A stretch of DNA of 64,000 bases from Asanoa sp. WMMD1127. GTDB taxonomy: Bacteria > Actinomycetota > Actinomycetes > Mycobacteriales > Micromonosporaceae. Under the pieces are notes generated by a model. The model did no database searches and was not told the DNA's origin. It saw nothing but the letters and a program-made list of their open reading frames with translations. Numbering within the stretch: position 1 is the first letter of the stretch; every line of letters begins with the position of its first letter. Made by a program: the position numbers and the translations under genes. The DNA is taken from the NCBI RefSeq assembly GCF_029626225.1, contig NZ_JARUBP010000001.1, positions 5,084,001 through 5,148,000 of the forward strand, given 5' to 3'. Positions 1 to 64,000 of the stretch are shown here, one piece after another.

Positions 1-1
1 A

Positions 2-88
2 ACGTACCGCGAGCTCGGCGCCCCGGAAGCCGCCGAGCTCGCGGACCGTCTCGGCTTGACAGGATCGGCGCTGTCAGCCGGACGTTGA
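2..88 (+). CDS. 3' end of an NB-ARC/TPR-type regulator (partial)
   Basis: An open frame enters from the left edge and stops with TGA at 86-88, giving a 28-residue tail that contains YRELGAPEAAELADRLG. The two complete XRE/NB-ARC/TPR regulators in this window end in very similar sequence (LYRDLGVPSAGA and LYRALDTPDAADLAEHLGL), so this is probably the last TPR helix of a third member. It is convergent with the following acetyltransferase, with 24 bases between the stops. The identification rests on this short tail only. Confidence 0.45.
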   Translation, partial: TYRELGAPEAAELADRLGLTGSALSAGR

Positions 89-112
89 ACCCTCGAACGC
101 GGTCACGAACGG

Positions 113-673
113 TCAGGTCAAGCCCGATGTCGATGTCTTCTGATGTATCCATGTTCGGAGGGGATCCTGAAGATCGCCCACCTCGTCGCGAACCGGCTTG
201 AATCCGGTTGCGCGGGCAACCCCCACGCTCGCGGCGTTAGCAGGATCGATGCGCAGGAGGACTTTCTCCATTTGCAATCGTCGGTAGGCGTAGTCGGTCA
301 TGAGACGAACCGCGCGGCTGGTCAGGCCTTGGCGACGATGTTCCGCGCCGACCGCGTAGGCGAGCTCGGCGCTCGCGCCCGCCGGGTCTCGTCCGCCGGG
401 TCCAGTAGGGAAAAGGAGAATCTCCCCGAGCGCTGTGTGTCCGTCCGTGGTGATGGCGAGTTGGATGCTGCGACTTTCGGCACGGCGGTGTCGCGCGTTA
501 TCGAGGTACTTCTGAGCGATCGCCAGGTCGAACGGACCCCGCAACGGCGTCCACCGGTCGACCTCGCCGTCGTCGAAAAGTCGTCTCATCGCGGGCACGT
601 CGGCGTCGGACCACTCGCGGAGCTGGATCCCCAGCCCAGTGATCTGGATCGCCGTCTCGAAGCGGGCGCTCAT
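113..673 (-). CDS. GNAT family N-acetyltransferase (RimJ/RimL-like)
   Basis: The product has 186 residues and the fold order of a GNAT acetyltransferase that moves an acetyl group from acetyl-CoA to an amine. The acetyl-CoA loop is visible as EHRRQGLTSRAV, after the strand ELAYAVG and before the helix that ends in ASVGVARATGFKPV. The RimJ/RimL type (amino-terminal or small-molecule acetylation) is the closest fit, but the substrate cannot be read. The start is the ATG at 673, which overlaps the stop of the upstream GH16 gene as ATGA, so the two are translationally coupled. The same frame stays open upstream, but only inside the GH16 gene. Confidence 0.85.
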   Translation of the reverse strand: MSARFETAIQITGLGIQLREWSDADVPAMRRLFDDGEVDRWTPLRGPFDLAIAQKYLDNARHRRAESRSIQLAITTDGHTALGEILLFPTGPGGRDPAGASAELAYAVGAEHRRQGLTSRAVRLMTDYAYRRLQMEKVLLRIDPANAASVGVARATGFKPVRDEVGDLQDPLRTWIHQKTSTSGLT

Positions 674-1977
674 CGCGTCGTGCTCCGCTGGTACACCCGG
701 ACGTAGTCCACGACGAAGTCGGCGGGGAAAACGGTGTTGCTGTCCGGGTCGCCGAGCCAGCCGCCGACCTGGAAGTTGAGGCGCAGGTGGTAGGGCTTGT
801 GGAATACCTCGTTGAACCACGGGGTGGTCGCGGGGCTCCGGGTCCAGATGAGCTGTCCGTCGACGTACCAGCGGATGGAAGTGGCGTCCCACTCCGTCGT
901 ATACGTGTGGAAGCCGTCGCCCGGGTAGCCCGTACCAGGGAAGGTCCATCGGAAGTCCTGTTTGGTGGGTGTGTAGTCCCTGAAGATCGCGGAGGTCGAA
1001 GCCCGGTAGTACTGGCTGCCGCCGGGGAGCTCGGTCACGTCGATCTCGCCGTTGAGTCCGTCGTCCGGTCGCATCCAGAAGGCGGGCCAGAGTCCTCGGG
1101 AGTTATTTGGTCCGTTGGGGGACTTCGCCCTCATTTCGAATTTGCCGTAGGTGAAGGACTTCTTGCCGATGGTGTCCAGGTAGCTCGTCGTGAAGGCGCG
1201 CGGTTGGCTGCCGCAGGTGTAGTTCTCGCGCTGCGCCCGGATCGTGAGCGTGCCACCAGAGACGAAGACGTTCTGGGACCGGCTTGTGGCACAGGAGCGG
1301 TCGTAGTCCGTCCACGCGTTGTGTCGTGCCCGCCACTTCGATGTGTCCAGGGTGGAGCCGTCGAACTCGTCGCTCCACGCGAGGCTCCAGCTCGGCGGAG
1401 CGGTGTCGTAGGCGATGACTATTCGTGGGCGATTGGCCGCCGCCGTGTTGTCGGCCGCCGCCCAGTAGGTGCGGTCGGCCGGGCTCGTCTGTTGCAAAGC
1501 GAACGTGACCGGCCCGTTGCCCGCGACGGCGGCGGTCACGTCGAAGGAGTTGAACCCGCTCGTGACCGAGGTTCGCTGGGCCAACGCTGGCCCGAGCGTC
1601 GGCCTCCTGGACCACAACCCCGGATCGTCCGCGCCGCCTGACGCCGAGTGCGCGGTGACGGAGGCCGTTCGTGCGGTCCATGAGTAGACCTCGAGGCTCG
1701 CACGGGTGACGCGCGCACCAGCGGGTACGCCGGCGATGGAGAAGCGGACGAGGGCGTCACGCTGGCCGTTGTTGTTTCCTTCGCAGACGCGCGGGCACGT
1801 CGCGAGGGTCGTCTTGACACTGTTGTCGCCGTCCTGCGGCACCATGGTGAACGTCGTGTCCGCCGCGGCGGACACGGTCACAGTGCCGGTGGCGGCATGA
1901 GCGGTAACGCCGGGCAGCAGGCCTGCGAGCAGTGCCGCGCCCACTCCTGCCATCAGCCACCGAGATGCGCTGCGCAT
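670..1977 (-). CDS. Secreted GH16 beta-glucanase with N-terminal DNRLRE-type domain
   Basis: This is a 435-residue exported glycoside hydrolase. A signal peptide (RSASRWLMAGVGAALLAGL, cleavage near AHA-AT) is followed by a DNRLRE/CBM96-like beta-sandwich (about residues 30-190) and a GH16 catalytic domain. The catalytic signature EIDVTE gives nucleophile E311, D313 and acid/base E316, as in laminarinases. The family cleaves beta-1,3 or mixed-linkage glucans, so fungal or plant wall glucan is the likely substrate. The chosen ATG at 1977 has AAAGGG a few bases upstream, and the longer frame to 2097 has no signal-peptide logic. It overlaps the downstream acetyltransferase by four bases. Confidence 0.9.
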   Translation of the reverse strand: MRSASRWLMAGVGAALLAGLLPGVTAHAATGTVTVSAAADTTFTMVPQDGDNSVKTTLATCPRVCEGNNNGQRDALVRFSIAGVPAGARVTRASLEVYSWTARTASVTAHSASGGADDPGLWSRRPTLGPALAQRTSVTSGFNSFDVTAAVAGNGPVTFALQQTSPADRTYWAAADNTAAANRPRIVIAYDTAPPSWSLAWSDEFDGSTLDTSKWRARHNAWTDYDRSCATSRSQNVFVSGGTLTIRAQRENYTCGSQPRAFTTSYLDTIGKKSFTYGKFEMRAKSPNGPNNSRGLWPAFWMRPDDGLNGEIDVTELPGGSQYYRASTSAIFRDYTPTKQDFRWTFPGTGYPGDGFHTYTTEWDATSIRWYVDGQLIWTRSPATTPWFNEVFHKPYHLRLNFQVGGWLGDPDSNTVFPADFVVDYVRVYQRSTTR

Positions 1978-2143
1978 GGTCACCCTTTCTGATTGCGGGC
2001 TTTCGTCAGATGGGATCCCACATCGACGAGTGAGGCCAGGAGTTTCAACGGGACGTTGTGCTGGATCTTGCGCGGCGAACGCTTCATCGGTCATCACCGC
2101 CGGCCGGCGGATCGGCGCCGGTCTGGTCCGGGGCTGCGGTCCC

Positions 2144-2752
2144 TCAGAGCTGCGGCGCTGCGGACGCGGTCAGCAGGAGGGCGATTGCCAGGCCGAGGTC
2201 GAGGACGAAGCAGGCCTCGGTGAGCGAGCGGGTGACGACCTTGTCACGGACAAAGTGGATAACGTCCCAGACAGTGTGTCCGAGCGCGGTAGCGGCGGCC
2301 AGGTAGATGGCCACCGTCGGACTGGACATCATGGCGGTGAGGGCGATGGCACTGAAGCCCACGAATGCGAGCGCCTGCCGGCCGACCTCTCGGCGATCCT
2401 CCCCGGTGCCGCGAACGAGTCCGAAGACCGCGAATGCCGATCCCAGGACGAGCACCGTCGCGGTCGGGTCGAGTCCCGTGAGGCGGGCGAGGACGACGGC
2501 GACGCTGACGACGGCCACCACCACCCACGCGCTGCGGCGCGAGCCGACAGCGGCGGCGGCAAGGTAGCACGTTGATGCCAGAATGATGATCATCGCGGTC
2601 ACATGGGAATCGGTTCCGTTCGTGATGTTGAAGAGCAACGCGACGATTCCGAGCACCAACGGCCAACGTGAGAGCAGGTGAGCGCCGACGGCCGCCGCGC
2701 GACCGGCGGGGCGAGTATGGGCATGCGTGTCGACTCGAGCCGTGTTGTTCAT
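2144..2752 (-). CDS. Polytopic membrane protein of unknown function
   Basis: This 202-residue protein is mostly hydrophobic, with about six predicted membrane helices, including WPLVLGIVALLFNIT, VTAMIIILASTCYLAAAAVG and a C-terminal FVLDLGLAIALLLTASA. It has no catalytic motif that I recognise. The ATG at 2752 has a GGAAG-like ribosome site; a GTG at 2803 would only add a charged leader. It follows a sensor kinase and response regulator on the same strand with a 75-base gap, so it may be the output gene or an accessory of that two-component system. Function unknown. Confidence 0.7.
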   Translation of the reverse strand: MNNTARVDTHAHTRPAGRAAAVGAHLLSRWPLVLGIVALLFNITNGTDSHVTAMIIILASTCYLAAAAVGSRRSAWVVVAVVSVAVVLARLTGLDPTATVLVLGSAFAVFGLVRGTGEDRREVGRQALAFVGFSAIALTAMMSSPTVAIYLAAATALGHTVWDVIHFVRDKVVTRSLTEACFVLDLGLAIALLLTASAAPQL

Positions 2753-2827
2753 ACACGACAGCTTCCGCCCGAGCCGCGCCCGGGTGACCCGTGCGTTGCG
2801 CACAGATATTCATGCGCCTGCGCTGTC

Positions 2828-3442
2828 TCAGACCCAGCCGTTCTCGCGCGCGACCCTGTATGCATCGGCGCGATTCTCTGCCCCAAGTTTGTGCGCGATG
2901 GCGGCGAGGTAGTTGCGTACGGTGCCAGGTGAGAGAAAGAGTTCGCGGGCAGCCTCCCGGACCGGTCTGTCTGCTCGCGCGGTCACCAGCACGTCAGTCT
3001 CCCGCTGCGTCAGCGGTGACGGCGGCGTGGTGAGCGCGTCCGCGGCGAGCACCGGGTCGACATAGCGTTGTCCTTCGTGCACGCGCCGCACGACGTCCGC
3101 GAGCGCGGTGCCGGGCGCACCCTTCGCGAGGAAACCGCGCGCTCCCGACGACAACGCCTGCCGGAGCACGTAGGGATGGCCGTGGGCGGTCAATATCACC
3201 CCGGCGCAATCGGGCAATGCCCGGCCGAGTTCGTCGATGACGCCCATGCCGTCGAGCTGCGGCATCTGGAGGTCGATGACCGCGACATCCGGCCGGCTCG
3301 ACAACGCCTGTTCAATTGCCTGCCTACCGTCACGAGCCGTGCCCACGACCGTGATGTCTGGCTCCCGCACCAGGAGTCCCACGAGCGCCTCGCGGATCAG
3401 CTCGTCGTCCTCGGCGAGGAGAACTCGGATGGGCATGTTCAT
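2828..3442 (-). CDS. NarL/LuxR-type response regulator
   Basis: The product is a 204-residue two-component response regulator. The receiver domain shows the acidic pocket E11/D12/D13, phospho-acceptor D57 in VIDLQMPQLDG, T85 and K107. It is followed by a LuxR-type helix-turn-helix (LTQRETDVLVTARADRPVREAARELFLSPGTVRNYLAAIAHKLG region, about residues 138-190). The ATG at 3442 overlaps the kinase stop as ATGA, which fixes both the start and the pairing. It should be phosphorylated by the kinase encoded just upstream and then bind DNA. Candidate targets are the membrane protein and glucanase downstream. Confidence 0.93.
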   Translation of the reverse strand: MNMPIRVLLAEDDELIREALVGLLVREPDITVVGTARDGRQAIEQALSSRPDVAVIDLQMPQLDGMGVIDELGRALPDCAGVILTAHGHPYVLRQALSSGARGFLAKGAPGTALADVVRRVHEGQRYVDPVLAADALTTPPSPLTQRETDVLVTARADRPVREAARELFLSPGTVRNYLAAIAHKLGAENRADAYRVARENGWV

Positions 3443-4602
3443 CGAAACCAGTCCACGATTCCGGGGCATTCCACGCGCAACTCGAAGCGGTCCCCGGTGC
3501 TCCGGTCGACGGCTAGACGCGCGCCCACCGCCGTGCATCGGTCGGAGAGAGCGGCCAGGCCGGTGCCTCCGGAGGTGCCGTTGCGGCCTGACCTACGGAC
3601 TCCGTCGTTCACCACGACCAACGCAGGAACCTCCTCGTCGGCGGCAACCGAGATCGACACAAGCTGTGCGTCACTGTGCCGCAACACGTTCGTAACGGCC
3701 TCTCGCACCACGGCCGCCAGAATCTGTGATCGCGGCTGGGGTATTCGTGCGAGAAGGTCCTGGTCGGCATCGATCCTGGTCTCGATTCCAGCCGAGCGGA
3801 GGACTAGGTCCGCGGCTTGGAGCTGGGTCGCGAGGTCAGCGACAGTATGGCCACGAAGGGCCCGTCGGACTTCGACGACCGTCTCGGTCGCGATTGCGCG
3901 AATGCCGTCACATTCCACGGTCGCCCGGCCAGGATCGCGGACCGTGAGGCCTGCGGCGAGCTCTGCCTTGAGCGCGATGATGCCAAGGCGCTGCCCGAGG
4001 ACGTCGTGGAGCTCGCGGCTGACTCGTAGACGCTCCTCGGCGATCGCCAGCTCGGTTTGCGCTTGCTTTCCGGCCTGGACCGTCCAGAGCAGCCGCAGCA
4101 GCCACACGAACGCTTGGCACATCGTCCACACGACCGCCGCGCATCCGAGCAGCGTCGCAACGCTGGCCGCGATCGCGCCGTCGAACAGCCCGCTGCCGAT
4201 CGCGGCGGCCGCCGCGAGGAGGACTGCGCCGACTAGCCCCGTCCGCCAGCTCAGCAGGGCACACGCGGCAACCGTGAAGCCCGCCAACCATGCCCATGGT
4301 TGCTCGCCATGCTTGGCCCAGGCGTGCGCGGGCACAAACAGTAACATCGACATGCTGATGAGCAATGTGGGCTCGCGCCAAGCGGTGGCTGTCGTGAATC
4401 CTGCGTTCACCGCGGTCCACAGGACCAACGCCAGAGCGGCACCGAACACGGCCATACCAACCAGGAAGGCGGCGCTGAGCACCGTGGTCGGCGGTTCCGT
4501 TTGCGATATCGGCACGATCACGGCCCACGCGAAACTCACGATCAGCATGCCCAGCACGATGAGACGAGGGCTGGGTCTGATCGCGGCCGCAGGATCGGCC
4601 AT
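3439..4602 (-). CDS. Sensor histidine kinase (HisKA_3 type)
   Basis: This is a 387-residue membrane kinase. Five to six helices fill residues 13-175 with no large extracellular domain, which suggests sensing within or near the membrane. The dimerisation box SRELHDVLGQRLG carries the phospho-accepting H199. The ATPase part has the N box REAVTNVLRHS (N305), a NDG motif and the glycine box GTGLAALSDR (about 346-355). The ATG at 4602 follows GGAAAGGGG; longer in-frame starts up to 4887 lack a comparable site and would run into the divergent protease leader. It is coupled to the downstream response regulator by ATGA. Confidence 0.92.
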   Translation of the reverse strand: MADPAAAIRPSPRLIVLGMLIVSFAWAVIVPISQTEPPTTVLSAAFLVGMAVFGAALALVLWTAVNAGFTTATAWREPTLLISMSMLLFVPAHAWAKHGEQPWAWLAGFTVAACALLSWRTGLVGAVLLAAAAAIGSGLFDGAIAASVATLLGCAAVVWTMCQAFVWLLRLLWTVQAGKQAQTELAIAEERLRVSRELHDVLGQRLGIIALKAELAAGLTVRDPGRATVECDGIRAIATETVVEVRRALRGHTVADLATQLQAADLVLRSAGIETRIDADQDLLARIPQPRSQILAAVVREAVTNVLRHSDAQLVSISVAADEEVPALVVVNDGVRRSGRNGTSGGTGLAALSDRCTAVGARLAVDRSTGDRFELRVECPGIVDWFR

Positions 4603-4898
4603 CGCTGCCCCTTTCCTTCGCCCTGTCATGAGGGTCGCGCCGGCGACACCGAGCACAGCGCCCCGCTCGCCCGGCGACCGGGGTTCGCCGCCCCTGCGCG
4701 GACAATCGCACACGCTTTTCCGGGCGGCCAGCCGATGGCGAGTTCTTGCCACGGTCGACGTCTTGGTTCGTTCCGTCGGCGCTTCCCGTGGCAAGCTTCC
4801 GCATAGATCTTGAACATCGTGGCGCCGCGGGCATTGCTCGCGAGAGATCCGCCAGTCGATTGGCGGCGCTGTGCATCGAAAGTTCACGGGGAAGAATC

Positions 4899-6254
4899 AT
4901 GAGTTTGCGTAGTCCTTCGCGGCCTAAACTCCGGCTGGCGGTCGCGGCACTCACCGTGCTCGTCGGCGGCGGCGTCGGCGTCGGCGTCGGCTCACTGGCC
5001 GCGCCCGCTCCGGCACGGGCCGACACGGTTCGCGGCCTGCAGTGGTACCTCGACGAGCTGAAGATCCCAAAGGCCCACAAGCTAACGCGGGGAGAGGGCG
5101 TCGTCGTCGCGGTCCTGGACACCGGGGTGGAATCCGGTCTGCCGGATCTGCGCGGTCAGGTGCTGCCGGGCACGGGTGTCACCTCCGACGCCGCCCCGGA
5201 TGGCCGCCGCGACGACGACACCACGAAGGCGCATGGCTCGGCGATTGCCGGGATCATCGCGTCCCGGGGCGGCGGCGCGATGCGCCACCTGGGTATCGCC
5301 CCTGATGCGAAAATCCTGCCCGTCGCGTTGGGCGGTAGCTTCGACTCGGCCGACCTCTCGGCGGGCATCCGTTGGGCGGCCGATGCCGGCGCCGACGTAG
5401 TGAACATGTCGGTCGGGACCGGCACGACGGCGACGCCCGACCTGATCGCCGCCGTCCGCTACGCCTTGGACAAGGATGTCGTGCTGGTCGCCTCAGCTGG
5501 CAACAGGATGCAGAACGATCACGTCGTCACCAGTCCCGCGAACATCCCCGGCGTCATCGCCGTGACGGGCCTGGCGAAGGACGGCGGATTCTTCGCGGAA
5601 AGCGTCGCCGGTCCGGAGGCCGTGCTCGCCGCGCCGATGGAGGAGATCATCGCGCCGCGCCCCAAGGCGGTCTCGTCCAACGGCTACGGCGTCGGCAGCG
5701 GCACAAGCGACGCCGCCGCCATCGTGTCCGGTGTGGCGGCGCTTGTGCGGGCGAAGTACCCCGAGCTCGACGCGGCCGACGTGGTCAATAGGCTCATCCG
5801 CACTGCCCGTGACACGGGCAGGAAGGGTCGGGACAACCAGTACGGCTTCGGCGCCATCGACCCGCTCGCCGCGCTGACCCGTTCCGTGCCGGCGGTGGAC
5901 GCGCACCCGCTACTCGCCGCCGCACCCGCGTCCAGCGCGGCCACGCCACGAAAGGACGAGGGGCCGGCGGTGTCAATTACCATGAAGAAGGGTACGGGCG
6001 CGCTAGTCCAAGGCGCCTTCTGCGTAGTCGTGCCGACCACGGTGCTGGTCCTCGTGATCGTGCTGATTCGCCGGTCCCGGCGGCAGGCGGCCGCAGCGGG
6101 CCTTGGCCCGTCCCGATACCCACCACCCGGATACCCACCAGTGGGTGGTCCGGACGGTACGCGGCCGGCGGGCCAGACCGGACCCTGGCCACCGCAAGGA
6201 GCCGGTGCCGCACCTCCCTCACCGCCACCAGTTCCCGGCGGACCGCGGCAGTGA
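4899..6254 (+). CDS. Mycosin-like (S8 subtilase) membrane-anchored serine protease
   Basis: This 451-residue protein matches the layout of type VII mycosins: a signal peptide (about 1-41, ending PARADT), a subtilisin domain, and a C-terminal membrane helix (FCVVVPTTVLVLVIVLI) with a proline-rich tail. The triad is complete: D74 in AVLDTG, H112 in KAHGSAIAG, oxyanion N202 in ASAGN and S270 in GSGTSDAAA. The active-site serine is followed by DAAAIVSG rather than the usual FAAPYVAG, a small deviation. In ESX systems mycosins sit in the membrane and process substrates or stabilise the complex. No other ESX gene is adjacent, so this copy is an orphan about 55 kb from the EccC/WXG100 genes at the window end. 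Confidence 0.88.
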   Translation: MSLRSPSRPKLRLAVAALTVLVGGGVGVGVGSLAAPAPARADTVRGLQWYLDELKIPKAHKLTRGEGVVVAVLDTGVESGLPDLRGQVLPGTGVTSDAAPDGRRDDDTTKAHGSAIAGIIASRGGGAMRHLGIAPDAKILPVALGGSFDSADLSAGIRWAADAGADVVNMSVGTGTTATPDLIAAVRYALDKDVVLVASAGNRMQNDHVVTSPANIPGVIAVTGLAKDGGFFAESVAGPEAVLAAPMEEIIAPRPKAVSSNGYGVGSGTSDAAAIVSGVAALVRAKYPELDAADVVNRLIRTARDTGRKGRDNQYGFGAIDPLAALTRSVPAVDAHPLLAAAPASSAATPRKDEGPAVSITMKKGTGALVQGAFCVVVPTTVLVLVIVLIRRSRRQAAAAGLGPSRYPPPGYPPVGGPDGTRPAGQTGPWPPQGAGAAPPSPPPVPGGPRQ

Positions 6255-6705
6255 TCCATGGTGTACCCGACGAGCGAGATCCCAGTCGTCCATCGATCGG
6301 TGCGCGGCCGTGAGCGGATCGCGTTCGCGGGCGACGCGGCCCACTGATACCGCCGACCTGGAGCCCCGTACCCAGGCCTGGGTCGACAACGCCCTGCCGC
6401 CGGCCATGCCATCCTGAGGCTGCTCGCCGGCACCGACGTCCCAGCCGCTCGACTCGTCGCGGTCGACCCGGCCGGCGACCACTGCGACCACCCGTCCCTG
6501 CTGATGACCCTGCTGAAGGGCCGTGTCGACCTGACCGAGGACCACTCCCCGGAACTGGCCCGCCAGCTGGTGCGGATCCACGCGATCACGCCGACGACGC
6601 GGCCGCGCACCTACCAGCCCTGGACCGACCCGGACCGGGTCCGGCCACCCGGCGGCGACGACGCCCTCTGGCGCAAGGCGATCAGTGAGATCCGGCCCGG
6701 GCGAA
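6255..6705 (+). pseudogene. Decayed aminoglycoside phosphotransferase (APH family) fragment
   Basis: From about 6399 one frame reads AILRLLAGTDVPAARLVAVD, then PSLLMTLLKGRVDL and QLVRIHAI...RTYQPWTDPDRV...ALWRKAISEI. This is the N-lobe and linker of the APH/choline-kinase fold. The first about 150 bases after the protease gene look like the same protein in other frames with a stop (6346-6348). The frame loses similarity after about 6690, before the catalytic HxD and DxD motifs, so the gene is broken at both ends and cannot encode an active kinase. This accounts for most of the 670-base gap between the protease and the MFS gene. Confidence 0.55.
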
Positions 6706-6923
6706 CGCGAGTGGCGCGAGCGTCCAACTCGGACGCGCCGACGACACGGCCCCGGCAACCGCGATGGCCAAGACGGACCGTCCGAAGAGGATTAATTCTG
6801 TGTGTTGTTCGAGCGCCGTGATCATCTGCTCGCTGAGGGAGGTGCTCGGCGCCTGCACGACCGCATAGCGATGCAACACCCAGAGCGGATCCAGTCTGGT
6901 CTCGCCGACGGTTCCTCGGAATC

Positions 6924-8228
6924 TCAAGATCGTTGCGGCTGAGCCGGGTCAGGTTCGTAAGTAGCCGCCGCGCGGGCCTGCACCTGTCGGAACTCGGATG
7001 ATGTTACCGTCCGCAACGTCGTTGCGAGCACGAGAACGCTGAGCGCTGTTCCGCCCCAGAAGACCGCTTTCAGGCCGATGAGTTCCGCGGTGAAGCCGGC
7101 GGCCAACGCCCCGAGCGGCATGGCTCCCCAACTCGTGAGGCGGCTGACGCCGCTGTAGCGGCCCATCATCTCGTCGGGCACGACGAGCGCGCGCAGTGAG
7201 CTGTAGGTGACGTTCCAAGCGCCAGCGCCGGCGCCGCCCAGCAAGGTCGTCACCGCGATCAACGGAGGGGACGAGGAGATCGCTGGTCCGCCCAGCAGCA
7301 CAGCGAAGCAAACCACGGAAATGGCGAGGACGACCGGCCGGCCAAGCCGGCGGGTCAGCGTGGGCGCCGCGGCGGCACCCACGACGCCGCCGACTCCCAC
7401 GGCGCCGATCAGTAGTCCGTACTCCGAACGGTTCAGGTCCATCGGTCCGGGTGTGACCGCGTAGACGGCGATGACCGACATCCAGGCCGACCAGCATCCG
7501 CTCGCCCCGCCGGCCACCAGTAGCAGCGTCCGCAGAACCCGCTCCCGCCACACGTATTGGACGCCTTCCCAGATGTCGGCGCGGAGGCCGGGCGCGCTCG
7601 CCATCGATCTGGGGTTGCGTTCGCTGCGGTAGCGGCCGGTCATGACCGCCAAGGCGAGCAGCGCCGCTACGTAGCCGGCGCCGCCGGCTCCGAGCGCGAC
7701 GGCCAACCCAGCGGCGGCCAGCAGGCCACCGAGTGGCGGCCCGATGAACTCGTTGGCCACAGTCTCCGTCGCGGTCAGCTTCGCGATCGCGGACTCCATG
7801 CGATTGCGGGGCACGACCATCGGCACGACCGACATCCGAGTGGTGTCCGCGAACACCTCGGCGGTGCCGAGGAGCAACGCCCCCGCGTAGAGGCCGGCCA
7901 GCGGCAGCATGTCCGCGAGGATGCCACTCACGAGGGCGGCAAGGACCAGGGCGCGCACGGCGGCCATCGTCATGATCAGGAGTCGCCGATCGACCCGGTC
8001 GGCAAGGGCACCAGCGTGCAGCGAGAACAGCAGCCACGGCAGGGTGTTCGCGAGGGTTGTCCCGGCGACCAGCGCCGGGGAGTCAGTCATCGAGACGGCC
8101 GCCAAAGGCAGCGTCAGCTTGACGATGCCGTCGGCCACGTTGGTGACCGCGCTACCGGCCCAGAGAGTCCTGAAGTTGCGCGGGTCCAGGCTCGTCAGGT
8201 CGCGTCCTCGGGAATCTGACCGTTGCAT
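6924..8228 (-). CDS. MFS transporter (multidrug-efflux type)
   Basis: This 434-residue protein has about twelve membrane helices. The loop 2-3 motif GALADRVDRRLLI is the MFS signature, and the sequence resembles the MFS_3/enterobactin-exporter-like group. The ATG at 8228 lies just after the divergent regulator promoter; the longer frame to 8372 would run through the operator. It is transcribed divergently from the winged-helix regulator at 8287, with 58 bases between the starts. The likely role is proton-driven efflux of a small toxic compound under control of that neighbour; the substrate is not visible. It is only distantly similar to the MFS protein of the next regulator pair. Confidence 0.88.
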   Translation of the reverse strand: MQRSDSRGRDLTSLDPRNFRTLWAGSAVTNVADGIVKLTLPLAAVSMTDSPALVAGTTLANTLPWLLFSLHAGALADRVDRRLLIMTMAAVRALVLAALVSGILADMLPLAGLYAGALLLGTAEVFADTTRMSVVPMVVPRNRMESAIAKLTATETVANEFIGPPLGGLLAAAGLAVALGAGGAGYVAALLALAVMTGRYRSERNPRSMASAPGLRADIWEGVQYVWRERVLRTLLLVAGGASGCWSAWMSVIAVYAVTPGPMDLNRSEYGLLIGAVGVGGVVGAAAAPTLTRRLGRPVVLAISVVCFAVLLGGPAISSSPPLIAVTTLLGGAGAGAWNVTYSSLRALVVPDEMMGRYSGVSRLTSWGAMPLGALAAGFTAELIGLKAVFWGGTALSVLVLATTLRTVTSSEFRQVQARAAATYEPDPAQPQRS

Positions 8229-8267
8229 GGCCAGCAGCGTGCGGCGCCTAAGGTTTGTCCCATAGCT

Positions 8268-8285
8268 TTTCGACTGGAGGCGAAA
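8268..8285. promoter_or_regulatory. Putative operator TTTCG-N8-CGAAA (copy 1)
   Basis: An inverted repeat with arms at 8268-8272 and 8281-8285 ends one base before the GTG start of the regulator at 8287. The same repeat, with the same 8-base spacer, the same one-base distance to the start codon and the shared left flank CAYAGCTT, occurs at 10489-10506 before the paralogous regulator. The ribosome site GGAGG lies inside the spacer, so a bound repressor would block both transcription and translation initiation. Confidence 0.6.
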
Positions 8286-8286
8286 C

Positions 8287-9294
8287 GTGGCGGTGTTACT
8301 GGTCGACGCCGAGGTGATGGCGCAGGCGCGGTTCGGCACGTCGCAGCTCGCCGAGACGTTGGGCGCGCTCAATATCCTGCGCCGCGGACAGCCCCTGCCG
8401 TGGCACCGGGAATGGCGGGACCAGCACGTCGATGCCTTCCACGGTTACCTCGACGGCGACCCGGTGACGGCGGCGATCGTGACACACGCGATCTCGTCGT
8501 CCTGGATGGCTGATTTCTTGACGGTGCCGCCTGCCCGTCCGGATATGACGCTGGATGACGAGCTCTTGGCGCTGGAGTCGCTGCCGGACGAGCGGATTCG
8601 TGAGGACCTGGCCTTCGTGCGTTCCCCGCTGACCAAGGAACTACGGGGTACGGGTCTAGCCAGCCGAACGGCGGCCCTGCTGCGCTGGGTTTGGCACCAC
8701 ACGATCGAGCGGGACTGGCCGCGCCGTCAATCGGTGCTCCACGCCGATGTGGTATCCCGAATCTCCCGGCTGAGCCGAGATGGCTGGTCCGGAGTCCTCA
8801 ACGACATGCGGCCCGGCACGCGCTGGCTCGGCGACGGCCGGCTGCAGTTCGAGGAGCGGCCATACCCTCCGTACGACCTGCGGGGCGGAGAGTTGAGATT
8901 CTTCGCGGCCCACTGCCGAGGAGGCTGGACCTCCTGGAGGTTGCCCGACCGCTTCGGGATCGTCTACCCGGTGACGGGCGTGTTCGCTGCTACGGCTTCC
9001 GATGCACCCGACCCCCTGCGTCGCCTCCTGGGAAACGCCCGAAGCGAAATCCTCTTGCAGGCGGCTGAGCCGGTCAGCACCACGGCCATTGTCGCCAGGA
9101 CCGGACTGCCCCTTGGCACGGTCGGCGGCCACCTGCGGGTGCTGACCGAAGCGGGTCTGCTCCAAAAGCGCCGGTCGGGCAGAGAAGTCTTCTACTGGTG
9201 GACAGATACGGCCCAGGCGCTCATCGCCGGCGCCTCAACCCGACCACCGAGCCTCGGCCCGGACGGCGGACTCAGCCTGCACCGGGGCGCCTGA
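8287..9294 (+). CDS. ArsR-like winged-helix regulator with large N-terminal domain (DUF5937-type)
   Basis: The product has 335 residues. The first about 230 form a domain of unknown fold that starts VDAEVMAQARFG. The C-terminus is a winged helix (RSEILLQAAEPVSTTAIVARTG, then PLGTVGGHLRVLTEAGLLQKRRSG), as in ArsR-type repressors that bind DNA as dimers and release it on ligand binding. The GTG at 8287 follows GGAGG by six bases. The large N-terminal domain may sense the substrate of the divergent MFS exporter. Its 3' end overlaps the convergent MFS gene at 9235 by 60 bases. A paralogue lies at 10508. Confidence 0.85.
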   Translation: MAVLLVDAEVMAQARFGTSQLAETLGALNILRRGQPLPWHREWRDQHVDAFHGYLDGDPVTAAIVTHAISSSWMADFLTVPPARPDMTLDDELLALESLPDERIREDLAFVRSPLTKELRGTGLASRTAALLRWVWHHTIERDWPRRQSVLHADVVSRISRLSRDGWSGVLNDMRPGTRWLGDGRLQFEERPYPPYDLRGGELRFFAAHCRGGWTSWRLPDRFGIVYPVTGVFAATASDAPDPLRRLLGNARSEILLQAAEPVSTTAIVARTGLPLGTVGGHLRVLTEAGLLQKRRSGREVFYWWTDTAQALIAGASTRPPSLGPDGGLSLHRGA

Positions 9295-10449
9295 AGCCCG
9301 CCGTAGTCCCAGCGCCAGCCAGAAGGTGCTACCGATCGTCAGGGTCGCCATGGCCACGATGGCCACCGATACCGACGTCCACTGGGCGATGGCCCCCGCG
9401 ATCGACGCGCCGACCGCCTGCAGGGTGAACATCCCCGCTGAGTGAAGTCCCAGCGCCTGTCCTCGTAGGGCCGGCGGGGTCACGTCCACGGTCCGTTGTT
9501 GCAGAATCAGCCCGCTCGCGTACCCGCCCGAGGCCGCCGCCACCGCCGCCGCGGCCACCGGGACCGCCAAATCGAAGACGAACAACAGGTACGGCGCCCC
9601 GAGCAACACCAGCACCGGCGTCAGCACACGGCTTCGCCACGCCGGCGGCACCCACCGGCCGATGACCAGGTCCCCGGCCAGCATCCCGGCCGCGCCGGCG
9701 ATGAACAGGACGCTCGCCGCAGCCGGATCGTACGGAACGAACAACGCCTCGTTGCCCACCGCCAGCCCTTGTGGCACCCACGCTGCCAGGTACAGCCACC
9801 GCCGGACCGGCGTCCGCAGCAACGCGACGTTCACCCGCCACGTCTCCGTGACCGACGGCCGGCCGGACGCGCGTGCCGGCGTCCGTGCCAGCCCGAACCG
9901 GGCGATGGCCGCTGACATCAGGCCCACCCCGACCGCCGCCATCAACGCCGGACGGGCCCCGACCAGCGCCACCAGCGCGCCGCCGGCCGCGAACCCGGCT
10001 ATCTGCATCGCACCGACCGACATGTTGAAGATCGACCGTCCGACCATGTAGTGGCCCGCCGGCAGGATCTCGCCGAGCAGGCCCCACCGGACCCCGCCGT
10101 GCACGGAGCCGACCAGTCCCATCACGCCGATCACGACGAAGATCCAGGCGACCGGTAACCCCGGGGCGGCCAGCACCACCGTCCCCACGGCGCCGATCAG
10201 GTGGATCGCGACCAAGGCGAGGCGGGGCGGCACCCGATCGGCCACCGACAACAGCGTCATCGCCCCGGCGACCTGCGCGAAGTGTGAGCCGAACAGGCTC
10301 AGCGCGGCCAGCAGCGGGGAATCGGTGGCGTCGTAGACCAGCACCGCGAGCGCGAGGCCCCGCAGCGTGCCGGCGCCCACGCTGCCCGCTGTAGCGAGGA
10401 ACAACGGCGTGAACTGCGGTGTGGCGAAGCAGTTCCGGTAGGTTGGCAC
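9235..10449 (-). CDS. MFS transporter paired with the second winged-helix regulator
   Basis: This 404-residue protein has about twelve membrane helices and an MFS loop (SVADRVPPRLALV). The most plausible start is the GTG at 10449, just before the first helix (FTPLFLATAGSVGAG). No strong ribosome site is seen there, so the start is uncertain by some residues. Further upstream the frame would cross the divergent operator. It is divergent from the regulator at 10508 and convergent with the first regulator gene, overlapping its 3' end by 60 bases. The expected role is efflux of an unknown small molecule. Confidence 0.83.
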   Translation of the reverse strand: MPTYRNCFATPQFTPLFLATAGSVGAGTLRGLALAVLVYDATDSPLLAALSLFGSHFAQVAGAMTLLSVADRVPPRLALVAIHLIGAVGTVVLAAPGLPVAWIFVVIGVMGLVGSVHGGVRWGLLGEILPAGHYMVGRSIFNMSVGAMQIAGFAAGGALVALVGARPALMAAVGVGLMSAAIARFGLARTPARASGRPSVTETWRVNVALLRTPVRRWLYLAAWVPQGLAVGNEALFVPYDPAAASVLFIAGAAGMLAGDLVIGRWVPPAWRSRVLTPVLVLLGAPYLLFVFDLAVPVAAAAVAAASGGYASGLILQQRTVDVTPPALRGQALGLHSAGMFTLQAVGASIAGAIAQWTSVSVAIVAMATLTIGSTFWLALGLRRASGAPVQAESAVRAEARWSG

Positions 10450-10488
10450 GAGCGGAGTCTGAGGCCGGGTCGCGCTTGGGCCACAGCT

Positions 10489-10506
10489 TTTCGCACACAC
10501 GCGAAA
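10489..10506. promoter_or_regulatory. Putative operator TTTCG-N8-CGAAA (copy 2)
   Basis: The arms are at 10489-10493 and 10502-10506, and the repeat extends to six bases (TTTCGC/GCGAAA). It ends one base before the ATG at 10508, exactly as copy 1 does relative to its GTG. The left flank CCACAGCTT matches the CCATAGCTT of copy 1. Finding the same element in two otherwise diverged promoters supports an operator for this regulator subfamily. Confidence 0.6.
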
Positions 10507-10507
10507 G

Positions 10508-11473
10508 ATGGTGGTCCGGTTGGGTGTCTGGCTCGTCGACGCGGATGTCCTCGCCTCGAGCCGGTTCACGGTCTCACCGCTGATCGAGACCGTCGCCGCC
10601 ATGAAGGCCTTCGCCGGCAACGGCGCCCATCCCGCACAACACGACTGGATCGGCGTCCACGCCCCCGCCTACCGGCGCATGCTCGCCACGGATGCGTTCG
10701 CCGCTGCGCTGACGACAGCCGCCTTACGCCCGAACTGGGTAGCGGACTTCCTCGTCACGCCACCGGACGACGCCGATGCCACCCTGGACGGCGACCTCGC
10801 CGAGCTGCGGGCCACCACGCCGGACGAGGCCCGCGCCCAACTCGCCGCCGAGGGCATACCCATCCCGGGCGTACTCAGTGGGCCCGACCTGATCGACCGC
10901 ACCATCGCCCTGCTCACGTGGGTGTGGGACGAGGTGTTGAGCGACACCTGGCCCCGCCACCGGCGGCTGCTCGAAGCCGACATCGTGACCCGCTCCCAGC
11001 ACCTCGCCGCCGGCGGCTGGTCGGCCGCCCTGCCCCGGATGCGTCCCGACATGAGATGGGAAGGCGACGGGCAGTTGCGGGTCAACCCGTACGACCACCC
11101 GCCGGTCGACCTCGCCGGCGCGCGACTGTCGTTCATCCCGACGATGTCGCGCCGCGGCTGGATCGGCCTCGACGCCCCGCACCGGTACGTCGTGGTCTAC
11201 CCGTGCGCGGGTTTCCTCATCGACCCGGCGGCCGTGCCCACACCGCAGGCGCTGCGGCGGTTGCTGGGGCCGGTCCGCGCCTTGGTCCTGGCCCAGTTGG
11301 ACGCGCCGAAGACGCCGACCCAGCTCTGCGCGATCACGGGAAACGGCCTGGGCACGATTGGCGGCCACCTGCGGGTGCTCCACGACGCGGGCCTGGTCCA
11401 CCGCCGGCGCGCCGGCCGCATCGTCCTCTATTACCGCACCGCCCGCGGCGACGACCTCGCCGACTCGCAATAG
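10508..11473 (+). CDS. ArsR-like winged-helix regulator, paralogue of the one at 8287
   Basis: The product has 321 residues and aligns throughout with the upstream regulator: VDADVLASSRFTVSPLIETV at the start and a C-terminal winged helix (PTQLCAITGNGLGTIGGHLR, then VLHDAGLVHRRRAGR). The ATG at 10508 is chosen because it sits one base after the operator, as in the paralogue. It has no clear ribosome site, so translation may be leaderless. It should repress its own gene and the divergent MFS gene until a ligand binds. The two regulator/MFS pairs probably arose by duplication and then diverged in ligand. Confidence 0.85.
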   Translation: MVVRLGVWLVDADVLASSRFTVSPLIETVAAMKAFAGNGAHPAQHDWIGVHAPAYRRMLATDAFAAALTTAALRPNWVADFLVTPPDDADATLDGDLAELRATTPDEARAQLAAEGIPIPGVLSGPDLIDRTIALLTWVWDEVLSDTWPRHRRLLEADIVTRSQHLAAGGWSAALPRMRPDMRWEGDGQLRVNPYDHPPVDLAGARLSFIPTMSRRGWIGLDAPHRYVVVYPCAGFLIDPAAVPTPQALRRLLGPVRALVLAQLDAPKTPTQLCAITGNGLGTIGGHLRVLHDAGLVHRRRAGRIVLYYRTARGDDLADSQ

Positions 11474-11535
11474 CTCGGGCTGTGCCGACAAATGGCCAGA
11501 GCCTTCATCGGTAGCTTCTTCACGGCTACGGTCCC

Positions 11536-11760
11536 ATGTCACTGGCAGGGTCGCCGTTGTTCGATGTCAGCATCCGCTACCACTGGGCCCACGTCGCGGT
11601 GCACGGCCTATTCCTGGTCGTCGGCTTCGCGTTCTGCTGGATGGTCGTCGCGGACGACCCGCTGCCGAGGCCGGCCAACAACCTGTTCCGGCTCGGCGCG
11701 CTGATGGTGGCCATGCCCCTGTGCGTCGTGTTCGGCGCGTTGGAGTCGCCGGATTCGGGC
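11536..11760 (+). pseudogene. Fragment of a CtaG-like cytochrome oxidase assembly protein
   Basis: About 65 codons read SPLFDVSIRYHWAHVAVHG, then FLVVGFAFCWMVVADDPLPR and RLGALMVAMPLCVVFGAL. This matches one helix pair of the caa3_CtaG family (pattern HxxxH-LHxLxxGxxFxWPxxGxDPLPR), a polytopic copper-chaperone-like membrane protein of about 250-300 residues. The upstream and downstream parts are missing and the frame turns to non-homologous sequence after about 11755. It is a remnant between the winged-helix regulator and the LysR gene and fills most of that 350-base gap. Confidence 0.5.
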
Positions 11761-11822
11761 CGGCGGATCCTCTGTAGACGTGCAAGCGAGCCAGTCCGAT
11801 GCGGGCCGGGTGACAGTTCCGC

Positions 11823-12749
11823 TCAGCGTGTCTGCGTCGCTGCGTGCGGGGCCTCGGGAGGGCGAAGCTCGCCGAAGGCGAGCCTGAGCTGGTCGAGCAG
11901 CGCGGCGGTGGAGGGATGCGGGTCGCGACGTGGCGAGATCAGATAGATGCCGCGGGTCGGGGGGTCGACCAGGTTCACTGTGGTCACGTCGGCGCGCAAC
12001 GCGCACGTGAGTGCCCCGGGAACCAGTGCGATGGCGTGGCCGGTGGCGACGAGGGCGACCTTGCCGGGCAGGTCGGCGGCGGTGAGATCGATGCGGGCGG
12101 TGACGCCGGCCCGGGCGGCGTGCTGGCGGAGCAGGGTAGCCGAGCCGTCGTTGTCCTCGACCCAGGTCTGGTCGGCCAGCGCGTGTATGCGCACTCGGCC
12201 GGTGCCGGCGCGCGGGTGGCCGACGGGCAGGACGACGACCATTTCGTCCGTACCCAGGAATCGCCGTTCCAGGTCTGGTTCGTCGGGTAGCCCTGGCGGC
12301 GCGTCAGTGACGACAGCGACGTTCAGGTCGCCGGCGACCACGCGGTCGTGAAGTTGTGCGCTCAGCCCGGGCAGCAGACTCCACCGGCGGGGTCCGCCCG
12401 TATCCAGCAGGCGGCGGATCGCCGTCGGCACGATCCCGGCGGCGAGCGATGGTGTCGCGCCGATGGCCAGTGGGCGGTCGAGCGTCCCGTCGCCAACCTC
12501 CCGTGCCGCGCGGACGCCGCGGTCGATCGCGTTGAGCGCGGCGAGCGCGTGGTGACGGAACACCTCGCCGGCGGGCGTGGGACGCACGCCGCGTGCGTGT
12601 CGCTGCACCAGAGGCACGCCGAGCTGGCGCTCCAGCCCGGCGATCTGTCGAGAAACGGCTGACTGGGTGTGGTGCAGCTCGGCGGCGGCCGCCGACATCG
12701 AGCCGAGACGACAAACCGTCACGAAGGTCAGACACACGGCCAGGTCCAC
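11823..12749 (-). CDS. LysR family transcriptional regulator
   Basis: The product has 308 residues. The N-terminal winged helix is clear (FVTVCRLGSMSAAAAELHHT, then QSAVSRQIAGLERQLGVPLV), followed by the two-subdomain periplasmic-binding-like effector domain (from about PLAIGATPSLAAG). The GTG at 12749 gives the usual short lead into the helix-turn-helix; a GTG at 12779 is an alternative, and neither has a strong ribosome site. It is divergent from the reductase at 12846, the common arrangement in which a LysR protein controls its neighbour in response to a ligand. The ligand is unknown. Confidence 0.88.
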   Translation of the reverse strand: MDLAVCLTFVTVCRLGSMSAAAAELHHTQSAVSRQIAGLERQLGVPLVQRHARGVRPTPAGEVFRHHALAALNAIDRGVRAAREVGDGTLDRPLAIGATPSLAAGIVPTAIRRLLDTGGPRRWSLLPGLSAQLHDRVVAGDLNVAVVTDAPPGLPDEPDLERRFLGTDEMVVVLPVGHPRAGTGRVRIHALADQTWVEDNDGSATLLRQHAARAGVTARIDLTAADLPGKVALVATGHAIALVPGALTCALRADVTTVNLVDPPTRGIYLISPRRDPHPSTAALLDQLRLAFGELRPPEAPHAATQTR

Positions 12750-12845
12750 GGCCCGAGTATGGCGGAGAGGTATGCGCACGAGGCACGGCTGGGCTGCGAA
12801 CTTCGCGCTTGTCCGCAACCAAGGGCCTGTTCCACCCTGGTACGC

Positions 12846-14015
12846 ATGTCCAAACCGCATACGATCGCCGTTCTCGGATTAGGCCGCATGGGCACCGCGA
12901 TCGCCACCCGACTCGCTGCCTACGACTGGAAGGTCCTGGGCTGGACACGATCCGGACGCACGGCAGGCGCTGTGGAGACCATGGGCGATCCGAACGACGC
13001 CGTGGCGAGCGCCGACGTCGTCCTGCTGGCGTTGTTCGACGGGGTGGCCTGCGAGCAGGTTGTCGATCATGTGCGGAGCGCCCTGCGATCGGACGCCATC
13101 GTGGTGAACACCAGCACCATCGGTCCGGCCGAGGCAGCCAGGTTGGCCAGCCGGCTCGGCCCCTCCTACGTCCACGCTCCCGTGCTCGGCTCCGTGTCCG
13201 CCGTGGCCGCCGGTGCCCTGCGGATTCTCGCCGCCGCTGACCATGATGCGCTCGATCGGGTCCGGCCGGTTCTGGAGGCGCTCGGCACCGTCCGACGCGT
13301 CGAGGACGCTTTCACCGCCGCTGCGCTCAAACTGGTCGCCAACAACAGCCTTGCCGGTGCTGTGCTCGCGCTGCGCGATGCCCTGCGGCAAGCGGACGCC
13401 TTGGGCCTGCCCCGAGCGCAGGCGCTGGACATCCTCGAGCTGGGCCAACTCGGTGGCCTCGTCGCCCGGAAGCGATCCATCCTCGCCGGCCAGCCGGCTG
13501 CGGCCGATTTCACGGTCGGCGCGCTGCTCAAGGACATGGCATTGTTGGCCGCCGCCTCGAACACACCTCTCCGCGGCGCCGCCGGCCTGTCCGCCGAGAC
13601 CGCTGCCGACCAGCAAGCTGACATCGCCGTTGCCGCCACCACCCCCTCCGTCGATGACGCCGTGCTCGAACCGCTTCGGTCCTACATGCGCGGCCATGCC
13701 ACCGGAGACGCCGCACACTTCCGCGCGGCTTTCCAGCCCACGGCCCACATCGAGGGACTCCGAGACGGCGTTTTCACCTCGTGGCGACTGGACGACTACT
13801 GCGCTCTCTTCGACGGCGCGCCAGCCGCGGACGAACCGATCCGCTCTCGCCGCATCGACTCCGTCGACGTCTACGGCACCGTCGCGACAGCAACCATGAC
13901 GCTCTGGCACGGCGTGGACACCTTCACCGACATCTTCCTGCTCGTCCGCGTCGACGACCGGTGGCGTATCGCCAACAAGGCGTACCACCGACATTCATCC
14001 GTCGCCGGCGCATGA
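12846..14015 (+). CDS. 6PGDH/3-hydroxyisobutyrate dehydrogenase-type reductase fused to an NTF2-like domain
   Basis: This 389-residue protein has two parts. Residues 1 to about 265 are an NAD(P)-binding beta-hydroxyacid dehydrogenase or imine-reductase-like enzyme, with the Rossmann motif VLGLGRMG, the conserved NTSTIGP segment and a catalytic-lysine region KLVANNSLAGAVLA. From about residue 275 an NTF2-like (lumazine-binding-type) domain follows, with LRSYMRGHATGDAAHFRAAF and DIFLLVRVDDRWRIANKAYH. The two together on one chain are unusual. The ATG at 12846 lies 96 bases from the divergent LysR start, and LysR control is likely. Substrate unknown. Confidence 0.85.
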   Translation: MSKPHTIAVLGLGRMGTAIATRLAAYDWKVLGWTRSGRTAGAVETMGDPNDAVASADVVLLALFDGVACEQVVDHVRSALRSDAIVVNTSTIGPAEAARLASRLGPSYVHAPVLGSVSAVAAGALRILAAADHDALDRVRPVLEALGTVRRVEDAFTAAALKLVANNSLAGAVLALRDALRQADALGLPRAQALDILELGQLGGLVARKRSILAGQPAAADFTVGALLKDMALLAAASNTPLRGAAGLSAETAADQQADIAVAATTPSVDDAVLEPLRSYMRGHATGDAAHFRAAFQPTAHIEGLRDGVFTSWRLDDYCALFDGAPAADEPIRSRRIDSVDVYGTVATATMTLWHGVDTFTDIFLLVRVDDRWRIANKAYHRHSSVAGA

Positions 14016-14305
14016 ATCGGAGAAGGACCGTCCTCACGGAGCCGTCGACGCCATCGCGGACGTCTTTCCGGCATTTGTGGTGCAGGTCATAGCCCGCGCC
14101 GGATGAACCTTGTCAGGCAAGCGCCGTTCGCTGACGGAAAGCCTTGACCGAGGTGTCCTCGGTCGCCCTGGAGCGCCGCGCAGCCGCCGGCTGTGCCTCC
14201 CCATCGGGTGTCGTCATGTTCGCGCCCGGAGCGGGCGCTGAGCGGATTCGATCTTGATTCTGCGCAGGCTGGCCGGCCGACTGGGCCGGTAATACGGTCG
14301 CTCCC

Positions 14306-14404
14306 ATGCCAGAACTCATACTGCCGACCACCGACCTGCACGCCGCTTTTCTCGACTGCCGCAACGAATGGGGGCCTGGCGCGCACGAGGACGGTTTCGG
14401 CCTA
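14306..14404 (+). pseudogene. 5' piece of a GNAT acetyltransferase gene split by an IS element
   Basis: An ATG at 14306 opens 33 codons (starting MPELILPTTDLHAAFLDCRN) that end at FGL exactly where the insertion sequence begins. If the element and one copy of the TA target duplication are removed, the frame continues without shift into 15329 and gives a complete acetyltransferase of 173 residues. The 290 bases between the upstream reductase stop and this ATG hold no gene that I can see; a TAnnnT hexamer at 14293-14298 could be a -10 box of a nearly leaderless promoter. Confidence 0.85.
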
Positions 14405-14420
14405 GGTCGCGTCTCTCGGA

Positions 14421-15289
14421 TCATGGCCGGGTCCAGAGCAGGATTCCGGCCAAGGTAAGCGCGGCCTGGTAGTGCACGGCGAGTTTGTCGGTGCGCATGG
14501 CCAGGCCGCGCCATTGTTTAAGCCGGTTGATACATCGCTCGGCCACGTTGCGTTGCCGGTACGCCTGCGGGTCGAAGGCCGGTGGGCGGCCGCCTCGGCT
14601 GCCCCGCCGCCGGCGGTGCGATTTTTGATCGTCCGGTTGCGGGATCGTCGCGGCGATGCCGCGCTGGCGCAGCCAGCCGCGGATGGCCCGTGACGAGTAC
14701 GCCTTGTCGGCCAGCACCCGCATCGGGCGTTGGCGGGGTCGTCCAGGGCCCCGGCGGGGCACCGCGATGGCGTCCATGACGGCGGTGAACTGTGGTGCGT
14801 CACCGGCCTGCCCCGCGGTGACGAGCAGGCTCATCGGCCGGCACCCGGAATCGGCGGCGAGGTGGACCTTCGTGCTCAGACCGCCACGCGAGCGGCCGAG
14901 GCCGTGGTCGTCGGGCTCACCGACGCGTGGGTGTCTTTTCCCGGCCGTAGCCCGGCCGCGTGCTGGTGCGCACGCACGACGGTCGAGTCCACCGCGGCGA
15001 CGAGCCAGTCCATCTCCCCGGCGGCGTCCGCGTCGGCCTGCACCGCCGTCAGCAACCGTTGCCACGTGCCGTCGAGAGTCCAGCGGCGAAACCGCGAGTA
15101 CGCGCCTTTCCACGACCCGAACTCGGTCGGCAGGTCCCGCCACGGTGACCCGGTGCGGTATTTCCACGCGATCGCCTCGATCACCTCACGGTGATCCGCC
15201 CACCGGCCACCGCGCTGCGGCGACCGGTCCGGCAGATACGGCTCCAACCGCGCCCACATGTCATCAGTGATCCATCGACGAACCGGCAC
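14421..15289 (-). CDS. IS5-family DDE transposase, made by -1 frameshift (orfA/orfB)
   Basis: orfA runs from the ATG at 15289 to a stop at 14876 and holds the N-terminal DUF4096-type domain (ITDDMWARLEPYLPD, RGGRWADHREVIEAIAWKYR) and the first catalytic Asp (VAAVDSTVVRAHQ). orfB is in the -1 frame, has no convincing start of its own, and runs to the TGA at 14421-14423, inside the left terminal repeat. It carries STKVHLAADSGCRP, the second Asp (RVLADKAYSSRAIRG) and the Glu helix (ERCINRLKQWRGLAMRTDK). A shift at 14936-14942 gives a fused protein of about 289 residues with a complete DDE triad, normal for the family. Confidence 0.9.
14936..14942 (-). other. -1 ribosomal frameshift site G GGA AAA in the transposase
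   Basis: On the minus strand the heptamer G GGA AAA has the X XXY YYZ form in the orfA frame (codons GGA AAA). It lies where the open orfA and orfB frames overlap and upstream of where homology moves to orfB. A slip here joins LRPG..K to GRHPRVG-like sequence and on to GLSTKVHLAAD. It is the only canonical slippery site that I saw in the overlap. Confidence 0.75.
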
Positions 15290-15328
15290 CCTGGACCAAC
15301 GAGTCAGTGATCCGAGAGACGCGCCCTA

Positions 15329-15751
15329 GCGGCCGACGACGATGTGGACTCACCGGACGGGTTCGCCGCCTGGGTGCGCCAGCGAGTCCGGCTGGTCCAC
15401 CCCGCGGGCACCCCATGTCCGGACGAGCAGCACGGCTCGCCCAGGTGGATCGTCGAAGACGGCCGGATCCTCGGTGGGATCGCCCTACGGCACAAGTTCG
15501 ACGACGACATCGGCCAGATCGGTTACGGCGTGCGCCCGTCCGCGCGTCGCCGTGGCCTGGCCGGCTGGGCGCTCGGCGAGATGCTCAAGGAGGCTCGGGA
15601 GGCGCTCGACCTGGATCGTGTCCTCATCCCGTGCCTGGCTGACAACGCGGCGTCGGCGCGCACCATCGAGCGCAACGGCGGTTTCCTGGAATGCATCCGG
15701 GACACCGAATACGGCCCGGTGAGACGCTACTGGATCACCTTGGACCGTTGA
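15329..15751 (+). pseudogene. 3' piece of the split GNAT acetyltransferase gene
   Basis: This is the remaining 140 codons of the interrupted gene. They include WIVEDGRILGGIALRHKF, the acetyl-CoA loop VRPSARRRGLAGWALGEML and the C-terminal ASARTIERNGGFLE helix typical of GNAT enzymes. A GTG at 15344 could start a shortened protein that still holds most of the fold, but the first 38 or so residues would be missing. A read-out promoter from the IS cannot be excluded. The gene was intact before the insertion, since the frames join exactly. Confidence 0.8.
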
Positions 15752-15812
15752 CGACGCGGCTGGTGTCAAGCGCGCCACGATGACCTCGGTCTCCGACGGA
15801 TAGCGTGGACGG

Positions 15813-16751
<939 letters not shown>

Positions 16752-16754
16752 TGC

Positions 16755-17504
16755 ATGAACATCGTTGACATGTGGCATGACGTGCGGGGCGCGGGCGAGC
16801 CGGTGGTGCTCCTGCACGGCGGGATGACGGACAGCAGGTGCTTCGACGGAAACCTGGACGGGCTCGCGTCCACCTTCAGGACTTTCCTGCCGGACCGACG
16901 CGGCCATGGCCACACACCGGATGCGCCCGGTCCGCTGACCATCGAGCTGATGGCTCGGGACACCATCGCGTTCCTGGAGAAGACAGTCGGCGGGCCGGCC
17001 CGGTTGGTGGGCTACAGCGCCGGCGGCGCGGTCGCGCTGCGGGTGGCGATGCACCGTGCCGACCTGGTCGAGCGTCTGGTCCTGATCAGCACCGCGTACG
17101 ACGTCGATGGCTTGATCTTCAAGCCACAGGCCGGCGGCGAGCTACCCGCCGAGGTTGTCGACGCCTACGCCGAGGTGTCACCGGACGGCCGTGATCACTT
17201 CCCCGTCGTAACGGAGAAGATCGTGCGTGCCGCGGCGACCGAGCCGAGCCCGTCCGCGGACGACCTGGGCGCGGTGACCACGCGGACCCTCGTCCTGGCC
17301 GGCGACGATGACCTGGTAACGCTTGATCACACGGTGCGGCTCTACCAGGCGCTGCCGACCGCCGAACTGGCCGTGCTGCCGAACGCGAGCCATCTGCTGC
17401 TGATGGAACACGCCGAGACGGTGCGGGCCATGGTCCTGCGCTTCCTGACGACGGACGCCGCTCCGACGTACCTGCCCATCGCCCGGGCCCGCCGAGGCTC
17501 CTGA
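16755..17504 (+). CDS. Alpha/beta hydrolase
   Basis: The product is a 249-residue alpha/beta-hydrolase with the oxyanion motif LLHGGM, nucleophile S88 in GYSAGG, an acidic residue in LAGDDDLV (about 184-186) and H213 in NASHLLL. These fit an esterase, lactonase or peroxidase-like member; the substrate is not visible. The start lies three bases after the sigma factor stop, so the pair is one transcription unit. Sigma factors of this subgroup are often next to an oxidoreductase or hydrolase gene that they control. Confidence 0.88.
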   Translation: MNIVDMWHDVRGAGEPVVLLHGGMTDSRCFDGNLDGLASTFRTFLPDRRGHGHTPDAPGPLTIELMARDTIAFLEKTVGGPARLVGYSAGGAVALRVAMHRADLVERLVLISTAYDVDGLIFKPQAGGELPAEVVDAYAEVSPDGRDHFPVVTEKIVRAAATEPSPSADDLGAVTTRTLVLAGDDDLVTLDHTVRLYQALPTAELAVLPNASHLLLMEHAETVRAMVLRFLTTDAAPTYLPIARARRGS

Positions 17505-17555
17505 GACAGCCTGGCCGGCCGAGCGGTCACGCAGCCGCTCGGCCGGCGCTGGCCT

Positions 17556-18263
17556 TCACCGGTGGACGACAGCCTTCGCGATCTCGCCGGGCTGGGAGCC
17601 CGCACGGGCGCGGATGCCGCCGTCCGGCGCCCAGATGCCCGACCTGCCCGCCGCGTCGGCGAAGCCGCCGCCGGTCGACCCGGCGAAACTGGACACGGCG
17701 ACCCAGGTTCCATGATCGCTCGTCACGCGCTGAGCCCGTTCACACGCCGTGTCCGCGTCGAAGCTGTGGTCGAGCACGCTGGCCACGTATACATCCATGC
17801 CCAGCGCCGCGGCGGCCGCGTCGTGCTCAGGGAAAGCGGTGTCCCGGCAGATCGCCAGGCCGAGGCGCCAAGCATCAATCACGAGCACCGCCGGCCCATC
17901 GCCCGGGCTGAACCGCTCCTCGGAGTGGTGCAGGTGAGTCTTGCGATAGACGACCCGGGCACCGCCGCCGTCGATGGCCAGGGTGGCGATGTAGGTTCTG
18001 CCGGCGTCATCGTCGACCGGGGCGCCCGCCAACGCCGTCGTTCCCGTGGCGGCGCAGGCGGCGACGATCGGCGTGAGCCGCGGATCATCCAGCGCGACGG
18101 TTGGCGCGTCCAAGGCATACCCGGTCAGCGACAGTTCGGGGAAGACGACGACGCGCGCGTTGGTGGTGCGTATCGCGGTGGCATGCTCGGTTGCGTTGGC
18201 GGCGACATCTGTGGTGACCGTGTGCGGCTGCGCGACAGCTATGGTGAGTGGGGCTCGTTGCAC
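17556..18263 (-). CDS. Carbon-nitrogen hydrolase (nitrilase superfamily)
   Basis: This 235-residue protein has the full Glu-Lys-Cys triad of the family: E43 in VVFPELSLTGY, K108 in YRKTHL and C139 in AICRDTAFPEH. Members hydrolyse amides, carbamoyl compounds or nitriles. The start is the GTG at 18263, because GGGGAG lies six bases before it; an upstream ATG at 18320 has no such site. It is the last gene of a minus-strand run with an aldo-keto reductase, a truncated LacI gene and a TIM-barrel-like protein, and is convergent with the alpha/beta hydrolase. Confidence 0.87.
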   Translation of the reverse strand: MQRAPLTIAVAQPHTVTTDVAANATEHATAIRTTNARVVVFPELSLTGYALDAPTVALDDPRLTPIVAACAATGTTALAGAPVDDDAGRTYIATLAIDGGGARVVYRKTHLHHSEERFSPGDGPAVLVIDAWRLGLAICRDTAFPEHDAAAAALGMDVYVASVLDHSFDADTACERAQRVTSDHGTWVAVSSFAGSTGGGFADAAGRSGIWAPDGGIRARAGSQPGEIAKAVVHR

Positions 18264-18332
18264 TGTTGGCTCCCCGAACTGGTGACCCCGCGGGGTGCAA
18301 TCTCTCCTCAGTGAATCCATGCCGCTCCACGA

Positions 18333-18689
18333 TTAGCCGCCCTTCGCTCGCCGCGAGAGGCTTTCGACCACGACATGGACTCGTACCTTATCCTCGATTC
18401 CAGCCAGTGCCTCGGCTATCCCCGAGGCCAGGCGGTTGATGTACAGATCGCGGTCGAATTCAATGTGCTGGTCGCCGTCGATGACGACATCGATCACGTC
18501 GTCGTTTCCCTTGGCCAACGTCCGTGCGGCGATGTTCGGCCGATAGCCCAACTGCTTGACGGCGTGCCACACCCGGTCACGGGCATACGTCGAAACCCGC
18601 TGATGACCGTTGATGACGCGCGAGGCCGTGGCGCGGGAGACGTCCGCCATCCGGCCGACGTCTTCCAGAGTGGGCTTCTTGGTCTCCAT
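18333..18689 (-). pseudogene. Truncated LacI-family regulator
   Basis: These 118 codons begin with a clear LacI helix-turn-helix and hinge (PTLEDVGRMADVSRATASRV, then INGHQRVSTYARDRVWHAVK and LGYRPNIAARTLA) and then enter the first part of the sugar-binding domain (DRDLYINRLASGIAEALAGI). LacI proteins have about 330-350 residues, so some 220 residues of the ligand domain are absent. The start has a good GGGAGG site and the DNA-binding part is intact. It could therefore still be made as a ligand-blind DNA-binding protein, but a deletion between it and the nitrilase is the simpler reading. Confidence 0.75.
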
Positions 18690-18707
18690 CAGGTGCCTCC
18701 CGGCGAG

Positions 18708-19583
18708 CTAGGCGCTTTCAATCTCGTCCAGGTCGTCAGCTGTGAGGCGTACGCCGGCGGCGGTGATGTTCTCGATCAGATGATCGAGTGTGCTGGAGCC
18801 GGGGATGGCCAAAATCGCGGGGGAGACCTCGAGTAGCCAGGCCAGGGCCACCTGAGCGGCGGTCGCTCGATGGCGGGCCGCGACATCCGTGATCGGTGGC
18901 CGGTTGAGCCTTTCCCTGCCGCCGCCGAGCGGAAAATACGGGACGTACGCTATGCCGTCCTGCTCGCACCGCGTGACGAGCGGGGCGTCGCCGCGGTCGT
19001 TGAGGTGGAAGCGGTTCTGGACCGCGGCGACCGGGGCGATGGATTGTGCGTCGGCGAGTTGATTGGCGTCGACGTGGCTTACGCCCAGGTGCCTGATCAG
19101 TCCTTCGTCACGTAGGACCGCGAGAGCGGCGAACTGCTCTCCGATCGGCTCGCCGCCAGGTTGACCCATGCCGTTCGTGCGCAGATAAACGAGGTCGAGG
19201 TGGTGTCGGCCGAGCCGGCGCAGGTCCTGTTCGACCAGGTGTCGCAGGTGCTGGGCTGTCGTGCGGCCGGTCGCCGCCGTGCTTCCTTCCTGCGGCGCAC
19301 TGACCTTTGTGGCGATCACGAGCTCGTCGGGGTAAGGGGTAAGACCGATCCGGATCATCTCGTGCGACTGAAGGTGGCCGATGCCGTACGCGGCAGCCGT
19401 GTCGATATGGTTGACTCCAAGGTCAACGGCTCGGCGCAATATCTCGACCCCCTCGGCGGGTTCGCGCACCTGGCCGCCGAGTGCGAGTCGCATGGCACCG
19501 AAGCCGAGCCGGTTGACGCGTAGCTCACCGCCGAGGAGAAGGTCGCCTGCTGCCACCGCTGTGGTCGGGTTCGTCTTGGTCAC
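18708..19583 (-). CDS. Aldo-keto reductase
   Basis: This 291-residue TIM-barrel oxidoreductase keeps three of the four AKR catalytic residues: D61 and Y66 in HIDTAAAYGIG and K93 in ATKV. The usual histidine in the LxHxxD-like strand is R135 (DLVYLRTNG). The C-terminal NADPH site (AILAIPGSSTLDHLIENI) is present. Loss of the histidine is seen in some actinobacterial AKRs and may change the pH optimum or favour other carbonyl substrates. It begins 12 bases after the stop of the upstream TIM-barrel-like gene and is followed after 18 bases by the LacI remnant. Confidence 0.88.
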   Translation of the reverse strand: MTKTNPTTAVAAGDLLLGGELRVNRLGFGAMRLALGGQVREPAEGVEILRRAVDLGVNHIDTAAAYGIGHLQSHEMIRIGLTPYPDELVIATKVSAPQEGSTAATGRTTAQHLRHLVEQDLRRLGRHHLDLVYLRTNGMGQPGGEPIGEQFAALAVLRDEGLIRHLGVSHVDANQLADAQSIAPVAAVQNRFHLNDRGDAPLVTRCEQDGIAYVPYFPLGGGRERLNRPPITDVAARHRATAAQVALAWLLEVSPAILAIPGSSTLDHLIENITAAGVRLTADDLDEIESA

Positions 19584-19595
19584 TGTGGACAGTCC

Positions 19596-20657
19596 TTATC
19601 GTTTATTGCCGGGTCGACATGTCGAATCTGCTGTGCCCTGGGAGTGGCCGAACGCGGCCAGCGCATCGAAGGAGGCCTTGGGTTCCCAGGGCAAGTGGGG
19701 ATAGCGGGTGCCAGTGGTCCGCTCGAGGACCTTGACGATGCCGTAGCTGACCAGGTCGAGGTCATCCTCGAGGTGGCCACCGCGGTGAGGAAGGTCGTAA
19801 CGGGCGAACGTATTGACGAATGCGGTGTGCACACCTGCGACGGCGAAGATTTCCAGCAGCTCCGAGACGTAACGGGCCTGTTCCTGCTCGTCGCGGATGT
19901 GCTGTCCGCGCAGTCGAAGCGGAGCGCCGCCAGGACCCCATTCGATGACCGAGTCGCCGCGTCCGCCCATGGCCGCGGCGCCACGGTATGTTGTGCATCC
20001 GAACTCGGTGACCGCGAACGGCTTACCCTGCGCGACGGCGTCGCGAATGCTGCTGGCAAACCCACCAGCGGTCTCCGCCGACCGGTAACCCGCGTCGGAC
20101 GAGATGATGTCGAATGGCGTCCAGTCGACACCGTCGACGGGCAAAGAAGCGTAGCTGACTCTGCCACCGAACCTGGCGCGAACGACTCCGACGGCCTCGG
20201 CCAGGAAATCGTTGATCCGGGCTGGCACCTCGGGCACGGCCTTGCGCAGGCGGTCCGGCTGGCCGAGCAGCGCGAGCCGGTCATCCAGGGTTGGGCCTGG
20301 CAGGAACCCCGTGGTGAACAGGCTGAGTTCCGAACCCGTGAGGAGCACGACCTCGGCGCCACGCTTGCGGAGCCGCTCTGCGCGCTCGGCGCTCTCGGCG
20401 AGGAACTCGACCAACTCGTCTGGGCTCAGATCGCACGTGAATGGCGAGTACCAGACTTCGAGCCCGGCGTCGGCAGCGCATCGCGCCGCGAGCGCGAGCC
20501 GATCCTGATCACCGCCGGTGATGCGGACGGCGTCGCATCGAAGATCCCGGCGGATGATCTCCATCTCCTGCCGCACCACGTCAGGATCGAACGCTGTGCG
20601 TGTGCTCCGCCGACCACGGCCGACGAAGCCCGTGTCGTACGTGACGCCTGTCTGCAT
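19596..20657 (-). CDS. TIM-barrel-like protein of uncertain role (often labelled abortive infection protein)
   Basis: The product has 353 residues, no signal peptide, and a glycosidase-like barrel pattern: VTYDTGF at the start, then CDAVRITGGD, LEVWYSPFTCD, VVLLTGSELSLF, FDIISSDAGY, PFAVTEFGCTTYRG and TAFVNTFARYD. The paired acidic residues in GSELSLF and TEFGC sit where retaining glycosidases keep their acid and nucleophile. As I recall, homologues in Streptomyces carry the label abortive infection protein, but nothing in this sequence shows a phage-defence role. It heads the minus-strand operon, 45 bases downstream of a GGTAC-type operator. Confidence 0.7.
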   Translation of the reverse strand: MQTGVTYDTGFVGRGRRSTRTAFDPDVVRQEMEIIRRDLRCDAVRITGGDQDRLALAARCAADAGLEVWYSPFTCDLSPDELVEFLAESAERAERLRKRGAEVVLLTGSELSLFTTGFLPGPTLDDRLALLGQPDRLRKAVPEVPARINDFLAEAVGVVRARFGGRVSYASLPVDGVDWTPFDIISSDAGYRSAETAGGFASSIRDAVAQGKPFAVTEFGCTTYRGAAAMGGRGDSVIEWGPGGAPLRLRGQHIRDEQEQARYVSELLEIFAVAGVHTAFVNTFARYDLPHRGGHLEDDLDLVSYGIVKVLERTTGTRYPHLPWEPKASFDALAAFGHSQGTADSTCRPGNKR

Positions 20658-20701
20658 CTCGCCCCTTGTCTAGGCGGCGGGTGGGTGCCGCGCTGCTGTA
20701 G

Positions 20702-20716
20702 CGTACTGACCGTACC
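20702..20716. promoter_or_regulatory. TetR-type operator, site A (CGTAC-N5-GTACC)
   Basis: The half-sites are CGTAC (20702-20706) and GTACC (20712-20716), with a 5-base spacer and CTAT beyond the second arm. It lies between the divergent TIM-barrel-like gene (start 20657) and the MFS exporter region. On the minus strand the outer bases read TAGGGT, a TAnnnT -10-like hexamer that also occurs at site C. Sites B (before tetR) and C (before the NB-ARC regulator) share the spacing. Confidence 0.6.
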
Positions 20717-20739
20717 CTATTGCTCGGGAGGAGTCGGTG

Positions 20740-20862
20740 ATGGTCGGCTGTTTGGCTCACGCCGCGTACCGCAAGGGCCCGGTTTGGCAGCTAGCCGGGA
20801 CCGGGCGGGAGGACGGTCGCGCCGCACCGGCCGAAGGCGGCGCGGGAACGTGCGGTCGATGA
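20740..20862 (+). CDS. Possible 40-codon upstream ORF in the MFS leader
   Basis: This short frame has the best ribosome site in the region (GGGAGGAG, seven bases before its ATG). Its TGA overlaps the ATG at 20859 as ATGA. That second ATG opens a 13-codon frame (MKAKRDAGASKVS) in the same reading frame as the MFS protein, but it ends in TAG at 20898-20900. The 40-residue product has no recognisable motif. It may be a translated leader or an accident; its value is the coupling it suggests. Confidence 0.3.
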   Translation: MVGCLAHAAYRKGPVWQLAGTGREDGRAAPAEGGAGTCGR

Positions 20863-20912
20863 AGGCCAAGCGGGATGCTGGCGCGTCCAAGGTGTCGTAG
20901 CTGCTGGTCAGT

Positions 20913-22055
20913 GTGCTGCTGCTGGGAATCGCCGACTCGATGGTGGGGCCCTATCTCGTGCTGTTCGGCACGAAGGAAGTTGGACTTTCGCCGTTGCGGG
21001 TCGGCATCTTCATGTCGCTCGTGGCGGCCAGCGGCCTGGTGTTGAGCGCATGGCTCGGCGGCCGGTACGACCGGTCGGCAAGCCGATGGCCAGCATTTGT
21101 CGCCGTGGTCGCCCCGGCGCTGGGCTATCTAGCCTTGGCCGAGGCCAGAAGCTACCCACTGTTGCTGTTCATCGCGGTGGGGTTGCTTGGCGCTGGCATG
21201 GCGGCCTTCGCGCAGTTGTTCACCCTGGCCCGGACCCATCTGGATCGGTCAGGGAGCACATCCGGTCGGCGCGGAACGCCGGCGCTCCGGTCGGTGTGGT
21301 CCGTAGCCTGGGCCATCGGCCCGCTCATCGGTGCGGCGGTGTTGGAGGCGCGGGGATTTCGGGGTCTGATGGGCCTGACCGCCCTGGCATTCGCACTCGT
21401 CAGCGTGCCGTTGCTGTTGCTCGGCGCGACACCGCCCGCCCCGGTTCGACTCGCGGCGCGCGACACCGATGGGCGCCTGAGGGCGCCGGTCCTGTTGGCG
21501 GCAGCGGCTTTCACGCTGTTCCACACTGCCATGCTCTCCGGTTCGGTCGTTCTGCCGTTGTTTCTGACCCGGACGCTGGACCGTGCTGACTCCGATGTCG
21601 GGCTGCTGTTCAGCGTGTGCGCACTGGTAGAGATCCCGGTGGCGCTGAGCCTCATGTTCCTGCCGGCGAAGGTTCGCAAGGAGCGGCTGATCGACATGGG
21701 CATGCTGCTGTTCGTCGCGTACTTCGCGCTCGTCGCGGTCAGTTCGAGCCTGCCCTCGCTCGTCGTCACCCAGGTGGCCCGGGGGGCGGCGATAGCCGTG
21801 GTCGGTGCGCTGGGCATCACGCACATGCAGGATCTCCTCCCACAAGCCACCGGCCGGGCAACCGCGCTGTTCGCCAACACCCTCGCGATCGGCTCGCTGG
21901 TCTCTGGAGTCCTGGCCGGCGCCGCGGCACAGCTGCTTGGCCACCGGCCAGCACTGCTACTGTGCGGCGTGCTCAGCGCAGTCGGATCCGGGCTGTTGAT
22001 CGCCGGTCGTCGGGCGCCCTCGGGAACTGGTCCACGCACGGACGGCGCCCAGTGA
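20913..22055 (+). CDS. MFS exporter (sugar-efflux/SET-like), N-terminus possibly interrupted by TAG
   Basis: The product has 380 residues, about twelve membrane helices and the loop motif LGGRYDRSASRWPA. It resembles sugar-efflux-type MFS proteins. The frame begins at a GTG (20913) inside what should be the first helix (LLVSVLLLGIADSM), with no ribosome site. Upstream in the same frame an ATG at 20859 encodes MKAKRDAGASKVS and then TAG. If that TAG were TGG the protein would have a normal cytoplasmic start, so a nonsense change is plausible. Otherwise the shorter protein may still insert. The gene is 76 bases upstream of tetR and probably under its control. Confidence 0.72.
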   Translation: MLLLGIADSMVGPYLVLFGTKEVGLSPLRVGIFMSLVAASGLVLSAWLGGRYDRSASRWPAFVAVVAPALGYLALAEARSYPLLLFIAVGLLGAGMAAFAQLFTLARTHLDRSGSTSGRRGTPALRSVWSVAWAIGPLIGAAVLEARGFRGLMGLTALAFALVSVPLLLLGATPPAPVRLAARDTDGRLRAPVLLAAAAFTLFHTAMLSGSVVLPLFLTRTLDRADSDVGLLFSVCALVEIPVALSLMFLPAKVRKERLIDMGMLLFVAYFALVAVSSSLPSLVVTQVARGAAIAVVGALGITHMQDLLPQATGRATALFANTLAIGSLVSGVLAGAAAQLLGHRPALLLCGVLSAVGSGLLIAGRRAPSGTGPRTDGAQ

Positions 22056-22101
22056 GGCCGCGACCCAACCGGGACGAATGCCAGTTAAAGGACACCACTG
22101 C

Positions 22102-22116
22102 GGTACGCTTCGTACC
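22102..22116. promoter_or_regulatory. TetR-type operator, site B (GGTAC-N5-GTACC)
   Basis: A perfect inverted repeat (arms 22102-22106 and 22112-22116, extendable by C/G to six bases) lies 15 bases before the ATG of the TetR gene at 22132, overlapping its leader. This is the expected position for autorepression. The same half-sites and 5-base spacer recur at 20702-20716 and 25444-25458. Confidence 0.65.
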
Positions 22117-22131
22117 GGAAGGGAAGCGCGT

Positions 22132-22782
22132 ATGACAGAGCGTCCGCAGCCTGGCTCCGCGCCACCTCCGCGGCACGGGCCGAGCAGACGGCGGGGCGCG
22201 GCGTTGGAAGAGGCCATTCTCCGCGCCGCCATGGAAGAACTCACCACCAATGGTTATGCGGCTATGACAATGGAGCGCGTGGCTCAACGCGCCGGAACCA
22301 ACAAGAACGCGATATACCGCCGCTGGCCGACGCGGGCTGCGCTCGGCATCGCGGCCTACACCCAGTTTGTCAGCACCAACACCCAGGTGCCCGATACCGG
22401 CAGCCTCCGCGGGGACGCGCTTGAACTACTCCGCCGGGCCAACAGCACTTTCGCCTCACCAATCGGAGGCATCCTGCGCGCCTTGCTGGCCGGAGCTCGC
22501 GACGACCCGTTGTTGCTCGCCCAGCTCCAGGAACGCACAGCCGACGCGGGAAGCGCCCCCTGGCTGACGATTCTGGCCCGCGCGGTGGCCCGCGGCGAAC
22601 TTCGACCGGAAGCGCTGCATCCCCGCGTCGCGACCGTCGCCGTCGTGCTGCTGCGTGACGAGTTCATCACCCGTGGATATCCCGCCGTCCCCAACAGCGT
22701 CCTCGCCGATATCCTCGACGAGGTTTACCTCCCGCTCCTCCGCGGCCGCGGCACCGCTCACCCACCTGATCCGTCCGGCTAG
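22132..22782 (+). CDS. TetR/AcrR family repressor
   Basis: The product has 216 residues. The N-terminal helix-turn-helix is typical (ILRAAMEELTTNGYAAMTME, then RVAQRAGTNKNAIYRRWPTR), followed by an all-helical ligand domain. The ATG at 22132 follows GGAAGGGAAG. It lies downstream of the MFS exporter and is convergent with the NB-ARC regulator, with a four-base 3' overlap. Perfect or near-perfect GGTAC-N5-GTACC repeats lie before this gene, before the operon at 20657 and before the NB-ARC regulator gene. This protein is the natural candidate to bind all three. The ligand may be the exporter substrate. Confidence 0.9.
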   Translation: MTERPQPGSAPPPRHGPSRRRGAALEEAILRAAMEELTTNGYAAMTMERVAQRAGTNKNAIYRRWPTRAALGIAAYTQFVSTNTQVPDTGSLRGDALELLRRANSTFASPIGGILRALLAGARDDPLLLAQLQERTADAGSAPWLTILARAVARGELRPEALHPRVATVAVVLLRDEFITRGYPAVPNSVLADILDEVYLPLLRGRGTAHPPDPSG

Positions 22783-25319
22783 GCCCCGGCGCTGGGTACG
22801 CCAAGGTCCCGGTAGAGCCGGTGGGCCTCCATCTCGAGTCGTCGTGCTTTCGGATCCCCCGCATGTTCCGCCGCAACGGCGAGCGCCATCAGCGCACGCG
22901 CCCGCAGCGCGGGCACCTGCTCGTCAGTCCAGTAGCGCAGGGAGCGTTCGAGAAGGTCGACGGCGTCGTCGGCACCGTGTCGGGCGCCGATCTCACCCAG
23001 CGTGAGGTCGGTGAGGGCAAGACCCCAGTAGTTCATTCGGTCGCGGAACATGGTCGCTGCCGCGGACAGCGCTTTCTCGGCGTCCGCCCGCCGCCCGGGC
23101 GACTGGGCGAGTGCCTCGCCGAGGACGCGTAGGCTTTGCGCCGCGCCGATTGGATCACCGATGCGGGTGAACAGCTCAGCGGCCGTCTCGGCCGCCTGCT
23201 CCGCCTCCCGTCTGCGGCCGGCGGGGAGAAGCGCGCCGGCGAGCACCCGCAAGGTGTACGCCTCGGCAAACAGGTCGTTTTCCGACCGCGCGATGTCTCG
23301 TGCGGTCCGGATCAGCGCCACGGCTGCGGCGGACTCGCCCTTCTGCCGCAGCACGAAGCCCAGATTGGTCAGCGCGAGGGCTTCGGTCGATCGCCGATCG
23401 ACGCGACCTAACTCCTCGACCGCGTTGCGCAGCTCAGTTTCGGCTTCGGCGAGATGACCACTCAGCGCGAGCACGAAACCGATTTCCTTACGGGTCATCG
23501 CCGCTCCGGCCCGGTCGTCGACTTCCACCGCGAGCGAATGCGCTTCCCGTAGGGTTGACAATGCCGCCTGCTGGTCGTCGAGCTCGACCAGGCATCCGCC
23601 GAGCCCGCGCAGCATCGACGCCTCTCGACGACGGTCGCCGGTGCGGCGGCAACACCGTAACGCGGTGAGCATTGTGCGACGCCAGTCGTCGTAGTAGCCG
23701 CGCAGCTCGAAGAAGTCGGCGCTCGCCCCGGTGATGGCCTGGGCCAGACCGGACAGGCCGGCATCGGCGCAATGGTCGACGATGGTGACCAGCGCCTCGC
23801 GTTCCGACTCGAACCAATCTCTCGGATTCGCCTCGGCCAGGATCACGGCTCGGGAGTCGAGTGCCGCTGCCGGTTGGTCGCCGTCGTCGAGATGCAGCCG
23901 CTCACAGTGCAGGCGATCGCGGGCTTTCCGAACCAGGGCGAGCCAGCCCTCCGCGGCCCGAGCCAGCGCGCTCGTCCAACGCCCGGGGTCGTTCTCAGCC
24001 GCCTGTCGTTCTGCCGCGTACAGCCGGGTGATCTCGTGGAGCCGGTAGCGGCGGTGGCCGACACTGTCCGGGCCGAGGTCGTCCAACAGCCGGGCGTCGA
24101 CCAGTTCCTCAATTACGGAATCACCGATGCTCGGTTCGAGGCCAAGCATCGCTGTGACGAGCCATCCTGGAACGTTTGCCATGTCCAGTCGACCGAGGAG
24201 CGCGAATGCGTCGGCGGCGGTGGGCGACAGGCTCTTGTAAGCCAGCTCGAGTCCTGGTCGCACGGCAAGATCGCCGTGGCGCAGTTCGTCGAGCCGGTGC
24301 TGTGCGGCCGCCAATCGCTCCGTCAGCGCCGCGACGGTCCAATGCGGCCGTGCGGCGAGGCGCGCCGCGGCGATGCGGACCGCCAACGGCAACCCGCCGC
24401 AGATCCGCACGAGCTCCTTCGCTGCCGCCGGCTCGGCCCGCACTCGTTCTGTGCCGGCGACCCGGCACAGCAGGTCGACCGCGGCGGCGGTCGGCAGTGG
24501 GGACAGGTCGATGCTGGTCGCACCGGGCAGCCCGGTCAGCGGCATGCGGCTGGTGACCAGCACGGCGGTGGAGCCGATCGGCATGAACGGCTCGACTTGG
24601 CGGTAACCGCGTGCGTCGTCGAGCACGAGCAACATGCGCCGGCTCGCCAGACGTGTCCGTAGGAGCCCGACTCGCTCGTCGACGCCCGCCGGCAGCGCGG
24701 ACCGGTCGGTGCCGAGGTCCCGCAGCAGGCGGCCCAACACGTCGACTGGTGCGATCGCGTGGCCGCCGGCGTCCTGCAGCGCTACGTAGAGGTGCCCGTC
24801 CGGAAACCACGCGGAGACCCGATGGCTGGCGTGCACCGCCAGCGCCGTCTTTCCCGCGCCCGCCGGTCCGGACAGCACGACGAGCTTGGCTGGTGCGGAG
24901 TTCGGGTCGAGCACGCTCTGGATCAATGAGATCTCGTCCTGGCGAGCGACGAAGTCCGATAGGTCCGCCGGCAGCTGGCGCGGCGTTTTCGTGGCCGGGC
25001 TCGGGAAGCCGGCCGGCCGGGTAGCCGGCTGGTCGCGGTCGGGCCGGCTGTCCCAGAAGAGCGCGCGGCCGGCGCTCGCGAACTCCTCCAGCGTTGCTCC
25101 GGTCAGGTCGAGCGCATTCGCGAGCTGCTCCACCGTGCGGAGGCGTGGGCTGCGTCCGCCCTCCATCGCTCCCACAGAACGCGAGGTGATTCCAGCCCGT
25201 TCCGCAAGCTCCTCCTGAGTCAGGTGACGGTGCAGCCGATGCCGTCGCAGCAGCACAGCGAAATTCTCCTGCAGCTCGGTGAGCTGCCCATTATCGTCAG
25301 GATCACGGCTGACCCGCAT
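22779..25319 (-). CDS. XRE/NB-ARC/TPR transcriptional regulator (STAND ATPase)
   Basis: The product has 846 residues. An XRE-type helix-turn-helix is at about 18-80 (LTQEELAERAGITSRSVGAM). An NB-ARC ATPase follows, with Walker A GPAGAGKTAL (151-160) and Walker B RMLLVLDDA. The C-terminal half is made of TPR-like helical repeats (AGAAMTRKEIGFVLALSGHL, EALALTNLGFVLRQKGESAA). Such STAND proteins couple ATP-driven assembly to gene control, much like AfsR without the SARP domain. The ATG at 25319 is 125 bases from a GGTAC-type operator. A close paralogue lies at 48856-51378. Confidence 0.9.
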   Translation of the reverse strand: MRVSRDPDDNGQLTELQENFAVLLRRHRLHRHLTQEELAERAGITSRSVGAMEGGRSPRLRTVEQLANALDLTGATLEEFASAGRALFWDSRPDRDQPATRPAGFPSPATKTPRQLPADLSDFVARQDEISLIQSVLDPNSAPAKLVVLSGPAGAGKTALAVHASHRVSAWFPDGHLYVALQDAGGHAIAPVDVLGRLLRDLGTDRSALPAGVDERVGLLRTRLASRRMLLVLDDARGYRQVEPFMPIGSTAVLVTSRMPLTGLPGATSIDLSPLPTAAAVDLLCRVAGTERVRAEPAAAKELVRICGGLPLAVRIAAARLAARPHWTVAALTERLAAAQHRLDELRHGDLAVRPGLELAYKSLSPTAADAFALLGRLDMANVPGWLVTAMLGLEPSIGDSVIEELVDARLLDDLGPDSVGHRRYRLHEITRLYAAERQAAENDPGRWTSALARAAEGWLALVRKARDRLHCERLHLDDGDQPAAALDSRAVILAEANPRDWFESEREALVTIVDHCADAGLSGLAQAITGASADFFELRGYYDDWRRTMLTALRCCRRTGDRRREASMLRGLGGCLVELDDQQAALSTLREAHSLAVEVDDRAGAAMTRKEIGFVLALSGHLAEAETELRNAVEELGRVDRRSTEALALTNLGFVLRQKGESAAAVALIRTARDIARSENDLFAEAYTLRVLAGALLPAGRRREAEQAAETAAELFTRIGDPIGAAQSLRVLGEALAQSPGRRADAEKALSAAATMFRDRMNYWGLALTDLTLGEIGARHGADDAVDLLERSLRYWTDEQVPALRARALMALAVAAEHAGDPKARRLEMEAHRLYRDLGVPSAGA

Positions 25320-25660
25320 TTCACGCCGGCCGGCATCGCGTCGACCGGCTCACCGCCGCCGTGGCCGGTGCGGGCGACAGGCCCGTGCCGTCAATCGTCC
25401 TCGTGCCCCACATGCGCGTCCCCCCGTGAGTCCCGTGCCATACGGTACGAACTGTACCCTATCTTGAGCATGCGCGTCTCAGTCGGGCCTCAGCTGCGGG
25501 TAACGCACCACTTCGGTGTGCTGTGCTTGCCAACGTCGGACGCAACGTCCAGTCGGATGTCCTGGCATCGAGCGCCATCGTGGGTTGCATGTATTCACGA
25601 CCCTGTCGCTCCGCGACGAAACCGCGACCGTCCCGCCGGCGGATCAGCTGCGGGCGCTCG
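25320..25660. other. 341-base intergenic region with operator site C
   Basis: This stretch separates the methyltransferase stop from the NB-ARC regulator start, both on the minus strand. The only structure that I can support is the inverted repeat at 25444-25458 with the TAGGGT hexamer next to it, which places the regulator promoter here and gives a leader of roughly 100 bases. I see no convincing gene in the remainder. Confidence 0.6.
25444..25458. promoter_or_regulatory. TetR-type operator, site C (GGTAC-N5-GTACC)
   Basis: A perfect repeat has arms at 25444-25448 and 25454-25458 and is followed by CTAT, as at site A (GTACCCTAT at both). It is upstream of the NB-ARC/TPR regulator gene, which starts at 25319 on the minus strand. 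The neighbouring TAGGGT on the minus strand is positioned as a -10-like hexamer overlapping the operator. Confidence 0.62.
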
Positions 25661-26419
25661 TCATCGCGGAACCCGTCGGGCCTCGATGAGCGTCCGAGTC
25701 GAGTGGGCTACGAACTGCCCGTGCGCACGGATGTGAGCGTCGAGGCGATGCAGCGCCTGGCGGTGACCGTCGACCGTGAAATCGGGCACCCACCAGACGC
25801 ATTTCCGAAGCAGGTAGACGATCGCGCCGATGTCGAAGAACGTCATCCGGCAGCGGGCGGTGCGCAGGCGGACGACGCGCAAGCCGGCCGACTCCGCCGC
25901 CGCGGCCTCCCGCTGCGGATCCCGGTCGTGCCGCTGGCGTGGCAGCGGGCCGCGGAACTGCTCGATAAGTTCGAAGGCGGACGCCGGCCCCACGTGTTGG
26001 GCCAGGTAGGTGCCGTCGTCGACCAGGACCCGTGCGATCTCGATCCAGTTCGGACGCACCGGATGGCGGCTGCTGACCAGCTCGAAACTCGCGTCGGAGA
26101 AGGGCAGGGCGGCGCCTTGCTCGAGCGGAACGACCTCCACTCCGCGAGGCGTCAACAACTCCCGGGCCCGTTCCACGTTAGGCGGCCAGCCCTCGGTAAC
26201 GGCGGTTCTCCCGGGAAGCCGTGGCGCGCCGTTGACGACTTCGCCGCCTCCGGTGTCGATGTCGAGCGCTGAGGAGACTTCCGCCAACCGCGTCGCGAGC
26301 AAACGGGAATATCCCCACGGTGGCCTTTCCTCAGTCGCCCGACCGTCGAGCCAGTCGAAGCTCCAGCCGGACACGTCCACGGAGGCCGCCTCGGCAACCA
26401 GATCATCGAAAGTACGCAC
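25661..26419 (-). CDS. Class I SAM-dependent methyltransferase
   Basis: This 252-residue enzyme has the AdoMet-binding glycine loop ALDIDTGGGEV (about 51-61), an acidic end of strand 2 region, and post-motif segments LPFSDASFELVSSRHPV and EIARVLVDDGTYLAQHVGPA. The N-terminal SGWSFDWLDGRATEERPPWG is a recognisable feature of a conserved actinobacterial methyltransferase group whose substrate I do not know. The GTG at 26419 has AAAGGA nine bases before it. About 95 bases upstream lies a very strong hairpin preceded by two tiny reading frames, so expression may be controlled by attenuation. Confidence 0.85.
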   Translation of the reverse strand: MRTFDDLVAEAASVDVSGWSFDWLDGRATEERPPWGYSRLLATRLAEVSSALDIDTGGGEVVNGAPRLPGRTAVTEGWPPNVERARELLTPRGVEVVPLEQGAALPFSDASFELVSSRHPVRPNWIEIARVLVDDGTYLAQHVGPASAFELIEQFRGPLPRQRHDRDPQREAAAAESAGLRVVRLRTARCRMTFFDIGAIVYLLRKCVWWVPDFTVDGHRQALHRLDAHIRAHGQFVAHSTRTLIEARRVPR

Positions 26420-26508
26420 GCCAACATCCTTTCGTGAAGGTCAATCCAATTCCGCGGACGGCGGCGAAGACCGTCGGGACGACGGGAACGTCCGATGCGG
26501 TGACGGCG

Positions 26509-26551
26509 AACGGAAGTCCTCCCCGCGCTTCGCGCCGGGAGGACTTCCGTT
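26509..26551 (-). terminator. Strong hairpin in the methyltransferase leader (attenuator or terminator)
   Basis: The arms 26509-26523 and 26537-26551 are perfectly complementary over 15 bases (AACGGAAGTCCTCCC and its complement). A second 4-base GCGC stem sits inside, with a TTC loop. It is placed after the 8-codon frame at 26560-26586 and before the methyltransferase start at 26419. No U-run follows, which is usual for GC-rich actinobacterial terminators. Its position in a leader favours attenuation over plain termination. Confidence 0.6.
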
Positions 26552-26559
26552 GCGGATCT

Positions 26560-26586
26560 TTAGTTCCACTCGAACTCGCGCTGCAT
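26560..26586 (-). CDS. Candidate 8-codon leader ORF (MQREFEWN)
   Basis: An ATG at 26586 follows the purine-rich sequence GGGGGTGGTGAGC and encodes MQREFEWN before TAA. Its stop is nine bases from the hairpin that precedes the methyltransferase. A 16-codon frame (26599-26649) lies directly upstream. Frames this short occur often by chance; position and ribosome site are the only support. It might be a leader peptide for attenuation or, less likely, an ultra-short peptide precursor. Confidence 0.3.
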   Translation of the reverse strand: MQREFEWN

Positions 26587-27028
26587 GCTCACCACCCCCT
26601 AGCGCGTGGCGCCGGCCTGAAGAACCGCGGCCGGCGAGACTCGCACCATCAGACCGTGGTCCGGCCCGGCGAGCCAGGACGCCCGACTCGACGTTTCGGC
26701 CGACGTCGCGTCGAGGTGCTACCGCCCGGCGTCCCCGAACGGCAAGCGAGCCCGCAATTCGAAGACGGGTGCGTCGCGCCGAACAGTGAGAGTGCCGCCA
26801 AGGTCGGCGCCCCGGGCCGCACGACCGGCCAGTCCGGTTCCGCGGCTGACGGAGGAGTGGCAACTCGGCGCGCGAGGCGCTGTCGTTCCGCGTCGCGCGC
26901 CCGGGTTCCTTGCGATCGGCTGGCGAATACTGGCCACTGAGTCGCGACGAGCCCCGCGAGGGCTATACCGTCCTGCCGGTGCCTATTCGTTGGACGCTCG
27001 AATACCCGACGTAATACCGAGGACAGCG

Positions 27029-27841
27029 GTGGACCCCAACAGTGATACGCCTGGCCTCTCAGGCTGGGCGCGGCTGGGAAAGAGGACGCCACCAGCGATT
27101 GTTATCGAGTTCGGCAACGATCTAACGGCCCTCGGGTGGGTGACGGAACTCATGGTCGCGGGCTCGCTGGCTACCGGCGACTACCTGCCACACATCAGCG
27201 ATCTCGATCTGGTCGCACTTGTCGACGGGCCCGTCGACATCGGTCGACAGGCTGCGTTGACTGCGCTTCATCGTCGCCTGGACGACGGGAGGGGCGCCGG
27301 GTTGAATCTGGGCTGCGTGTACGTCGACACCGACAGCATTTCGCGGGTCGAGACGCTGCACCTGATGTGGACCCATGGGCACCTCACGCATCGGACGCTC
27401 TCCGGCATCACCAGAGAGGAACTGGTCCTGCACGGTTACTCGGTTTTCGGTCGCCAGCCCCGCGACGTCCTCCCACCCATGTCCGCCGCGGACATTCGCG
27501 CCGCCGCCCGGGCCGAACTCACCGGATACTGGAATTGGGCAGTTAAGCGACCGTGGATCTGGCTCGATCCCACCATTGCTGATCTTGGCCTCACGTCCAT
27601 GGCTCGTGGTCGGTACGCGTTGTACAACGGTGAACTGCTGACCAAGACACAAGCGATCAGACACGCGCACGCTCCGAGCTGGTTGGTCGATCAACTCACT
27701 GCGAGACGCCAAGGGATCTCCGTCTCTTCGCCTCGCATCCGCACGGCCTTCATCGCGTGGCGAGACGCCCGACGGACCGTCGCCTACGCCAAGCGCGCCC
27801 AGAGATACCCGCCGCCGCTCCAACCGACCCCCTCGCACTGA
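27029..27841 (+). CDS. Nucleotidyltransferase-domain protein
   Basis: This 270-residue protein has the minimal nucleotidyltransferase motif: G45-S46 in MVAGSLATGDYLPHISDLDL, with D58 and D60 as metal-binding residues. These are the residues used by aminoglycoside adenylyltransferases and MNT-type enzymes. The rest (TGYWNWAVKRPWIWLDPTIA and a helical C-terminus) fits the substrate-binding half of an ANT-like protein, but the target is unknown. The GTG at 27029 has GAGGA seven bases ahead; the frame further up to 26786 lacks homology. It could nucleotidylate a drug or a protein. Confidence 0.8.
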   Translation: MDPNSDTPGLSGWARLGKRTPPAIVIEFGNDLTALGWVTELMVAGSLATGDYLPHISDLDLVALVDGPVDIGRQAALTALHRRLDDGRGAGLNLGCVYVDTDSISRVETLHLMWTHGHLTHRTLSGITREELVLHGYSVFGRQPRDVLPPMSAADIRAAARAELTGYWNWAVKRPWIWLDPTIADLGLTSMARGRYALYNGELLTKTQAIRHAHAPSWLVDQLTARRQGISVSSPRIRTAFIAWRDARRTVAYAKRAQRYPPPLQPTPSH

Positions 27842-28071
27842 CGGCGGAGAGTTCAGCACCACGGGCCCGCATAGGACCGATGTCGCGTTCATGTCGCCCT
27901 GGTGATCCCGACCGCCAAACTGTGTGGCGGCTTGATCTTCCTTCCGGCGACGGCGTGCAGGCGCTCTCAACCAGGCCACGCGACGAATCGCGATCAAGTG
28001 TTCAGGTATCGCAGTCTCGCTCGGATTCCCAGGGAGTGAATCGCTCCGTCCGAGCACGAAAGGGAGAAATT

Positions 28072-29817
28072 GTGAGACTCAAGGGAGGGGCGCTGATCGT
28101 CGGCGCTCTTGCCGTGGCGTTGACCGCCGCGGGTTGTTCAGAGACAACGTCCGGTGGCGACAGCGACACGCAGAAGGCCAAGACGCAGACGGGTTCGATC
28201 TCCTACGAGGCCGCCGACAACACTGGCCCGGCCAAGGCCGTCGATGGCGCCACCAGGGGCGGCACCATCACGGTCCTGCTGAACTCGGACTTCGAGCACC
28301 TCGACCCGGCCCGTAACTACGTCAATCTGCAGCAGCTGACCGGCAGTCTGATCTACCGGTCGCTCAACGGTTACCAGGAGGACGGCAGCGGCAAGATGAC
28401 GCTGGTCGGCGACCTGGCCACCAACCCGGGCACCGACGTCAACAAGGACTGCAAGGTCTGGGAGTTCAAGCTCCGCGACGGCCTGAAGTACGAGGACGGC
28501 TCGGCGGTCACCTCGAAGGACGTCGCCTACGGTCTGGCCCGTAGCTTCGCCCCCGAGCTCAACGAGGGTTCGCACTACATCCAGCAGTGGCTCTACCCGG
28601 GTGGCACCTACAACGCCTCCTACAAGGGCCCCTACGAGGGTGGCCAGATGCCGGCCGGCGTCGAGACCCCGGACGACAAGACCATCAAGTTCACCTTCGC
28701 GGCTCCGCACTGCGACATGCCGTACGCGGCCGCGCTGCCGGCGACCGCGCCGGTTCCGCAGGCGAAGGACACCAAGGGTCAGTACGATCTGCGTCCGTTC
28801 TCCTCGGGCCCGTACAAGGTCAAGAGCTACACCCGTGACAACCTGCTCGAGCTCGAGCGCAACCCCAACTGGGACGCCAACACCGACCCGATCCGCACCG
28901 CTTACCCGGACAGTATGAAGTTCTCGTTCGGTCTCGAGCAGCAGCAGATCGCGGAGCGGCTCGTCGCTGACGCGCCGGCCGACCAGATGTCGCTGACCTG
29001 GGGTGACACGCCTCCGGCCGTCCTGCCTCGCACCACCGCCGCAGGTGTCGCGGAGCGGGTCGCCAAGGGCCCGACGCAGTACGTCTGGTACCTGGGTGTC
29101 AACAACCAGCGGATCAAGGACAAGAAGATCCGTGAGGCGCTCTACTACGGCCTCGACCGCGACGCGGCGCTTAAGGCGATCGGTGGCACCTCGGCCGGCA
29201 CGCCGGCCAGCACGCTGATGTCCCCGACCACCGCGGGCTTCGAGAAGTACGACGCCTACAACGCTCCGGCGACCGGTGACGTCAACAAGGTCAAGGAGAT
29301 CCTCGGCGGCACCACCCCGCCGCCGCTGGTGCTCGCCCACAGCAACACCCCGCTTCGCACGGCGCAGGCCGAGGCGATCCGGGCCAGCCTGGTCAAGGCC
29401 GGCTTCCAGGTGACGCTCAAGGCGATCGAGGCGACCAGCTACTACGACGAGGTTGGCCGGAAGAACACTCCGTTCGACCTGTACCTGCACGGTTGGGGCT
29501 CGGACTGGCCGACCGGTTCGACGATCATCCCGCCGCTGTACGACAGCCGCGAGATCGTCGACGAGGGCAACCAGAACCTGGCCTACTTCGCCGAGCCGAC
29601 CGTCGACGCGGAGATCGACCGGATCAAGACCCTGCCGGCCGCCGAGCAGGACGCCGCGTGGATGGCTCTCGACAAGAAGATCATGACTGACTACTTGCCC
29701 GAGATCCCGGCCTACTACGACGCCACTCACGAGCTGTTCGGCTCGAAGGTCGGCAATGCCTTCCTGAGTGACGCGTTCGGCGCCATCCAGGTCAGCAAGA
29801 TCTACGTCAAGCAGTAG
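28072..29817 (+). CDS. Family 5 extracellular solute-binding lipoprotein (peptide/nickel type), orphan
   Basis: The product has 581 residues. A lipoprotein signal (GALIVGALAVALTAAGC, lipobox ending in Cys) is followed by the SBP_bac_5 fold: GGTITVLLNSDFEHLDPARN, VTSKDVAYGLARSF, FDLYLHGWGSDWPTGS. This family delivers oligopeptides or similar ligands to an ABC permease. The GTG at 28072 has AGGGAG five bases before it. No permease or ATPase gene is near, so it must use a transporter encoded elsewhere or act as a sensor. Third positions are almost uniformly G or C, which suggests high expression. Confidence 0.92.
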   Translation: MRLKGGALIVGALAVALTAAGCSETTSGGDSDTQKAKTQTGSISYEAADNTGPAKAVDGATRGGTITVLLNSDFEHLDPARNYVNLQQLTGSLIYRSLNGYQEDGSGKMTLVGDLATNPGTDVNKDCKVWEFKLRDGLKYEDGSAVTSKDVAYGLARSFAPELNEGSHYIQQWLYPGGTYNASYKGPYEGGQMPAGVETPDDKTIKFTFAAPHCDMPYAAALPATAPVPQAKDTKGQYDLRPFSSGPYKVKSYTRDNLLELERNPNWDANTDPIRTAYPDSMKFSFGLEQQQIAERLVADAPADQMSLTWGDTPPAVLPRTTAAGVAERVAKGPTQYVWYLGVNNQRIKDKKIREALYYGLDRDAALKAIGGTSAGTPASTLMSPTTAGFEKYDAYNAPATGDVNKVKEILGGTTPPPLVLAHSNTPLRTAQAEAIRASLVKAGFQVTLKAIEATSYYDEVGRKNTPFDLYLHGWGSDWPTGSTIIPPLYDSREIVDEGNQNLAYFAEPTVDAEIDRIKTLPAAEQDAAWMALDKKIMTDYLPEIPAYYDATHELFGSKVGNAFLSDAFGAIQVSKIYVKQ

Positions 29818-29836
29818 AGAAGCGCCGTCACCGAGC

Positions 29837-29876
29837 GGGGTGTCGGTGGTCTCCGAGTGGAAGCCACCGGCACCCC
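29837..29876 (+). terminator. Rho-independent-type hairpin after the solute-binding lipoprotein
   Basis: GGGGTGTCGGTGG (29837-29849) pairs with CCACCGGCACCCC (29864-29876) with one mismatch and a 14-base loop. It begins 20 bases after the stop codon of the lipoprotein gene. Confidence 0.65.
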
Positions 29877-29891
29877 CGTCTCGTTGGCATC

Positions 29892-29920
29892 ACCTCAGCG
29901 CCGCCTCAATCGCACCTCAG
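29892..29920 (+). promoter_or_regulatory. SARP-type triple direct repeat before the SARP/NB-ARC gene
   Basis: Three heptamers ACCTCAG, GCCTCAA and ACCTCAG start at 29892, 29903 and 29914, an exact 11-base period with 4-base spacers. This is the format bound by SARP (OmpR-like winged-helix) regulators. The array ends 74 bases before the GTG of the SARP gene, so autoregulation is likely. The same array type is at 44346-44374. Confidence 0.65.
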
Positions 29921-29993
29921 TGTCGTAGGCCACCCTGAACCCTCGTCCGGACCGAACAGCCCGTTCGCGAGGGATCGCAGGGAGGAACTTCAC

Positions 29994-31571
29994 GTGGTGG
30001 GCTGCCCCACTCCATCGACACTCCACTTTGGCATTCTCGGTCCGGTGCGCGCGACAGGACCGCAGGGGCCTGTTGCCGTGGGCGGAGTCAAAAGCCAGAG
30101 CATCCTCGCGGCGCTCCTGCTGGAGGCCAACCGCGTGGTGCCGATGCAGCGCCTCATCGCCGCAGCCTGGGACGACGATCCCCCCGCCGGCGCGCAGACC
30201 CAGGTCCGCAACAGAATCTCCGCCCTACGACGTGCGTTCCGGGATGTCGAAGCGGCGACGGAGGTCATCGTCACCAGCGGGTCAGGCTACGCGCTGCGGA
30301 CACCGGAACAACGATTCGACCTTGGGACCTTCGAGGCCGAGCTCGCCCGCGCCCGCTTCCTGCGCTCGGCCGGGGATGCGCCGCGAGCGCGGGAGGCGCT
30401 CGCCGACGCGCTGGGCCTGTGGCGAGGTTCCACGCTGGACGGGTTGACCGCACCACTCATGGTGGAGGCGGCGGAGCGGATCGACCAACGCCGGATGGGC
30501 GCGGTCGAGGTGCGCATCGAACTGGACCTGGAACTCGGCCGCGCGGCGGAGCTCGTGCCCGAACTGACCGAACTGACAGTCGAGAACCCGTACCGCGAGG
30601 GTCTGCACGCGCTGCTCATGCTCGCTCTTCACCGAGCCGGTCGACAAGCCGAAGCGATGGCGGTGTTTCGCCGCATCCGTCGCGAGTTGGTCGATCAGCT
30701 GGGCGTCGAGCCGGGTCCCGAACTCCAGCGGCTGCACCGAGCGCTGCTGGACGGCGGGCCGGTGACCCTGTCGAAGGCTGCGCCGTCTCGGCCGGCGATG
30801 GCCGTCGAACCGGCCCGCACGGTCGTCCCTCGTGAGCTTCCGGCGGCCGTTCCAGGTTTCGCCGGGCGCCACGCGGCGCTGCACCTGCTGCGGCAACGGC
30901 TTCCTCAGCCGTCCGCACCCACCACCCTCACCGTGATCACGGGGATCGCGGGAATTGGCAAGACGGCCCTCGCGGTGAAATGGGCACACGAGATGGCGAC
31001 CGCGTTCCCCGACGGTCACGTCTACCTCGATCTGCGCGGGGACTCGCTGAACCGGCCGATGGACAGCGGCGAAGCGCTGGGGCGCCTGCTTCGCTCGCTC
31101 GGCGTGTCCGCCGAGGCGATTCCTGTCGACGTCGCCGAGGCAGCCAACCGGTTCCGCTCCGTCGTCTCCGGTCGACGCGTGCTGCTGCTGCTCGACAATG
31201 CTGTGTCAGAGGATCAGGTGCGGCCATTGCTGCCAGGAAACAGCGGGTCCGTTGTGCTGGTCACCAGCCGGAGCCAGTTGACCGGCCTGGTCACGCGCGA
31301 AGGGGCGGCGGCGATCCCGCTGCACGGACTCACCGGGGGCGAGGCCCAGGAGGTGCTGACGCACTTGGTGGGTGCGCAGCGGGTGCACGCCGAAGCCCAC
31401 GCGGCCGGCGAGTTCGCGAAGCTCTGCGGAGGGGTGCCATTGGCGATTCGAAGCGCTTCGGCAACGCTGATTCGCCACCACGACCTGACCATCGCGTCCC
31501 AAGTCGAGGTTATGCGCGTCGCGGCGGAACGCGAGCCGTTCGACGCGGTGACCGGGTCGTCCCTCGCGTGA
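29994..31571 (+). CDS. SARP (AfsR-like) regulator: winged helix, BTAD and NB-ARC
   Basis: The product has 525 residues. An OmpR-type winged helix (LHFGILGPVRATGPQGPVAV to about 100, with a typical SGYAL wing) is followed by the bacterial transcriptional activation domain (FDLGTFEAELARARFL, DQLGVEPGPELQRLHRALL). An NB-ARC ATPase comes last, with Walker A GIAGIGKTALAV (about 314-325) and Walker B RRVLLLLDNA. AfsR-type proteins normally continue with TPR repeats for another 400 residues; here the chain stops just after the ATPase core. The GTG start has GGGAGGA six bases ahead. It probably binds the GCCTCA repeats before itself and before the lysozyme-like gene. Confidence 0.9.
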   Translation: MVGCPTPSTLHFGILGPVRATGPQGPVAVGGVKSQSILAALLLEANRVVPMQRLIAAAWDDDPPAGAQTQVRNRISALRRAFRDVEAATEVIVTSGSGYALRTPEQRFDLGTFEAELARARFLRSAGDAPRAREALADALGLWRGSTLDGLTAPLMVEAAERIDQRRMGAVEVRIELDLELGRAAELVPELTELTVENPYREGLHALLMLALHRAGRQAEAMAVFRRIRRELVDQLGVEPGPELQRLHRALLDGGPVTLSKAAPSRPAMAVEPARTVVPRELPAAVPGFAGRHAALHLLRQRLPQPSAPTTLTVITGIAGIGKTALAVKWAHEMATAFPDGHVYLDLRGDSLNRPMDSGEALGRLLRSLGVSAEAIPVDVAEAANRFRSVVSGRRVLLLLDNAVSEDQVRPLLPGNSGSVVLVTSRSQLTGLVTREGAAAIPLHGLTGGEAQEVLTHLVGAQRVHAEAHAAGEFAKLCGGVPLAIRSASATLIRHHDLTIASQVEVMRVAAEREPFDAVTGSSLA

Positions 31572-31953
31572 GCCGAGGCGACGAGGTTGTGGTGGACCGA
31601 CGGGCAAACCCCCCAACCCGCCGATCCACCGCTGGTCGCGACCCGCCACGAAGGGAGGGATCGGGCCGCGAGCGCCGTGCTGGTCCTGTGAAGGGGACAG
31701 AGGCCAGCACCGCGTTCGTCGATTTCTTTGACGTCATCTCTTCAGTTACTCGGAAACGTACAAGGGGTGGTCATCGATTCATCATCGGTCGCTCATCGCG
31801 CGCGATCGAACAGGCGCCCGGGGGCAGCCCAAAGTTCCGGTGCAATGTCCGGTTGAACATCCTGGTGTCTCTCGGCCGGTTGCGATCAGATGGGTCGGGC
31901 CCCGCCGGCTGCGGATCGTCGCTCCGGCTTCGACCGGTCGCGAGGAGTACGGC
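31572..31953. other. 382-base gap after the SARP gene: terminator, no gene seen
   Basis: After the SARP stop comes an imperfect terminator-like hairpin (31591-31630). The rest, up to the LuxR-type HTH gene, shows no reading frame with a ribosome site and no protein similarity that I can name. It may contain the promoter of the following small gene, but no convincing -35/-10 pair was found. Confidence 0.5.
31591..31630 (+). terminator. Imperfect terminator hairpin after the SARP gene
   Basis: GGTGGACCGACGGG (31591-31604) pairs with CCCGCCGATCCACC (31617-31630) at 12 of 14 positions around a 12-base C-rich loop. It begins 20 bases after the stop. Confidence 0.5.
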
Positions 31954-32334
31954 ATGTGGCAGCCCGGTCCGGTGGACGACCGCCTGCTTGTTCGTCTCGA
32001 GACGATCCCGTCGCATCTGCGGCCGGTCCTCCTCACGCTGCTGTCTGGAGCGACCGATGCCACCGCATGTCATCGGCTCAGCATGTCGGCACGCACCTAC
32101 AGCCGTCGACTGGCGGAGTTGTCCGACTACTTCGAGGCCCGGAGCCGGTTCCAACTGGGAGTGAAGGTCGGCCTTTCGGGACTGGTCGTTCCGGCCGAGG
32201 TCCGGAGCGGCCGCCGTGACGGGGAAACGCGGCGCCCGTCTGATCCGGTCGACGAATGCCGGGTTGAACCACGGCCTGGTCGACGAACAGTGCTTCGCGA
32301 CCCGGTTGGCGATAGATCGCGACATGTCGAGTAG
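31954..32334 (+). CDS. Small LuxR-type helix-turn-helix protein
   Basis: The product has 126 residues. Residues 18-70 match a LuxR/NarL-like DNA-binding domain of the type found at the C-terminus of larger actinobacterial regulators (LLSGATDATACHRLSMSART, then YSRRLAELSDYFEARSRFQL). No sensor or receiver domain precedes it, and the last about 50 residues (RSGRRDGETRRPSDPVDECR) are polar and unordered. The ATG at 31954 has GAGGAG seven bases before it, so a short protein is actually translatable. It may be a stand-alone HTH regulator or the surviving end of a longer gene. It lies just upstream of the large exoprotein genes. Confidence 0.6.
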   Translation: MWQPGPVDDRLLVRLETIPSHLRPVLLTLLSGATDATACHRLSMSARTYSRRLAELSDYFEARSRFQLGVKVGLSGLVVPAEVRSGRRDGETRRPSDPVDECRVEPRPGRRTVLRDPVGDRSRHVE

Positions 32335-32518
32335 GCGACGCCGGGCACTATAGCTCCCCACCGCGTGGGATCCGGCGCGGGTCCACCTCCTACACAGGAC
32401 TGTCGCCGCCGAGCGTCATTCTTCGCCCGAGGTTGCGTCGCTGAGCGACTGCTTTTCACCGTCTTAGACCCTAGGTTTACGCCCGTCACCATCGATGATC
32501 ATTACGGGGCAGGTTCAT

Positions 32519-35500
32519 ATGGCAGGTTTCCGCAAGCTGCGTGGATCAGGACGTCGACTCGGGGCGCTCGGCTCCGCACTACTGGTCACCGGTCTTCTGG
32601 CCGGACCGGCGCCGGCGGCGTCGGCCGCTCGCGGCGGGCCGGCCTGCGCGGCGGAGGCGGTCGACCCGGCTGCGGCGGTCGCGCTGGCCGCCGCCTGCGA
32701 TCGCCGGGTCGAAGTGCGCTCCGCCCGCACTGAGACGACCCGGGTCTTCGCCGACCCGGACGGCAGCGGTGTCGTCGAGCAGTACGCGCAGCCGCAGCGA
32801 GTCCGCCGCGCCGACGCCTCGTGGGTGGCCCTGGACACCACCCTGACGACCACCAAGGACGGTCTTCTGGTGCCCAAGGCGGCGGCAGTCGACGTGTCGT
32901 TCTCCGGCGGCGGCGCGGGCCCGCTGGTGCGGGCCCGACGCGACGGTCACGAGGTCAGCCTGACCTGGCCGGCCGGTCCGCTGCCGAAGCCGAGGATCGA
33001 GGGCGCCAGCGCGGTGTATCCCGACGTCCATCCTGGCGTGGACCTCGTCGTCACGGCCTTGAAGACCGGGTTCCGCGAGGTCCTGGTCGTGAAGAACCGC
33101 GCGGCGGCGGCTGACCCGGCGCTGCGCCGGGTCACCTTCGGCACCGCGCTCCGCGGACTTCGGTGGGACCGGACCGGCGATGGCATGGCTGCTGTCGACA
33201 AGGACGGCAGAGCCGTTCTCGCCGCCTCCGGGCCACGGATGTGGGACTCCGCCGCAGACGACGGAGCGGCGGCCGCCGACGGATCCCGCGCGCACAGCTC
33301 GACGGACCGCCCGGCCCTGGGCGCCAGGAACGCCGCGATGCCGGTGACCATCGACGGCGGGACGCTCGCCTTCACGCCGGACCTGGGCCTGCTGGCCGAC
33401 CCGGCGACGGTGTACCCGGTCTACCTCGACCCCACGGTGACGTACAGCTCCTGGACGATGATCAACTCTCGGCACAGCAGCCAGTCCTACTGGAGCTACG
33501 ACAAGAAGGACTGTCCTGGCAACTACACCGGTGAGTGCGCGAAGGTGGGCTACACCGACTCCGGCACGACCATGACGTACCGCTCGATGTGGCAGTTCCC
33601 CACCTCGTCCTTCCGCGGCAAGCAGATCCTGGACGCGCAGTTCTCGATCGACCTGCTCTACTCGTGGGAGTGCGCCAAGAGCACGACCGAGCTGCGAACG
33701 GTCAGCTCGACCCTCAGCTCGGGCACGACATGGAGCAACACCGCCGGTCGCTGGAGCGGCAGCAACGCCGCCACGGTTTCCAACGAGTCGTGCGACGGCG
33801 CGCGCACGCCGACCGAGTTCGCGATCAAGTCGCTGATCACCGGCATCGCGGCCGGCTCCGCCACCTACACCACGCTCGGCCTGAAGGCCGCCACCGAGAG
33901 CAGCCACGCCGGTTGGAAGAAGTTCGACGCCGACACCGCCCGGCTGGTCGTCTCCACCAACACGGTCCCCGGCGTGCCAACCGCTGTGACGGTGGACAAC
34001 AAGGCCTGCGCGACGGGCGCGGGTCGGCCGTTCACCTCGACCGCCACGCCCAGCCTGCGGGCCCGCGTCCAGGACGGCGACGGCAACTCGCTGACCGCAT
34101 CGTTCGAGTGGGCCCGTGTGCGGAGCAACGGCAGCTACGGTCCGACGTCCGATCCGCGTACGCAGTCCCGCGTCGCTTCCGGCAGCACAGCGCTGGTGAC
34201 GCTGCCGGCCGGCGTGCTGGACAAGGGTGACCAGCTGGTCGGCACCGGCGACTGGGACGCGGACGGGGCCCCTGATGTGATCGTCCGCGACCCGAACGGA
34301 TACCTCTACCTGTTGCCGGCCAAGGGCAGCACGCTGACCTCGCGGGTACTGATCGGCACCGGCTGGTCGCCCTACACCTTCGCCGGCATCGTCGACTGGG
34401 ACGGTGACGGCCATCGCGACATCGTCGCCAGGGACTCCGCCGGCGTGCTCTGGCTCTATCCCGGGCAGAGCACCCGGAGCGCCCCGGGGATCCCGCGGGT
34501 GCAGATCGGGGATGGCTGGAGCTCCTGGACGTTCGCGGGGATCACCGACTGGGATCGTGATTCGCACCAGGACCTGGTGGCCCGCGACTCGGCCGGCCTG
34601 CTGTGGCTCTTCCCGGGCAGGGGAGGGCGGGCCGCCATCGTCGCGGCGGACCGGGTCCAGCTGGGAACCGGCTGGGCCAACTGGACATTCCAGGGGACGA
34701 TCGACTGGGACCGCGACGGCAACCCGGATGTGGTGGCCAAGGACAGCACGGGCAACCAGTTTCTCTACGTCGGCAACGGACGACGGGCGGCGTTCACCCC
34801 GTACGTCCGTTATCAGATCGGTTCCGGTTGGACCAGCTACACCGCGCTGACCACGTCGGACATGAACGCCGACGGCAAGGCCGACCTCGTCGCACACAAC
34901 GGGATCACCAACTGGTACGGCTATCCGGGCAGCGGCGGCCACACCGTCGGCGGCGCCAGGTGGACGGTCGGCAGCGTCGGCATCTCGGACGGGGTGTACG
35001 CCTTCCGGGCCAAGGCCACCGACGCCTACGCACCCGGCGGCTACTCGGGCTGGTGCGAGTTCGAGGTGGACCAGACCAATCCGTTCCCGCCGAGCATCAC
35101 CTCGGACGTCTACCACTCCGACCCGGCCGACTGCCCCGCGCAGGGCTGCGGTTCTGTCGGGCAGACAGGGCGCTTCACCTTCGGCAGTGGTTCACCCGAC
35201 GTGGTCTCCTACAAGTGGGGCTTCTCGGACCCACCGTCGACCACCGTGAGCCCGGCCGCCCCCGGTGGCAGCGTGACGGTGGAATGGACGCCGCCCACCG
35301 GTGGGTCCAAGACGCTGTACGTGCACGCCGTCGACCGCGCGGGCCGGTTCGCGCCGCAGGTCCACCAGTTCGTCGTGGCGCCACCCACCCCGGCGCTGGC
35401 GCGGTGGTTGCTCAACGAGCCGACGGGTGAGGCCGCGTTGGCCGACGACACCGGAAACGGTCACGCGCTGTTGGCGCACGGCACGCCGACGGCCGGCCCG

Positions 35501-36667
35501 AGCCGGATCATCGACCCAATCACGACCGCGCTGCGGTTCGACGGTGTCGACGACTACGCGGCCACCGGAACGCCGGTGCTGGCCGACTCGAGCCGCAGCT
35601 TCACGGTCATCGGCTGGGCCCGACTGGGCGACAAGACCGCCAACCGCACCGTGATCAGTCAGGCCGGCGCGAACACCAGCGCCTTCCTGCTCGAGTACGA
35701 GAAGACCCAGGACGTCTGGAAGTTCACCACCACGTCGGCCGACGTCAACCTGCCGACCTATCGGGCGGCGATGTCGCCCGGCGGCGCTCCGCGGGTCGGG
35801 GTCTGGACCCACCTGGCCGGCGTCTACGACTCGGCGTCCGGTGAGGCCAAGCTCTACGTCGACGGGGTGCTCGTTTCCACCGCCGCCGGCGTGACCACGT
35901 GGGACGCGGATCGTGAGACGCGGGTCGGCGGGTTCTCGCCGGCGCAGTGGGCAGGGTCGCTGGCCGAGGTGCAGGTGTGGGATCGCGTGGTCTCGGCGGC
36001 AGAGGTCGCCGAACTGGTCGACCCGGTCTCGCGCTCACTGATCGGTCGCTGGGACCTGGAGGACGTCGGTCCCGGGCCGAGCTTCGACGGCTCCAACTAC
36101 GGCCACGACCTGTCGTTCCGCGGCGGCGCGAAGATCCCGCCGAGCGGGTCCGGTCACACCGGCACCGGCCTGCTGCTCGACGGTGTGGACGACTACGCCG
36201 AGACCGACGGGCCGGTGCTGCAGACCGACCAGTCCTTCACGATCTCCGCTTGGGCCTATCTGCCCACGGGGGTCACCGGCAACCGGACCGTGGTGGCTCA
36301 ACGCGGTGCGGTGGAGAGCGGCGTCTTCCTCAAGTACGAGGCCAGCAACGGCGCGTGGAACTGCACCTACGGCGATGTGGACAACACCACCGGCACCGGG
36401 ACGGTGGCCGCGTCGACGGGCGCTGCGAGCAAGGGCGTCTGGACCCAGCTGACCTGCGTCTACGACGCGCAGGCCAGAACTCTCACGTTGTACGTGAACA
36501 AGGCGTTGCAGCGCACCGTCGGGGTGCCCAATCCGTGGCACGCGAACGGCCCGCTGATGTTGGGTCGACTCCAGTGGCGCGCGGGCATGATCGAGCACTG
36601 GTCCGGCTCGGTCGACGAGGTTCGGGTCTATCAGGGCGTGATCCGTGATCTCACCCGGATTCCCTAG
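32519..36667 (+). CDS. Large secreted protein with DNRLRE-like, FG-GAP and two LamG domains
   Basis: This 1382-residue exoprotein has a signal peptide (1-40, GSALLVTGLLAGPAPAASA). An N-terminal beta-rich region of the kind found before YD-repeat proteins follows (VDVSFSGGGAGPLVRARRDG, AVYPDVHPGVDLVVTALKTG). A DNRLRE-like domain (about 300-480) comes next, then five FG-GAP/VCBS units (GDWDADGAPDVIVRD, DWDGDGHRDIVARD and so on, about 570-820). Two LamG/concanavalin-type domains fill about 950-1380 (each with LRFDGVDDYA or LLLDGVDDYA and YVDG or YVNK). It likely binds glycans at the cell surface or in the medium. The ATG at 32519 follows GGGGCAGG. It is 49 bases from the YD-repeat gene and probably co-transcribed with it. 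Confidence 0.88.
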   Translation: MAGFRKLRGSGRRLGALGSALLVTGLLAGPAPAASAARGGPACAAEAVDPAAAVALAAACDRRVEVRSARTETTRVFADPDGSGVVEQYAQPQRVRRADASWVALDTTLTTTKDGLLVPKAAAVDVSFSGGGAGPLVRARRDGHEVSLTWPAGPLPKPRIEGASAVYPDVHPGVDLVVTALKTGFREVLVVKNRAAAADPALRRVTFGTALRGLRWDRTGDGMAAVDKDGRAVLAASGPRMWDSAADDGAAAADGSRAHSSTDRPALGARNAAMPVTIDGGTLAFTPDLGLLADPATVYPVYLDPTVTYSSWTMINSRHSSQSYWSYDKKDCPGNYTGECAKVGYTDSGTTMTYRSMWQFPTSSFRGKQILDAQFSIDLLYSWECAKSTTELRTVSSTLSSGTTWSNTAGRWSGSNAATVSNESCDGARTPTEFAIKSLITGIAAGSATYTTLGLKAATESSHAGWKKFDADTARLVVSTNTVPGVPTAVTVDNKACATGAGRPFTSTATPSLRARVQDGDGNSLTASFEWARVRSNGSYGPTSDPRTQSRVASGSTALVTLPAGVLDKGDQLVGTGDWDADGAPDVIVRDPNGYLYLLPAKGSTLTSRVLIGTGWSPYTFAGIVDWDGDGHRDIVARDSAGVLWLYPGQSTRSAPGIPRVQIGDGWSSWTFAGITDWDRDSHQDLVARDSAGLLWLFPGRGGRAAIVAADRVQLGTGWANWTFQGTIDWDRDGNPDVVAKDSTGNQFLYVGNGRRAAFTPYVRYQIGSGWTSYTALTTSDMNADGKADLVAHNGITNWYGYPGSGGHTVGGARWTVGSVGISDGVYAFRAKATDAYAPGGYSGWCEFEVDQTNPFPPSITSDVYHSDPADCPAQGCGSVGQTGRFTFGSGSPDVVSYKWGFSDPPSTTVSPAAPGGSVTVEWTPPTGGSKTLYVHAVDRAGRFAPQVHQFVVAPPTPALARWLLNEPTGEAALADDTGNGHALLAHGTPTAGPSRIIDPITTALRFDGVDDYAATGTPVLADSSRSFTVIGWARLGDKTANRTVISQAGANTSAFLLEYEKTQDVWKFTTTSADVNLPTYRAAMSPGGAPRVGVWTHLAGVYDSASGEAKLYVDGVLVSTAAGVTTWDADRETRVGGFSPAQWAGSLAEVQVWDRVVSAAEVAELVDPVSRSLIGRWDLEDVGPGPSFDGSNYGHDLSFRGGAKIPPSGSGHTGTGLLLDGVDDYAETDGPVLQTDQSFTISAWAYLPTGVTGNRTVVAQRGAVESGVFLKYEASNGAWNCTYGDVDNTTGTGTVAASTGAASKGVWTQLTCVYDAQARTLTLYVNKALQRTVGVPNPWHANGPLMLGRLQWRAGMIEHWSGSVDEVRVYQGVIRDLTRIP

Positions 36668-36716
36668 CGCGTTCCGGTCGACCACTTCTCATACCAGCAT
36701 CCTTGGGAGAAAGGCT

Positions 36717-39700
36717 GTGCGTCGCGTGCCCAGTTTCGCGAGTTCAGTTTCAGGGAGGGCCGTCAGGCGGGCCGGCGCGGTCATCGCCGGCGCCGTCGTG
36801 ATGGTGTCCATGGTGCACGTGCCGCCGGCTCAGGCCGCGCCTTACCGGCCGGCCGGCGCGCAGCAGGAAGAGCCAGTGGGTGGCCAACCTCAGCGACCGT
36901 CGACGCCACGCGCGGCCCGGACCGCCGACCCCTTCACAGGAAAGGCTCCACAATGGCCAGCGGCGACCGTGGTCGACGTGGACCTGCCGCCACCCGACGC
37001 GCGGGCCTCGGGCGACGCGGAGCGAACCCGGGTCGCCGGCCTGCCGGCCTGGGTCGACTCGGCGGACGTGCGCCGGGTCCGGGTGCGATCGTTCGACCGG
37101 AAGGCGACCGCCGCGGCCAAAGTGGATGGTGTGTTGTTGGCCGTGTCCCGGTCCGACGGGGGTAATGCGGCGGGAGTCGCCACGGTAACCGTCGGATACG
37201 GCGACTTCCGATGGGCGTACGGCGGTGACTGGGCGGGCCGGCTGCGCATGCGGGTGCTCCCCGGGTGCGCGGCGACCACTCCTGACGCACCGGCCTGTGC
37301 CGGCCATGACGTGGCGAGTCACCACGACTGGCGGGCCGGCACGATCACCGCCAGCGTCCCGTTGCCGGAGGCCGCCGCGGGTGTGCTGGTGGCGGTCACG
37401 GCCGGGTCGGAAAGCCCGGCCGGCGACTACAAGGCCACGTCGCTGGCCCCGGCGACCACGTGGACCGCCGGCGGCAACTCCGGCGACTTCAGCTGGACGT
37501 ACCCGCTGCGTACCCCGCCCGGCGCGGGTGGACCGGTGCCCACGATGGATTTCGCGTATTCGTCGTCCGGTGTGGATGGCCGCATGGTGGCGGCGAACAA
37601 CCAGGCGTCCTGGCTCGGCGAGGGCTTCGAATGGTCTCCCGGCCACATCGAGCGCCGTTACACCACGTGCGCGGAGGATATGGGCAAGGCGCCGGACGGC
37701 TCGGCCGCGAACAACACCACCAAGACCGGTGACCAGTGCTGGGACACCGACAACGCCACCCTGAGCCTCGGCAGTCGCTCCGGTGAGCTGATCAAGGACG
37801 GTTCGGACGGCAACCGCTGGCACCTGCGCAACGACGACGGCACCTACGTCGAGCGGCGCACCGGTGGCAGCAGCGGCGACGACAACGGCGAGTGGTGGGT
37901 GGTGACCACGCCCGACGGCACCCAGCACTGGTTCGGCGGCAAGCCGGGGCGCGACTCGACGCTGGTGTCGCCCGTGCACGGCAACCACAAGAACGAGCCG
38001 TGTTACGACTCGTCGTCGTTCGCGTCGTCCTCCTGCTCCCAGGGGTGGCGCTGGCAGCTTGACCACGTCGTCGACCGGCACGGCAACACCATGGACCTGT
38101 TCTACGCCAAGGAGACCAACAAGTACGGGAAGAACGGCAGCACGACCAAGCCGATTTCGTACGACCGGGCGGGCCAACTGACAAGGATCGACTACGGCAC
38201 GCGTACCGGTTCCACCGGCAGCGCCCCGATGCAGGTGCTGTTCACGCCGGCCGACCGGTGCCTGTCGGACTGCACCATGAAGGACGCCGTCCACTGGCCC
38301 GACGTGCCGTGGGACCAGGAGTGCACCGGCACCACGTGCGACTCCACTGCGCCAACCTACTGGAGCACCAAGCGGCTGCGTGAGGTGAAGACTCAGGTGT
38401 GGGACCGGGCCGCCGCACGGTACCGCGCCGTCGAGTCGTGGACGCTGACCCACTCGTTCCCGGACCCGGTGGACAGCCAGCCCGGGGGGCTGTGGCTCGA
38501 GAAGATCTCGCACCGCGGCCTGGTCGGTGACGCCGCCAGCGTTCCGGACATCACGTTCGTCGGAGAGGCGCGGGCCAACCGGGTCGACACGTTCGGCGAC
38601 CAGTACCCCGCCATGAAGCGGTTCCGCATGAAGACCATCAACACGGAGTCCGGCGGAAAGCTCGACATCACCTACAGCGACCCGGACTGTGTGAAGGGCA
38701 GCCGAGTGCCCGATAAGGACAATGTGCACGCCAACGTGCTGCGCTGCTACCCGGTCAAATGGACTCCGGCGGGCCACGACAAGCCGATCGATGACTTCTT
38801 CCACAAGTACGTGGTCACCGACGTCGTCGAGGCCGACCTGAGCGGCTCGTCCTCCCGCGTCCGCACCCACTACGACTATGTCGGCGATCCGGCCTGGCAT
38901 TACACCGACGACGACGGACTGGTCGACAAGAGATACAAGACCTGGTCGACCTGGCGCGGATACGGCACGGTACGCGTGACCAAGGGCGACCCGGGGGAGC
39001 AGACCCGCACCGAGTCCCGCTACTTCCGCGGCATGCACGGCGACAAGCTGCCGAGCGGCACCCGGACCGCGACCATGCCGGCGATCAGCATCGGCGGCAT
39101 CCCGGCCGTCGCCGATGAGGACGCCTACGCCGGCATGCTCCGCGAGGAGATCACCTACAACGGCCCGGACGGCGCCGAGGTCAGCGCCGAGGTCTTCGAG
39201 CCTTGGCGGTCCGGCCCGACGGCGAGCCGCACGGTGAACGACTTCACCGTGCACGCCCGGTTCACCGGAACGGTCGCCGCGCACACCCGGACCGCGCTCG
39301 ACGGCGGACGCGCCCCGCGCACCACCACCGTCCGCACCACGTTCGACCCGTACGGCATGCCGTCGAAGGTCGACGACCGCGGCGACAACGCGGTCACCGA
39401 CGACCAGCGCTGCACCATGACCGACTACGCACGGAACACGGCGCTGTCGGTCTGGATTCTGGACCGGGTGTCCAGGGAACGGGTGTTCGCCGTCGACTGC
39501 GCCCGGGCCGCCCAGTCCGGGCTGACTGACGACGACATCGTCGAAGACGAGAAGACCTCGTACGACCAGGCGGCCTGGGGCACCGCGCCGACCCGCGGAC
39601 TGCTCAGCAAGGTCGAGACCATCAAGGCGTGGAACGGTGGCAGCCCCACCTACCTGACCGCGGAGCGAGCCACGCACGACGCCAACGGCCGGGTCGACGG

Positions 39701-42700
39701 CAGCTGGGACATCCGTGGCAACCTGACCGACACTGACTACACGCCCGCCACCGGAGGCCCGGTCACCGCCGTCACCGAGACCCGGAAGGGCACCGCGGCC
39801 AGCCCGTTGACGTGGGTCGACACCAAGGTCGTCGAGCCGGCCTGGCAGCTCCCGCTGACCACCACCGATCCCAATGGCCGCAAGATCGATTACGCGTACG
39901 ACGGGCTCGGTCGCCTCACGAAGGTCTGGTTCCCGGGCCGCGACCGCGCCCAGTCCGCGAACCTGGCGTTCGACTACCTGGTCCGCACTGACGGTCCACT
40001 GGTCGTGACGACCAAACGGCTGAACGCCGCCGGCGGCTACGCCACGTCCTACGAGTTCTTCGACAACCTCGTCCGCGCGCGGCAGACGCAGCAGGCCGAC
40101 GGGGCCGGCGGCCCGAGCTCCGTGGTCACCGAGACGTTCTACGACTCGGCGGGCCGGGAGACGAAGACTCACGGGTCGTACCTGGCGTGCCGTCGGGTCA
40201 GCGCCACCCGATGCGATCCCGTGCCGCCGAGCACCACGTTGTTCCAACCCAGCGACGTCATCCCGACGGTCATCGAGACCCGTTTCGACGGCGCGGGCCG
40301 GGAGATCGCCGAGACCCACAAGGTGGACGCACCTCCGGCCAGTCCCGGCGGCACGGTGAAGCGGCAGACGGTTACGTCCTACGGGGGAGACCGGACCCAC
40401 GTCACCGAGCCGACCGGCGGAGTCAACAGCTCGACCATCACCGACGCCGACGGCAGCGTGGTCGAGCGACGTCTCTACCACTCGGGGGTCGCCGTCGGCA
40501 GCGCCGCCGGTTACGACCGGACCACCTACCAGTACGACCGCAAGGGGCAGCTGCAGCGGCTCACCGATCCGACCGACGCCGTCTGGACCTACGGCTACGA
40601 CCTGCTCGGCCGGCAGATCCGGATGGTCGACCCGGACAAGGGCACGATCGAGACGACGTTCACCGAGTACGGCGACGTCGAGACCACAAAGGACGGACGC
40701 GGCGCCACCGTCGCCTACACCTACGATTCGCAGGGCCGCAAGGCCACGCTGCGGGACGGCTCGACCACCGGCGCCAAGCGGGCCGAGTGGGTTTACGACA
40801 CCCTCTCCAACGGCGAGTCCGTCAAGGGCCATCTGGTCAAAGCGATCCGTTACGTGGGCGCCGCGCAGTACGTCAAGGAGCACGTGGGTTACACGGCCGA
40901 CTATCTGCCGACCAGCGTGCGCCACACCATCCCCGACACGGAGGCCGGCCTCGCCGGCAGCTACAACTACGTCTACACCTACAACCAGGACGGCACGGTC
41001 GCGACCGTCCGGCTCCCCGCCATGGGGAACCTGGCCACCGAGACCCTCACCCGCGGTTACGACAGCCAGGGCGAGCCGACCACGCTGGGCACCAGCATGG
41101 GCGCCACCTACGTGACCGGCACCGACTACACCAGCTTCAGCGAAGTCGGCGCCATCCATCTGCGCAACAACGGCGGCCAGCTCGCCGACATCCGGCGCAC
41201 CTACGAGACCCACACCAGGCGCCTGGCGCAAATCTGGACCACCAAACAGCAGTCGCCGACCACTGTCGCCGACGTCCGGTTGTCGTACGACCTGGCGGGT
41301 AACGTCGAGAAGGTCGCCGACCTGGCTTCGGGCGACAGCCAGTGCTTTACCGTCGACCACGCCCGGCAGCTGCGGGAGGCGTGGACGCCGGCCAGCGGCG
41401 ACTGCGCCGCGGCGCCCACCGCGGCCGGGCTCGGTGGTCCCGCGAAGTACTGGCACAGCTACCGGCACGACGGGGCCGGCAACCGGACCAGCGTCACGGA
41501 ACACGCTACGGCCGCTGGAGACCGGACCACCACCTACACCGTCACTCCCAGGACGCACCGCCTGACCGGCACCTCGGCCGCGGACAACAGCGGAACCAAG
41601 GCGGCATCCTACGGTCACGACCAATCCGGCAACATGACGAGCCGTCCGACCGCGGCAGCCGGGACCCAGACGTTGACCTGGGACGCCGAAGGGCGCCTGG
41701 CCACCAGCCAGGACACCAGCGGCACGACGGCCTACGTCTACGACGCCGAGGGCCAACGGCTGATCCGCCGCGACCCGACCGGCAAGACGCTCTACCTGCC
41801 GGACCAGGAGCTGCGTTACACCACAAGCACCAAGGCGCAGACCTGCACCCGCTACTACACCCACGCCGACCAGGTGGTGGCCACGCGTACCGTTGGCGGG
41901 GTCACCTGGCTCTCGGGCGACCACCACGGAACGGCCCAGATCAGCATCGGCGCGGTCAACCAGAGTGTCGCCACCCGCCGGGAGACACCGTTCGGTGCGC
42001 CGCGGACCGGCACCGGCGCCTGGCCCGCGGCGACGGACAAGGGCTTCGTCGGCGGTACCAGGGACAACACCGGCCTGACCCACCTCGGCGCGCGCGAGTA
42101 CGACCCGTCGATCGGCCGATTCGTGTCCGTCGACCCGGTCATCGACGTCCAGGACCCCCAACAGATGAACGGGTATAGCTACGCCGCCAACGCGCCGCTG
42201 ACCGCCAGCGACGCCGACGGGCTCTGGCCCAAGTGGATGAAGAACGTCGCCAACAACGTCGGGGAGGGACTCAAGAAGAACGCCGGCCTGATCTCCTCCG
42301 TCGCCGGAGTCGCCGCACTCGCCTGCGTGGCCATACCGCCGCTGACAGCAGCCGCGCCGGTACTCGCCGCGGTGTCGCTCGTGGCCGGTGCGGTCGACAC
42401 CTACAGTTCCTGCAAGGACGGAAAGCGTCTCGACTGTGGGTTGGGGATCGCTGGCGTGATTCCCGGCGGCAGGGCTCTCAAGGCCGGCGTGTCCGGCGGC
42501 AAGGCGCTCTACAAGGGATACAAGGCCGCCAAGGGAGCGGAGGAGGCGGCGTCCCTGATCAAGACCAATAAGGCGCTCAAGGGTACGCCCGGGTTCAAGG
42601 ACATGGACCGCGCCCTGCGCCGCGAGTATCGAGACGCCAACGAGGCGGCCGCACACTACCGCCAGCAGGCCAACACACAGCTGAACCCGTGGAGCAAGTC

Positions 42701-42968
42701 TGGCGTCGCCGACCACCGGGGTTGGAACTGGTACGAGCGTGTCGTGCTCAGCGAGAACGTCGTCTGGGAGGGATACAAGCTCGGTCGGTACGACAAGTAC
42801 AACTACGGGGAGTCGAGCCGGCATGGTCGAGGCGGTCACGGCCGGTCATCCTGGGGTATCACCGCCAAGCATTCGCCTCATCCGGGGAAGAAGGCGTCGA
42901 AGGGCGCTAACACCAAGGGCGGCGAGAAGGCCGGCACGTCAGGAGCCAGCTACTGGCGCGGCATCTAG
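36717..42968 (+). CDS. Secreted YD-repeat (Rhs-like) protein with variable C-terminus
   Basis: The product has 2083 residues. A signal peptide (AGAVIAGAVVMVSMVHVPPA) precedes a beta-rich N-terminal shell and many YD repeats (YDGLGRLTKVWFPG, YDLLGRQIRMVDPDKG, YDSQGRKATLRDG). The Rhs core ends at HLGAREYDPSIGRFVSVDPV and ASDADGLWP (about residues 1793-1840). The last about 245 residues are unrelated to the repeats: a hydrophobic stretch (ISSVAGVAALACVAIPPLTA) and a polar Trp/His-containing tail. This is the position of the toxin in Rhs proteins, which the YD shell encloses. The GTG at 36717 has GGGAGAAAGG upstream. No obvious immunity gene follows; the next gene is an ECF sigma factor. Confidence 0.9.
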   Translation: MRRVPSFASSVSGRAVRRAGAVIAGAVVMVSMVHVPPAQAAPYRPAGAQQEEPVGGQPQRPSTPRAARTADPFTGKAPQWPAATVVDVDLPPPDARASGDAERTRVAGLPAWVDSADVRRVRVRSFDRKATAAAKVDGVLLAVSRSDGGNAAGVATVTVGYGDFRWAYGGDWAGRLRMRVLPGCAATTPDAPACAGHDVASHHDWRAGTITASVPLPEAAAGVLVAVTAGSESPAGDYKATSLAPATTWTAGGNSGDFSWTYPLRTPPGAGGPVPTMDFAYSSSGVDGRMVAANNQASWLGEGFEWSPGHIERRYTTCAEDMGKAPDGSAANNTTKTGDQCWDTDNATLSLGSRSGELIKDGSDGNRWHLRNDDGTYVERRTGGSSGDDNGEWWVVTTPDGTQHWFGGKPGRDSTLVSPVHGNHKNEPCYDSSSFASSSCSQGWRWQLDHVVDRHGNTMDLFYAKETNKYGKNGSTTKPISYDRAGQLTRIDYGTRTGSTGSAPMQVLFTPADRCLSDCTMKDAVHWPDVPWDQECTGTTCDSTAPTYWSTKRLREVKTQVWDRAAARYRAVESWTLTHSFPDPVDSQPGGLWLEKISHRGLVGDAASVPDITFVGEARANRVDTFGDQYPAMKRFRMKTINTESGGKLDITYSDPDCVKGSRVPDKDNVHANVLRCYPVKWTPAGHDKPIDDFFHKYVVTDVVEADLSGSSSRVRTHYDYVGDPAWHYTDDDGLVDKRYKTWSTWRGYGTVRVTKGDPGEQTRTESRYFRGMHGDKLPSGTRTATMPAISIGGIPAVADEDAYAGMLREEITYNGPDGAEVSAEVFEPWRSGPTASRTVNDFTVHARFTGTVAAHTRTALDGGRAPRTTTVRTTFDPYGMPSKVDDRGDNAVTDDQRCTMTDYARNTALSVWILDRVSRERVFAVDCARAAQSGLTDDDIVEDEKTSYDQAAWGTAPTRGLLSKVETIKAWNGGSPTYLTAERATHDANGRVDGSWDIRGNLTDTDYTPATGGPVTAVTETRKGTAASPLTWVDTKVVEPAWQLPLTTTDPNGRKIDYAYDGLGRLTKVWFPGRDRAQSANLAFDYLVRTDGPLVVTTKRLNAAGGYATSYEFFDNLVRARQTQQADGAGGPSSVVTETFYDSAGRETKTHGSYLACRRVSATRCDPVPPSTTLFQPSDVIPTVIETRFDGAGREIAETHKVDAPPASPGGTVKRQTVTSYGGDRTHVTEPTGGVNSSTITDADGSVVERRLYHSGVAVGSAAGYDRTTYQYDRKGQLQRLTDPTDAVWTYGYDLLGRQIRMVDPDKGTIETTFTEYGDVETTKDGRGATVAYTYDSQGRKATLRDGSTTGAKRAEWVYDTLSNGESVKGHLVKAIRYVGAAQYVKEHVGYTADYLPTSVRHTIPDTEAGLAGSYNYVYTYNQDGTVATVRLPAMGNLATETLTRGYDSQGEPTTLGTSMGATYVTGTDYTSFSEVGAIHLRNNGGQLADIRRTYETHTRRLAQIWTTKQQSPTTVADVRLSYDLAGNVEKVADLASGDSQCFTVDHARQLREAWTPASGDCAAAPTAAGLGGPAKYWHSYRHDGAGNRTSVTEHATAAGDRTTTYTVTPRTHRLTGTSAADNSGTKAASYGHDQSGNMTSRPTAAAGTQTLTWDAEGRLATSQDTSGTTAYVYDAEGQRLIRRDPTGKTLYLPDQELRYTTSTKAQTCTRYYTHADQVVATRTVGGVTWLSGDHHGTAQISIGAVNQSVATRRETPFGAPRTGTGAWPAATDKGFVGGTRDNTGLTHLGAREYDPSIGRFVSVDPVIDVQDPQQMNGYSYAANAPLTASDADGLWPKWMKNVANNVGEGLKKNAGLISSVAGVAALACVAIPPLTAAAPVLAAVSLVAGAVDTYSSCKDGKRLDCGLGIAGVIPGGRALKAGVSGGKALYKGYKAAKGAEEAASLIKTNKALKGTPGFKDMDRALRREYRDANEAAAHYRQQANTQLNPWSKSGVADHRGWNWYERVVLSENVVWEGYKLGRYDKYNYGESSRHGRGGHGRSSWGITAKHSPHPGKKASKGANTKGGEKAGTSGASYWRGI

Positions 42969-42991
42969 AGACACCGTCTGAGTGACAAGGC

Positions 42992-43026
42992 GTAGGGCGT
43001 CCGGCGGTCGGCCGGGCGCCCTACGT
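42992..43026 (+). terminator. Terminator hairpin after the YD-repeat gene
   Basis: GTAGGGCG (42993-43000) pairs with CGCCCTAC (43018-43025), with a further CCGGC/GCCGG stem inside. It lies 24 bases after the stop codon and separates the exoprotein operon from the sigma factor gene. Confidence 0.7.
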
Positions 43027-43096
43027 GTGTAAGAAACGGCGGGCTGGCGTCATTTCCCAGCGACAGGGGATTTCAGGACTGAGAGGCTGCGCGCTT

Positions 43097-43687
43097 GTGC
43101 CCGAACCTGATGACGTCGAACGGTTCAGACCGGTCACACCCGACGAGTTCGAGCGATTCACCGGCGTGTACGAGGAGCACCGTGACCGGGTGTACGCCTA
43201 CGCGGTCAGCCGTGCGGGCCGTCAACTCGCGGAGGACGTGGTAGCGGAGACCTTTGTGGTGGCGTGGCAACGAATCGACGCGCTCCCTCGCCACACGCCA
43301 CTGCCTTGGCTGCTCGGCGTGGCACGCAACGTCGTGCGCGAACGCTTCCGCAGCGAGGCTCGACTCTCCGCTCTGGTCGTCGAGATGCGGGCCTGGGTCA
43401 CCGAGGAAGAGCTGCGGACCGCCGACGTGGCGGATGGGGTGGTCGAGCGGGCAGCGATGCTGGCGGCCCTGGCGCGACTGTCCGAAGAGGACCGCGAGTT
43501 GCTGACACTGGTGGCCTGGCACGGGCTGTCGCCGAAAGAGGCCGCGCGGGTCGTGGGTTGCACCACCGCGACCTACTTCGTGCGCCTGCACCGCGCCCGC
43601 CGCCGCCTCGAAGCCGCTGTCGCCGCCGAACCAGACGTGTCCAGCTCTGTTTCCATTCCGCTTCTGCCGGAGGAGTCGACCCGATGA
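43097..43687 (+). CDS. ECF-type sigma factor
   Basis: The product has 196 residues. Sigma region 2 (VYEEHRDRVYAYAVSRAGRQ, then LAEDVVAETFVVAWQRID) and region 4 (ALARLSEEDRELLTLVAWHG, then LSPKEAARVVGCTTATYFVR and LHRARRRL) are both clear. I take the GTG at 43097 as the start, since GAGAGG precedes it by ten bases; the frame is open back to 43025 without homology. Its TGA overlaps the ATG of the next gene as ATGA, the usual sigma/anti-sigma coupling. Likely targets include the neighbouring exoprotein genes, but no shared promoter motif was found. Confidence 0.88.
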   Translation: MPEPDDVERFRPVTPDEFERFTGVYEEHRDRVYAYAVSRAGRQLAEDVVAETFVVAWQRIDALPRHTPLPWLLGVARNVVRERFRSEARLSALVVEMRAWVTEEELRTADVADGVVERAAMLAALARLSEEDRELLTLVAWHGLSPKEAARVVGCTTATYFVRLHRARRRLEAAVAAEPDVSSSVSIPLLPEESTR

Positions 43688-44316
43688 ATCGACACCGTGA
43701 CATTCTCGACCAGCTCGCGAGGGCGCGGCCGAACCGGCTCGATCGCTCGCCGCGGCCGTCCGGCCACACGGTGGATCCGGCCGGCGCCGACGTCGCGATC
43801 GCCCGGCCAGTCGATCGACCACGGAGATTGAGGCGCTTGAGCGTGCTGCTGCCGGGAGCCGGCGCCGCGTCGGCCGCAGCCGTAGCGGTGCTGTTCGCCG
43901 TCGCCGCGGATACCCCGGCGGCATACGGGGTGGCCTCCGACTCGGCGGGCACGGTCACGGTGACCGTCAACCGGATCGACGATCCGGCACAGGCGAATCG
44001 CGCGTTGCGTGACATCGACGACCGGGTGATCGTCATGCGGCCCTCGGCCGAGGCCGACTGCCCGCCGGCCGATCGTGGCAAGTCCGCGCCGATCCGCATC
44101 GCATCCCTCAGCGAGGTGTGGCACAAGCAGCAGCGGGCGAAACGCTTCGAAGACAGCGGCGTGGCGCTGATCTACCCCGACACGATCGCCCCAGGCACGG
44201 TTCTGGTGCTGGTGCCATCGGGCGATCCCGCCAACCCGGTTCTCGTCAGGAGGGAGTACGTCGCGCCCGGCCCCAAGTGCGTCATAGATCCATTCATTGG
44301 CCTGCGAACCCGCTAG
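43684..44316 (+). CDS. Single-pass membrane protein coupled to the ECF sigma factor (putative anti-sigma)
   Basis: The product has 210 residues: a cytoplasmic N-terminal part of about 55 residues (MNRHRDILDQLARARPNRLD), one membrane helix (SVLLPGAGAASAAAVAVLFA) and an extracytoplasmic part of about 130 residues with two cysteines (ADCPPADRG, GPKCVIDPF). This layout and the ATGA overlap with the sigma gene are typical of membrane anti-sigma factors or of their CU044_5270-type relatives. A zinc-finger HxxxCxxC motif is not seen, so the sigma-binding part would be of another type. Confidence 0.65.
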   Translation: MNRHRDILDQLARARPNRLDRSPRPSGHTVDPAGADVAIARPVDRPRRLRRLSVLLPGAGAASAAAVAVLFAVAADTPAAYGVASDSAGTVTVTVNRIDDPAQANRALRDIDDRVIVMRPSAEADCPPADRGKSAPIRIASLSEVWHKQQRAKRFEDSGVALIYPDTIAPGTVLVLVPSGDPANPVLVRREYVAPGPKCVIDPFIGLRTR

Positions 44317-44345
44317 AGCCGCGGTGAGGGTTGCTACCCGAACAA

Positions 44346-44374
44346 GCCTCAGCGCAGCCTCATCCGGGCCTCAC
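44346..44374 (+). promoter_or_regulatory. SARP-type triple direct repeat before the lysozyme-like gene
   Basis: Heptamers GCCTCAG, GCCTCAT and GCCTCAC begin at 44346, 44357 and 44368, again with an exact 11-base period and 4-base spacers. The array ends 62 bases before the ATG at 44436. It matches the array before the SARP/NB-ARC gene in period, copy number and core (CCTCA), which places the lytic-enzyme genes in that regulator's reach. Confidence 0.65.
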
Positions 44375-44435
44375 CGTTCGATGTCATCGTTCCCGCCGGG
44401 GGTGCACCAGATCCTCGGCAAAGGGAAGGACATCC

Positions 44436-46136
44436 ATGCCACGACAATCCCATTCCGCGACGCGGATGGTCATCGCCGCGGTCGCGGCCATCGTCATGGT
44501 CGGCACCCACCAAGCCGCGGCTGCGGCCGCCACTGGTTCGCCGGGGCCCGCCGAACCGCCGATGCCGGCGGACGCTGCCTTGTACATCGACTACGACCAG
44601 TGTGTGACCGGCGGCGCCACCGCGGCTGACGACGCCATCGCCGACCAGGTCCGTCCGCAGATGAACGGACCTCGGCTGGGCAAGGCGGTCAACGCCTATA
44701 ACGTCTCGTGCGCCCGGATCATCACGGAGACCGCCCGTGGACGCGGACTCGCGAAGCGAGCGGCTGTCATCGCGGTCACCACGGCGATCGCCGAGAGCAC
44801 GCTGCACAACTACACGCAGGCCGTGGACCACGACAGCCTCGGACTGTTCCAGCAGCGCCCGTCGATGGGTTGGGGCACACCGAGTCAGCTCACCGATCCG
44901 GTGTACGCCACCAACGCGTTCCTGAACGCGATGGTGCGCAAATATCCCAACAACTCGTGGATGAGCGGTGACATCGGGCAGATCTGTCAGAAGGTGCAGG
45001 TCTCCGCGTATCCAGATGCCTACGCGAAGGAAGCGCACGACGCACAGCTGCTGGTCGACCAGCTGTGGGACAAGCCCGTGCCCAAGCCCTCGACGGATTC
45101 GTCCCGGCTGCGGGCGGACTTCACCGGCGACGGGCTCGATGATGTCGGGCTGTTCTACGACTACGGCGGCGGCCGGGTGGCGCTCTGGGTGCTCCGCGGC
45201 GTGGCCGGGGGCGCCCTCGCGGCGCCGGTCCGCTGGTGGGAGGACGTTGACTGGGGCAGCAACACGCGCTACGTCTCGGCAGGAGACTTCAACGGCGACG
45301 GCAAGGCCGACATCGCCTTGTTCTACCAGTATCCGACGCCTGGCCAGGTCGCCCTGTGGACGCTGACCTCGTTGGGTGATCGGTTCGACGCCCCCACCAA
45401 TCGCTGGTCGGACTCCGACTGGGGGAGCAACACCTCGTTCATGACGATCGGTGATTACAACGGCGACCGGAAGTCCGACATCGGCCTGCTCTATGACTAC
45501 CCGGGCAGCCGCGCGGCGTTCTGGACGCTCACCGCTGACGGCAGCGACGCTGACGGCAAGGGGCTCAGCCTCCCGTCGATGCGCTGGGACGACAGCGACT
45601 TCGGCAGCAACACCAGGTTCGCGGGTAGTGGCGACTTCAACGGTGACGGCCGCAGCGACCTCGCGCTGTTCTACGACTACGGCGACCGGCACGTGGCTAT
45701 GTGGACGCTGACGAGCACCGGCGGCGGGTTCAGCACGCCGGTCCGACGCTGGGACGGACCCAGCTGGGGCGGCGGCACGCAGTTCATGACCGTCGGCACG
45801 TTTGTCAACGGTGACGACAAAGCTGACATCGCCCTGTTCTACGACTACGGCGGGGGCCACGTGCGCCTCTTCACGCTCGCCGCCGATGCCACCGGCACCG
45901 GCCAGTTCGGTGCGCCGGTCGGCCGCTGGGATGACGTCGACTTCGGCAGCGGCACCGCCTACCTGACCGCCACCCAGCTCAGCTCGACCACACACGACGA
46001 CATCCAGCTCTTCTACCAGTACGACGGGGCCCGGGCCGCGATCTGGAGCATCAATCCCGGTGGCGGCGCGTACAACACCGTCACCCGTCGCTGGTACGAC
46101 ACCGACTGGGGCACCCGCACTTTCACCATGCTCTGA
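44436..46136 (+). CDS. Secreted lysozyme-like protein with FG-GAP repeat C-terminus
   Basis: The product has 566 residues. A signal peptide (MVIAAVAAIVMVGTHQAAAA) precedes a lysozyme-like domain (about 65-210). That domain shows the catalytic-type Glu E120 in VTTAIAESTLHNY and the substrate-groove motif DSLGLFQQRPSMGWG, as in transglycosylase or lysozyme-fold enzymes. From about residue 222 six FG-GAP/VCBS-like units follow, each with a calcium-loop core such as GDFNGDGKADIALFYQY. The unit of this C-terminus is nearly repeated in the next gene. Peptidoglycan cleavage outside the cell is the likely role. The ATG follows GGGAAGGA. Confidence 0.85.
   Translation: MPRQSHSATRMVIAAVAAIVMVGTHQAAAAAATGSPGPAEPPMPADAALYIDYDQCVTGGATAADDAIADQVRPQMNGPRLGKAVNAYNVSCARIITETARGRGLAKRAAVIAVTTAIAESTLHNYTQAVDHDSLGLFQQRPSMGWGTPSQLTDPVYATNAFLNAMVRKYPNNSWMSGDIGQICQKVQVSAYPDAYAKEAHDAQLLVDQLWDKPVPKPSTDSSRLRADFTGDGLDDVGLFYDYGGGRVALWVLRGVAGGALAAPVRWWEDVDWGSNTRYVSAGDFNGDGKADIALFYQYPTPGQVALWTLTSLGDRFDAPTNRWSDSDWGSNTSFMTIGDYNGDRKSDIGLLYDYPGSRAAFWTLTADGSDADGKGLSLPSMRWDDSDFGSNTRFAGSGDFNGDGRSDLALFYDYGDRHVAMWTLTSTGGGFSTPVRRWDGPSWGGGTQFMTVGTFVNGDDKADIALFYDYGGGHVRLFTLAADATGTGQFGAPVGRWDDVDFGSGTAYLTATQLSSTTHDDIQLFYQYDGARAAIWSINPGGGAYNTVTRRWYDTDWGTRTFTML
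45091..46136 (+). repeat. FG-GAP coding segment, copy 1 of a tandem gene duplication
   Basis: This segment, starting at the codons for STDSSRLRADFTGDGLDDVG, is closely similar at the DNA level to 46860-47911, with long runs of identical codons and the same order of six units. The flanking 5' catalytic parts of the two genes are unrelated, so the duplication either replaced the enzyme module or was spread by recombination between the repeat halves. Confidence 0.8.
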
Positions 46137-46163
46137 CCCCCATGTGCCGCCGGGTCCTCGGTT

Positions 46164-46179
46164 CCCCCCGTTCCGGGGG
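46164..46179 (+). terminator. Short GC hairpin between the two lytic-enzyme genes
   Basis: CCCCC (46164-46169 region) pairs with GGGGG (46175-46179) around GTTC about 30 bases after the stop of the lysozyme-like gene. It may only reduce read-through into the CHAP gene, which starts 71 bases after the stop and has no obvious promoter of its own. Confidence 0.4.
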
Positions 46180-46207
46180 CCCGGCCTTCCCTTGCCGAGA
46201 GGATTCA

Positions 46208-47911
46208 ATGCCGAGACGAACGATCCGCAAGGCGGCAGTCGCGATCAGCGTCATGCTCGCCGCCCAGGTGTGCCTCGTGGGTGTGGCCGCGAGCCCTGCC
46301 TCCGCCGCCCTACGGGACGACATCGTGACCACCGCCAAGCGGGAGCTCAACGACAGCAGCCGCAACTACGAGGACGGCAACAACTGCACCTACTACAGCG
46401 GTCAGGTGACCGGATGGCCGGTGTGTAACAGCCGCGGCTGGCGGGGCGGCGGCGACGACTACCAGTGGTGCGCCAACTTCGCCAAGTTCGTCTGGCAGGA
46501 CGGTGGTGTCGACGATCTCGCCGGGCTCAACGCCTGGGCGTTCTCCTTCGCCAAGTACGGGAACGCGCGAGGCACCCTGCATCCGGTCGGTGACGGCTAT
46601 CGCCCCAAGCCGGGCGATGCCGTGGTGTTCGACTGGGAGGGCACGAGGATCAACCTCAACAACATCGGCAACATGTCCGACACCGCGCTCCGCGACATCG
46701 ACCACGTCGGAATCGTCGTGTCCTACAACGCCAGCACAGGCGGAGTGAACACGATCGAGGGCAACACCGACGACGCGGTTAAGGCGCGCAGCCGAACGAC
46801 ACCCGACATTCGCGGCTACATCGCTCCCGCCGGCGCCGAGGAGCCCGTCGAATACCGCCCCTCGACGGATTCGTCGCGGCTGCGCGCCGACTTCACCGGC
46901 GACGGCTTGGACGATGTCGGGCTGTTCTACGACTACGGCGGCGGCCGGGTGGCGCTGTGGGTGATGCGCGGCGTCGCCGGCGGTGGTCTGACACCGCCGG
47001 TGCGTTGGTGGGAGGACGTGGACTGGGGCAGCAACACGCGCTACGTCTCGACCGGTGACTTCAACGCCGATGGCAAGGCCGACGTGGCGATGTTCTACCA
47101 GTATCCGACCCCCGGCCGCGTGGCCCTCTGGACGTTGACGTCGTTGGGCGACCGCTTCGAGGCGCCGAAGAGCCGGTGGGATGACACCGACTGGGGCAAC
47201 AACACGTCGTTCATGACCACGGGCGACTACAACGGCGACGGCCGGGCCGACATCGGTGTCCTGTACGACTACCCGGGCAGCCGCACGGCGTTCTGGACGT
47301 TGACCGCCGACGGCAGCGACGCCGACGGTCGAGGCTTCGGCGCCCCGGTCGTGCGGTGGAACGACACCGACTTCGGCAGCAACACCAAGTTCGCCGGCAG
47401 TGGAGACTTCAACGGCGACGGCCGCAGCGACCTGGCGTTGTTCTACGATTACGGCGACCGCCATGTGGCCGTCTGGACGTTGACGAGCACCGCCGGAGGC
47501 GGGTTCGCGACACCGGTCCGGCGATGGGACGGCCCCGTCTGGGGCGGCGGCACGCAGTTCATGACCGTCGGCAAGTTCGTCAACGGCGACAACAAGGCAG
47601 ACATCGGGCTGTTCTACGACTACGGCGACGGCCACGTTCGCCTGTTCACGCTAGCCGCGGACACCGCGGGCAGCGGCGCGTTCGGTCCGCCCGTCGGGCG
47701 CTGGGACGACGTGGACTTCGGTGGCAACACCGCGTTCATGACCGCCACGCAGATCAGCTCGACCAGTTACGACGACATCCAGCTGTTCTACCAGTACGAC
47801 GGGCCGCACGTCGCGGTCTGGACCATCACCCCGGGTGCCGGTGCGTACAACACCGTCACCCGTCGTTGGGACGACATCGACTGGGGTGGCCGCACACGCA
47901 CCATGCTCTGA
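46208..47911 (+). CDS. Secreted CHAP-domain amidase with FG-GAP repeat C-terminus
   Basis: The product has 567 residues. A signal peptide (AVAISVMLAAQVCLVGVAAS) is followed by a CHAP domain (about 35-210) with catalytic C88 in YQWCANFAKFVW and H166 in DIDHVGIVVSY; the motif PKPGDAVVFDW lies between them, as in peptidoglycan amidases or endopeptidases. The C-terminal part repeats the six FG-GAP units of the gene before it. The ATG has GAGAGGA five bases upstream. The pair would cut both glycan and peptide bonds of peptidoglycan and share one surface-binding module. Confidence 0.9.
   Translation: MPRRTIRKAAVAISVMLAAQVCLVGVAASPASAALRDDIVTTAKRELNDSSRNYEDGNNCTYYSGQVTGWPVCNSRGWRGGGDDYQWCANFAKFVWQDGGVDDLAGLNAWAFSFAKYGNARGTLHPVGDGYRPKPGDAVVFDWEGTRINLNNIGNMSDTALRDIDHVGIVVSYNASTGGVNTIEGNTDDAVKARSRTTPDIRGYIAPAGAEEPVEYRPSTDSSRLRADFTGDGLDDVGLFYDYGGGRVALWVMRGVAGGGLTPPVRWWEDVDWGSNTRYVSTGDFNADGKADVAMFYQYPTPGRVALWTLTSLGDRFEAPKSRWDDTDWGNNTSFMTTGDYNGDGRADIGVLYDYPGSRTAFWTLTADGSDADGRGFGAPVVRWNDTDFGSNTKFAGSGDFNGDGRSDLALFYDYGDRHVAVWTLTSTAGGGFATPVRRWDGPVWGGGTQFMTVGKFVNGDNKADIGLFYDYGDGHVRLFTLAADTAGSGAFGPPVGRWDDVDFGGNTAFMTATQISSTSYDDIQLFYQYDGPHVAVWTITPGAGAYNTVTRRWDDIDWGGRTRTML
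46860..47911 (+). repeat. FG-GAP coding segment, copy 2 of a tandem gene duplication
   Basis: See 45091-46136. The copies begin with the same STDSSRLRADFTGDGLDDVG codons and both end in TxxTML at the stop. Differences are mainly in third positions, so both copies are under protein-level constraint. Confidence 0.8.
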
Positions 47912-47926
47912 CCGCTCGGCCCCTGG

Positions 47927-47948
47927 GCCCCCGGCGACCGCCGGGGGC
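47927..47948. terminator. Bidirectional terminator between CHAP and SARP genes
   Basis: GCCCCCGGC (47927-47935) and GCCGGGGGC (47940-47948) form a perfect 9-base stem with a 4-base loop. The CHAP stop is 16 bases to the left and the convergent SARP stop at 47954 is on the right, so one hairpin can serve both. Confidence 0.75.
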
Positions 47949-47953
47949 TCAGG

Positions 47954-48718
47954 TCATCGCAGCTGGCCGCGGAGAATCTGCGCGTGCAGGCCACGTAGCA
48001 GGTGGCCCGGCTCGGCGCCGACGGTATCGATGATGCGTTCACGGACCTGGGCGTATCGCTCGAGCGCCTCGGCGTCGCGTCCACAGCGGCTCAACGCGAT
48101 CAGCAGCTGGGCCGCCAACACTTCGGACAACGGCTCACGTTCGGCGGCGGCCCACAACTCGTCGACCACCGCGCGATGGCGACCTACGCGCAGTTCCAGA
48201 TCGAACAAGGTGGCCAACGCACTGACTCGTTCACGACGCAGTTCCTGACGGGTGCGCTGCGCCCACGTGCCACCGACGTCGGCCAGGGCCGTTCCCCGCC
48301 ACAACGCCAGCGCCTGCCGCGCGTAATCGACGGCGACATGATCGTCTCCTCGACTTCGAGCGATTGTCATGAGCTCGCGAAAGCGGCACAGGTCCACGTG
48401 ATCGGAACAGCCGGACAGTCGATACCCGGTTGGCGTGGTGGCTAGCATCGGCCCGGCAGGCTCGCGCGAGGCGTCGCGGAGTCCACGGCGGAGGGTGGAT
48501 ACCAACCATTGGAGACTGTTACGCGCGGTTCGTGGCGGTCGTTCGTCCCAGACCGCGTCGACGAGGTCCTCCACGGTCACCGGTTGATTGAGGTTGACCG
48601 CAAGCACGGCGAGGACGATCCGCGGCTTCACCCACCGCCCGGCGATATCAGTGCTTCCCGCCCATAGCCGCACCGGCCCCAGGAGACAGACCACCGGTGA
48701 CAGCGAGCTACCGATCAC
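47954..48718 (-). CDS. Small SARP-family activator (winged helix plus BTAD)
   Basis: The product has 254 residues, the size of pathway-specific SARPs. The OmpR-like winged helix is at the N-terminus (VVCLLGPVRLWAGSTDIAGR, then QPVTVEDLVDAVWDERPPRT, and TTPTGYRL as the wing). A BTAD domain follows (VDLCRFRELMTIARSRGDDH, LIALSRCGRDAEALERYAQV). The start could be the GTG at 48718 or one at about 48694; neither has a clear ribosome site. It is convergent with the exoprotein genes and lies between them and a second NB-ARC regulator. It is another candidate to bind the GCCTCA-type repeats. Confidence 0.88.
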   Translation of the reverse strand: MIGSSLSPVVCLLGPVRLWAGSTDIAGRWVKPRIVLAVLAVNLNQPVTVEDLVDAVWDERPPRTARNSLQWLVSTLRRGLRDASREPAGPMLATTPTGYRLSGCSDHVDLCRFRELMTIARSRGDDHVAVDYARQALALWRGTALADVGGTWAQRTRQELRRERVSALATLFDLELRVGRHRAVVDELWAAAEREPLSEVLAAQLLIALSRCGRDAEALERYAQVRERIIDTVGAEPGHLLRGLHAQILRGQLR

Positions 48719-48855
48719 GGCCCATGCCGATCGAGTCCATGCACACGCGTCTACCTCGATTCCAGGTCGTTCTCGTCGTGCGCGACCGACTCATGGAAAC
48801 CCGGCACTCGGTGTGGAGCCAGGATTTTCTGCTGGACGTTCTGCTGGACGTCCGG

Positions 48856-51378
48856 TCAAAGGCCCAGATGTTCCGCCAGGTCCGCCGCGTCCGGTGTGTC
48901 GAGCGCCCGGTAGAGGTCATAAGCCTCGAGTAGCAGCTGTCTGGCACCCGGATCCCCGGCTCGCTCAGCCTCGTGGCCGAGGGCCAACAGCGCCCGGGCC
49001 CGGAACGCCGGGACCCGCTTCTCGGTCCAGTACGTCAGCGAGCGCCTGAGCCGCTCGACTCCACGCCGATCGCCCCGCGCCAGCTCGACCTCGCCCAGTG
49101 TCAGATCCGTCAACGCCAAGCCCCAGGCGCTTCCCCGCTCGTCGAACACGGCCGCCGCTTCCGACAGCGTCTCCTGGGCCTCGGCCGACCTCGTGGGTTC
49201 GCCCGCGAGTGATTCTCCGAGGATCCGCAAGCTCTGTGCCGAACGGATGGGATCCCCCATGCGCGCGAACAGGCTCGCGGCCTGGCGGGCCGCGCCCTGT
49301 GCCTCCGCCGGCCGGCCGGCTGACCTGAGAGCTCCGGCCAGGCCGCGCAGGCCGTACGCGTGGGCGAAGAGGTCACGGCACCATCGAGCGACGTGCAGCG
49401 ACCTGCGCGCGGTGTCGACGGCCTCGTCATGTCTGCCCTGTTGGCGCAGGACGAAACTGAGGCTGGTCAGCGCCGTCGCTTCGGTCTGCCGCCGGCCGAC
49501 TGCCCGCAACTGCTCGACCGAGGCGCGAAGCTCGGTTTCTGCCTCGGCGAGCTGACCGGTCAAGCCGAGCATGACGCCGATGTAACTGCGGGCCATCGCC
49601 GCTCCGGCGCTGTCACCGACCGCCTCGGCGAGCGACCGCGCCGCGCGCAGGGTTTCCACCGCCGCCGGCGAATCGTCGAGCTCCACCATGCAGGCACCCA
49701 ATCCGCGAAGGATGGCCGCCTCCCGAGCCGGCTCACCCGCACGCTGGCACGCCACGAGCGCCACCCGCATGACTCGACGCCAGTCGTCGTGATGGCCCCG
49801 TGCCTCGTAGAAATCAGCGGTGGTGCCGGCGATGGCGAATGCGTTGGCCGTCAACCCGGCTTCGACACAACCGTTGACGACACCGGCGATGGCCTCGCGC
49901 TCAGCTTCGAACCACTCGACCGGCTGGTTCACGGCCCGCGCGACCACACGCGGGTCGGCGACGACCGCGGCCTGGCTTCGGTCGTCGATATAAAACCGCT
50001 CGCATCTCAGGTGGTCCTGGGCGTGGCGAGCCAACGCGAGCCATCCGGACGCGGCTCGATCCAGCGCGGTCGTCCACTCCGTGCTGTCGATCGCGCTCTC
50101 CTGCCGCTCCCGTGCGAAGATTCGCGTCAGCTGGTGAAAACCATACCGCTGCTGACCCGCCGCATCGGGGCCGAGACTGTCGAGAAGATGCGCGTCGAGC
50201 AACTCGTTGAGTACGCGGTCGCCGTCCGCTGGTGACACGTCGAGCAGAGCGGCCAGCGGCCACCCGGGAAACGTGGGCACCCGAAGGGCGCCGAGGAGCG
50301 CCAACCCGCGGGCGGCCGGTGGCGACAGCGCCTCGAAGGCGAGCTGCAGGCCAGGGCGTACCGCCAGGTCGACGTGCCGAAGCTCGTCGAGTCGGCGACG
50401 TTCGTCGGCCAGCTGTTCGCCGAGAGCCTCGATTGTCCAATGTGGCCGGGCGGCGAGTCGTGCGGCGGCGATCCGGACGGCCAACGGCAGCCCACCGCAC
50501 ATCTCGACCAGCTCGGCCGCCGCTCTTCCCTCGGCGCGCACCCGCTCGGGGCCGGCCACGCTGCCGAGGAGGGTCAGCGCCGACGGGGTGTCCAGCGGTC
50601 GCAGGTCCACGACGGTGGCTCCAGGCAGCGCGGTGAGCGGCAGGCGGCTCGTGACCAGGACAGCGCTGCCGGCGGGCGGCGCGAACGGGATCACCTGGCG
50701 ATGACCGCATGCGTCGTCCAGGACCAACAGCACTCGGCGCCCGGCCAGGCGTGCGCGAAACAGTCCGGCGCGCGCGTCGGCTCCGGCCGGCAACGCCGAT
50801 CCGTGGTCGCCGAGCGCTCGCAGCAGGTTGGCGAGCACGTCGGCGGGATCGGCCGGCCGGCCGTCGGCGTCGCGCAGTGCCGCGTAGAGCTGTCCATCCG
50901 GGAAGCGGGATGCGAGCCGATGAGCGGTGTGGACTGCCAACGCGGTCTTTCCCACGCCGGCCTGCCCACCGACGGCGACCAAGCGGGCGCCGGCAGAACC
51001 AGGGTCCAGCGTCCGGCAGATCGCCGCGATCTCATCCGCACGGGCGACGAAGTCCGGAAGGTCGGCAGGAAGGTGCCGTGGCCGGATGCCGGCCGAGCTG
51101 GCCGCGTGCGGCACGTCGCCGCTGGGATGGGACTGGCCCGGGCGATTCGCCCAAAAAAGCTGGTGCGCTGCGGCGGTGAACTCCTCCCGCGCCTCGCCGG
51201 TCAGATCCAACGCCGCCGCGAGTCGTTCGACGGTGCGTGGCCGAGGGCTGCGAGCGGGCCCGCGCTCCATGTCTCCCACGGAACGGCCACTGATACCTGC
51301 CCGCTCGGCGAGCTGCTCCTGAGTGAGCTGACGGTCGAGCCGGTGCCGCCGGAGCAGCACGGCGAACGTGTTCGTCAA
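48856..51378 (-). CDS. XRE/NB-ARC/TPR transcriptional regulator, paralogue of 22779-25319
   Basis: The product has 840 residues and aligns along its whole length with the other copy. The XRE helix-turn-helix is at about 3-65 (LTQEQLAERAGISGRSVGDM), Walker A is GGQAGVGKTAL (137-147), Walker B is RVLLVLDDACG, and TPR helices fill the second half. A TTG at 51378 is the start, supported by GGGGGAGG nine bases upstream and by alignment with the paralogue, which has only a short extra leader. It lies downstream of a drug exporter with a strong terminator between. The role is probably ATP-dependent gene control. Confidence 0.9.
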   Translation of the reverse strand: MTNTFAVLLRRHRLDRQLTQEQLAERAGISGRSVGDMERGPARSPRPRTVERLAAALDLTGEAREEFTAAAHQLFWANRPGQSHPSGDVPHAASSAGIRPRHLPADLPDFVARADEIAAICRTLDPGSAGARLVAVGGQAGVGKTALAVHTAHRLASRFPDGQLYAALRDADGRPADPADVLANLLRALGDHGSALPAGADARAGLFRARLAGRRVLLVLDDACGHRQVIPFAPPAGSAVLVTSRLPLTALPGATVVDLRPLDTPSALTLLGSVAGPERVRAEGRAAAELVEMCGGLPLAVRIAAARLAARPHWTIEALGEQLADERRRLDELRHVDLAVRPGLQLAFEALSPPAARGLALLGALRVPTFPGWPLAALLDVSPADGDRVLNELLDAHLLDSLGPDAAGQQRYGFHQLTRIFARERQESAIDSTEWTTALDRAASGWLALARHAQDHLRCERFYIDDRSQAAVVADPRVVARAVNQPVEWFEAEREAIAGVVNGCVEAGLTANAFAIAGTTADFYEARGHHDDWRRVMRVALVACQRAGEPAREAAILRGLGACMVELDDSPAAVETLRAARSLAEAVGDSAGAAMARSYIGVMLGLTGQLAEAETELRASVEQLRAVGRRQTEATALTSLSFVLRQQGRHDEAVDTARRSLHVARWCRDLFAHAYGLRGLAGALRSAGRPAEAQGAARQAASLFARMGDPIRSAQSLRILGESLAGEPTRSAEAQETLSEAAAVFDERGSAWGLALTDLTLGEVELARGDRRGVERLRRSLTYWTEKRVPAFRARALLALGHEAERAGDPGARQLLLEAYDLYRALDTPDAADLAEHLGL

Positions 51379-51448
51379 CGCGGTAGACCTCCCCCTGATC
51401 CACGGGGAACGATACCGAAATCGGGCTCGGCGCGAGCAGACCCGCCCG

Positions 51449-51492
51449 CCAGCCGGGCGGTGAGCGCGGTCGCATGCTCACCGCCCGGCTGG
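51449..51492 (-). terminator. Strong terminator after the DHA2 exporter
   Basis: Perfect 17-base arms (51449-51465 and 51476-51492; core CCGGGCGGTGAGC) enclose a 10-base loop. It lies 18 bases after the stop of the exporter and 70 bases before the TTG of the NB-ARC gene, so those two genes are separate units. Confidence 0.8.
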
Positions 51493-51509
51493 TCATCCGT
51501 CATGGGTCG

Positions 51510-53105
51510 TCACCGCGAAGCGGGAGCACTGGTGCCGTCCGGGCCTCGCCCGCCGCCCGCGCCGATCCGACGCAACACCGTCGACGACAGCACGATCAGG
51601 ACGACCGCCGCCGCGGCGCTGACGGCCGCAGCGGTGTTGAAGCCGTCCGTGAACGCCGCCCGGGCCACGGTCAACACCTCGGTGCCGGTCTCCACCGGCA
51701 GTTCGGCGGCGACCGCGGCGGCGCCGGCGAGTGACTCGGTGACGGCATGGTGGGCGGGGCTGGGCAGGTCGAGCTCGGCGGCCCCGGTCATCTCGCCCCG
51801 GTAGATCGCAGTGCCCAGCGAGCCGAGCAGGGCGACGCCGACCGCGACGCCGAGCTCGGTGCTGGTCTCGGATATCGCCGACGCCGAGCCGGCCCGCTCG
51901 GGCGGTGCGGCGCCCACGATGAGGTCAGTGCCGAGCACCGCGGCGGGTCCGAAGCCGAGATAGACGATGGCCAGTCCGGTCACCGCCAGCTTCGGATCGC
52001 CGACCGCGCTCACCTGACTCAGCACGGCGTATCCGACGGCGGCGACCGCCATTCCACCGGCCACCACCCGCGCTGGGCCCCAGCGCCGGACGAGGTGAGG
52101 AGCGAGCATCGCGCCGACGAGCATGGTGCCCGCGTAGGGCAGCATCCACAATCCGGCCCGCAGCGGCGACAGCCCCTGTACGAGCTGGACGTACTGCGCG
52201 AACAGCAGCGCGATGCCGCCAATGGTGCCTCCGCCGACGAACATGATGCCGAGCGCGCCGCTGAAGCCGCGGTCCGCGAACAGCCGCAGGTCCAGCAGCG
52301 GGTGGTCCAGGCGGCGTTGTCGACGCACGAATGCCACACCCGCGATGGCACCCGTCGCCGCTGCCAGCACGGTCGGCGCGCCGAGGCCATCCTGCGCGAC
52401 CTCCTTCACGGCCCAGATCAGCGGCAACACCGTCAGCAGGGAGAGCCCGACGCTGACGAAGTCCAACGAACCGGCGCGCGGGTCGCGATGCTCGGGCAGC
52501 AACGCGGGCGACGAGACGAGCAGGAGGACCATCACGGGTACGCCGACCAGGAAGCCGGAGCCCCACCAGAAGTGCTCGAGCAACGCCCCTCCGACCAAGG
52601 GTCCGATGATCGCGCCGATCATGAAGCAGCTCATCCACACGCTGATCGCGGTGGTGCGCTGTTGAGGGTCGCGGAACATGTCGCTGATCAGGGACAGCGT
52701 CGACGGCATGAGGGTCGCGCCGGCGACGCCGAGCACCGCCCGGGTGCCGATCAGCATTTCGGCGCTGGTGGAGTACGCGGCGACGACCGAGGCGACGCCG
52801 AACACCGCGGCGCCGATCATCAGCAGCCGCCGTCGCCCGATCCGGTCGCCCAGCGTACCCATGGTGACGAGAAACCCGGCGATCATGAACCCGTAGATGT
52901 CCATGATCCAGAGCAGTTGGGCGGCGTCGGGTGCAAGGTCGGCGGTCAGTTGGGGGAGTGCCAGGTAGAGCACGTTCAGGTCAAGGGCGAGCAGGAGGGT
53001 CGGCAGTGCGAGTACGCCCAGCGCGATCCACTCCCGCCGGCCGGCGCTCGTCGGGATGGGCCGGACATCCGCGTGTCGTCCTCGCACGGCTACTCGGCGA
53101 TCCAT
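51510..53105 (-). CDS. DHA2-type MFS multidrug exporter (EmrB/QacA-like)
   Basis: The product has 531 residues and about fourteen membrane helices. It shows the family's motif A (GTLGDRIGRRRLLM), an acidic residue in the first helix (LLALDLNVLYLALPQL) and the antiporter motif C-like segment GAIIGPLVGG. Such proteins export cationic or hydrophobic drugs with protons. The ATG at 53105 overlaps the end of the upstream flavin-fold gene by 16 bases, so both are made from one transcript. Control by the divergent HxlR protein through the repeat at 53655-53697 is likely. Confidence 0.92.
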   Translation of the reverse strand: MDRRVAVRGRHADVRPIPTSAGRREWIALGVLALPTLLLALDLNVLYLALPQLTADLAPDAAQLLWIMDIYGFMIAGFLVTMGTLGDRIGRRRLLMIGAAVFGVASVVAAYSTSAEMLIGTRAVLGVAGATLMPSTLSLISDMFRDPQQRTTAISVWMSCFMIGAIIGPLVGGALLEHFWWGSGFLVGVPVMVLLLVSSPALLPEHRDPRAGSLDFVSVGLSLLTVLPLIWAVKEVAQDGLGAPTVLAAATGAIAGVAFVRRQRRLDHPLLDLRLFADRGFSGALGIMFVGGGTIGGIALLFAQYVQLVQGLSPLRAGLWMLPYAGTMLVGAMLAPHLVRRWGPARVVAGGMAVAAVGYAVLSQVSAVGDPKLAVTGLAIVYLGFGPAAVLGTDLIVGAAPPERAGSASAISETSTELGVAVGVALLGSLGTAIYRGEMTGAAELDLPSPAHHAVTESLAGAAAVAAELPVETGTEVLTVARAAFTDGFNTAAAVSAAAAVVLIVLSSTVLRRIGAGGGRGPDGTSAPASR

Positions 53106-53590
53106 CGGGTGGGCTCCACGTCGGCGTCGGTCGCGAAGCCGTCCGCTCGGGTCGGCGTGATGCCGTAGACGTCGTAGGGCGGGGGGCCCGCTGTCGGAGC
53201 GCCTTCGGCATCGTGGAACGCGCCGTCACGTGGTGTGACCTGCCACCCGTACTTGCTGGCATAGGTGTCGGCGAGCGCGCGGAGGCGGTCCTCGTCGGCC
53301 ACCTTCGTCGCCGTGCCGTAGACCACCATGTCGACCGACGGTCCACTCGCGCCGATCACACAACGCGGGTCTGCGGCGAGGTCTCGTGCCTTGCGGGTGC
53401 GGCCGGACGCCGCGAAGTGCGCGGTGCCGTCCAGGACCACGGCGAGCACCGGCACCAGGTGCGGCCGGCCTTGCGCGCTGGTGGTCACGAGCCAGTAGGT
53501 GCTCGCGTCGCCGAATCGCCTCAACGCCTCGGTCCAGGATGTCGTCGATCGGCCGGCGAGTAGTGGTCGGGCGCGCATCGGTGTTGTCAT
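53090..53590 (-). CDS. Pyridoxamine-phosphate-oxidase-fold (flavin or F420-dependent) protein
   Basis: The product has 166 residues with the split-barrel pattern of the PNPOx/F420-dependent family: STYWLVTTSAQGRPHLVPV, a central TRKARDLAADPRCVIG and a C-terminal strand. Members in actinobacteria reduce quinones, drugs or other compounds with F420H2 or FMN. Which cofactor is used here cannot be told. The ATG at 53590 has GGGGGAG nine bases upstream. It is first in the operon with the DHA2 exporter and divergent from HxlR. Confidence 0.82.
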   Translation of the reverse strand: MTTPMRARPLLAGRSTTSWTEALRRFGDASTYWLVTTSAQGRPHLVPVLAVVLDGTAHFAASGRTRKARDLAADPRCVIGASGPSVDMVVYGTATKVADEDRLRALADTYASKYGWQVTPRDGAFHDAEGAPTAGPPPYDVYGITPTRADGFATDADVEPTRWIAE

Positions 53591-53654
53591 GTGAACGTTC
53601 TCCCCCACGGGTATGGCGTCCGGCTTCACGACCGGCGCCAGCACGGTTAGTCTC

Positions 53655-53697
53655 CTCAGGGAACGGACGTTACCAAAGACCGTTCCCTGAGGGAACT
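53655..53697. promoter_or_regulatory. HxlR operator: 13-base inverted repeat plus third half-site
   Basis: CCTCAGGGAACGG (53655-53667) and its exact complement CCGTTCCCTGAGG (53681-53693) are separated by 13 bases. A further GGGAAC (53692-53697) makes GTTCCC-TGA-GGGAAC with the second arm. The array fills the 122-base region between the divergent HxlR and flavin-fold genes, so it can control both. Confidence 0.75.
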
Positions 53698-53712
53698 CTG
53701 TGGAGGTGATCG

Positions 53713-54159
53713 GTGCAGCGAACCAACATCGCCGACCGTGCATGCTCGGTGGCGCGCACGTTCGACATCATCGGCGAGCCGTGGACGGCATTGATCGTCC
53801 GGGACGTGTACGCCGGCATCGTTCGCTTCGAGGACCTCAAGCGAGATCTCGGGATCTCCCGCAAGGTGCTCGCCGAGCGACTCGGACGGTTACTCGAAAA
53901 GGAGATTCTGCGACGACATCAGTATTCAGACAGGCCACCCCGGTTCGAGTACCTGTTGACGGAGAAGGGCTTCGACCTGTGCGCCGTCCTGCTCGCCGCG
54001 ATGGCGTGGGGCGATCGCTGGACCGCCGGCCCGGCCGGGCCACCGGTCCTCCTGCGCCACCAGGCCTGCGGTGAGGTGACGCACGCGGTGCTTCGCTGCG
54101 CCGGGTGCGGGCAACCATTGGACGCCACCGACGTGGACCTCGAAGACGGCACGCGGTAG
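53713..54159 (+). CDS. HxlR family transcriptional regulator
   Basis: The product has 148 residues. The HxlR winged helix is complete: RACSVARTFDIIGEPWTALI, then VRFEDLKRDLGISRKVLAER and LLTEKGFDL. A C-terminal cysteine cluster (HQACGEVTHAVLRCAGCGQP) looks like a small zinc ribbon, found in one branch of the family. The GTG at 53713 has an excellent ribosome site (GGAGGTGAT). HxlR proteins sense aldehydes, quinones or redox stress, which fits the divergent flavin-fold reductase and drug exporter. Confidence 0.9.
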   Translation: MQRTNIADRACSVARTFDIIGEPWTALIVRDVYAGIVRFEDLKRDLGISRKVLAERLGRLLEKEILRRHQYSDRPPRFEYLLTEKGFDLCAVLLAAMAWGDRWTAGPAGPPVLLRHQACGEVTHAVLRCAGCGQPLDATDVDLEDGTR

Positions 54160-55183
54160 ATCCGTCAGGGATTGAGATCTGGCGATCTGGTGGCGACAAC
54201 TTGCCATCAGGAGGCGAGAACGTGGCAAGAAGAACAGCGCTCGTGACGACCCGTACGCGGATCAACGGCGTCCATGTCCGCCCGGTACGCGATGGCGGGG
54301 CCGTCAGCGGAACCGTCGAGAACCGCGACGACTCCGTGCCCCGTAACCGCCTCAACCGCATGCGGGACGACGGCGTACTGCGGGTCTTCGCGCTCGTAGA
54401 TCCCGCTTTGATGAGCCTCTCGGCAACCGCTGCCTTCTGGTTTTCCGTCCACCTGAAGACCGTCCTGCCCGGGTTGGCCGGCGTGAAGTGGAGGTGGTCC
54501 TGCACAACTTCAAGGGTGCGGGGACTAGCGGGAAGGTCATCGCCCAGAGACAAGCCATCTCGGCCCCGTCGGACACGGCGCCGGCTCCCGGTCGGATCGT
54601 GGCTTCGGCGAGCAGATATCCGCCGGTTGACGGGTTGCGACGTTGGCGATCGGGCTAGTCGGGCAGCGCAATCGTTCCCGCCAGGCGATACCCCGTTTGG
54701 GTATCGGTTCGTGTGGCCCCTCGACATCAACCCAAACCCAACGCAGCTCAGAGCATAGCTGCTCGTGTCGAGTCGAACCCCGACACGCTTAGGGCTAACG
54801 TCCACTTGCTGAGCTTCTCGCCCGCCTGTGGACGGTCGCTGACTGGGGCCGGTGCGGTCCAGGGAGGTCGGGGCAAGACCTTGAGCAAACCGAGGCCCCT
54901 GCTGTCGCATCCGGCTGCGCCGCATAGAACCCGCTCTGAACGTCGAACTCCCACTTGGACAGTGTTTGGTCGATCGTGCTCTGCGCCCGCGCCGACGGGG
55001 TGAAGCTCCTCCGCATCTAGCTCCTCAGCGATCGGACCCGGTGATCATCGCCGGCCATGTCACCGACGCCGCGCCTGCCAGAGCCGGACGCTCTAGAGAT
55101 CGCCACTCTCCTGTGGACGGGACTATGGACCGCGGTTGTGGCAAGATGTGTCTCACCTCTCGTACCCGGCGTTTAGGTGATCC
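54160..55183. other. 1-kb region without an intact gene; contains an M20 hydrolase remnant
   Basis: Apart from the decayed M20 fragment at 54207-54520, I see no gene in this stretch. From about 54600 to 55183 no frame has both a ribosome site and recognisable sequence. The promoter of the caspase/HSP90 operon must be in the last part, but no -35/-10 pair stands out. The loss of coding density suggests a junction between older sequence and the operon that follows. Confidence 0.5.
54207..54520 (-). pseudogene. Remnant of an M20-type amidohydrolase
   Basis: One minus-strand frame reads VEAVTGHGVVAVLDGSADGP, then AIAYRADMDAV. This is the characteristic first metal-site strand of M20 peptidases and amidohydrolases (GTGVVAVLxxGxxGPTVALRADMDAL). 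The part upstream (AAVAERLIKAG, the preceding helix) continues only in another frame. After RADMDAVDPRTG the similarity ends. It is thus a short frameshifted N-terminal fragment of a gene of about 400 codons. Confidence 0.45.
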
Positions 55184-58100
55184 GTGTCCGGTCGGCATGC
55201 CCTCCTCATTGGAGTGCCCAAGTGCGACGACGCAGCTGCTTTTGCGCCGATTCCGGATCGCGTCGTCCACGACGACCTCACCCGAATGCGCGACGCGCTG
55301 CTCGAATCCCGCTATGAGCTGACCATCCTCGGCGTCACCGTCGAGGAGCGTGCCCATCAGACCAGCCTGATCGGCGAGGCGTCGAGGAACCGCTGCCTCA
55401 CGGCGATCAAGAACGTCTGCGAGGCGGCCGACCCCGGCGGCGTCGTCGTGATTTACTTCTCCGGCCACGGGATCCGGGTCGGCGACCGCGACTACTTGGT
55501 GCCCGCCGACTTCAAGCCGAGCGGCAACGCCGAGGCCGACCAGCAGGCGTTGATCTCTGTCGACGTGACGCACGCCGTCAAGGATTGCCGGGCTCGTTTG
55601 GTTGTGCTCTTCGTCGACGCCTGCCGGGACGGCGGCGAGGAGATCAAGCGGCACGGCCTCGGCCAGCCACTCAGCCAGCTCTCCGACGGTACGTTCGTGC
55701 TGGTCTCCGGGTGCGAGCCGGGCCGGACGTGCGGCTACGACCCCAACGGGGGTAGCTATTTCGCGCAGGGCCTCGCAGAGGCGATCGGCCGCCTTAACCC
55801 GGCGCGTACCTTGAAAGAGGTCATCGTGGCAGCCGGCCAGCGGCTCAACCGATACGGCCAAAAACCGACGGCCCGGGGAAGCCACGATTACTTCGTCGGA
55901 TCCGACGAAATCGTCTGCGACGGCGTCGCCACGGTCGTGGAGTGGGAAAGGGCGGCGGAACAGACCCGGCTCTGGGCGCTGATCGACGGCGCGGCGGTCG
56001 GCGACATAGCTGCGTTGAAGAAGGCCCTCGCCAACCGCGTCGCAGAGCTCGCCAAGGAGGTCGTGCGGCAGCGCGACCGGTTACGCACCGTCGTGTCGCT
56101 GGTCGACGCCTGGACTGACGACCGCTACCCGGCCCGGGTCCTCGACCGGTTGGCCGACCTACTCGGCGTCGGAGAGCAACACCCGGTTATCCTGCAGCCG
56201 GAGGAGACGTGCGCGCTGATCCTAGCCCCGTTCCTGCGCGAGTCGATTCTGGCGCTGGGCATGTACGACCTGTCCGCTATCGATCCGACCGACCTGCGCC
56301 AGACGTTCGGCACCGGGCTGCGCTACGAACTCGAATCCGTGTACGCGACTTACGACCAGCTCTGCCGGCACGTTACGCGCCTGCGTGGCGACCCGGAAAG
56401 CGAGTCCACAGTGATCATGTGGATGGTCCACCGGTGGCTCGCCGGCCGGCAGGACATCTGGAGCGCCCCGACCGCGCGAACGGGGTGGGTGCTCGCCGCT
56501 ACCGAAATCCTCGCGGTCTGCCGCCCTTACTCTGGGCAGGGCGATAAGGAGGAGATGGCCGACCTGCTGCACAGCCTCGCGCAGGGCGTGGGTAGCGCGG
56601 CCGGTGCCCGCCAACCGGACGAGCCCGAGGCCATCGGCCGCGCATGGTCGTTGCGGCGCCTTGCAATGCTCGCCGGTTTGCTCGCCATCGACCTGCGCCG
56701 GTTGAGCCGGGCCGTGCCGGACCATGTAGGGGTCCGGGATCCGGTCAGCATGGTTGACGTGCGGGAGACCGTGGCCGGCGCCCGCTGGGACGGCCCGAGT
56801 CGGCGGGACCTGAGGGCCACCTGCCGTCACCACGCAGTGCACGTGGCACTCGTCGACGCGGCCGACGAGGCGGAGAAGATCCGGCGCGACATCGCTGGTG
56901 TTCCGGGCGCCAAGGAGGACGACCTGCTGCGCCTCGCGCTCGCCACGCCGATTACCGGGGCCTCGGTCCACCCTCTGTCGACGAAGGCCGATGGTCTGGC
57001 CTATCAGGTGCCGGTGCCCCGGTTCTCCCTCGACTCCGAGCGGGTGCGAAACCTCCTGATGGGCACCCAGCTGTACGGGAACCGGTCCGTCGCGCTCCGG
57101 GAGCTCTACCAAAACGCGCTCGACGCCTGCCGGTACCGCAACGCGCGCCGCCGGGCGATGTACCGCAACGCCCCGGACTACGAGCGGTATCCCTTGCGGA
57201 TCATCTTCCGCGCTGGGGTCGAGGGCGGGATGCCCTACGTCGAGTGCGAGGACAACGGCGTCGGCATGACGGAGTACGTCATCGGCCGGGTCTTCGCCGA
57301 GGCCGGCACCCGCTTCGTTCACACCGAAGCGTTCCGGCGCGAGCAGGCCCAGTGGCGTCAGCTCCAGGGCGAGCTTCGGCTTTACCCGAACAGCCAATTC
57401 GGCATCGGGGTGTTCAGTTACTTCATGCTTGCCTCGGAGATCTCCGTCTGGACCGTCCCCACGGACGAGCACGGTGCCACCACCGGCAGCAAGTTCGAGG
57501 TGCGAATCGCTGGAAGCGGCAACCTCTTCCGGATCAAGCCCACCGACGACGTACCCACGGGCATCCTCGACGGGGGCACGGTGGTCCGCTTGCACTTGGC
57601 GGCCGACGACTCGATTTCGCTCGAGGCGACCCTCCGCCAGCACCTGGTGCTGCCCGAGTTCCCCGTCCATGTCCGGGAAGGCGATCGGGACGTGGTACTG
57701 GCGGCCGACATGCTGCACCTCGACGGCGCGCACGATCCGCTGAAGGTGGAACGCAACCTGTGGTGGGTGTCAGGCCCCGGTGCCCTCCTCGCCGACGGCA
57801 TCAAGGTCAGGAAGCAAACTGATCCTTTGTCGTCTGCGCCGTTCGGGTATGTGCTCGACATGACCGGCCCGCACCGCCCCACCCTGAGCGTCGATCGCGC
57901 ATTGGCGCTGGAGTGGGACCAGCAATGGGCCAGCGACTCGTTGCGGAACGCGATCCCCGCACTCGACCGGTGGGACGGTCTCACCCTGGAGTGGCTCTGG
58001 CAGCTCGCCGCGTCCGAGCCGGAGTTGGCCGACGAAGTGGTCCGGTGGCTCGGAGACCGGCGCATCCCCTATGACGCGCATCTGCGAGGCCTGCTCGTCG

Positions 58101-59944
58101 CCGTGTCGGAGGTCGGTTGCTTCCCCGGCGACGGAGAGCTGTCGCCGAACCGGCCGTGGTATCGGGAGAGCCGCGACCTGGCCCGGTGGCTGAAGCCGTG
58201 GCGGAGCCGAATTTGGGGAGAACTCTTCGGAATGACGGTCGACGAACTTGCCCCAGAGCGGCTTGACGGGTATCCGACGATCCAACCTTCGGATTACAAA
58301 TGGCTGGCAGCGGTGTACGGATACCGCGCCGCCGCGCGAGTTTTTCGGAGGGCTCAAGGCGGAGCCATCGAGGAAGTGAATCGTCAGCTTCAGCAGCTCC
58401 GGCGGTTCGTCATCGCGGGGATGGACATCCGGCCACCGGGCCTCACATCGGTGGAGTTGGAGATGTTGACGAGCGGCAGCCGAAACTCGGCGCCTATGCT
58501 GGACGACGGCCGGCTCGTCCCGGCGTTCCAGGAAGCAGCGCTGACCGGCCTGAGCGTCGGCCAAATCTGGCGGGAGTGGTGGCCCCGCGACGATGTTCCG
58601 GCGCAGGCCAGCGACTACGTGCCGTCGAAGGTGGACATGCTACTTCTGACGGACCCTAGCGGACACTCGTTGCGAGCGCTCAAGAAGTGGGTCGAGGACG
58701 GGTCGGCGTCGCCGCAAGAGATCGCCGAGGCCGCTCGGAGTCTGCGCAGGTTCGGTTCTTGGACTCTGGTGCCGTCCGGCTGGGACGGCACCGTGCCTGA
58801 TGTCCAAAGCGCGGTAGGAAGGCTCGTCGCCGAGGCGTCGCGCCCGCTGTCAGTCCTCGATCTTGCCGCAGTGGCGGGCGCCGAGGGGCGTTCGGTCGGC
58901 GAGGTTGCAATCGAGGTCGAAGATCTGCTCGTCCGACTTGGCACCGAATCGGCAGCGCCTGACGTCGACGCCTTCGATGATTTCAGGCCAAACGATCTCG
59001 AATTGCGATTGATCGAGCGCGTTCGCAATGCACGCGGTTTCGTCGAGACGTTGGCCGGATTGCTGTCCGTCGCGCTCGATGACGTCGGCGACCCTGAGCT
59101 GTTGGTCACCGCGATCGGGCGGATAGCTCCCGTCCTGGGGTTGTCTGGTGAGGTGACCACGGCGGATCTGGTTGCCGTGACGGCACAAGGCACAAATACA
59201 TTGGGCGCGATACGCGACTGTCTGGAAAGCTACTTCGCCGGCTGTCTCGACCTCACCTGGATCAACAATCTGCCGCCTGATCTCGGGCGGCGGACGCCTC
59301 AATACGATCAGGCCCAACTGCTCCTCGTTAATGTCGACGGTCGCCCCCGCTGGCAGGCGCCTACGCCGAAGGCGTTGGTAGTAGCGGCGGTCCACCAACG
59401 CCGCTTGCCGTCTATCAATGGCCTTCTGGAACGCCTCGCCCTGTACAAGGAGATCGGCGCCATCCTCCCGGCCGTCGAGGTGCCCGACGATCTCAAGATT
59501 GACGGCCGCGACGCGGTGATCCTTGCCGAGGACCTGATCACCAGCGAGATTTTCCCGGTCAATGCGGCCTTGAACGATCGGGCAATACCCAACAACCTGG
59601 TGACGCCGCTCCACCTCGTCCGGTCCGCCGGCCGGTTCGGCTGGACGCTTGAGGAGACCTACGACCGATTCGTTCGCTTCGCGCCGCTCGGACTTCGGAT
59701 GGCGATGTCGAGGAATGCCTGCACAGCGGACGTCGTCCGGTGGCAGGACCTGATCGTGCTGAGTGTTGGACACGACGGGTGGCCGCCCGCCTTGCCGCCT
59801 GGTCCAATCACCACCGAGACGGTGCGTGCGGCCGCCAATGCCATCGGCACCGACTCCGCCTTCGTCGTGGGCCGGCTCCGCCACTACGCCACGTTGTTCG
59901 GCTTCGACCTGTCCGCCCTGGAGGACGACCATGACGACTCCTGA
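55184..59944 (+). CDS. Caspase-like protease fused to an HSP90-type ATPase
   Basis: The product has 1586 residues. Residues 1 to about 240 are a caspase-fold (C14) protease with H95 in VVVIYFSGHGIR and C147 in FVDACRDGG. A helical region (about 260-600) resembles the HD-derived domain found before HSP90-like ATPases in conflict proteins. A GHKL ATPase follows: N-box RELYQNALDACRYR (about 637-650), ECEDNGVGMTEY (about 686-697) and NSQFGIGVFSYFMLA (about 735-749). The last about 650 residues are helical, with winged-helix-like units. The GTG at 55184 has AGGTGAT upstream. A likely logic is ATP-dependent sensing that activates the protease. The two downstream genes overlap it. Confidence 0.88.
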   Translation: MSGRHALLIGVPKCDDAAAFAPIPDRVVHDDLTRMRDALLESRYELTILGVTVEERAHQTSLIGEASRNRCLTAIKNVCEAADPGGVVVIYFSGHGIRVGDRDYLVPADFKPSGNAEADQQALISVDVTHAVKDCRARLVVLFVDACRDGGEEIKRHGLGQPLSQLSDGTFVLVSGCEPGRTCGYDPNGGSYFAQGLAEAIGRLNPARTLKEVIVAAGQRLNRYGQKPTARGSHDYFVGSDEIVCDGVATVVEWERAAEQTRLWALIDGAAVGDIAALKKALANRVAELAKEVVRQRDRLRTVVSLVDAWTDDRYPARVLDRLADLLGVGEQHPVILQPEETCALILAPFLRESILALGMYDLSAIDPTDLRQTFGTGLRYELESVYATYDQLCRHVTRLRGDPESESTVIMWMVHRWLAGRQDIWSAPTARTGWVLAATEILAVCRPYSGQGDKEEMADLLHSLAQGVGSAAGARQPDEPEAIGRAWSLRRLAMLAGLLAIDLRRLSRAVPDHVGVRDPVSMVDVRETVAGARWDGPSRRDLRATCRHHAVHVALVDAADEAEKIRRDIAGVPGAKEDDLLRLALATPITGASVHPLSTKADGLAYQVPVPRFSLDSERVRNLLMGTQLYGNRSVALRELYQNALDACRYRNARRRAMYRNAPDYERYPLRIIFRAGVEGGMPYVECEDNGVGMTEYVIGRVFAEAGTRFVHTEAFRREQAQWRQLQGELRLYPNSQFGIGVFSYFMLASEISVWTVPTDEHGATTGSKFEVRIAGSGNLFRIKPTDDVPTGILDGGTVVRLHLAADDSISLEATLRQHLVLPEFPVHVREGDRDVVLAADMLHLDGAHDPLKVERNLWWVSGPGALLADGIKVRKQTDPLSSAPFGYVLDMTGPHRPTLSVDRALALEWDQQWASDSLRNAIPALDRWDGLTLEWLWQLAASEPELADEVVRWLGDRRIPYDAHLRGLLVAVSEVGCFPGDGELSPNRPWYRESRDLARWLKPWRSRIWGELFGMTVDELAPERLDGYPTIQPSDYKWLAAVYGYRAAARVFRRAQGGAIEEVNRQLQQLRRFVIAGMDIRPPGLTSVELEMLTSGSRNSAPMLDDGRLVPAFQEAALTGLSVGQIWREWWPRDDVPAQASDYVPSKVDMLLLTDPSGHSLRALKKWVEDGSASPQEIAEAARSLRRFGSWTLVPSGWDGTVPDVQSAVGRLVAEASRPLSVLDLAAVAGAEGRSVGEVAIEVEDLLVRLGTESAAPDVDAFDDFRPNDLELRLIERVRNARGFVETLAGLLSVALDDVGDPELLVTAIGRIAPVLGLSGEVTTADLVAVTAQGTNTLGAIRDCLESYFAGCLDLTWINNLPPDLGRRTPQYDQAQLLLVNVDGRPRWQAPTPKALVVAAVHQRRLPSINGLLERLALYKEIGAILPAVEVPDDLKIDGRDAVILAEDLITSEIFPVNAALNDRAIPNNLVTPLHLVRSAGRFGWTLEETYDRFVRFAPLGLRMAMSRNACTADVVRWQDLIVLSVGHDGWPPALPPGPITTETVRAAANAIGTDSAFVVGRLRHYATLFGFDLSALEDDHDDS

Positions 59945-60239
59945 CCACGACGAGAAGACCCCGTTTCGCGAGCTCTCCGTCACCTTCGCGGGGTCCGTCG
60001 AGGTTCTCAGCCGGACTTCGGACCAGATCCGGGTGCGGATGCGCTGCCCCGCCTGTCGCGGCTCCACGGAGGACGACATCGTCTATGGCGTAGCGGGCAC
60101 TAAGGGCGGTACGACGACCCTGCCTCTGAGCGGTGAGCAGCCGTTCATCTGCGCCTGCGGCTATCCACACGATGGCCGGCCGCCGGAGGCGCTCGACACC
60201 GGCTGCGGCGCCTACTGGTCCGCCACGGTGCCGTCGTGA
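59931..60239 (+). CDS. Small cysteine-rich protein in the caspase/HSP90 operon
   Basis: The product has 102 residues with six cysteines, including RCPAC and FICACGYPHDG, then DTGCGAYW. The spacing resembles a zinc ribbon or treble-clef knuckle, though not one that I can name. The N-terminal half is a predicted beta-rich segment (LSVTFAGSVEVLSRTSDQIR). Its ATG lies 14 bases inside the end of the protease/ATPase gene and its TGA overlaps the GTG of the next gene, so all three are translated together. It may be a partner or substrate of the protease; function unknown. Confidence 0.75.
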   Translation: MTTPDHDEKTPFRELSVTFAGSVEVLSRTSDQIRVRMRCPACRGSTEDDIVYGVAGTKGGTTTLPLSGEQPFICACGYPHDGRPPEALDTGCGAYWSATVPS

Positions 60240-60838
60240 ACCTCGATGACAAGCGTTGGGAACAGCTCGCTCAGCAGGCCAAGTGGCGCCAGCTGGAGGT
60301 CGCGCGTAAGCAGGCCGAGGGTTGGCGGACCGCCCTCATCGGCCTGACGGCGCTCCTCGCGGTGATCACGATCGTCAAGGGCCCGGCGGACCTGGCCGCG
60401 TTGAGTGACACCGCCCGATTGGCCGTGCTGGTCACCTTGGCGCTGGGGTTTATTGCTCTGGTCGCCGGCTCGCTAACCGCGGTCCGGGGAAGTAGCGGCC
60501 GGCCCGAGAACATTCCGCTGAAGGGTCCCGCGTTGAAGGCGTGGACGAACGACGAGGTCAAAGCGATCGGCCGAATGATCAAGTGGACGGCCGGCCTGCT
60601 GGTGGCCGGTGTCGCGCTCGTCGCCATCGCGACGGGAGTCACCTGGGTAGCGGGCGGCAACGCCCCAGGCACCGCCGTCAAGGTCGTCACTACCAACGCC
60701 GAGGCGTGCGGAGAGATCATCTCGATCGATGCCCGCCAGCTGGTGCTCGACACCGACCCTGGCCCAGACCGGAACCGTCTTGTACTTGACACGCGCAGCC
60801 TGGTCAGCGCCACCCCGGGCAGCTGTCAGCCGAAATAG
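60236..60838 (+). CDS. Three-helix membrane protein in the caspase/HSP90 operon
   Basis: The product has 200 residues: a charged N-terminal helix (RWEQLAQQAKWRQLEVARKQ), then three membrane segments (TALIGLTALLAVITIV, ARLAVLVTLALGFIALVAGS, TAGLLVAGVALVAIATGVTW) and an outside C-terminal domain of about 55 residues with two cysteines. A GTGA overlap joins it to the preceding gene. No pore family is recognisable. In protease-based death systems a membrane protein in the operon is often the effector released by cleavage, so this is a candidate substrate of the caspase. That is inference. Its 3' end overlaps the convergent WXG100 gene by 13 bases. Confidence 0.75.
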   Translation: MNLDDKRWEQLAQQAKWRQLEVARKQAEGWRTALIGLTALLAVITIVKGPADLAALSDTARLAVLVTLALGFIALVAGSLTAVRGSSGRPENIPLKGPALKAWTNDEVKAIGRMIKWTAGLLVAGVALVAIATGVTWVAGGNAPGTAVKVVTTNAEACGEIISIDARQLVLDTDPGPDRNRLVLDTRSLVSATPGSCQPK

Positions 60839-61107
60839 CCGCGGGTGTCCTCCTCAACCCGCGCGATGCGGTCGCGAACCTCGGCCACGGCGTCGGTCAG
60901 CTGGCGCAGTGTGGCGGTGAGGTCGTCGGCCGCCGATTCCCAGCGCGCGCGGGTGGCGTCGAATTGGTCGCGCGCGATTCCGTCCCAGGCGATCCGGTCG
61001 AGGTTGGTACGCAGCCGGTCGAGGCGGTCCTGCACTGCCCGTGCCGCGTCCCTGAGATCCGCTTCGAGCTGGGCCAGCTGGCCGAGATCGGCACGGAAGT
61101 CTGTCAT
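60826..61107 (-). CDS. WXG100 family protein (EsxA/EsxB-like), second of the pair
   Basis: The product has 93 residues, predicted as a helical hairpin with the turn motif W-D-G in RIAWDGIARDQFD. Length, helical pattern and absence of a signal peptide are those of WXG100 proteins secreted as dimers by type VII (ESX) systems. Its ATG overlaps the stop of the preceding WXG100 gene (ATGA), which supports a heterodimer. No clear C-terminal YxxxD/E secretion motif is seen, although EEDTRGYFG ends the chain. Confidence 0.88.
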   Translation of the reverse strand: MTDFRADLGQLAQLEADLRDAARAVQDRLDRLRTNLDRIAWDGIARDQFDATRARWESAADDLTATLRQLTDAVAEVRDRIARVEEDTRGYFG

Positions 61108-61433
61108 AGCGGCCCGCGCCGGTCGAGGCTACGGGCGATCCGGTCGAAGCTCTCCCGCGCCGTGGTGTCGGCCGCGACGTAGTTGGCATCCATGCGGCGC
61201 AGCAACCCGGCCATCGTATCAAGCTCGCCTATGAGCCTCGTGTAATCGGCGTGGAGCAACCTGATAGCTTCCTCGAACGCCGCGGCGCCGGCGCCGTGCC
61301 ATCCGTCCGTGACGGCGTCGACCGATGCCCGCACCCGCATCAACTGGTGCTCCAGGTCGGAGCGCGCCGCCTCGACCTCCGCGGCCGCACTACGCAACGC
61401 CTCCGCGTCAGCGTCAGCGTCGAAGCTCCCCAT
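61104..61433 (-). CDS. WXG100 family protein, first of the pair
   Basis: The product has 109 residues, with a helical hairpin and W-H-G turn in VTDGWHGAGAAAFEEAI. It follows the EccC gene by 17 bases and is coupled to the second WXG100 gene by ATGA. The pair is expected to form the secreted heterodimer recognised by the last ATPase domain of EccC. The C-terminal region (ANYVAADTTARESFDRIARS) contains a YxxxD arrangement that could be the secretion signal. Confidence 0.88.
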   Translation of the reverse strand: MGSFDADADAEALRSAAAEVEAARSDLEHQLMRVRASVDAVTDGWHGAGAAAFEEAIRLLHADYTRLIGELDTMAGLLRRMDANYVAADTTARESFDRIARSLDRRGPL

Positions 61434-61450
61434 TGCCCACCTCGACCGGC

Positions 61451-64000
61451 TCAGGATTCATCCGGTTCCGTCAAGGCTACCCCGGGGTCCGCCATTGCTG
61501 TCTGCACAAGTCGGTCCGCTTCCCGCCGGCGAACCAGCCAGCCCCTGCCCGGGGGTAACCGGTCGAATCTGCGGTTGCCGAGCATGGGACCCTCCTCCGG
61601 GCGGCCGGACATCAGCAGGGTGGGCGTGTCGACCTCAACCATGGTCTGTAGGAGGCGCTCGTACAGCGCCCGCGACGTGCCGGCCGCTCGGCGCGCGACG
61701 ATCAGATGGAGGCCGATGTCGACGGCCTGCGGCACTAGCGGCGCAAGCGGCGCAAGCGGATTGGTGGCGCCGCTGCTTACCAGGTCATAGTCGTCGACGA
61801 CCACGAACAACTCCGGCCCGTGCCACCAACTACGGTTACGGACCTGGTCAGGCGTGATGTCCGGGCCTGGCAAGCGGCCCTTTATCGCTTCATTCACGAA
61901 GGAGACGATCTCGGTGGCGACGCTCGCAGACGGGGCGTAAGCGAGCAGGTGCTCGCCAGAGACCGCGTCGAGCAGGCCGCGGCGGTAATCGATGATCACC
62001 AGGCGGACCTGTGCCGGCGGATAGCGGTTTACGAGCGACTGGACGACGAGCCGGAGGAGGTTGGTCTTGCCGCTCTCGCCGTCGCCGAACACGAGCAGGT
62101 GTGGATCCTGGACGAAGTCGAGGACGACCGGCTCGTGTCGATAGACGTCAAGCCCAACCGGCAGACCACGCGAGTCGTTGGCGGCCAAGGCGACCAACGC
62201 GGCTGCGGTCAGGCGGGCCGGCATCGGGTCGAGGCGGGGCGCGGGCGGTCCTGGCCAGGCGTTGGCGATCGTCTTCACCAGGTCACGAGTCGCCTCCGCG
62301 CTCGGCGCACCGACCAGGTCGCCGCCCTGTGCTACCGCCGCCAAGAAATGGGCGCCGCCGCTAGCCAGGCCCCGACCCGGCGTCGCCGGCACGTCCCGCG
62401 CGACGCGGCGGTTGATCTCCGAGTCGACCGGATCACCCAATCGCAGCTCAAGTCGGGAACCGAAGAAGTCACGTATGCCGGCGCGCAGCTCGACCCAACG
62501 GTTGGCGGTGACGAGAACGTGCACGCCGAAGCCGAGGCCGCCGCGAGCAATGCCGGTGACAGCGGCTTCGAGGTCGTCGAAATCTTTGCACAGAGTGCCC
62601 CACCCGTCGATGACCAGGAAGATGTCACCGCTGTCGCCGGTGTGTCGTCGGCGGTAGGTCTCGATCGAGTCGATGCCCTCCGCGGCGAATGAAGCCTCCC
62701 GGCGCTCCAGCACGTTCTTCACGTGTGCGACGACGCGCCGAACCTGGTCGGGGTCGCGCCGGTCGACCACGCACGACACATGTGGCAGCTCCGCGAGCGC
62801 GGAGAGCCCGCTACCACCGAAGTCGAGGCAGTAGAACCGCGCTTCGCGTGGCGTGTGGGTCAAAGCGAGTGCCGCGACCAAGGTGCGCGTCAGCGTGCTC
62901 TTGCCCGACCGTGCCGTGCCGACCACCGCGGCATTGCCGGTGGCACCGGCCAGATCCACGAGCAGCGGCTCGCGCCGTTGTTCGAACGGCAGGTCGACAA
63001 TGCCAACCGGAACCTGGAACCGGCCGTTGCCGGGCCAGGCGGGCGCGTGCAGGCCGCGTTCGGCGTCGGCGTGCAACGGTGGTAGCAGCTGGGTAAGGGT
63101 GGGCGGCGTCGACAAGGGTGGAAGCCAGATTTGGTGGGCATGCGAGCCCTGCCCGGCCACGCGTGCGCCGATCGCCTCGAGCAGCGATGGCCGGAGGTCG
63201 TCCGGGGTCGGCGTCAGGTCGGCCGGCCCCGAAGCTTCCAGGAGCGGTCGCCGGCCGACGACCACGAATCCGTCGACCTCGGCTGGCAATGCAACGGCCG
63301 CGCGGGAAGTGCGGCGCGGGGGATAGGGGCCGGAGACGTAAGCGGCCCGGAATCGACGCAGCGGCTCGGTGCCATAGCGGAGATAGCCGTGGCCTGGCGC
63401 GCTGGGCAGCTCGTATGCGTCGGGCACACCCAGCACCATGCGGCTCTCGGCAGCAGAAAATGTGCGTAGGCCGATGCGGTAGGAGAGGTGGGTGTCGAGC
63501 CCGCGCAGCCGACCCTCTTCTAGACGCTGGCTGGCGAGCAGCAGGTGAACGCCCAGTGACCGGCCCACTCGGCCGATTTGCACGAACGTTTCGATGAAGT
63601 CGGGTTTGGCGGAGAGCAGCTCGCTGAACTCGTCGACGATAATCAGCAGCGACGGAAGCGGCGGGAGTGCCTCGCCGGCCCGGCGGGCCATTTCGTAGTC
63701 GCGCTGGCTGACGTAGTTGCCGCTGGCCCGCAGCAGTTCTTGGCGCCGCAGCAGCTCGCCGCCGAGTGCCTGCTGCATACGCTCGACGAGCCCGAGGTCC
63801 TCCGCGAGGTTGGTGATCACCGCGCTGGTGTGTGGCAGCTGGTCGAGCGACGTGAACGTCGCACCGCCCTTGAAGTCGACGAGCACTAGGTTGAGGTCGG
63901 CCGGCGAGTGCCGCAGGACGAGACTGGCGACGATCGTCCGCAGCAGCTCGCTCTTCCCCGACCCGGTGGCGCCGACAAGCAGACCGTGAGGGCCATGGCC
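61451..64000 (-). CDS. eccC: EccC-type FtsK/SpoIIIE ATPase of a type VII secretion system (partial, 5' end off the window)
   Basis: The last 849 codons are present and the frame stays open to the right edge. Three FtsK/SpoIIIE ATPase domains are visible. The first has Walker A GATGSGKSE at the window edge and Walker B LLIIVDEFSEL. The second has Walker A GTARSGKSTL and Walker B-like DIFLVIDGWG. The third has Walker A DGESGKTNLL and Walker B LFVVVDDYDL. This is the EccC motor that binds WXG100 substrates and drives their export; the N-terminal membrane part lies beyond the window. The two WXG100 genes directly downstream are its likely cargo. The locus is convergent with the caspase/HSP90 operon. 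Confidence 0.93.
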   Translation of the reverse strand, partial: GHGPHGLLVGATGSGKSELLRTIVASLVLRHSPADLNLVLVDFKGGATFTSLDQLPHTSAVITNLAEDLGLVERMQQALGGELLRRQELLRASGNYVSQRDYEMARRAGEALPPLPSLLIIVDEFSELLSAKPDFIETFVQIGRVGRSLGVHLLLASQRLEEGRLRGLDTHLSYRIGLRTFSAAESRMVLGVPDAYELPSAPGHGYLRYGTEPLRRFRAAYVSGPYPPRRTSRAAVALPAEVDGFVVVGRRPLLEASGPADLTPTPDDLRPSLLEAIGARVAGQGSHAHQIWLPPLSTPPTLTQLLPPLHADAERGLHAPAWPGNGRFQVPVGIVDLPFEQRREPLLVDLAGATGNAAVVGTARSGKSTLTRTLVAALALTHTPREARFYCLDFGGSGLSALAELPHVSCVVDRRDPDQVRRVVAHVKNVLERREASFAAEGIDSIETYRRRHTGDSGDIFLVIDGWGTLCKDFDDLEAAVTGIARGGLGFGVHVLVTANRWVELRAGIRDFFGSRLELRLGDPVDSEINRRVARDVPATPGRGLASGGAHFLAAVAQGGDLVGAPSAEATRDLVKTIANAWPGPPAPRLDPMPARLTAAALVALAANDSRGLPVGLDVYRHEPVVLDFVQDPHLLVFGDGESGKTNLLRLVVQSLVNRYPPAQVRLVIIDYRRGLLDAVSGEHLLAYAPSASVATEIVSFVNEAIKGRLPGPDITPDQVRNRSWWHGPELFVVVDDYDLVSSGATNPLAPLAPLVPQAVDIGLHLIVARRAAGTSRALYERLLQTMVEVDTPTLLMSGRPEEGPMLGNRRFDRLPPGRGWLVRRREADRLVQTAMADPGVALTEPDES

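What the first reader, a model, noticed from the sequence alone, without database searches (positions are those of the whole stretch)
55184..60838. Three-gene overlapping operon: caspase/HSP90-type fusion, cysteine-rich protein and membrane protein
The first gene joins a caspase-fold protease with intact His95/Cys147 to a GHKL ATPase with a readable N-box and DNGVGM motif, on one 1586-residue chain. Two small genes overlap it in series (14 and 4 bases), so stoichiometric production is built in. From established work on NTP-dependent conflict systems, caspase and HSP90-like modules occur in immunity or programmed-death proteins. The particular set with a cysteine-rich partner and a three-helix membrane protein is, to my knowledge, not characterised. 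A testable model is that the ATPase senses a threat, the caspase cuts the membrane protein or its partner, and the membrane is breached.
Basis: partly seen in the sequence, partly recalled or inferred. Interest (0 to 1): 0.92.

Follow-up and report, generated by a model that had tools for sequence, protein, structure and literature searches.

The report
Bacterial caspase-chaperone operon with membrane partner
A soil-type bacterium's operon joins a caspase-type protease and an HSP90-type ATPase switch in one protein, and encodes it together with a small Cys/His protein and a membrane protein; the same two small partners also sit beside a second kind of caspase-fold protease in related bacteria, which suggests an uncharacterised membrane partner shared by bacterial caspases.

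Summary
Gene 1 (1586 aa) carries a caspase (H95/C147), iHD-CE, an HSP90-type GHKL ATPase and a C-terminal wHTH. Gene 2 is a 102-aa Cys/His protein. Gene 3 has three transmembrane helices plus a predicted small barrel. Overlaps are 14 and 4 bases.

In 63 named actinobacterial loci found by gene 3, 55 have the intact three-gene order, 62 have gene 2 before gene 3, and 58 of 62 keep the 4-base overlap. Active-site and ATPase residues are kept in 69 of 69 gene-1 homologues.

Partners go with the caspase: no gene-1 protein beside genes 2-3 lacks it, and caspase-HSP90 proteins without genes 2-3 carry an upstream Pepco-like gene in 12 of 16 loci.

Without gene 1, genes 2-3 often sit beside a CHAT protease, another caspase-fold family: 9 of 20 Streptomyces loci and 10 of 14 loci of the window's family, against 0 of 32 controls.

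Best reading: genes 2-3 are a shared membrane output (or anchor/sensor) of actinobacterial caspase-fold proteases. Phage defence, cleavage and membrane damage are inferred, not shown.

The parts
55184..59944 (+). gene 1: caspase - iHD-CE - HSP90-type GHKL ATPase - wHTH protein, 1586 aa, GTG start
55184..55903 (+). caspase domain (residues 1-240; Pfam Peptidase_C14 30-229); H95 codon 55466-55468, C147 codon 55622-55624
   Evidence: both residues kept in 69 of 69 rows
55943..56908 (+). iHD-CE domain (residues 254-575)
   Evidence: PF24401 E 2.4e-51
56996..58018 (+). HSP90-type GHKL ATPase domain (about residues 605-945); N-box 57101-57115, DNGVGM 57251-57268
   Evidence: NCBIfam; PDB HtpG N-domain E 2.4e-7; motifs
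59732..59905 (+). wHTH-HSP90_Na-assoc stretch (residues 1517-1574)
   Evidence: PF24410 E 5.2e-10
59931..60239 (+). gene 2: 102-aa all-beta Cys/His protein, C39-P-x-C42 ... C74-x-C76-x3-H80 ... G91-C92-G93
60236..60838 (+). gene 3: membrane protein, 200 aa, TM about residues 32-50, 62-80, 118-138
60674..60817 (+). C-terminal small five-strand barrel of gene 3 (residues 147-194), with conserved Cys 158 and 197 (197 lies just after it); extracytoplasmic side is inferred from the positive-inside rule
   Evidence: model; Sm/Hfq-like; Cys invariant in 14 rows

Best explanation
This is a three-gene actinobacterial caspase system of the conflict or regulated-death type. Gene 1 is a single-chain switch: the HSP90-type ATPase with iHD-CE and wHTH parts holds the caspase inactive until a trigger is met. 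Genes 2 and 3 are a dedicated membrane module on which caspase-fold proteases act. Gene 3 is anchored by three transmembrane helices with a basic N-terminal cytoplasmic helix, and gene 2 is its cytoplasmic Cys/His partner. On activation the caspase cuts or releases gene 2 or gene 3, which changes the membrane and stops or kills the cell. Shown: domain make-up, conserved residues, conserved gene order and overlap, and sharing of the 2-3 pair with CHAT proteases. Inferred: trigger, cleavage, membrane damage, antiviral role.
For: Intact 1-2-3 order in 55 of 63 named loci; gene 2 directly before gene 3 in 62 of 63; 4-base overlap in 58 of 62 (14 of these 63 loci are the same as loci of the earlier set). 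Caspase and GHKL residues kept in 69 of 69. Genes 2-3 go with the caspase: of the gene-1 proteins in gene-3 loci, 0 of 34, 0 of 6 and 0 of 63 lack it (three sets, the first and third overlapping). Without gene 1 the neighbour is often a CHAT protease: 9 of 20 Streptomyces loci, 10 of 14 loci of the window's family, 0 of 32 controls above 60 bits (Fisher p 1e-7 together, 2e-7 for the family alone). 18 of these 19 CHAT frames lie within 600 bases of the gene-3 domain and 19 of 19 keep His and Cys. The rest of the protease chain differs (HSP90/iHD-CE/wHTH against CHAT proteins of 433-1334 aa) while 2-3 stay, as expected of a shared output. The barrel is absent in 13 gene-3 homologues of 131-151 aa, so outside sensing is not needed everywhere. 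One locus has 2 and 3 in one frame (L161). Tandem gene-1 copies occur. Presence is patchy: gene 3 in 2 of 6 genomes of the own genus, the second one of the CHAT type.
Against: No experiment. No match of gene 2 or 3 to a known pore former or toxin family. Gene 3 could equally be an anchor or sensor. Sixteen caspase-iHD-CE-HSP90 genes occur without genes 2-3. Ten of 20 gene-1-less Streptomyces loci have neither a CHAT hit nor gene 1 (one, L092, keeps a C-terminal remnant of gene 1; L162 is counted as CHAT by Pfam). One clade member lacks 2-3 (L142). The neighbours scanned in the window include no defence gene known to me, and the link to phage is by analogy.
Confidence: 0.5

Rival explanations
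1. Genes 2-3 are the sensor or anchor, not the output: gene 3 places the protease at the membrane or reports an envelope event such as phage DNA entry, and the caspase acts on other proteins in the cell.
For: In EACC1 systems, a described caspase system, the authors propose the TM protein as membrane sensor for the caspase (PMC7159879, passages read). Most gene-3 proteins carry a barrel with conserved Cys, predicted outside. Gene order is constant and overlapping.
Against: The barrel is missing in 13 homologues; seven of these loci have a gene 1, all with His and Cys kept. Two protease classes with different remaining parts share 2-3.
Confidence: 0.3
2. Genes 2-3 restrain the protease (immunity or antitoxin role), holding gene 1 or CHAT at the membrane until a trigger frees it.
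For: Tight overlap and constant presence fit an inhibitor as well as an effector. Pepco-like small proteins stand in their place in other lineages, as a swapped regulator could.
Against: Genes 2-3 persist without a protease hit beside them in ten Streptomyces loci, and gene 1 of L142 lacks them with its domains still scoring high.
Confidence: 0.1
3. A non-conflict role: regulated proteolysis in envelope or developmental control of filamentous actinobacteria.
For: Neighbours scanned in the window are an ESX-type cluster, a regulator and an oxidase-like gene, no phage gene (the rest of the window was not scanned). The hosts are developmentally complex (general knowledge).
Against: Patchy presence in close relatives, tandem copies, a relative overlapping an AAA_5 (McrB-like) gene on a plasmid.
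Confidence: 0.1

Closest known systems
Caspase + iHD-CE + HSP90 + wHTH proteins (Pfam PF00656, PF24401, PF24410), many with Pepco (PF24393) upstream
   Same: Same domain order in gene 1.
   Different: Twelve of 16 read here without genes 2-3 have a Pepco-like gene upstream; the 35 with genes 2-3 have none (Pfam checked in four of the twelve).
EACC1-caspase two-gene conflict system (PMC7159879, passages)
   Same: Actinobacterial caspase with a small membrane partner; the caspase model matches at 52 bits.
   Different: Score far under the 140-bit cut-off; EACC1 has one TM helix and is the 5' gene; the word Hsp90 does not occur in that text.
TPR-CHAT proteases, e.g. Craspase (PMC9729208, abstract start in a search listing)
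   Same: Caspase-fold protease; CHAT proteins neighbour the same 2-3 pair.
   Different: CRISPR genes were not looked for; gene 1 has a C14 caspase plus HSP90, not CHAT.
Bacterial gasdermins (recalled, no call)
   Same: By recall, a membrane effector encoded next to caspase-like and other proteases.
   Different: Gene 3 is predicted as three TM helices plus a small barrel; no direct comparison was made.
MscS-type channels
   Same: Three TM helices then a small beta domain; 7onl is at Foldseek rank 20, E 0.038, prob 0.38.
   Different: No sequence match, weak fold match, predicted orientation opposite (MscS orientation recalled).

Membership tests
Caspase-iHD-CE-HSP90 proteins | C14 caspase, iHD-CE and wHTH-HSP90_Na-assoc domains above cut-off on one chain | tested here: met
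Caspase-iHD-CE-HSP90 proteins | HSP90-type GHKL motifs intact | tested here: met
   NCBIfam HSP90 models match below equivalog cut-off
Pepco-linked caspase-HSP90 systems | upstream Pepco-like partner | tested here: not met
   no hit near the window gene with an HMM of eight such proteins
EACC1-caspase system | caspase above NCBIfam EACC1-type cut-off (140 bits) | tested here: not met
   52 bits
EACC1-caspase system | 5' gene with EACC1 domain | not tested
   the upstream stretch was not searched with an EACC1 model
SLATT effectors | SLATT profile above cut-off, or profile-profile match | tested here: not met
   no hit for the window protein, weak hits in 6 of 54 homologues (best E 0.0015); hhalign of 54 gene-3 rows against 27 SLATT rows 1.2% probability (1.3% with one out-of-frame row included)
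MscS-type channels | fold match over TM helices and beta domain | tested here: inconclusive
Bacterial gasdermins | gasdermin fold | not tested
   no gasdermin row in PADLOC for the window proteins or among the 25 Pfam families shown of 28, but no direct comparison
Zinc ribbon proteins (gene 2) | Cys/His pairs placed to bind a metal, ribbon fold | tested here: inconclusive
   C-P-x-C, C-x-C, His and C conserved; all-beta model; no clear fold match; zinc-type Pfam rows only in 1-2 of 48 members
Phage-defence system (function) | protection against phage | not testable with these tools
   needs plaque assays

The most novel reading that the evidence does not exclude
Genes 2-3 are an undescribed membrane output that actinobacteria plug into two different caspase-fold protease classes (C14-HSP90 and CHAT). 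This would be a gasdermin-like logic with an unrelated membrane protein, switched by an HSP90 ATPase on the same chain as the caspase.
Probability: 0.35. Interest if true: 0.9.

Novelty: new variant of a known kind. Interest (0 to 1): 0.72.

Why it matters
How bacterial caspases kill or signal is known for only a few systems (general knowledge). A two-gene membrane module that stays constant while the protease class and the rest of its chain change is a direct, testable candidate for a common endpoint. Gene 3 has matches in 65 of 392 genomes of one genus, Streptomyces by shared loci with named records, and in 52 of 280 genomes of the window's family. An HSP90 ATPase fused to the caspase would also test whether a chaperone-type clamp can set the trigger threshold of a death protease.

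Tried and rejected
Rejected: a SLATT identity for gene 3. Rejected: that the three genes are a chance arrangement. Set aside: gene 3 as a potassium channel (KcsA rows are E 0.16 or worse); gene 2 as phage base-plate V (E 0.087, below cut-off).

Limits: 54 of 72 gene-3 places were read, mostly from the top, and 20 places. The 63 named loci are not independent of these: 14 carry an identical gene 3. Of the 32 controls, 27 were chosen as iHD-CE places without a gene-3 hit, so absence of genes 2-3 in them is by selection; absence of CHAT and presence of Pepco are not. The nine neighbours given to Pfam were picked because their ends looked like CHAT. The CHAT model was built from eight of those loci, so the loci of the window's family are the independent test. 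The Fisher table printed (19/16 against 1/31) did not match the counts beside it; the mended test is. In one search the class 'gene 1 present' for L152 rests on a broken gene 1. L296 has only a weak CHAT hit far from gene 3 and was not counted. In L290 gene 1 lies on the other strand from genes 2-3. CHAT distances use stop-to-stop frames and may be somewhat short. Gene 2 was missed by its HMM in several loci and seen by a Cys/His pattern instead (strict in eight of 11 loci tried, loose in L162, none in L296 and L243; the strict pattern occurs in 37 of 3260 random stretches of the held loci). The name Streptomyces for the G737 genus follows from loci shared with named records; that the window's family is Micromonosporaceae is my guess from the named hits.

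Full report
OBSERVATION. Gene 1 contains Peptidase_C14 (30-229), iHD-CE (254-575, E 2.4e-51), an HSP90-type ATPase (625-811 against HtpG-type models) and wHTH-HSP90_Na-assoc (1517-1574). The ATPase stretch finds HtpG and eukaryotic HSP90 N-domains in the PDB (best E 2.4e-7). The caspase stretch finds no PDB chain by phmmer. The window is in a 7.97-Mb genome of three contigs. In the window, genes 2 and 3 match no family above cut-off in Pfam or NCBIfam.

CONSERVED UNIT. A first distant relative, G737, has the same three genes at 33%, 40% and 43% identity, overlapping by 4 and 4 bases. A profile of gene 3 finds 65 of 392 genomes of that genus (72 places). A scan of named genomes returned 63 loci, most in Streptomyces, others in Micromonospora, Actinomadura, Acrocarpospora, Kitasatospora and Streptacidiphilus. 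14 of the 63 have a gene 3 identical to one of the earlier loci. Of the 63, 55 have intact 1-2-3. Four have gene 1 downstream, shortened or in pieces (L202, L204, L221, L236). Four have none: L203 and L232 sit at the edge of their contig, L220 corresponds to L092, which keeps only a C-terminal remnant of gene 1, and L243 also lacks gene 2. 62 of 63 have gene 2 and 58 of those 62 the 4-base overlap; among the 55, genes 1 and 2 overlap by 4 bases in 23 and by 8 in 16. The nearest by gene 3 is Micromonospora qiuiae (52%). The caspase His and Cys, the N-box E and N, and the D and G positions of the ATPase motifs are kept in 69 of 69 rows (13 identical to rows) and in the 31 rows that hold these parts.

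PARTNERS FOLLOW THE CASPASE. The iHD-CE family occurs in 61 of 392 genomes of that genus. Of 70 gene-1 places read, 35 have caspase and genes 2-3, 12 have caspase and a Pepco-like gene upstream, four have caspase and neither (L051, L133, L142, L155), 18 have no caspase and neither, and one (L152, broken gene 1) has genes 2-3. None has both partners. Most places without genes 2-3 were chosen for lacking a gene-3 hit, so the unselected form is this: of gene-1 proteins in gene-3 loci, 0 of 34, 0 of 6 and 0 of 63 lack the caspase. The small upstream protein was given to Pfam from four of the 12 loci and matches Pepco above cut-off in all four. In a tree of 68 rows the gene-2-3 rows need two changes, that is one group with one loss (L142), against 22.9 in shuffles. 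The window row has a long branch, so its exact place is unsure.

SECOND PROTEASE CLASS. In loci with genes 2-3 but no gene 1, I gave Pfam nine neighbours whose ends looked like CHAT; all nine match CHAT above cut-off, and TPR passes its cut-off in one of them, L162. A CHAT profile built from eight of them was then run on all loci. At over 60 bits it finds 9 of 20 gene-1-less Streptomyces loci (L162 is a tenth by Pfam), 10 of 14 gene-1-less loci from the window's family, 0 of 40 gene-1-bearing gene-3 loci, and 0 of 32 control loci; one control and one family locus have a weak hit. Fisher p is 1e-7 for both sets and 2e-7 for the family loci alone. 18 of the 19 CHAT frames lie within 600 bases of the gene-3 domain, eight on the same strand and ten on the other; the nineteenth (L158) is 4.5 kb away. 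His and Cys are kept in 19 of 19. Ten gene-1-less Streptomyces loci show neither protease, among them three beside an EF-G-like gene. L115 and L116 share a convergent 487-aa downstream gene, 90% identical, with gene-1-bearing L106, so gene 1 may have been lost there.

DISTRIBUTION NEAR THE WINDOW. In the window's family 52 of 280 genomes have a gene-3 match; in the own genus 2 of 6, and the second (L291) is of the CHAT type. An iHD-CE search of 397 genomes of the order matched 7 at E 0.001, 6 over the cut-off.

OTHER RELATIVES. An Azospirillum plasmid relative (28% identity) has a caspase-iHD-CE-HSP90 gene overlapping by 4 bases an AAA_5 gene that reads like McrB, with an McrC-like ORF after it (the McrB and McrC names are my reading).

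MECHANISM. Most likely, gene 1 is a clamp-type switch and genes 2-3 the membrane module on which caspase-fold proteases act. The argument for output over sensor is that the rest of the protease chain changes while genes 2-3 stay, and that the barrel is dispensable in one subgroup. It is not conclusive: the EACC1 authors propose a membrane partner as sensor (passages of PMC7159879). Trigger, substrate, membrane effect and antiviral role are not shown by any search.

LITERATURE. Read in part: PMC7159879 (outline with abstract, and passages), PMC8195603 (passages), PMC11090510 (passages), PMC12137116 (passages; there a GHKL ATPase fused to a nuclease needs both activities for phage defence). Others were seen in search listings only. 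The source paper of iHD-CE and Pepco was not found, so parts of this architecture may be described elsewhere.

VERDICT. A conserved system of a known general kind (caspase conflict-type proteins) with an uncharacterised two-gene membrane module shared with a second caspase-fold class.

Noticed in passing
L048 8258-9484 (own genome, caspase match at C1 343290-343901): A second caspase-domain protein of about 408 aa in the same genome, followed by a YCII-domain gene.
   Followed up: partly
L051 8941-17241 (Azospirillum brasilense plasmid): Caspase-iHD-CE-HSP90 gene overlapping by 4 bases an AAA_5 (McrB-like) gene, then an McrC-like ORF: the architecture outside Actinomycetota, tied to a restriction-type operon.
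   Followed up: partly
L084, L201, L217, L227, L235: Two gene-1 copies in one locus around genes 2-3, i.e. tandem operons.
   Followed up: no
L161 3248-4204: Gene-2 and gene-3 matches lie in one open frame, apparently a natural fusion.
   Followed up: partly
L112, L114, L118: A gene 2-3 pair downstream of an EF-G-like gene (my reading of its sequence), with no protease hit beside it.
   Followed up: no
L052 8046-10113 (Streptomyces collinus plasmid pSCO1): A sigma-factor-like gene overlapping a short 518-aa protein with the same HSP90-type ATPase domain and no caspase hit.
   Followed up: no
window 60826-64000: Two WXG100 genes and an FtsK/SpoIIIE-type ATPase on the minus strand; the first WXG100 gene ends 13 bases inside the 3' end of gene 3.
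   Followed up: partly
window 48856-51378: HTH + NB-ARC + TPR regulator of 840 aa on the minus strand.
   Followed up: no
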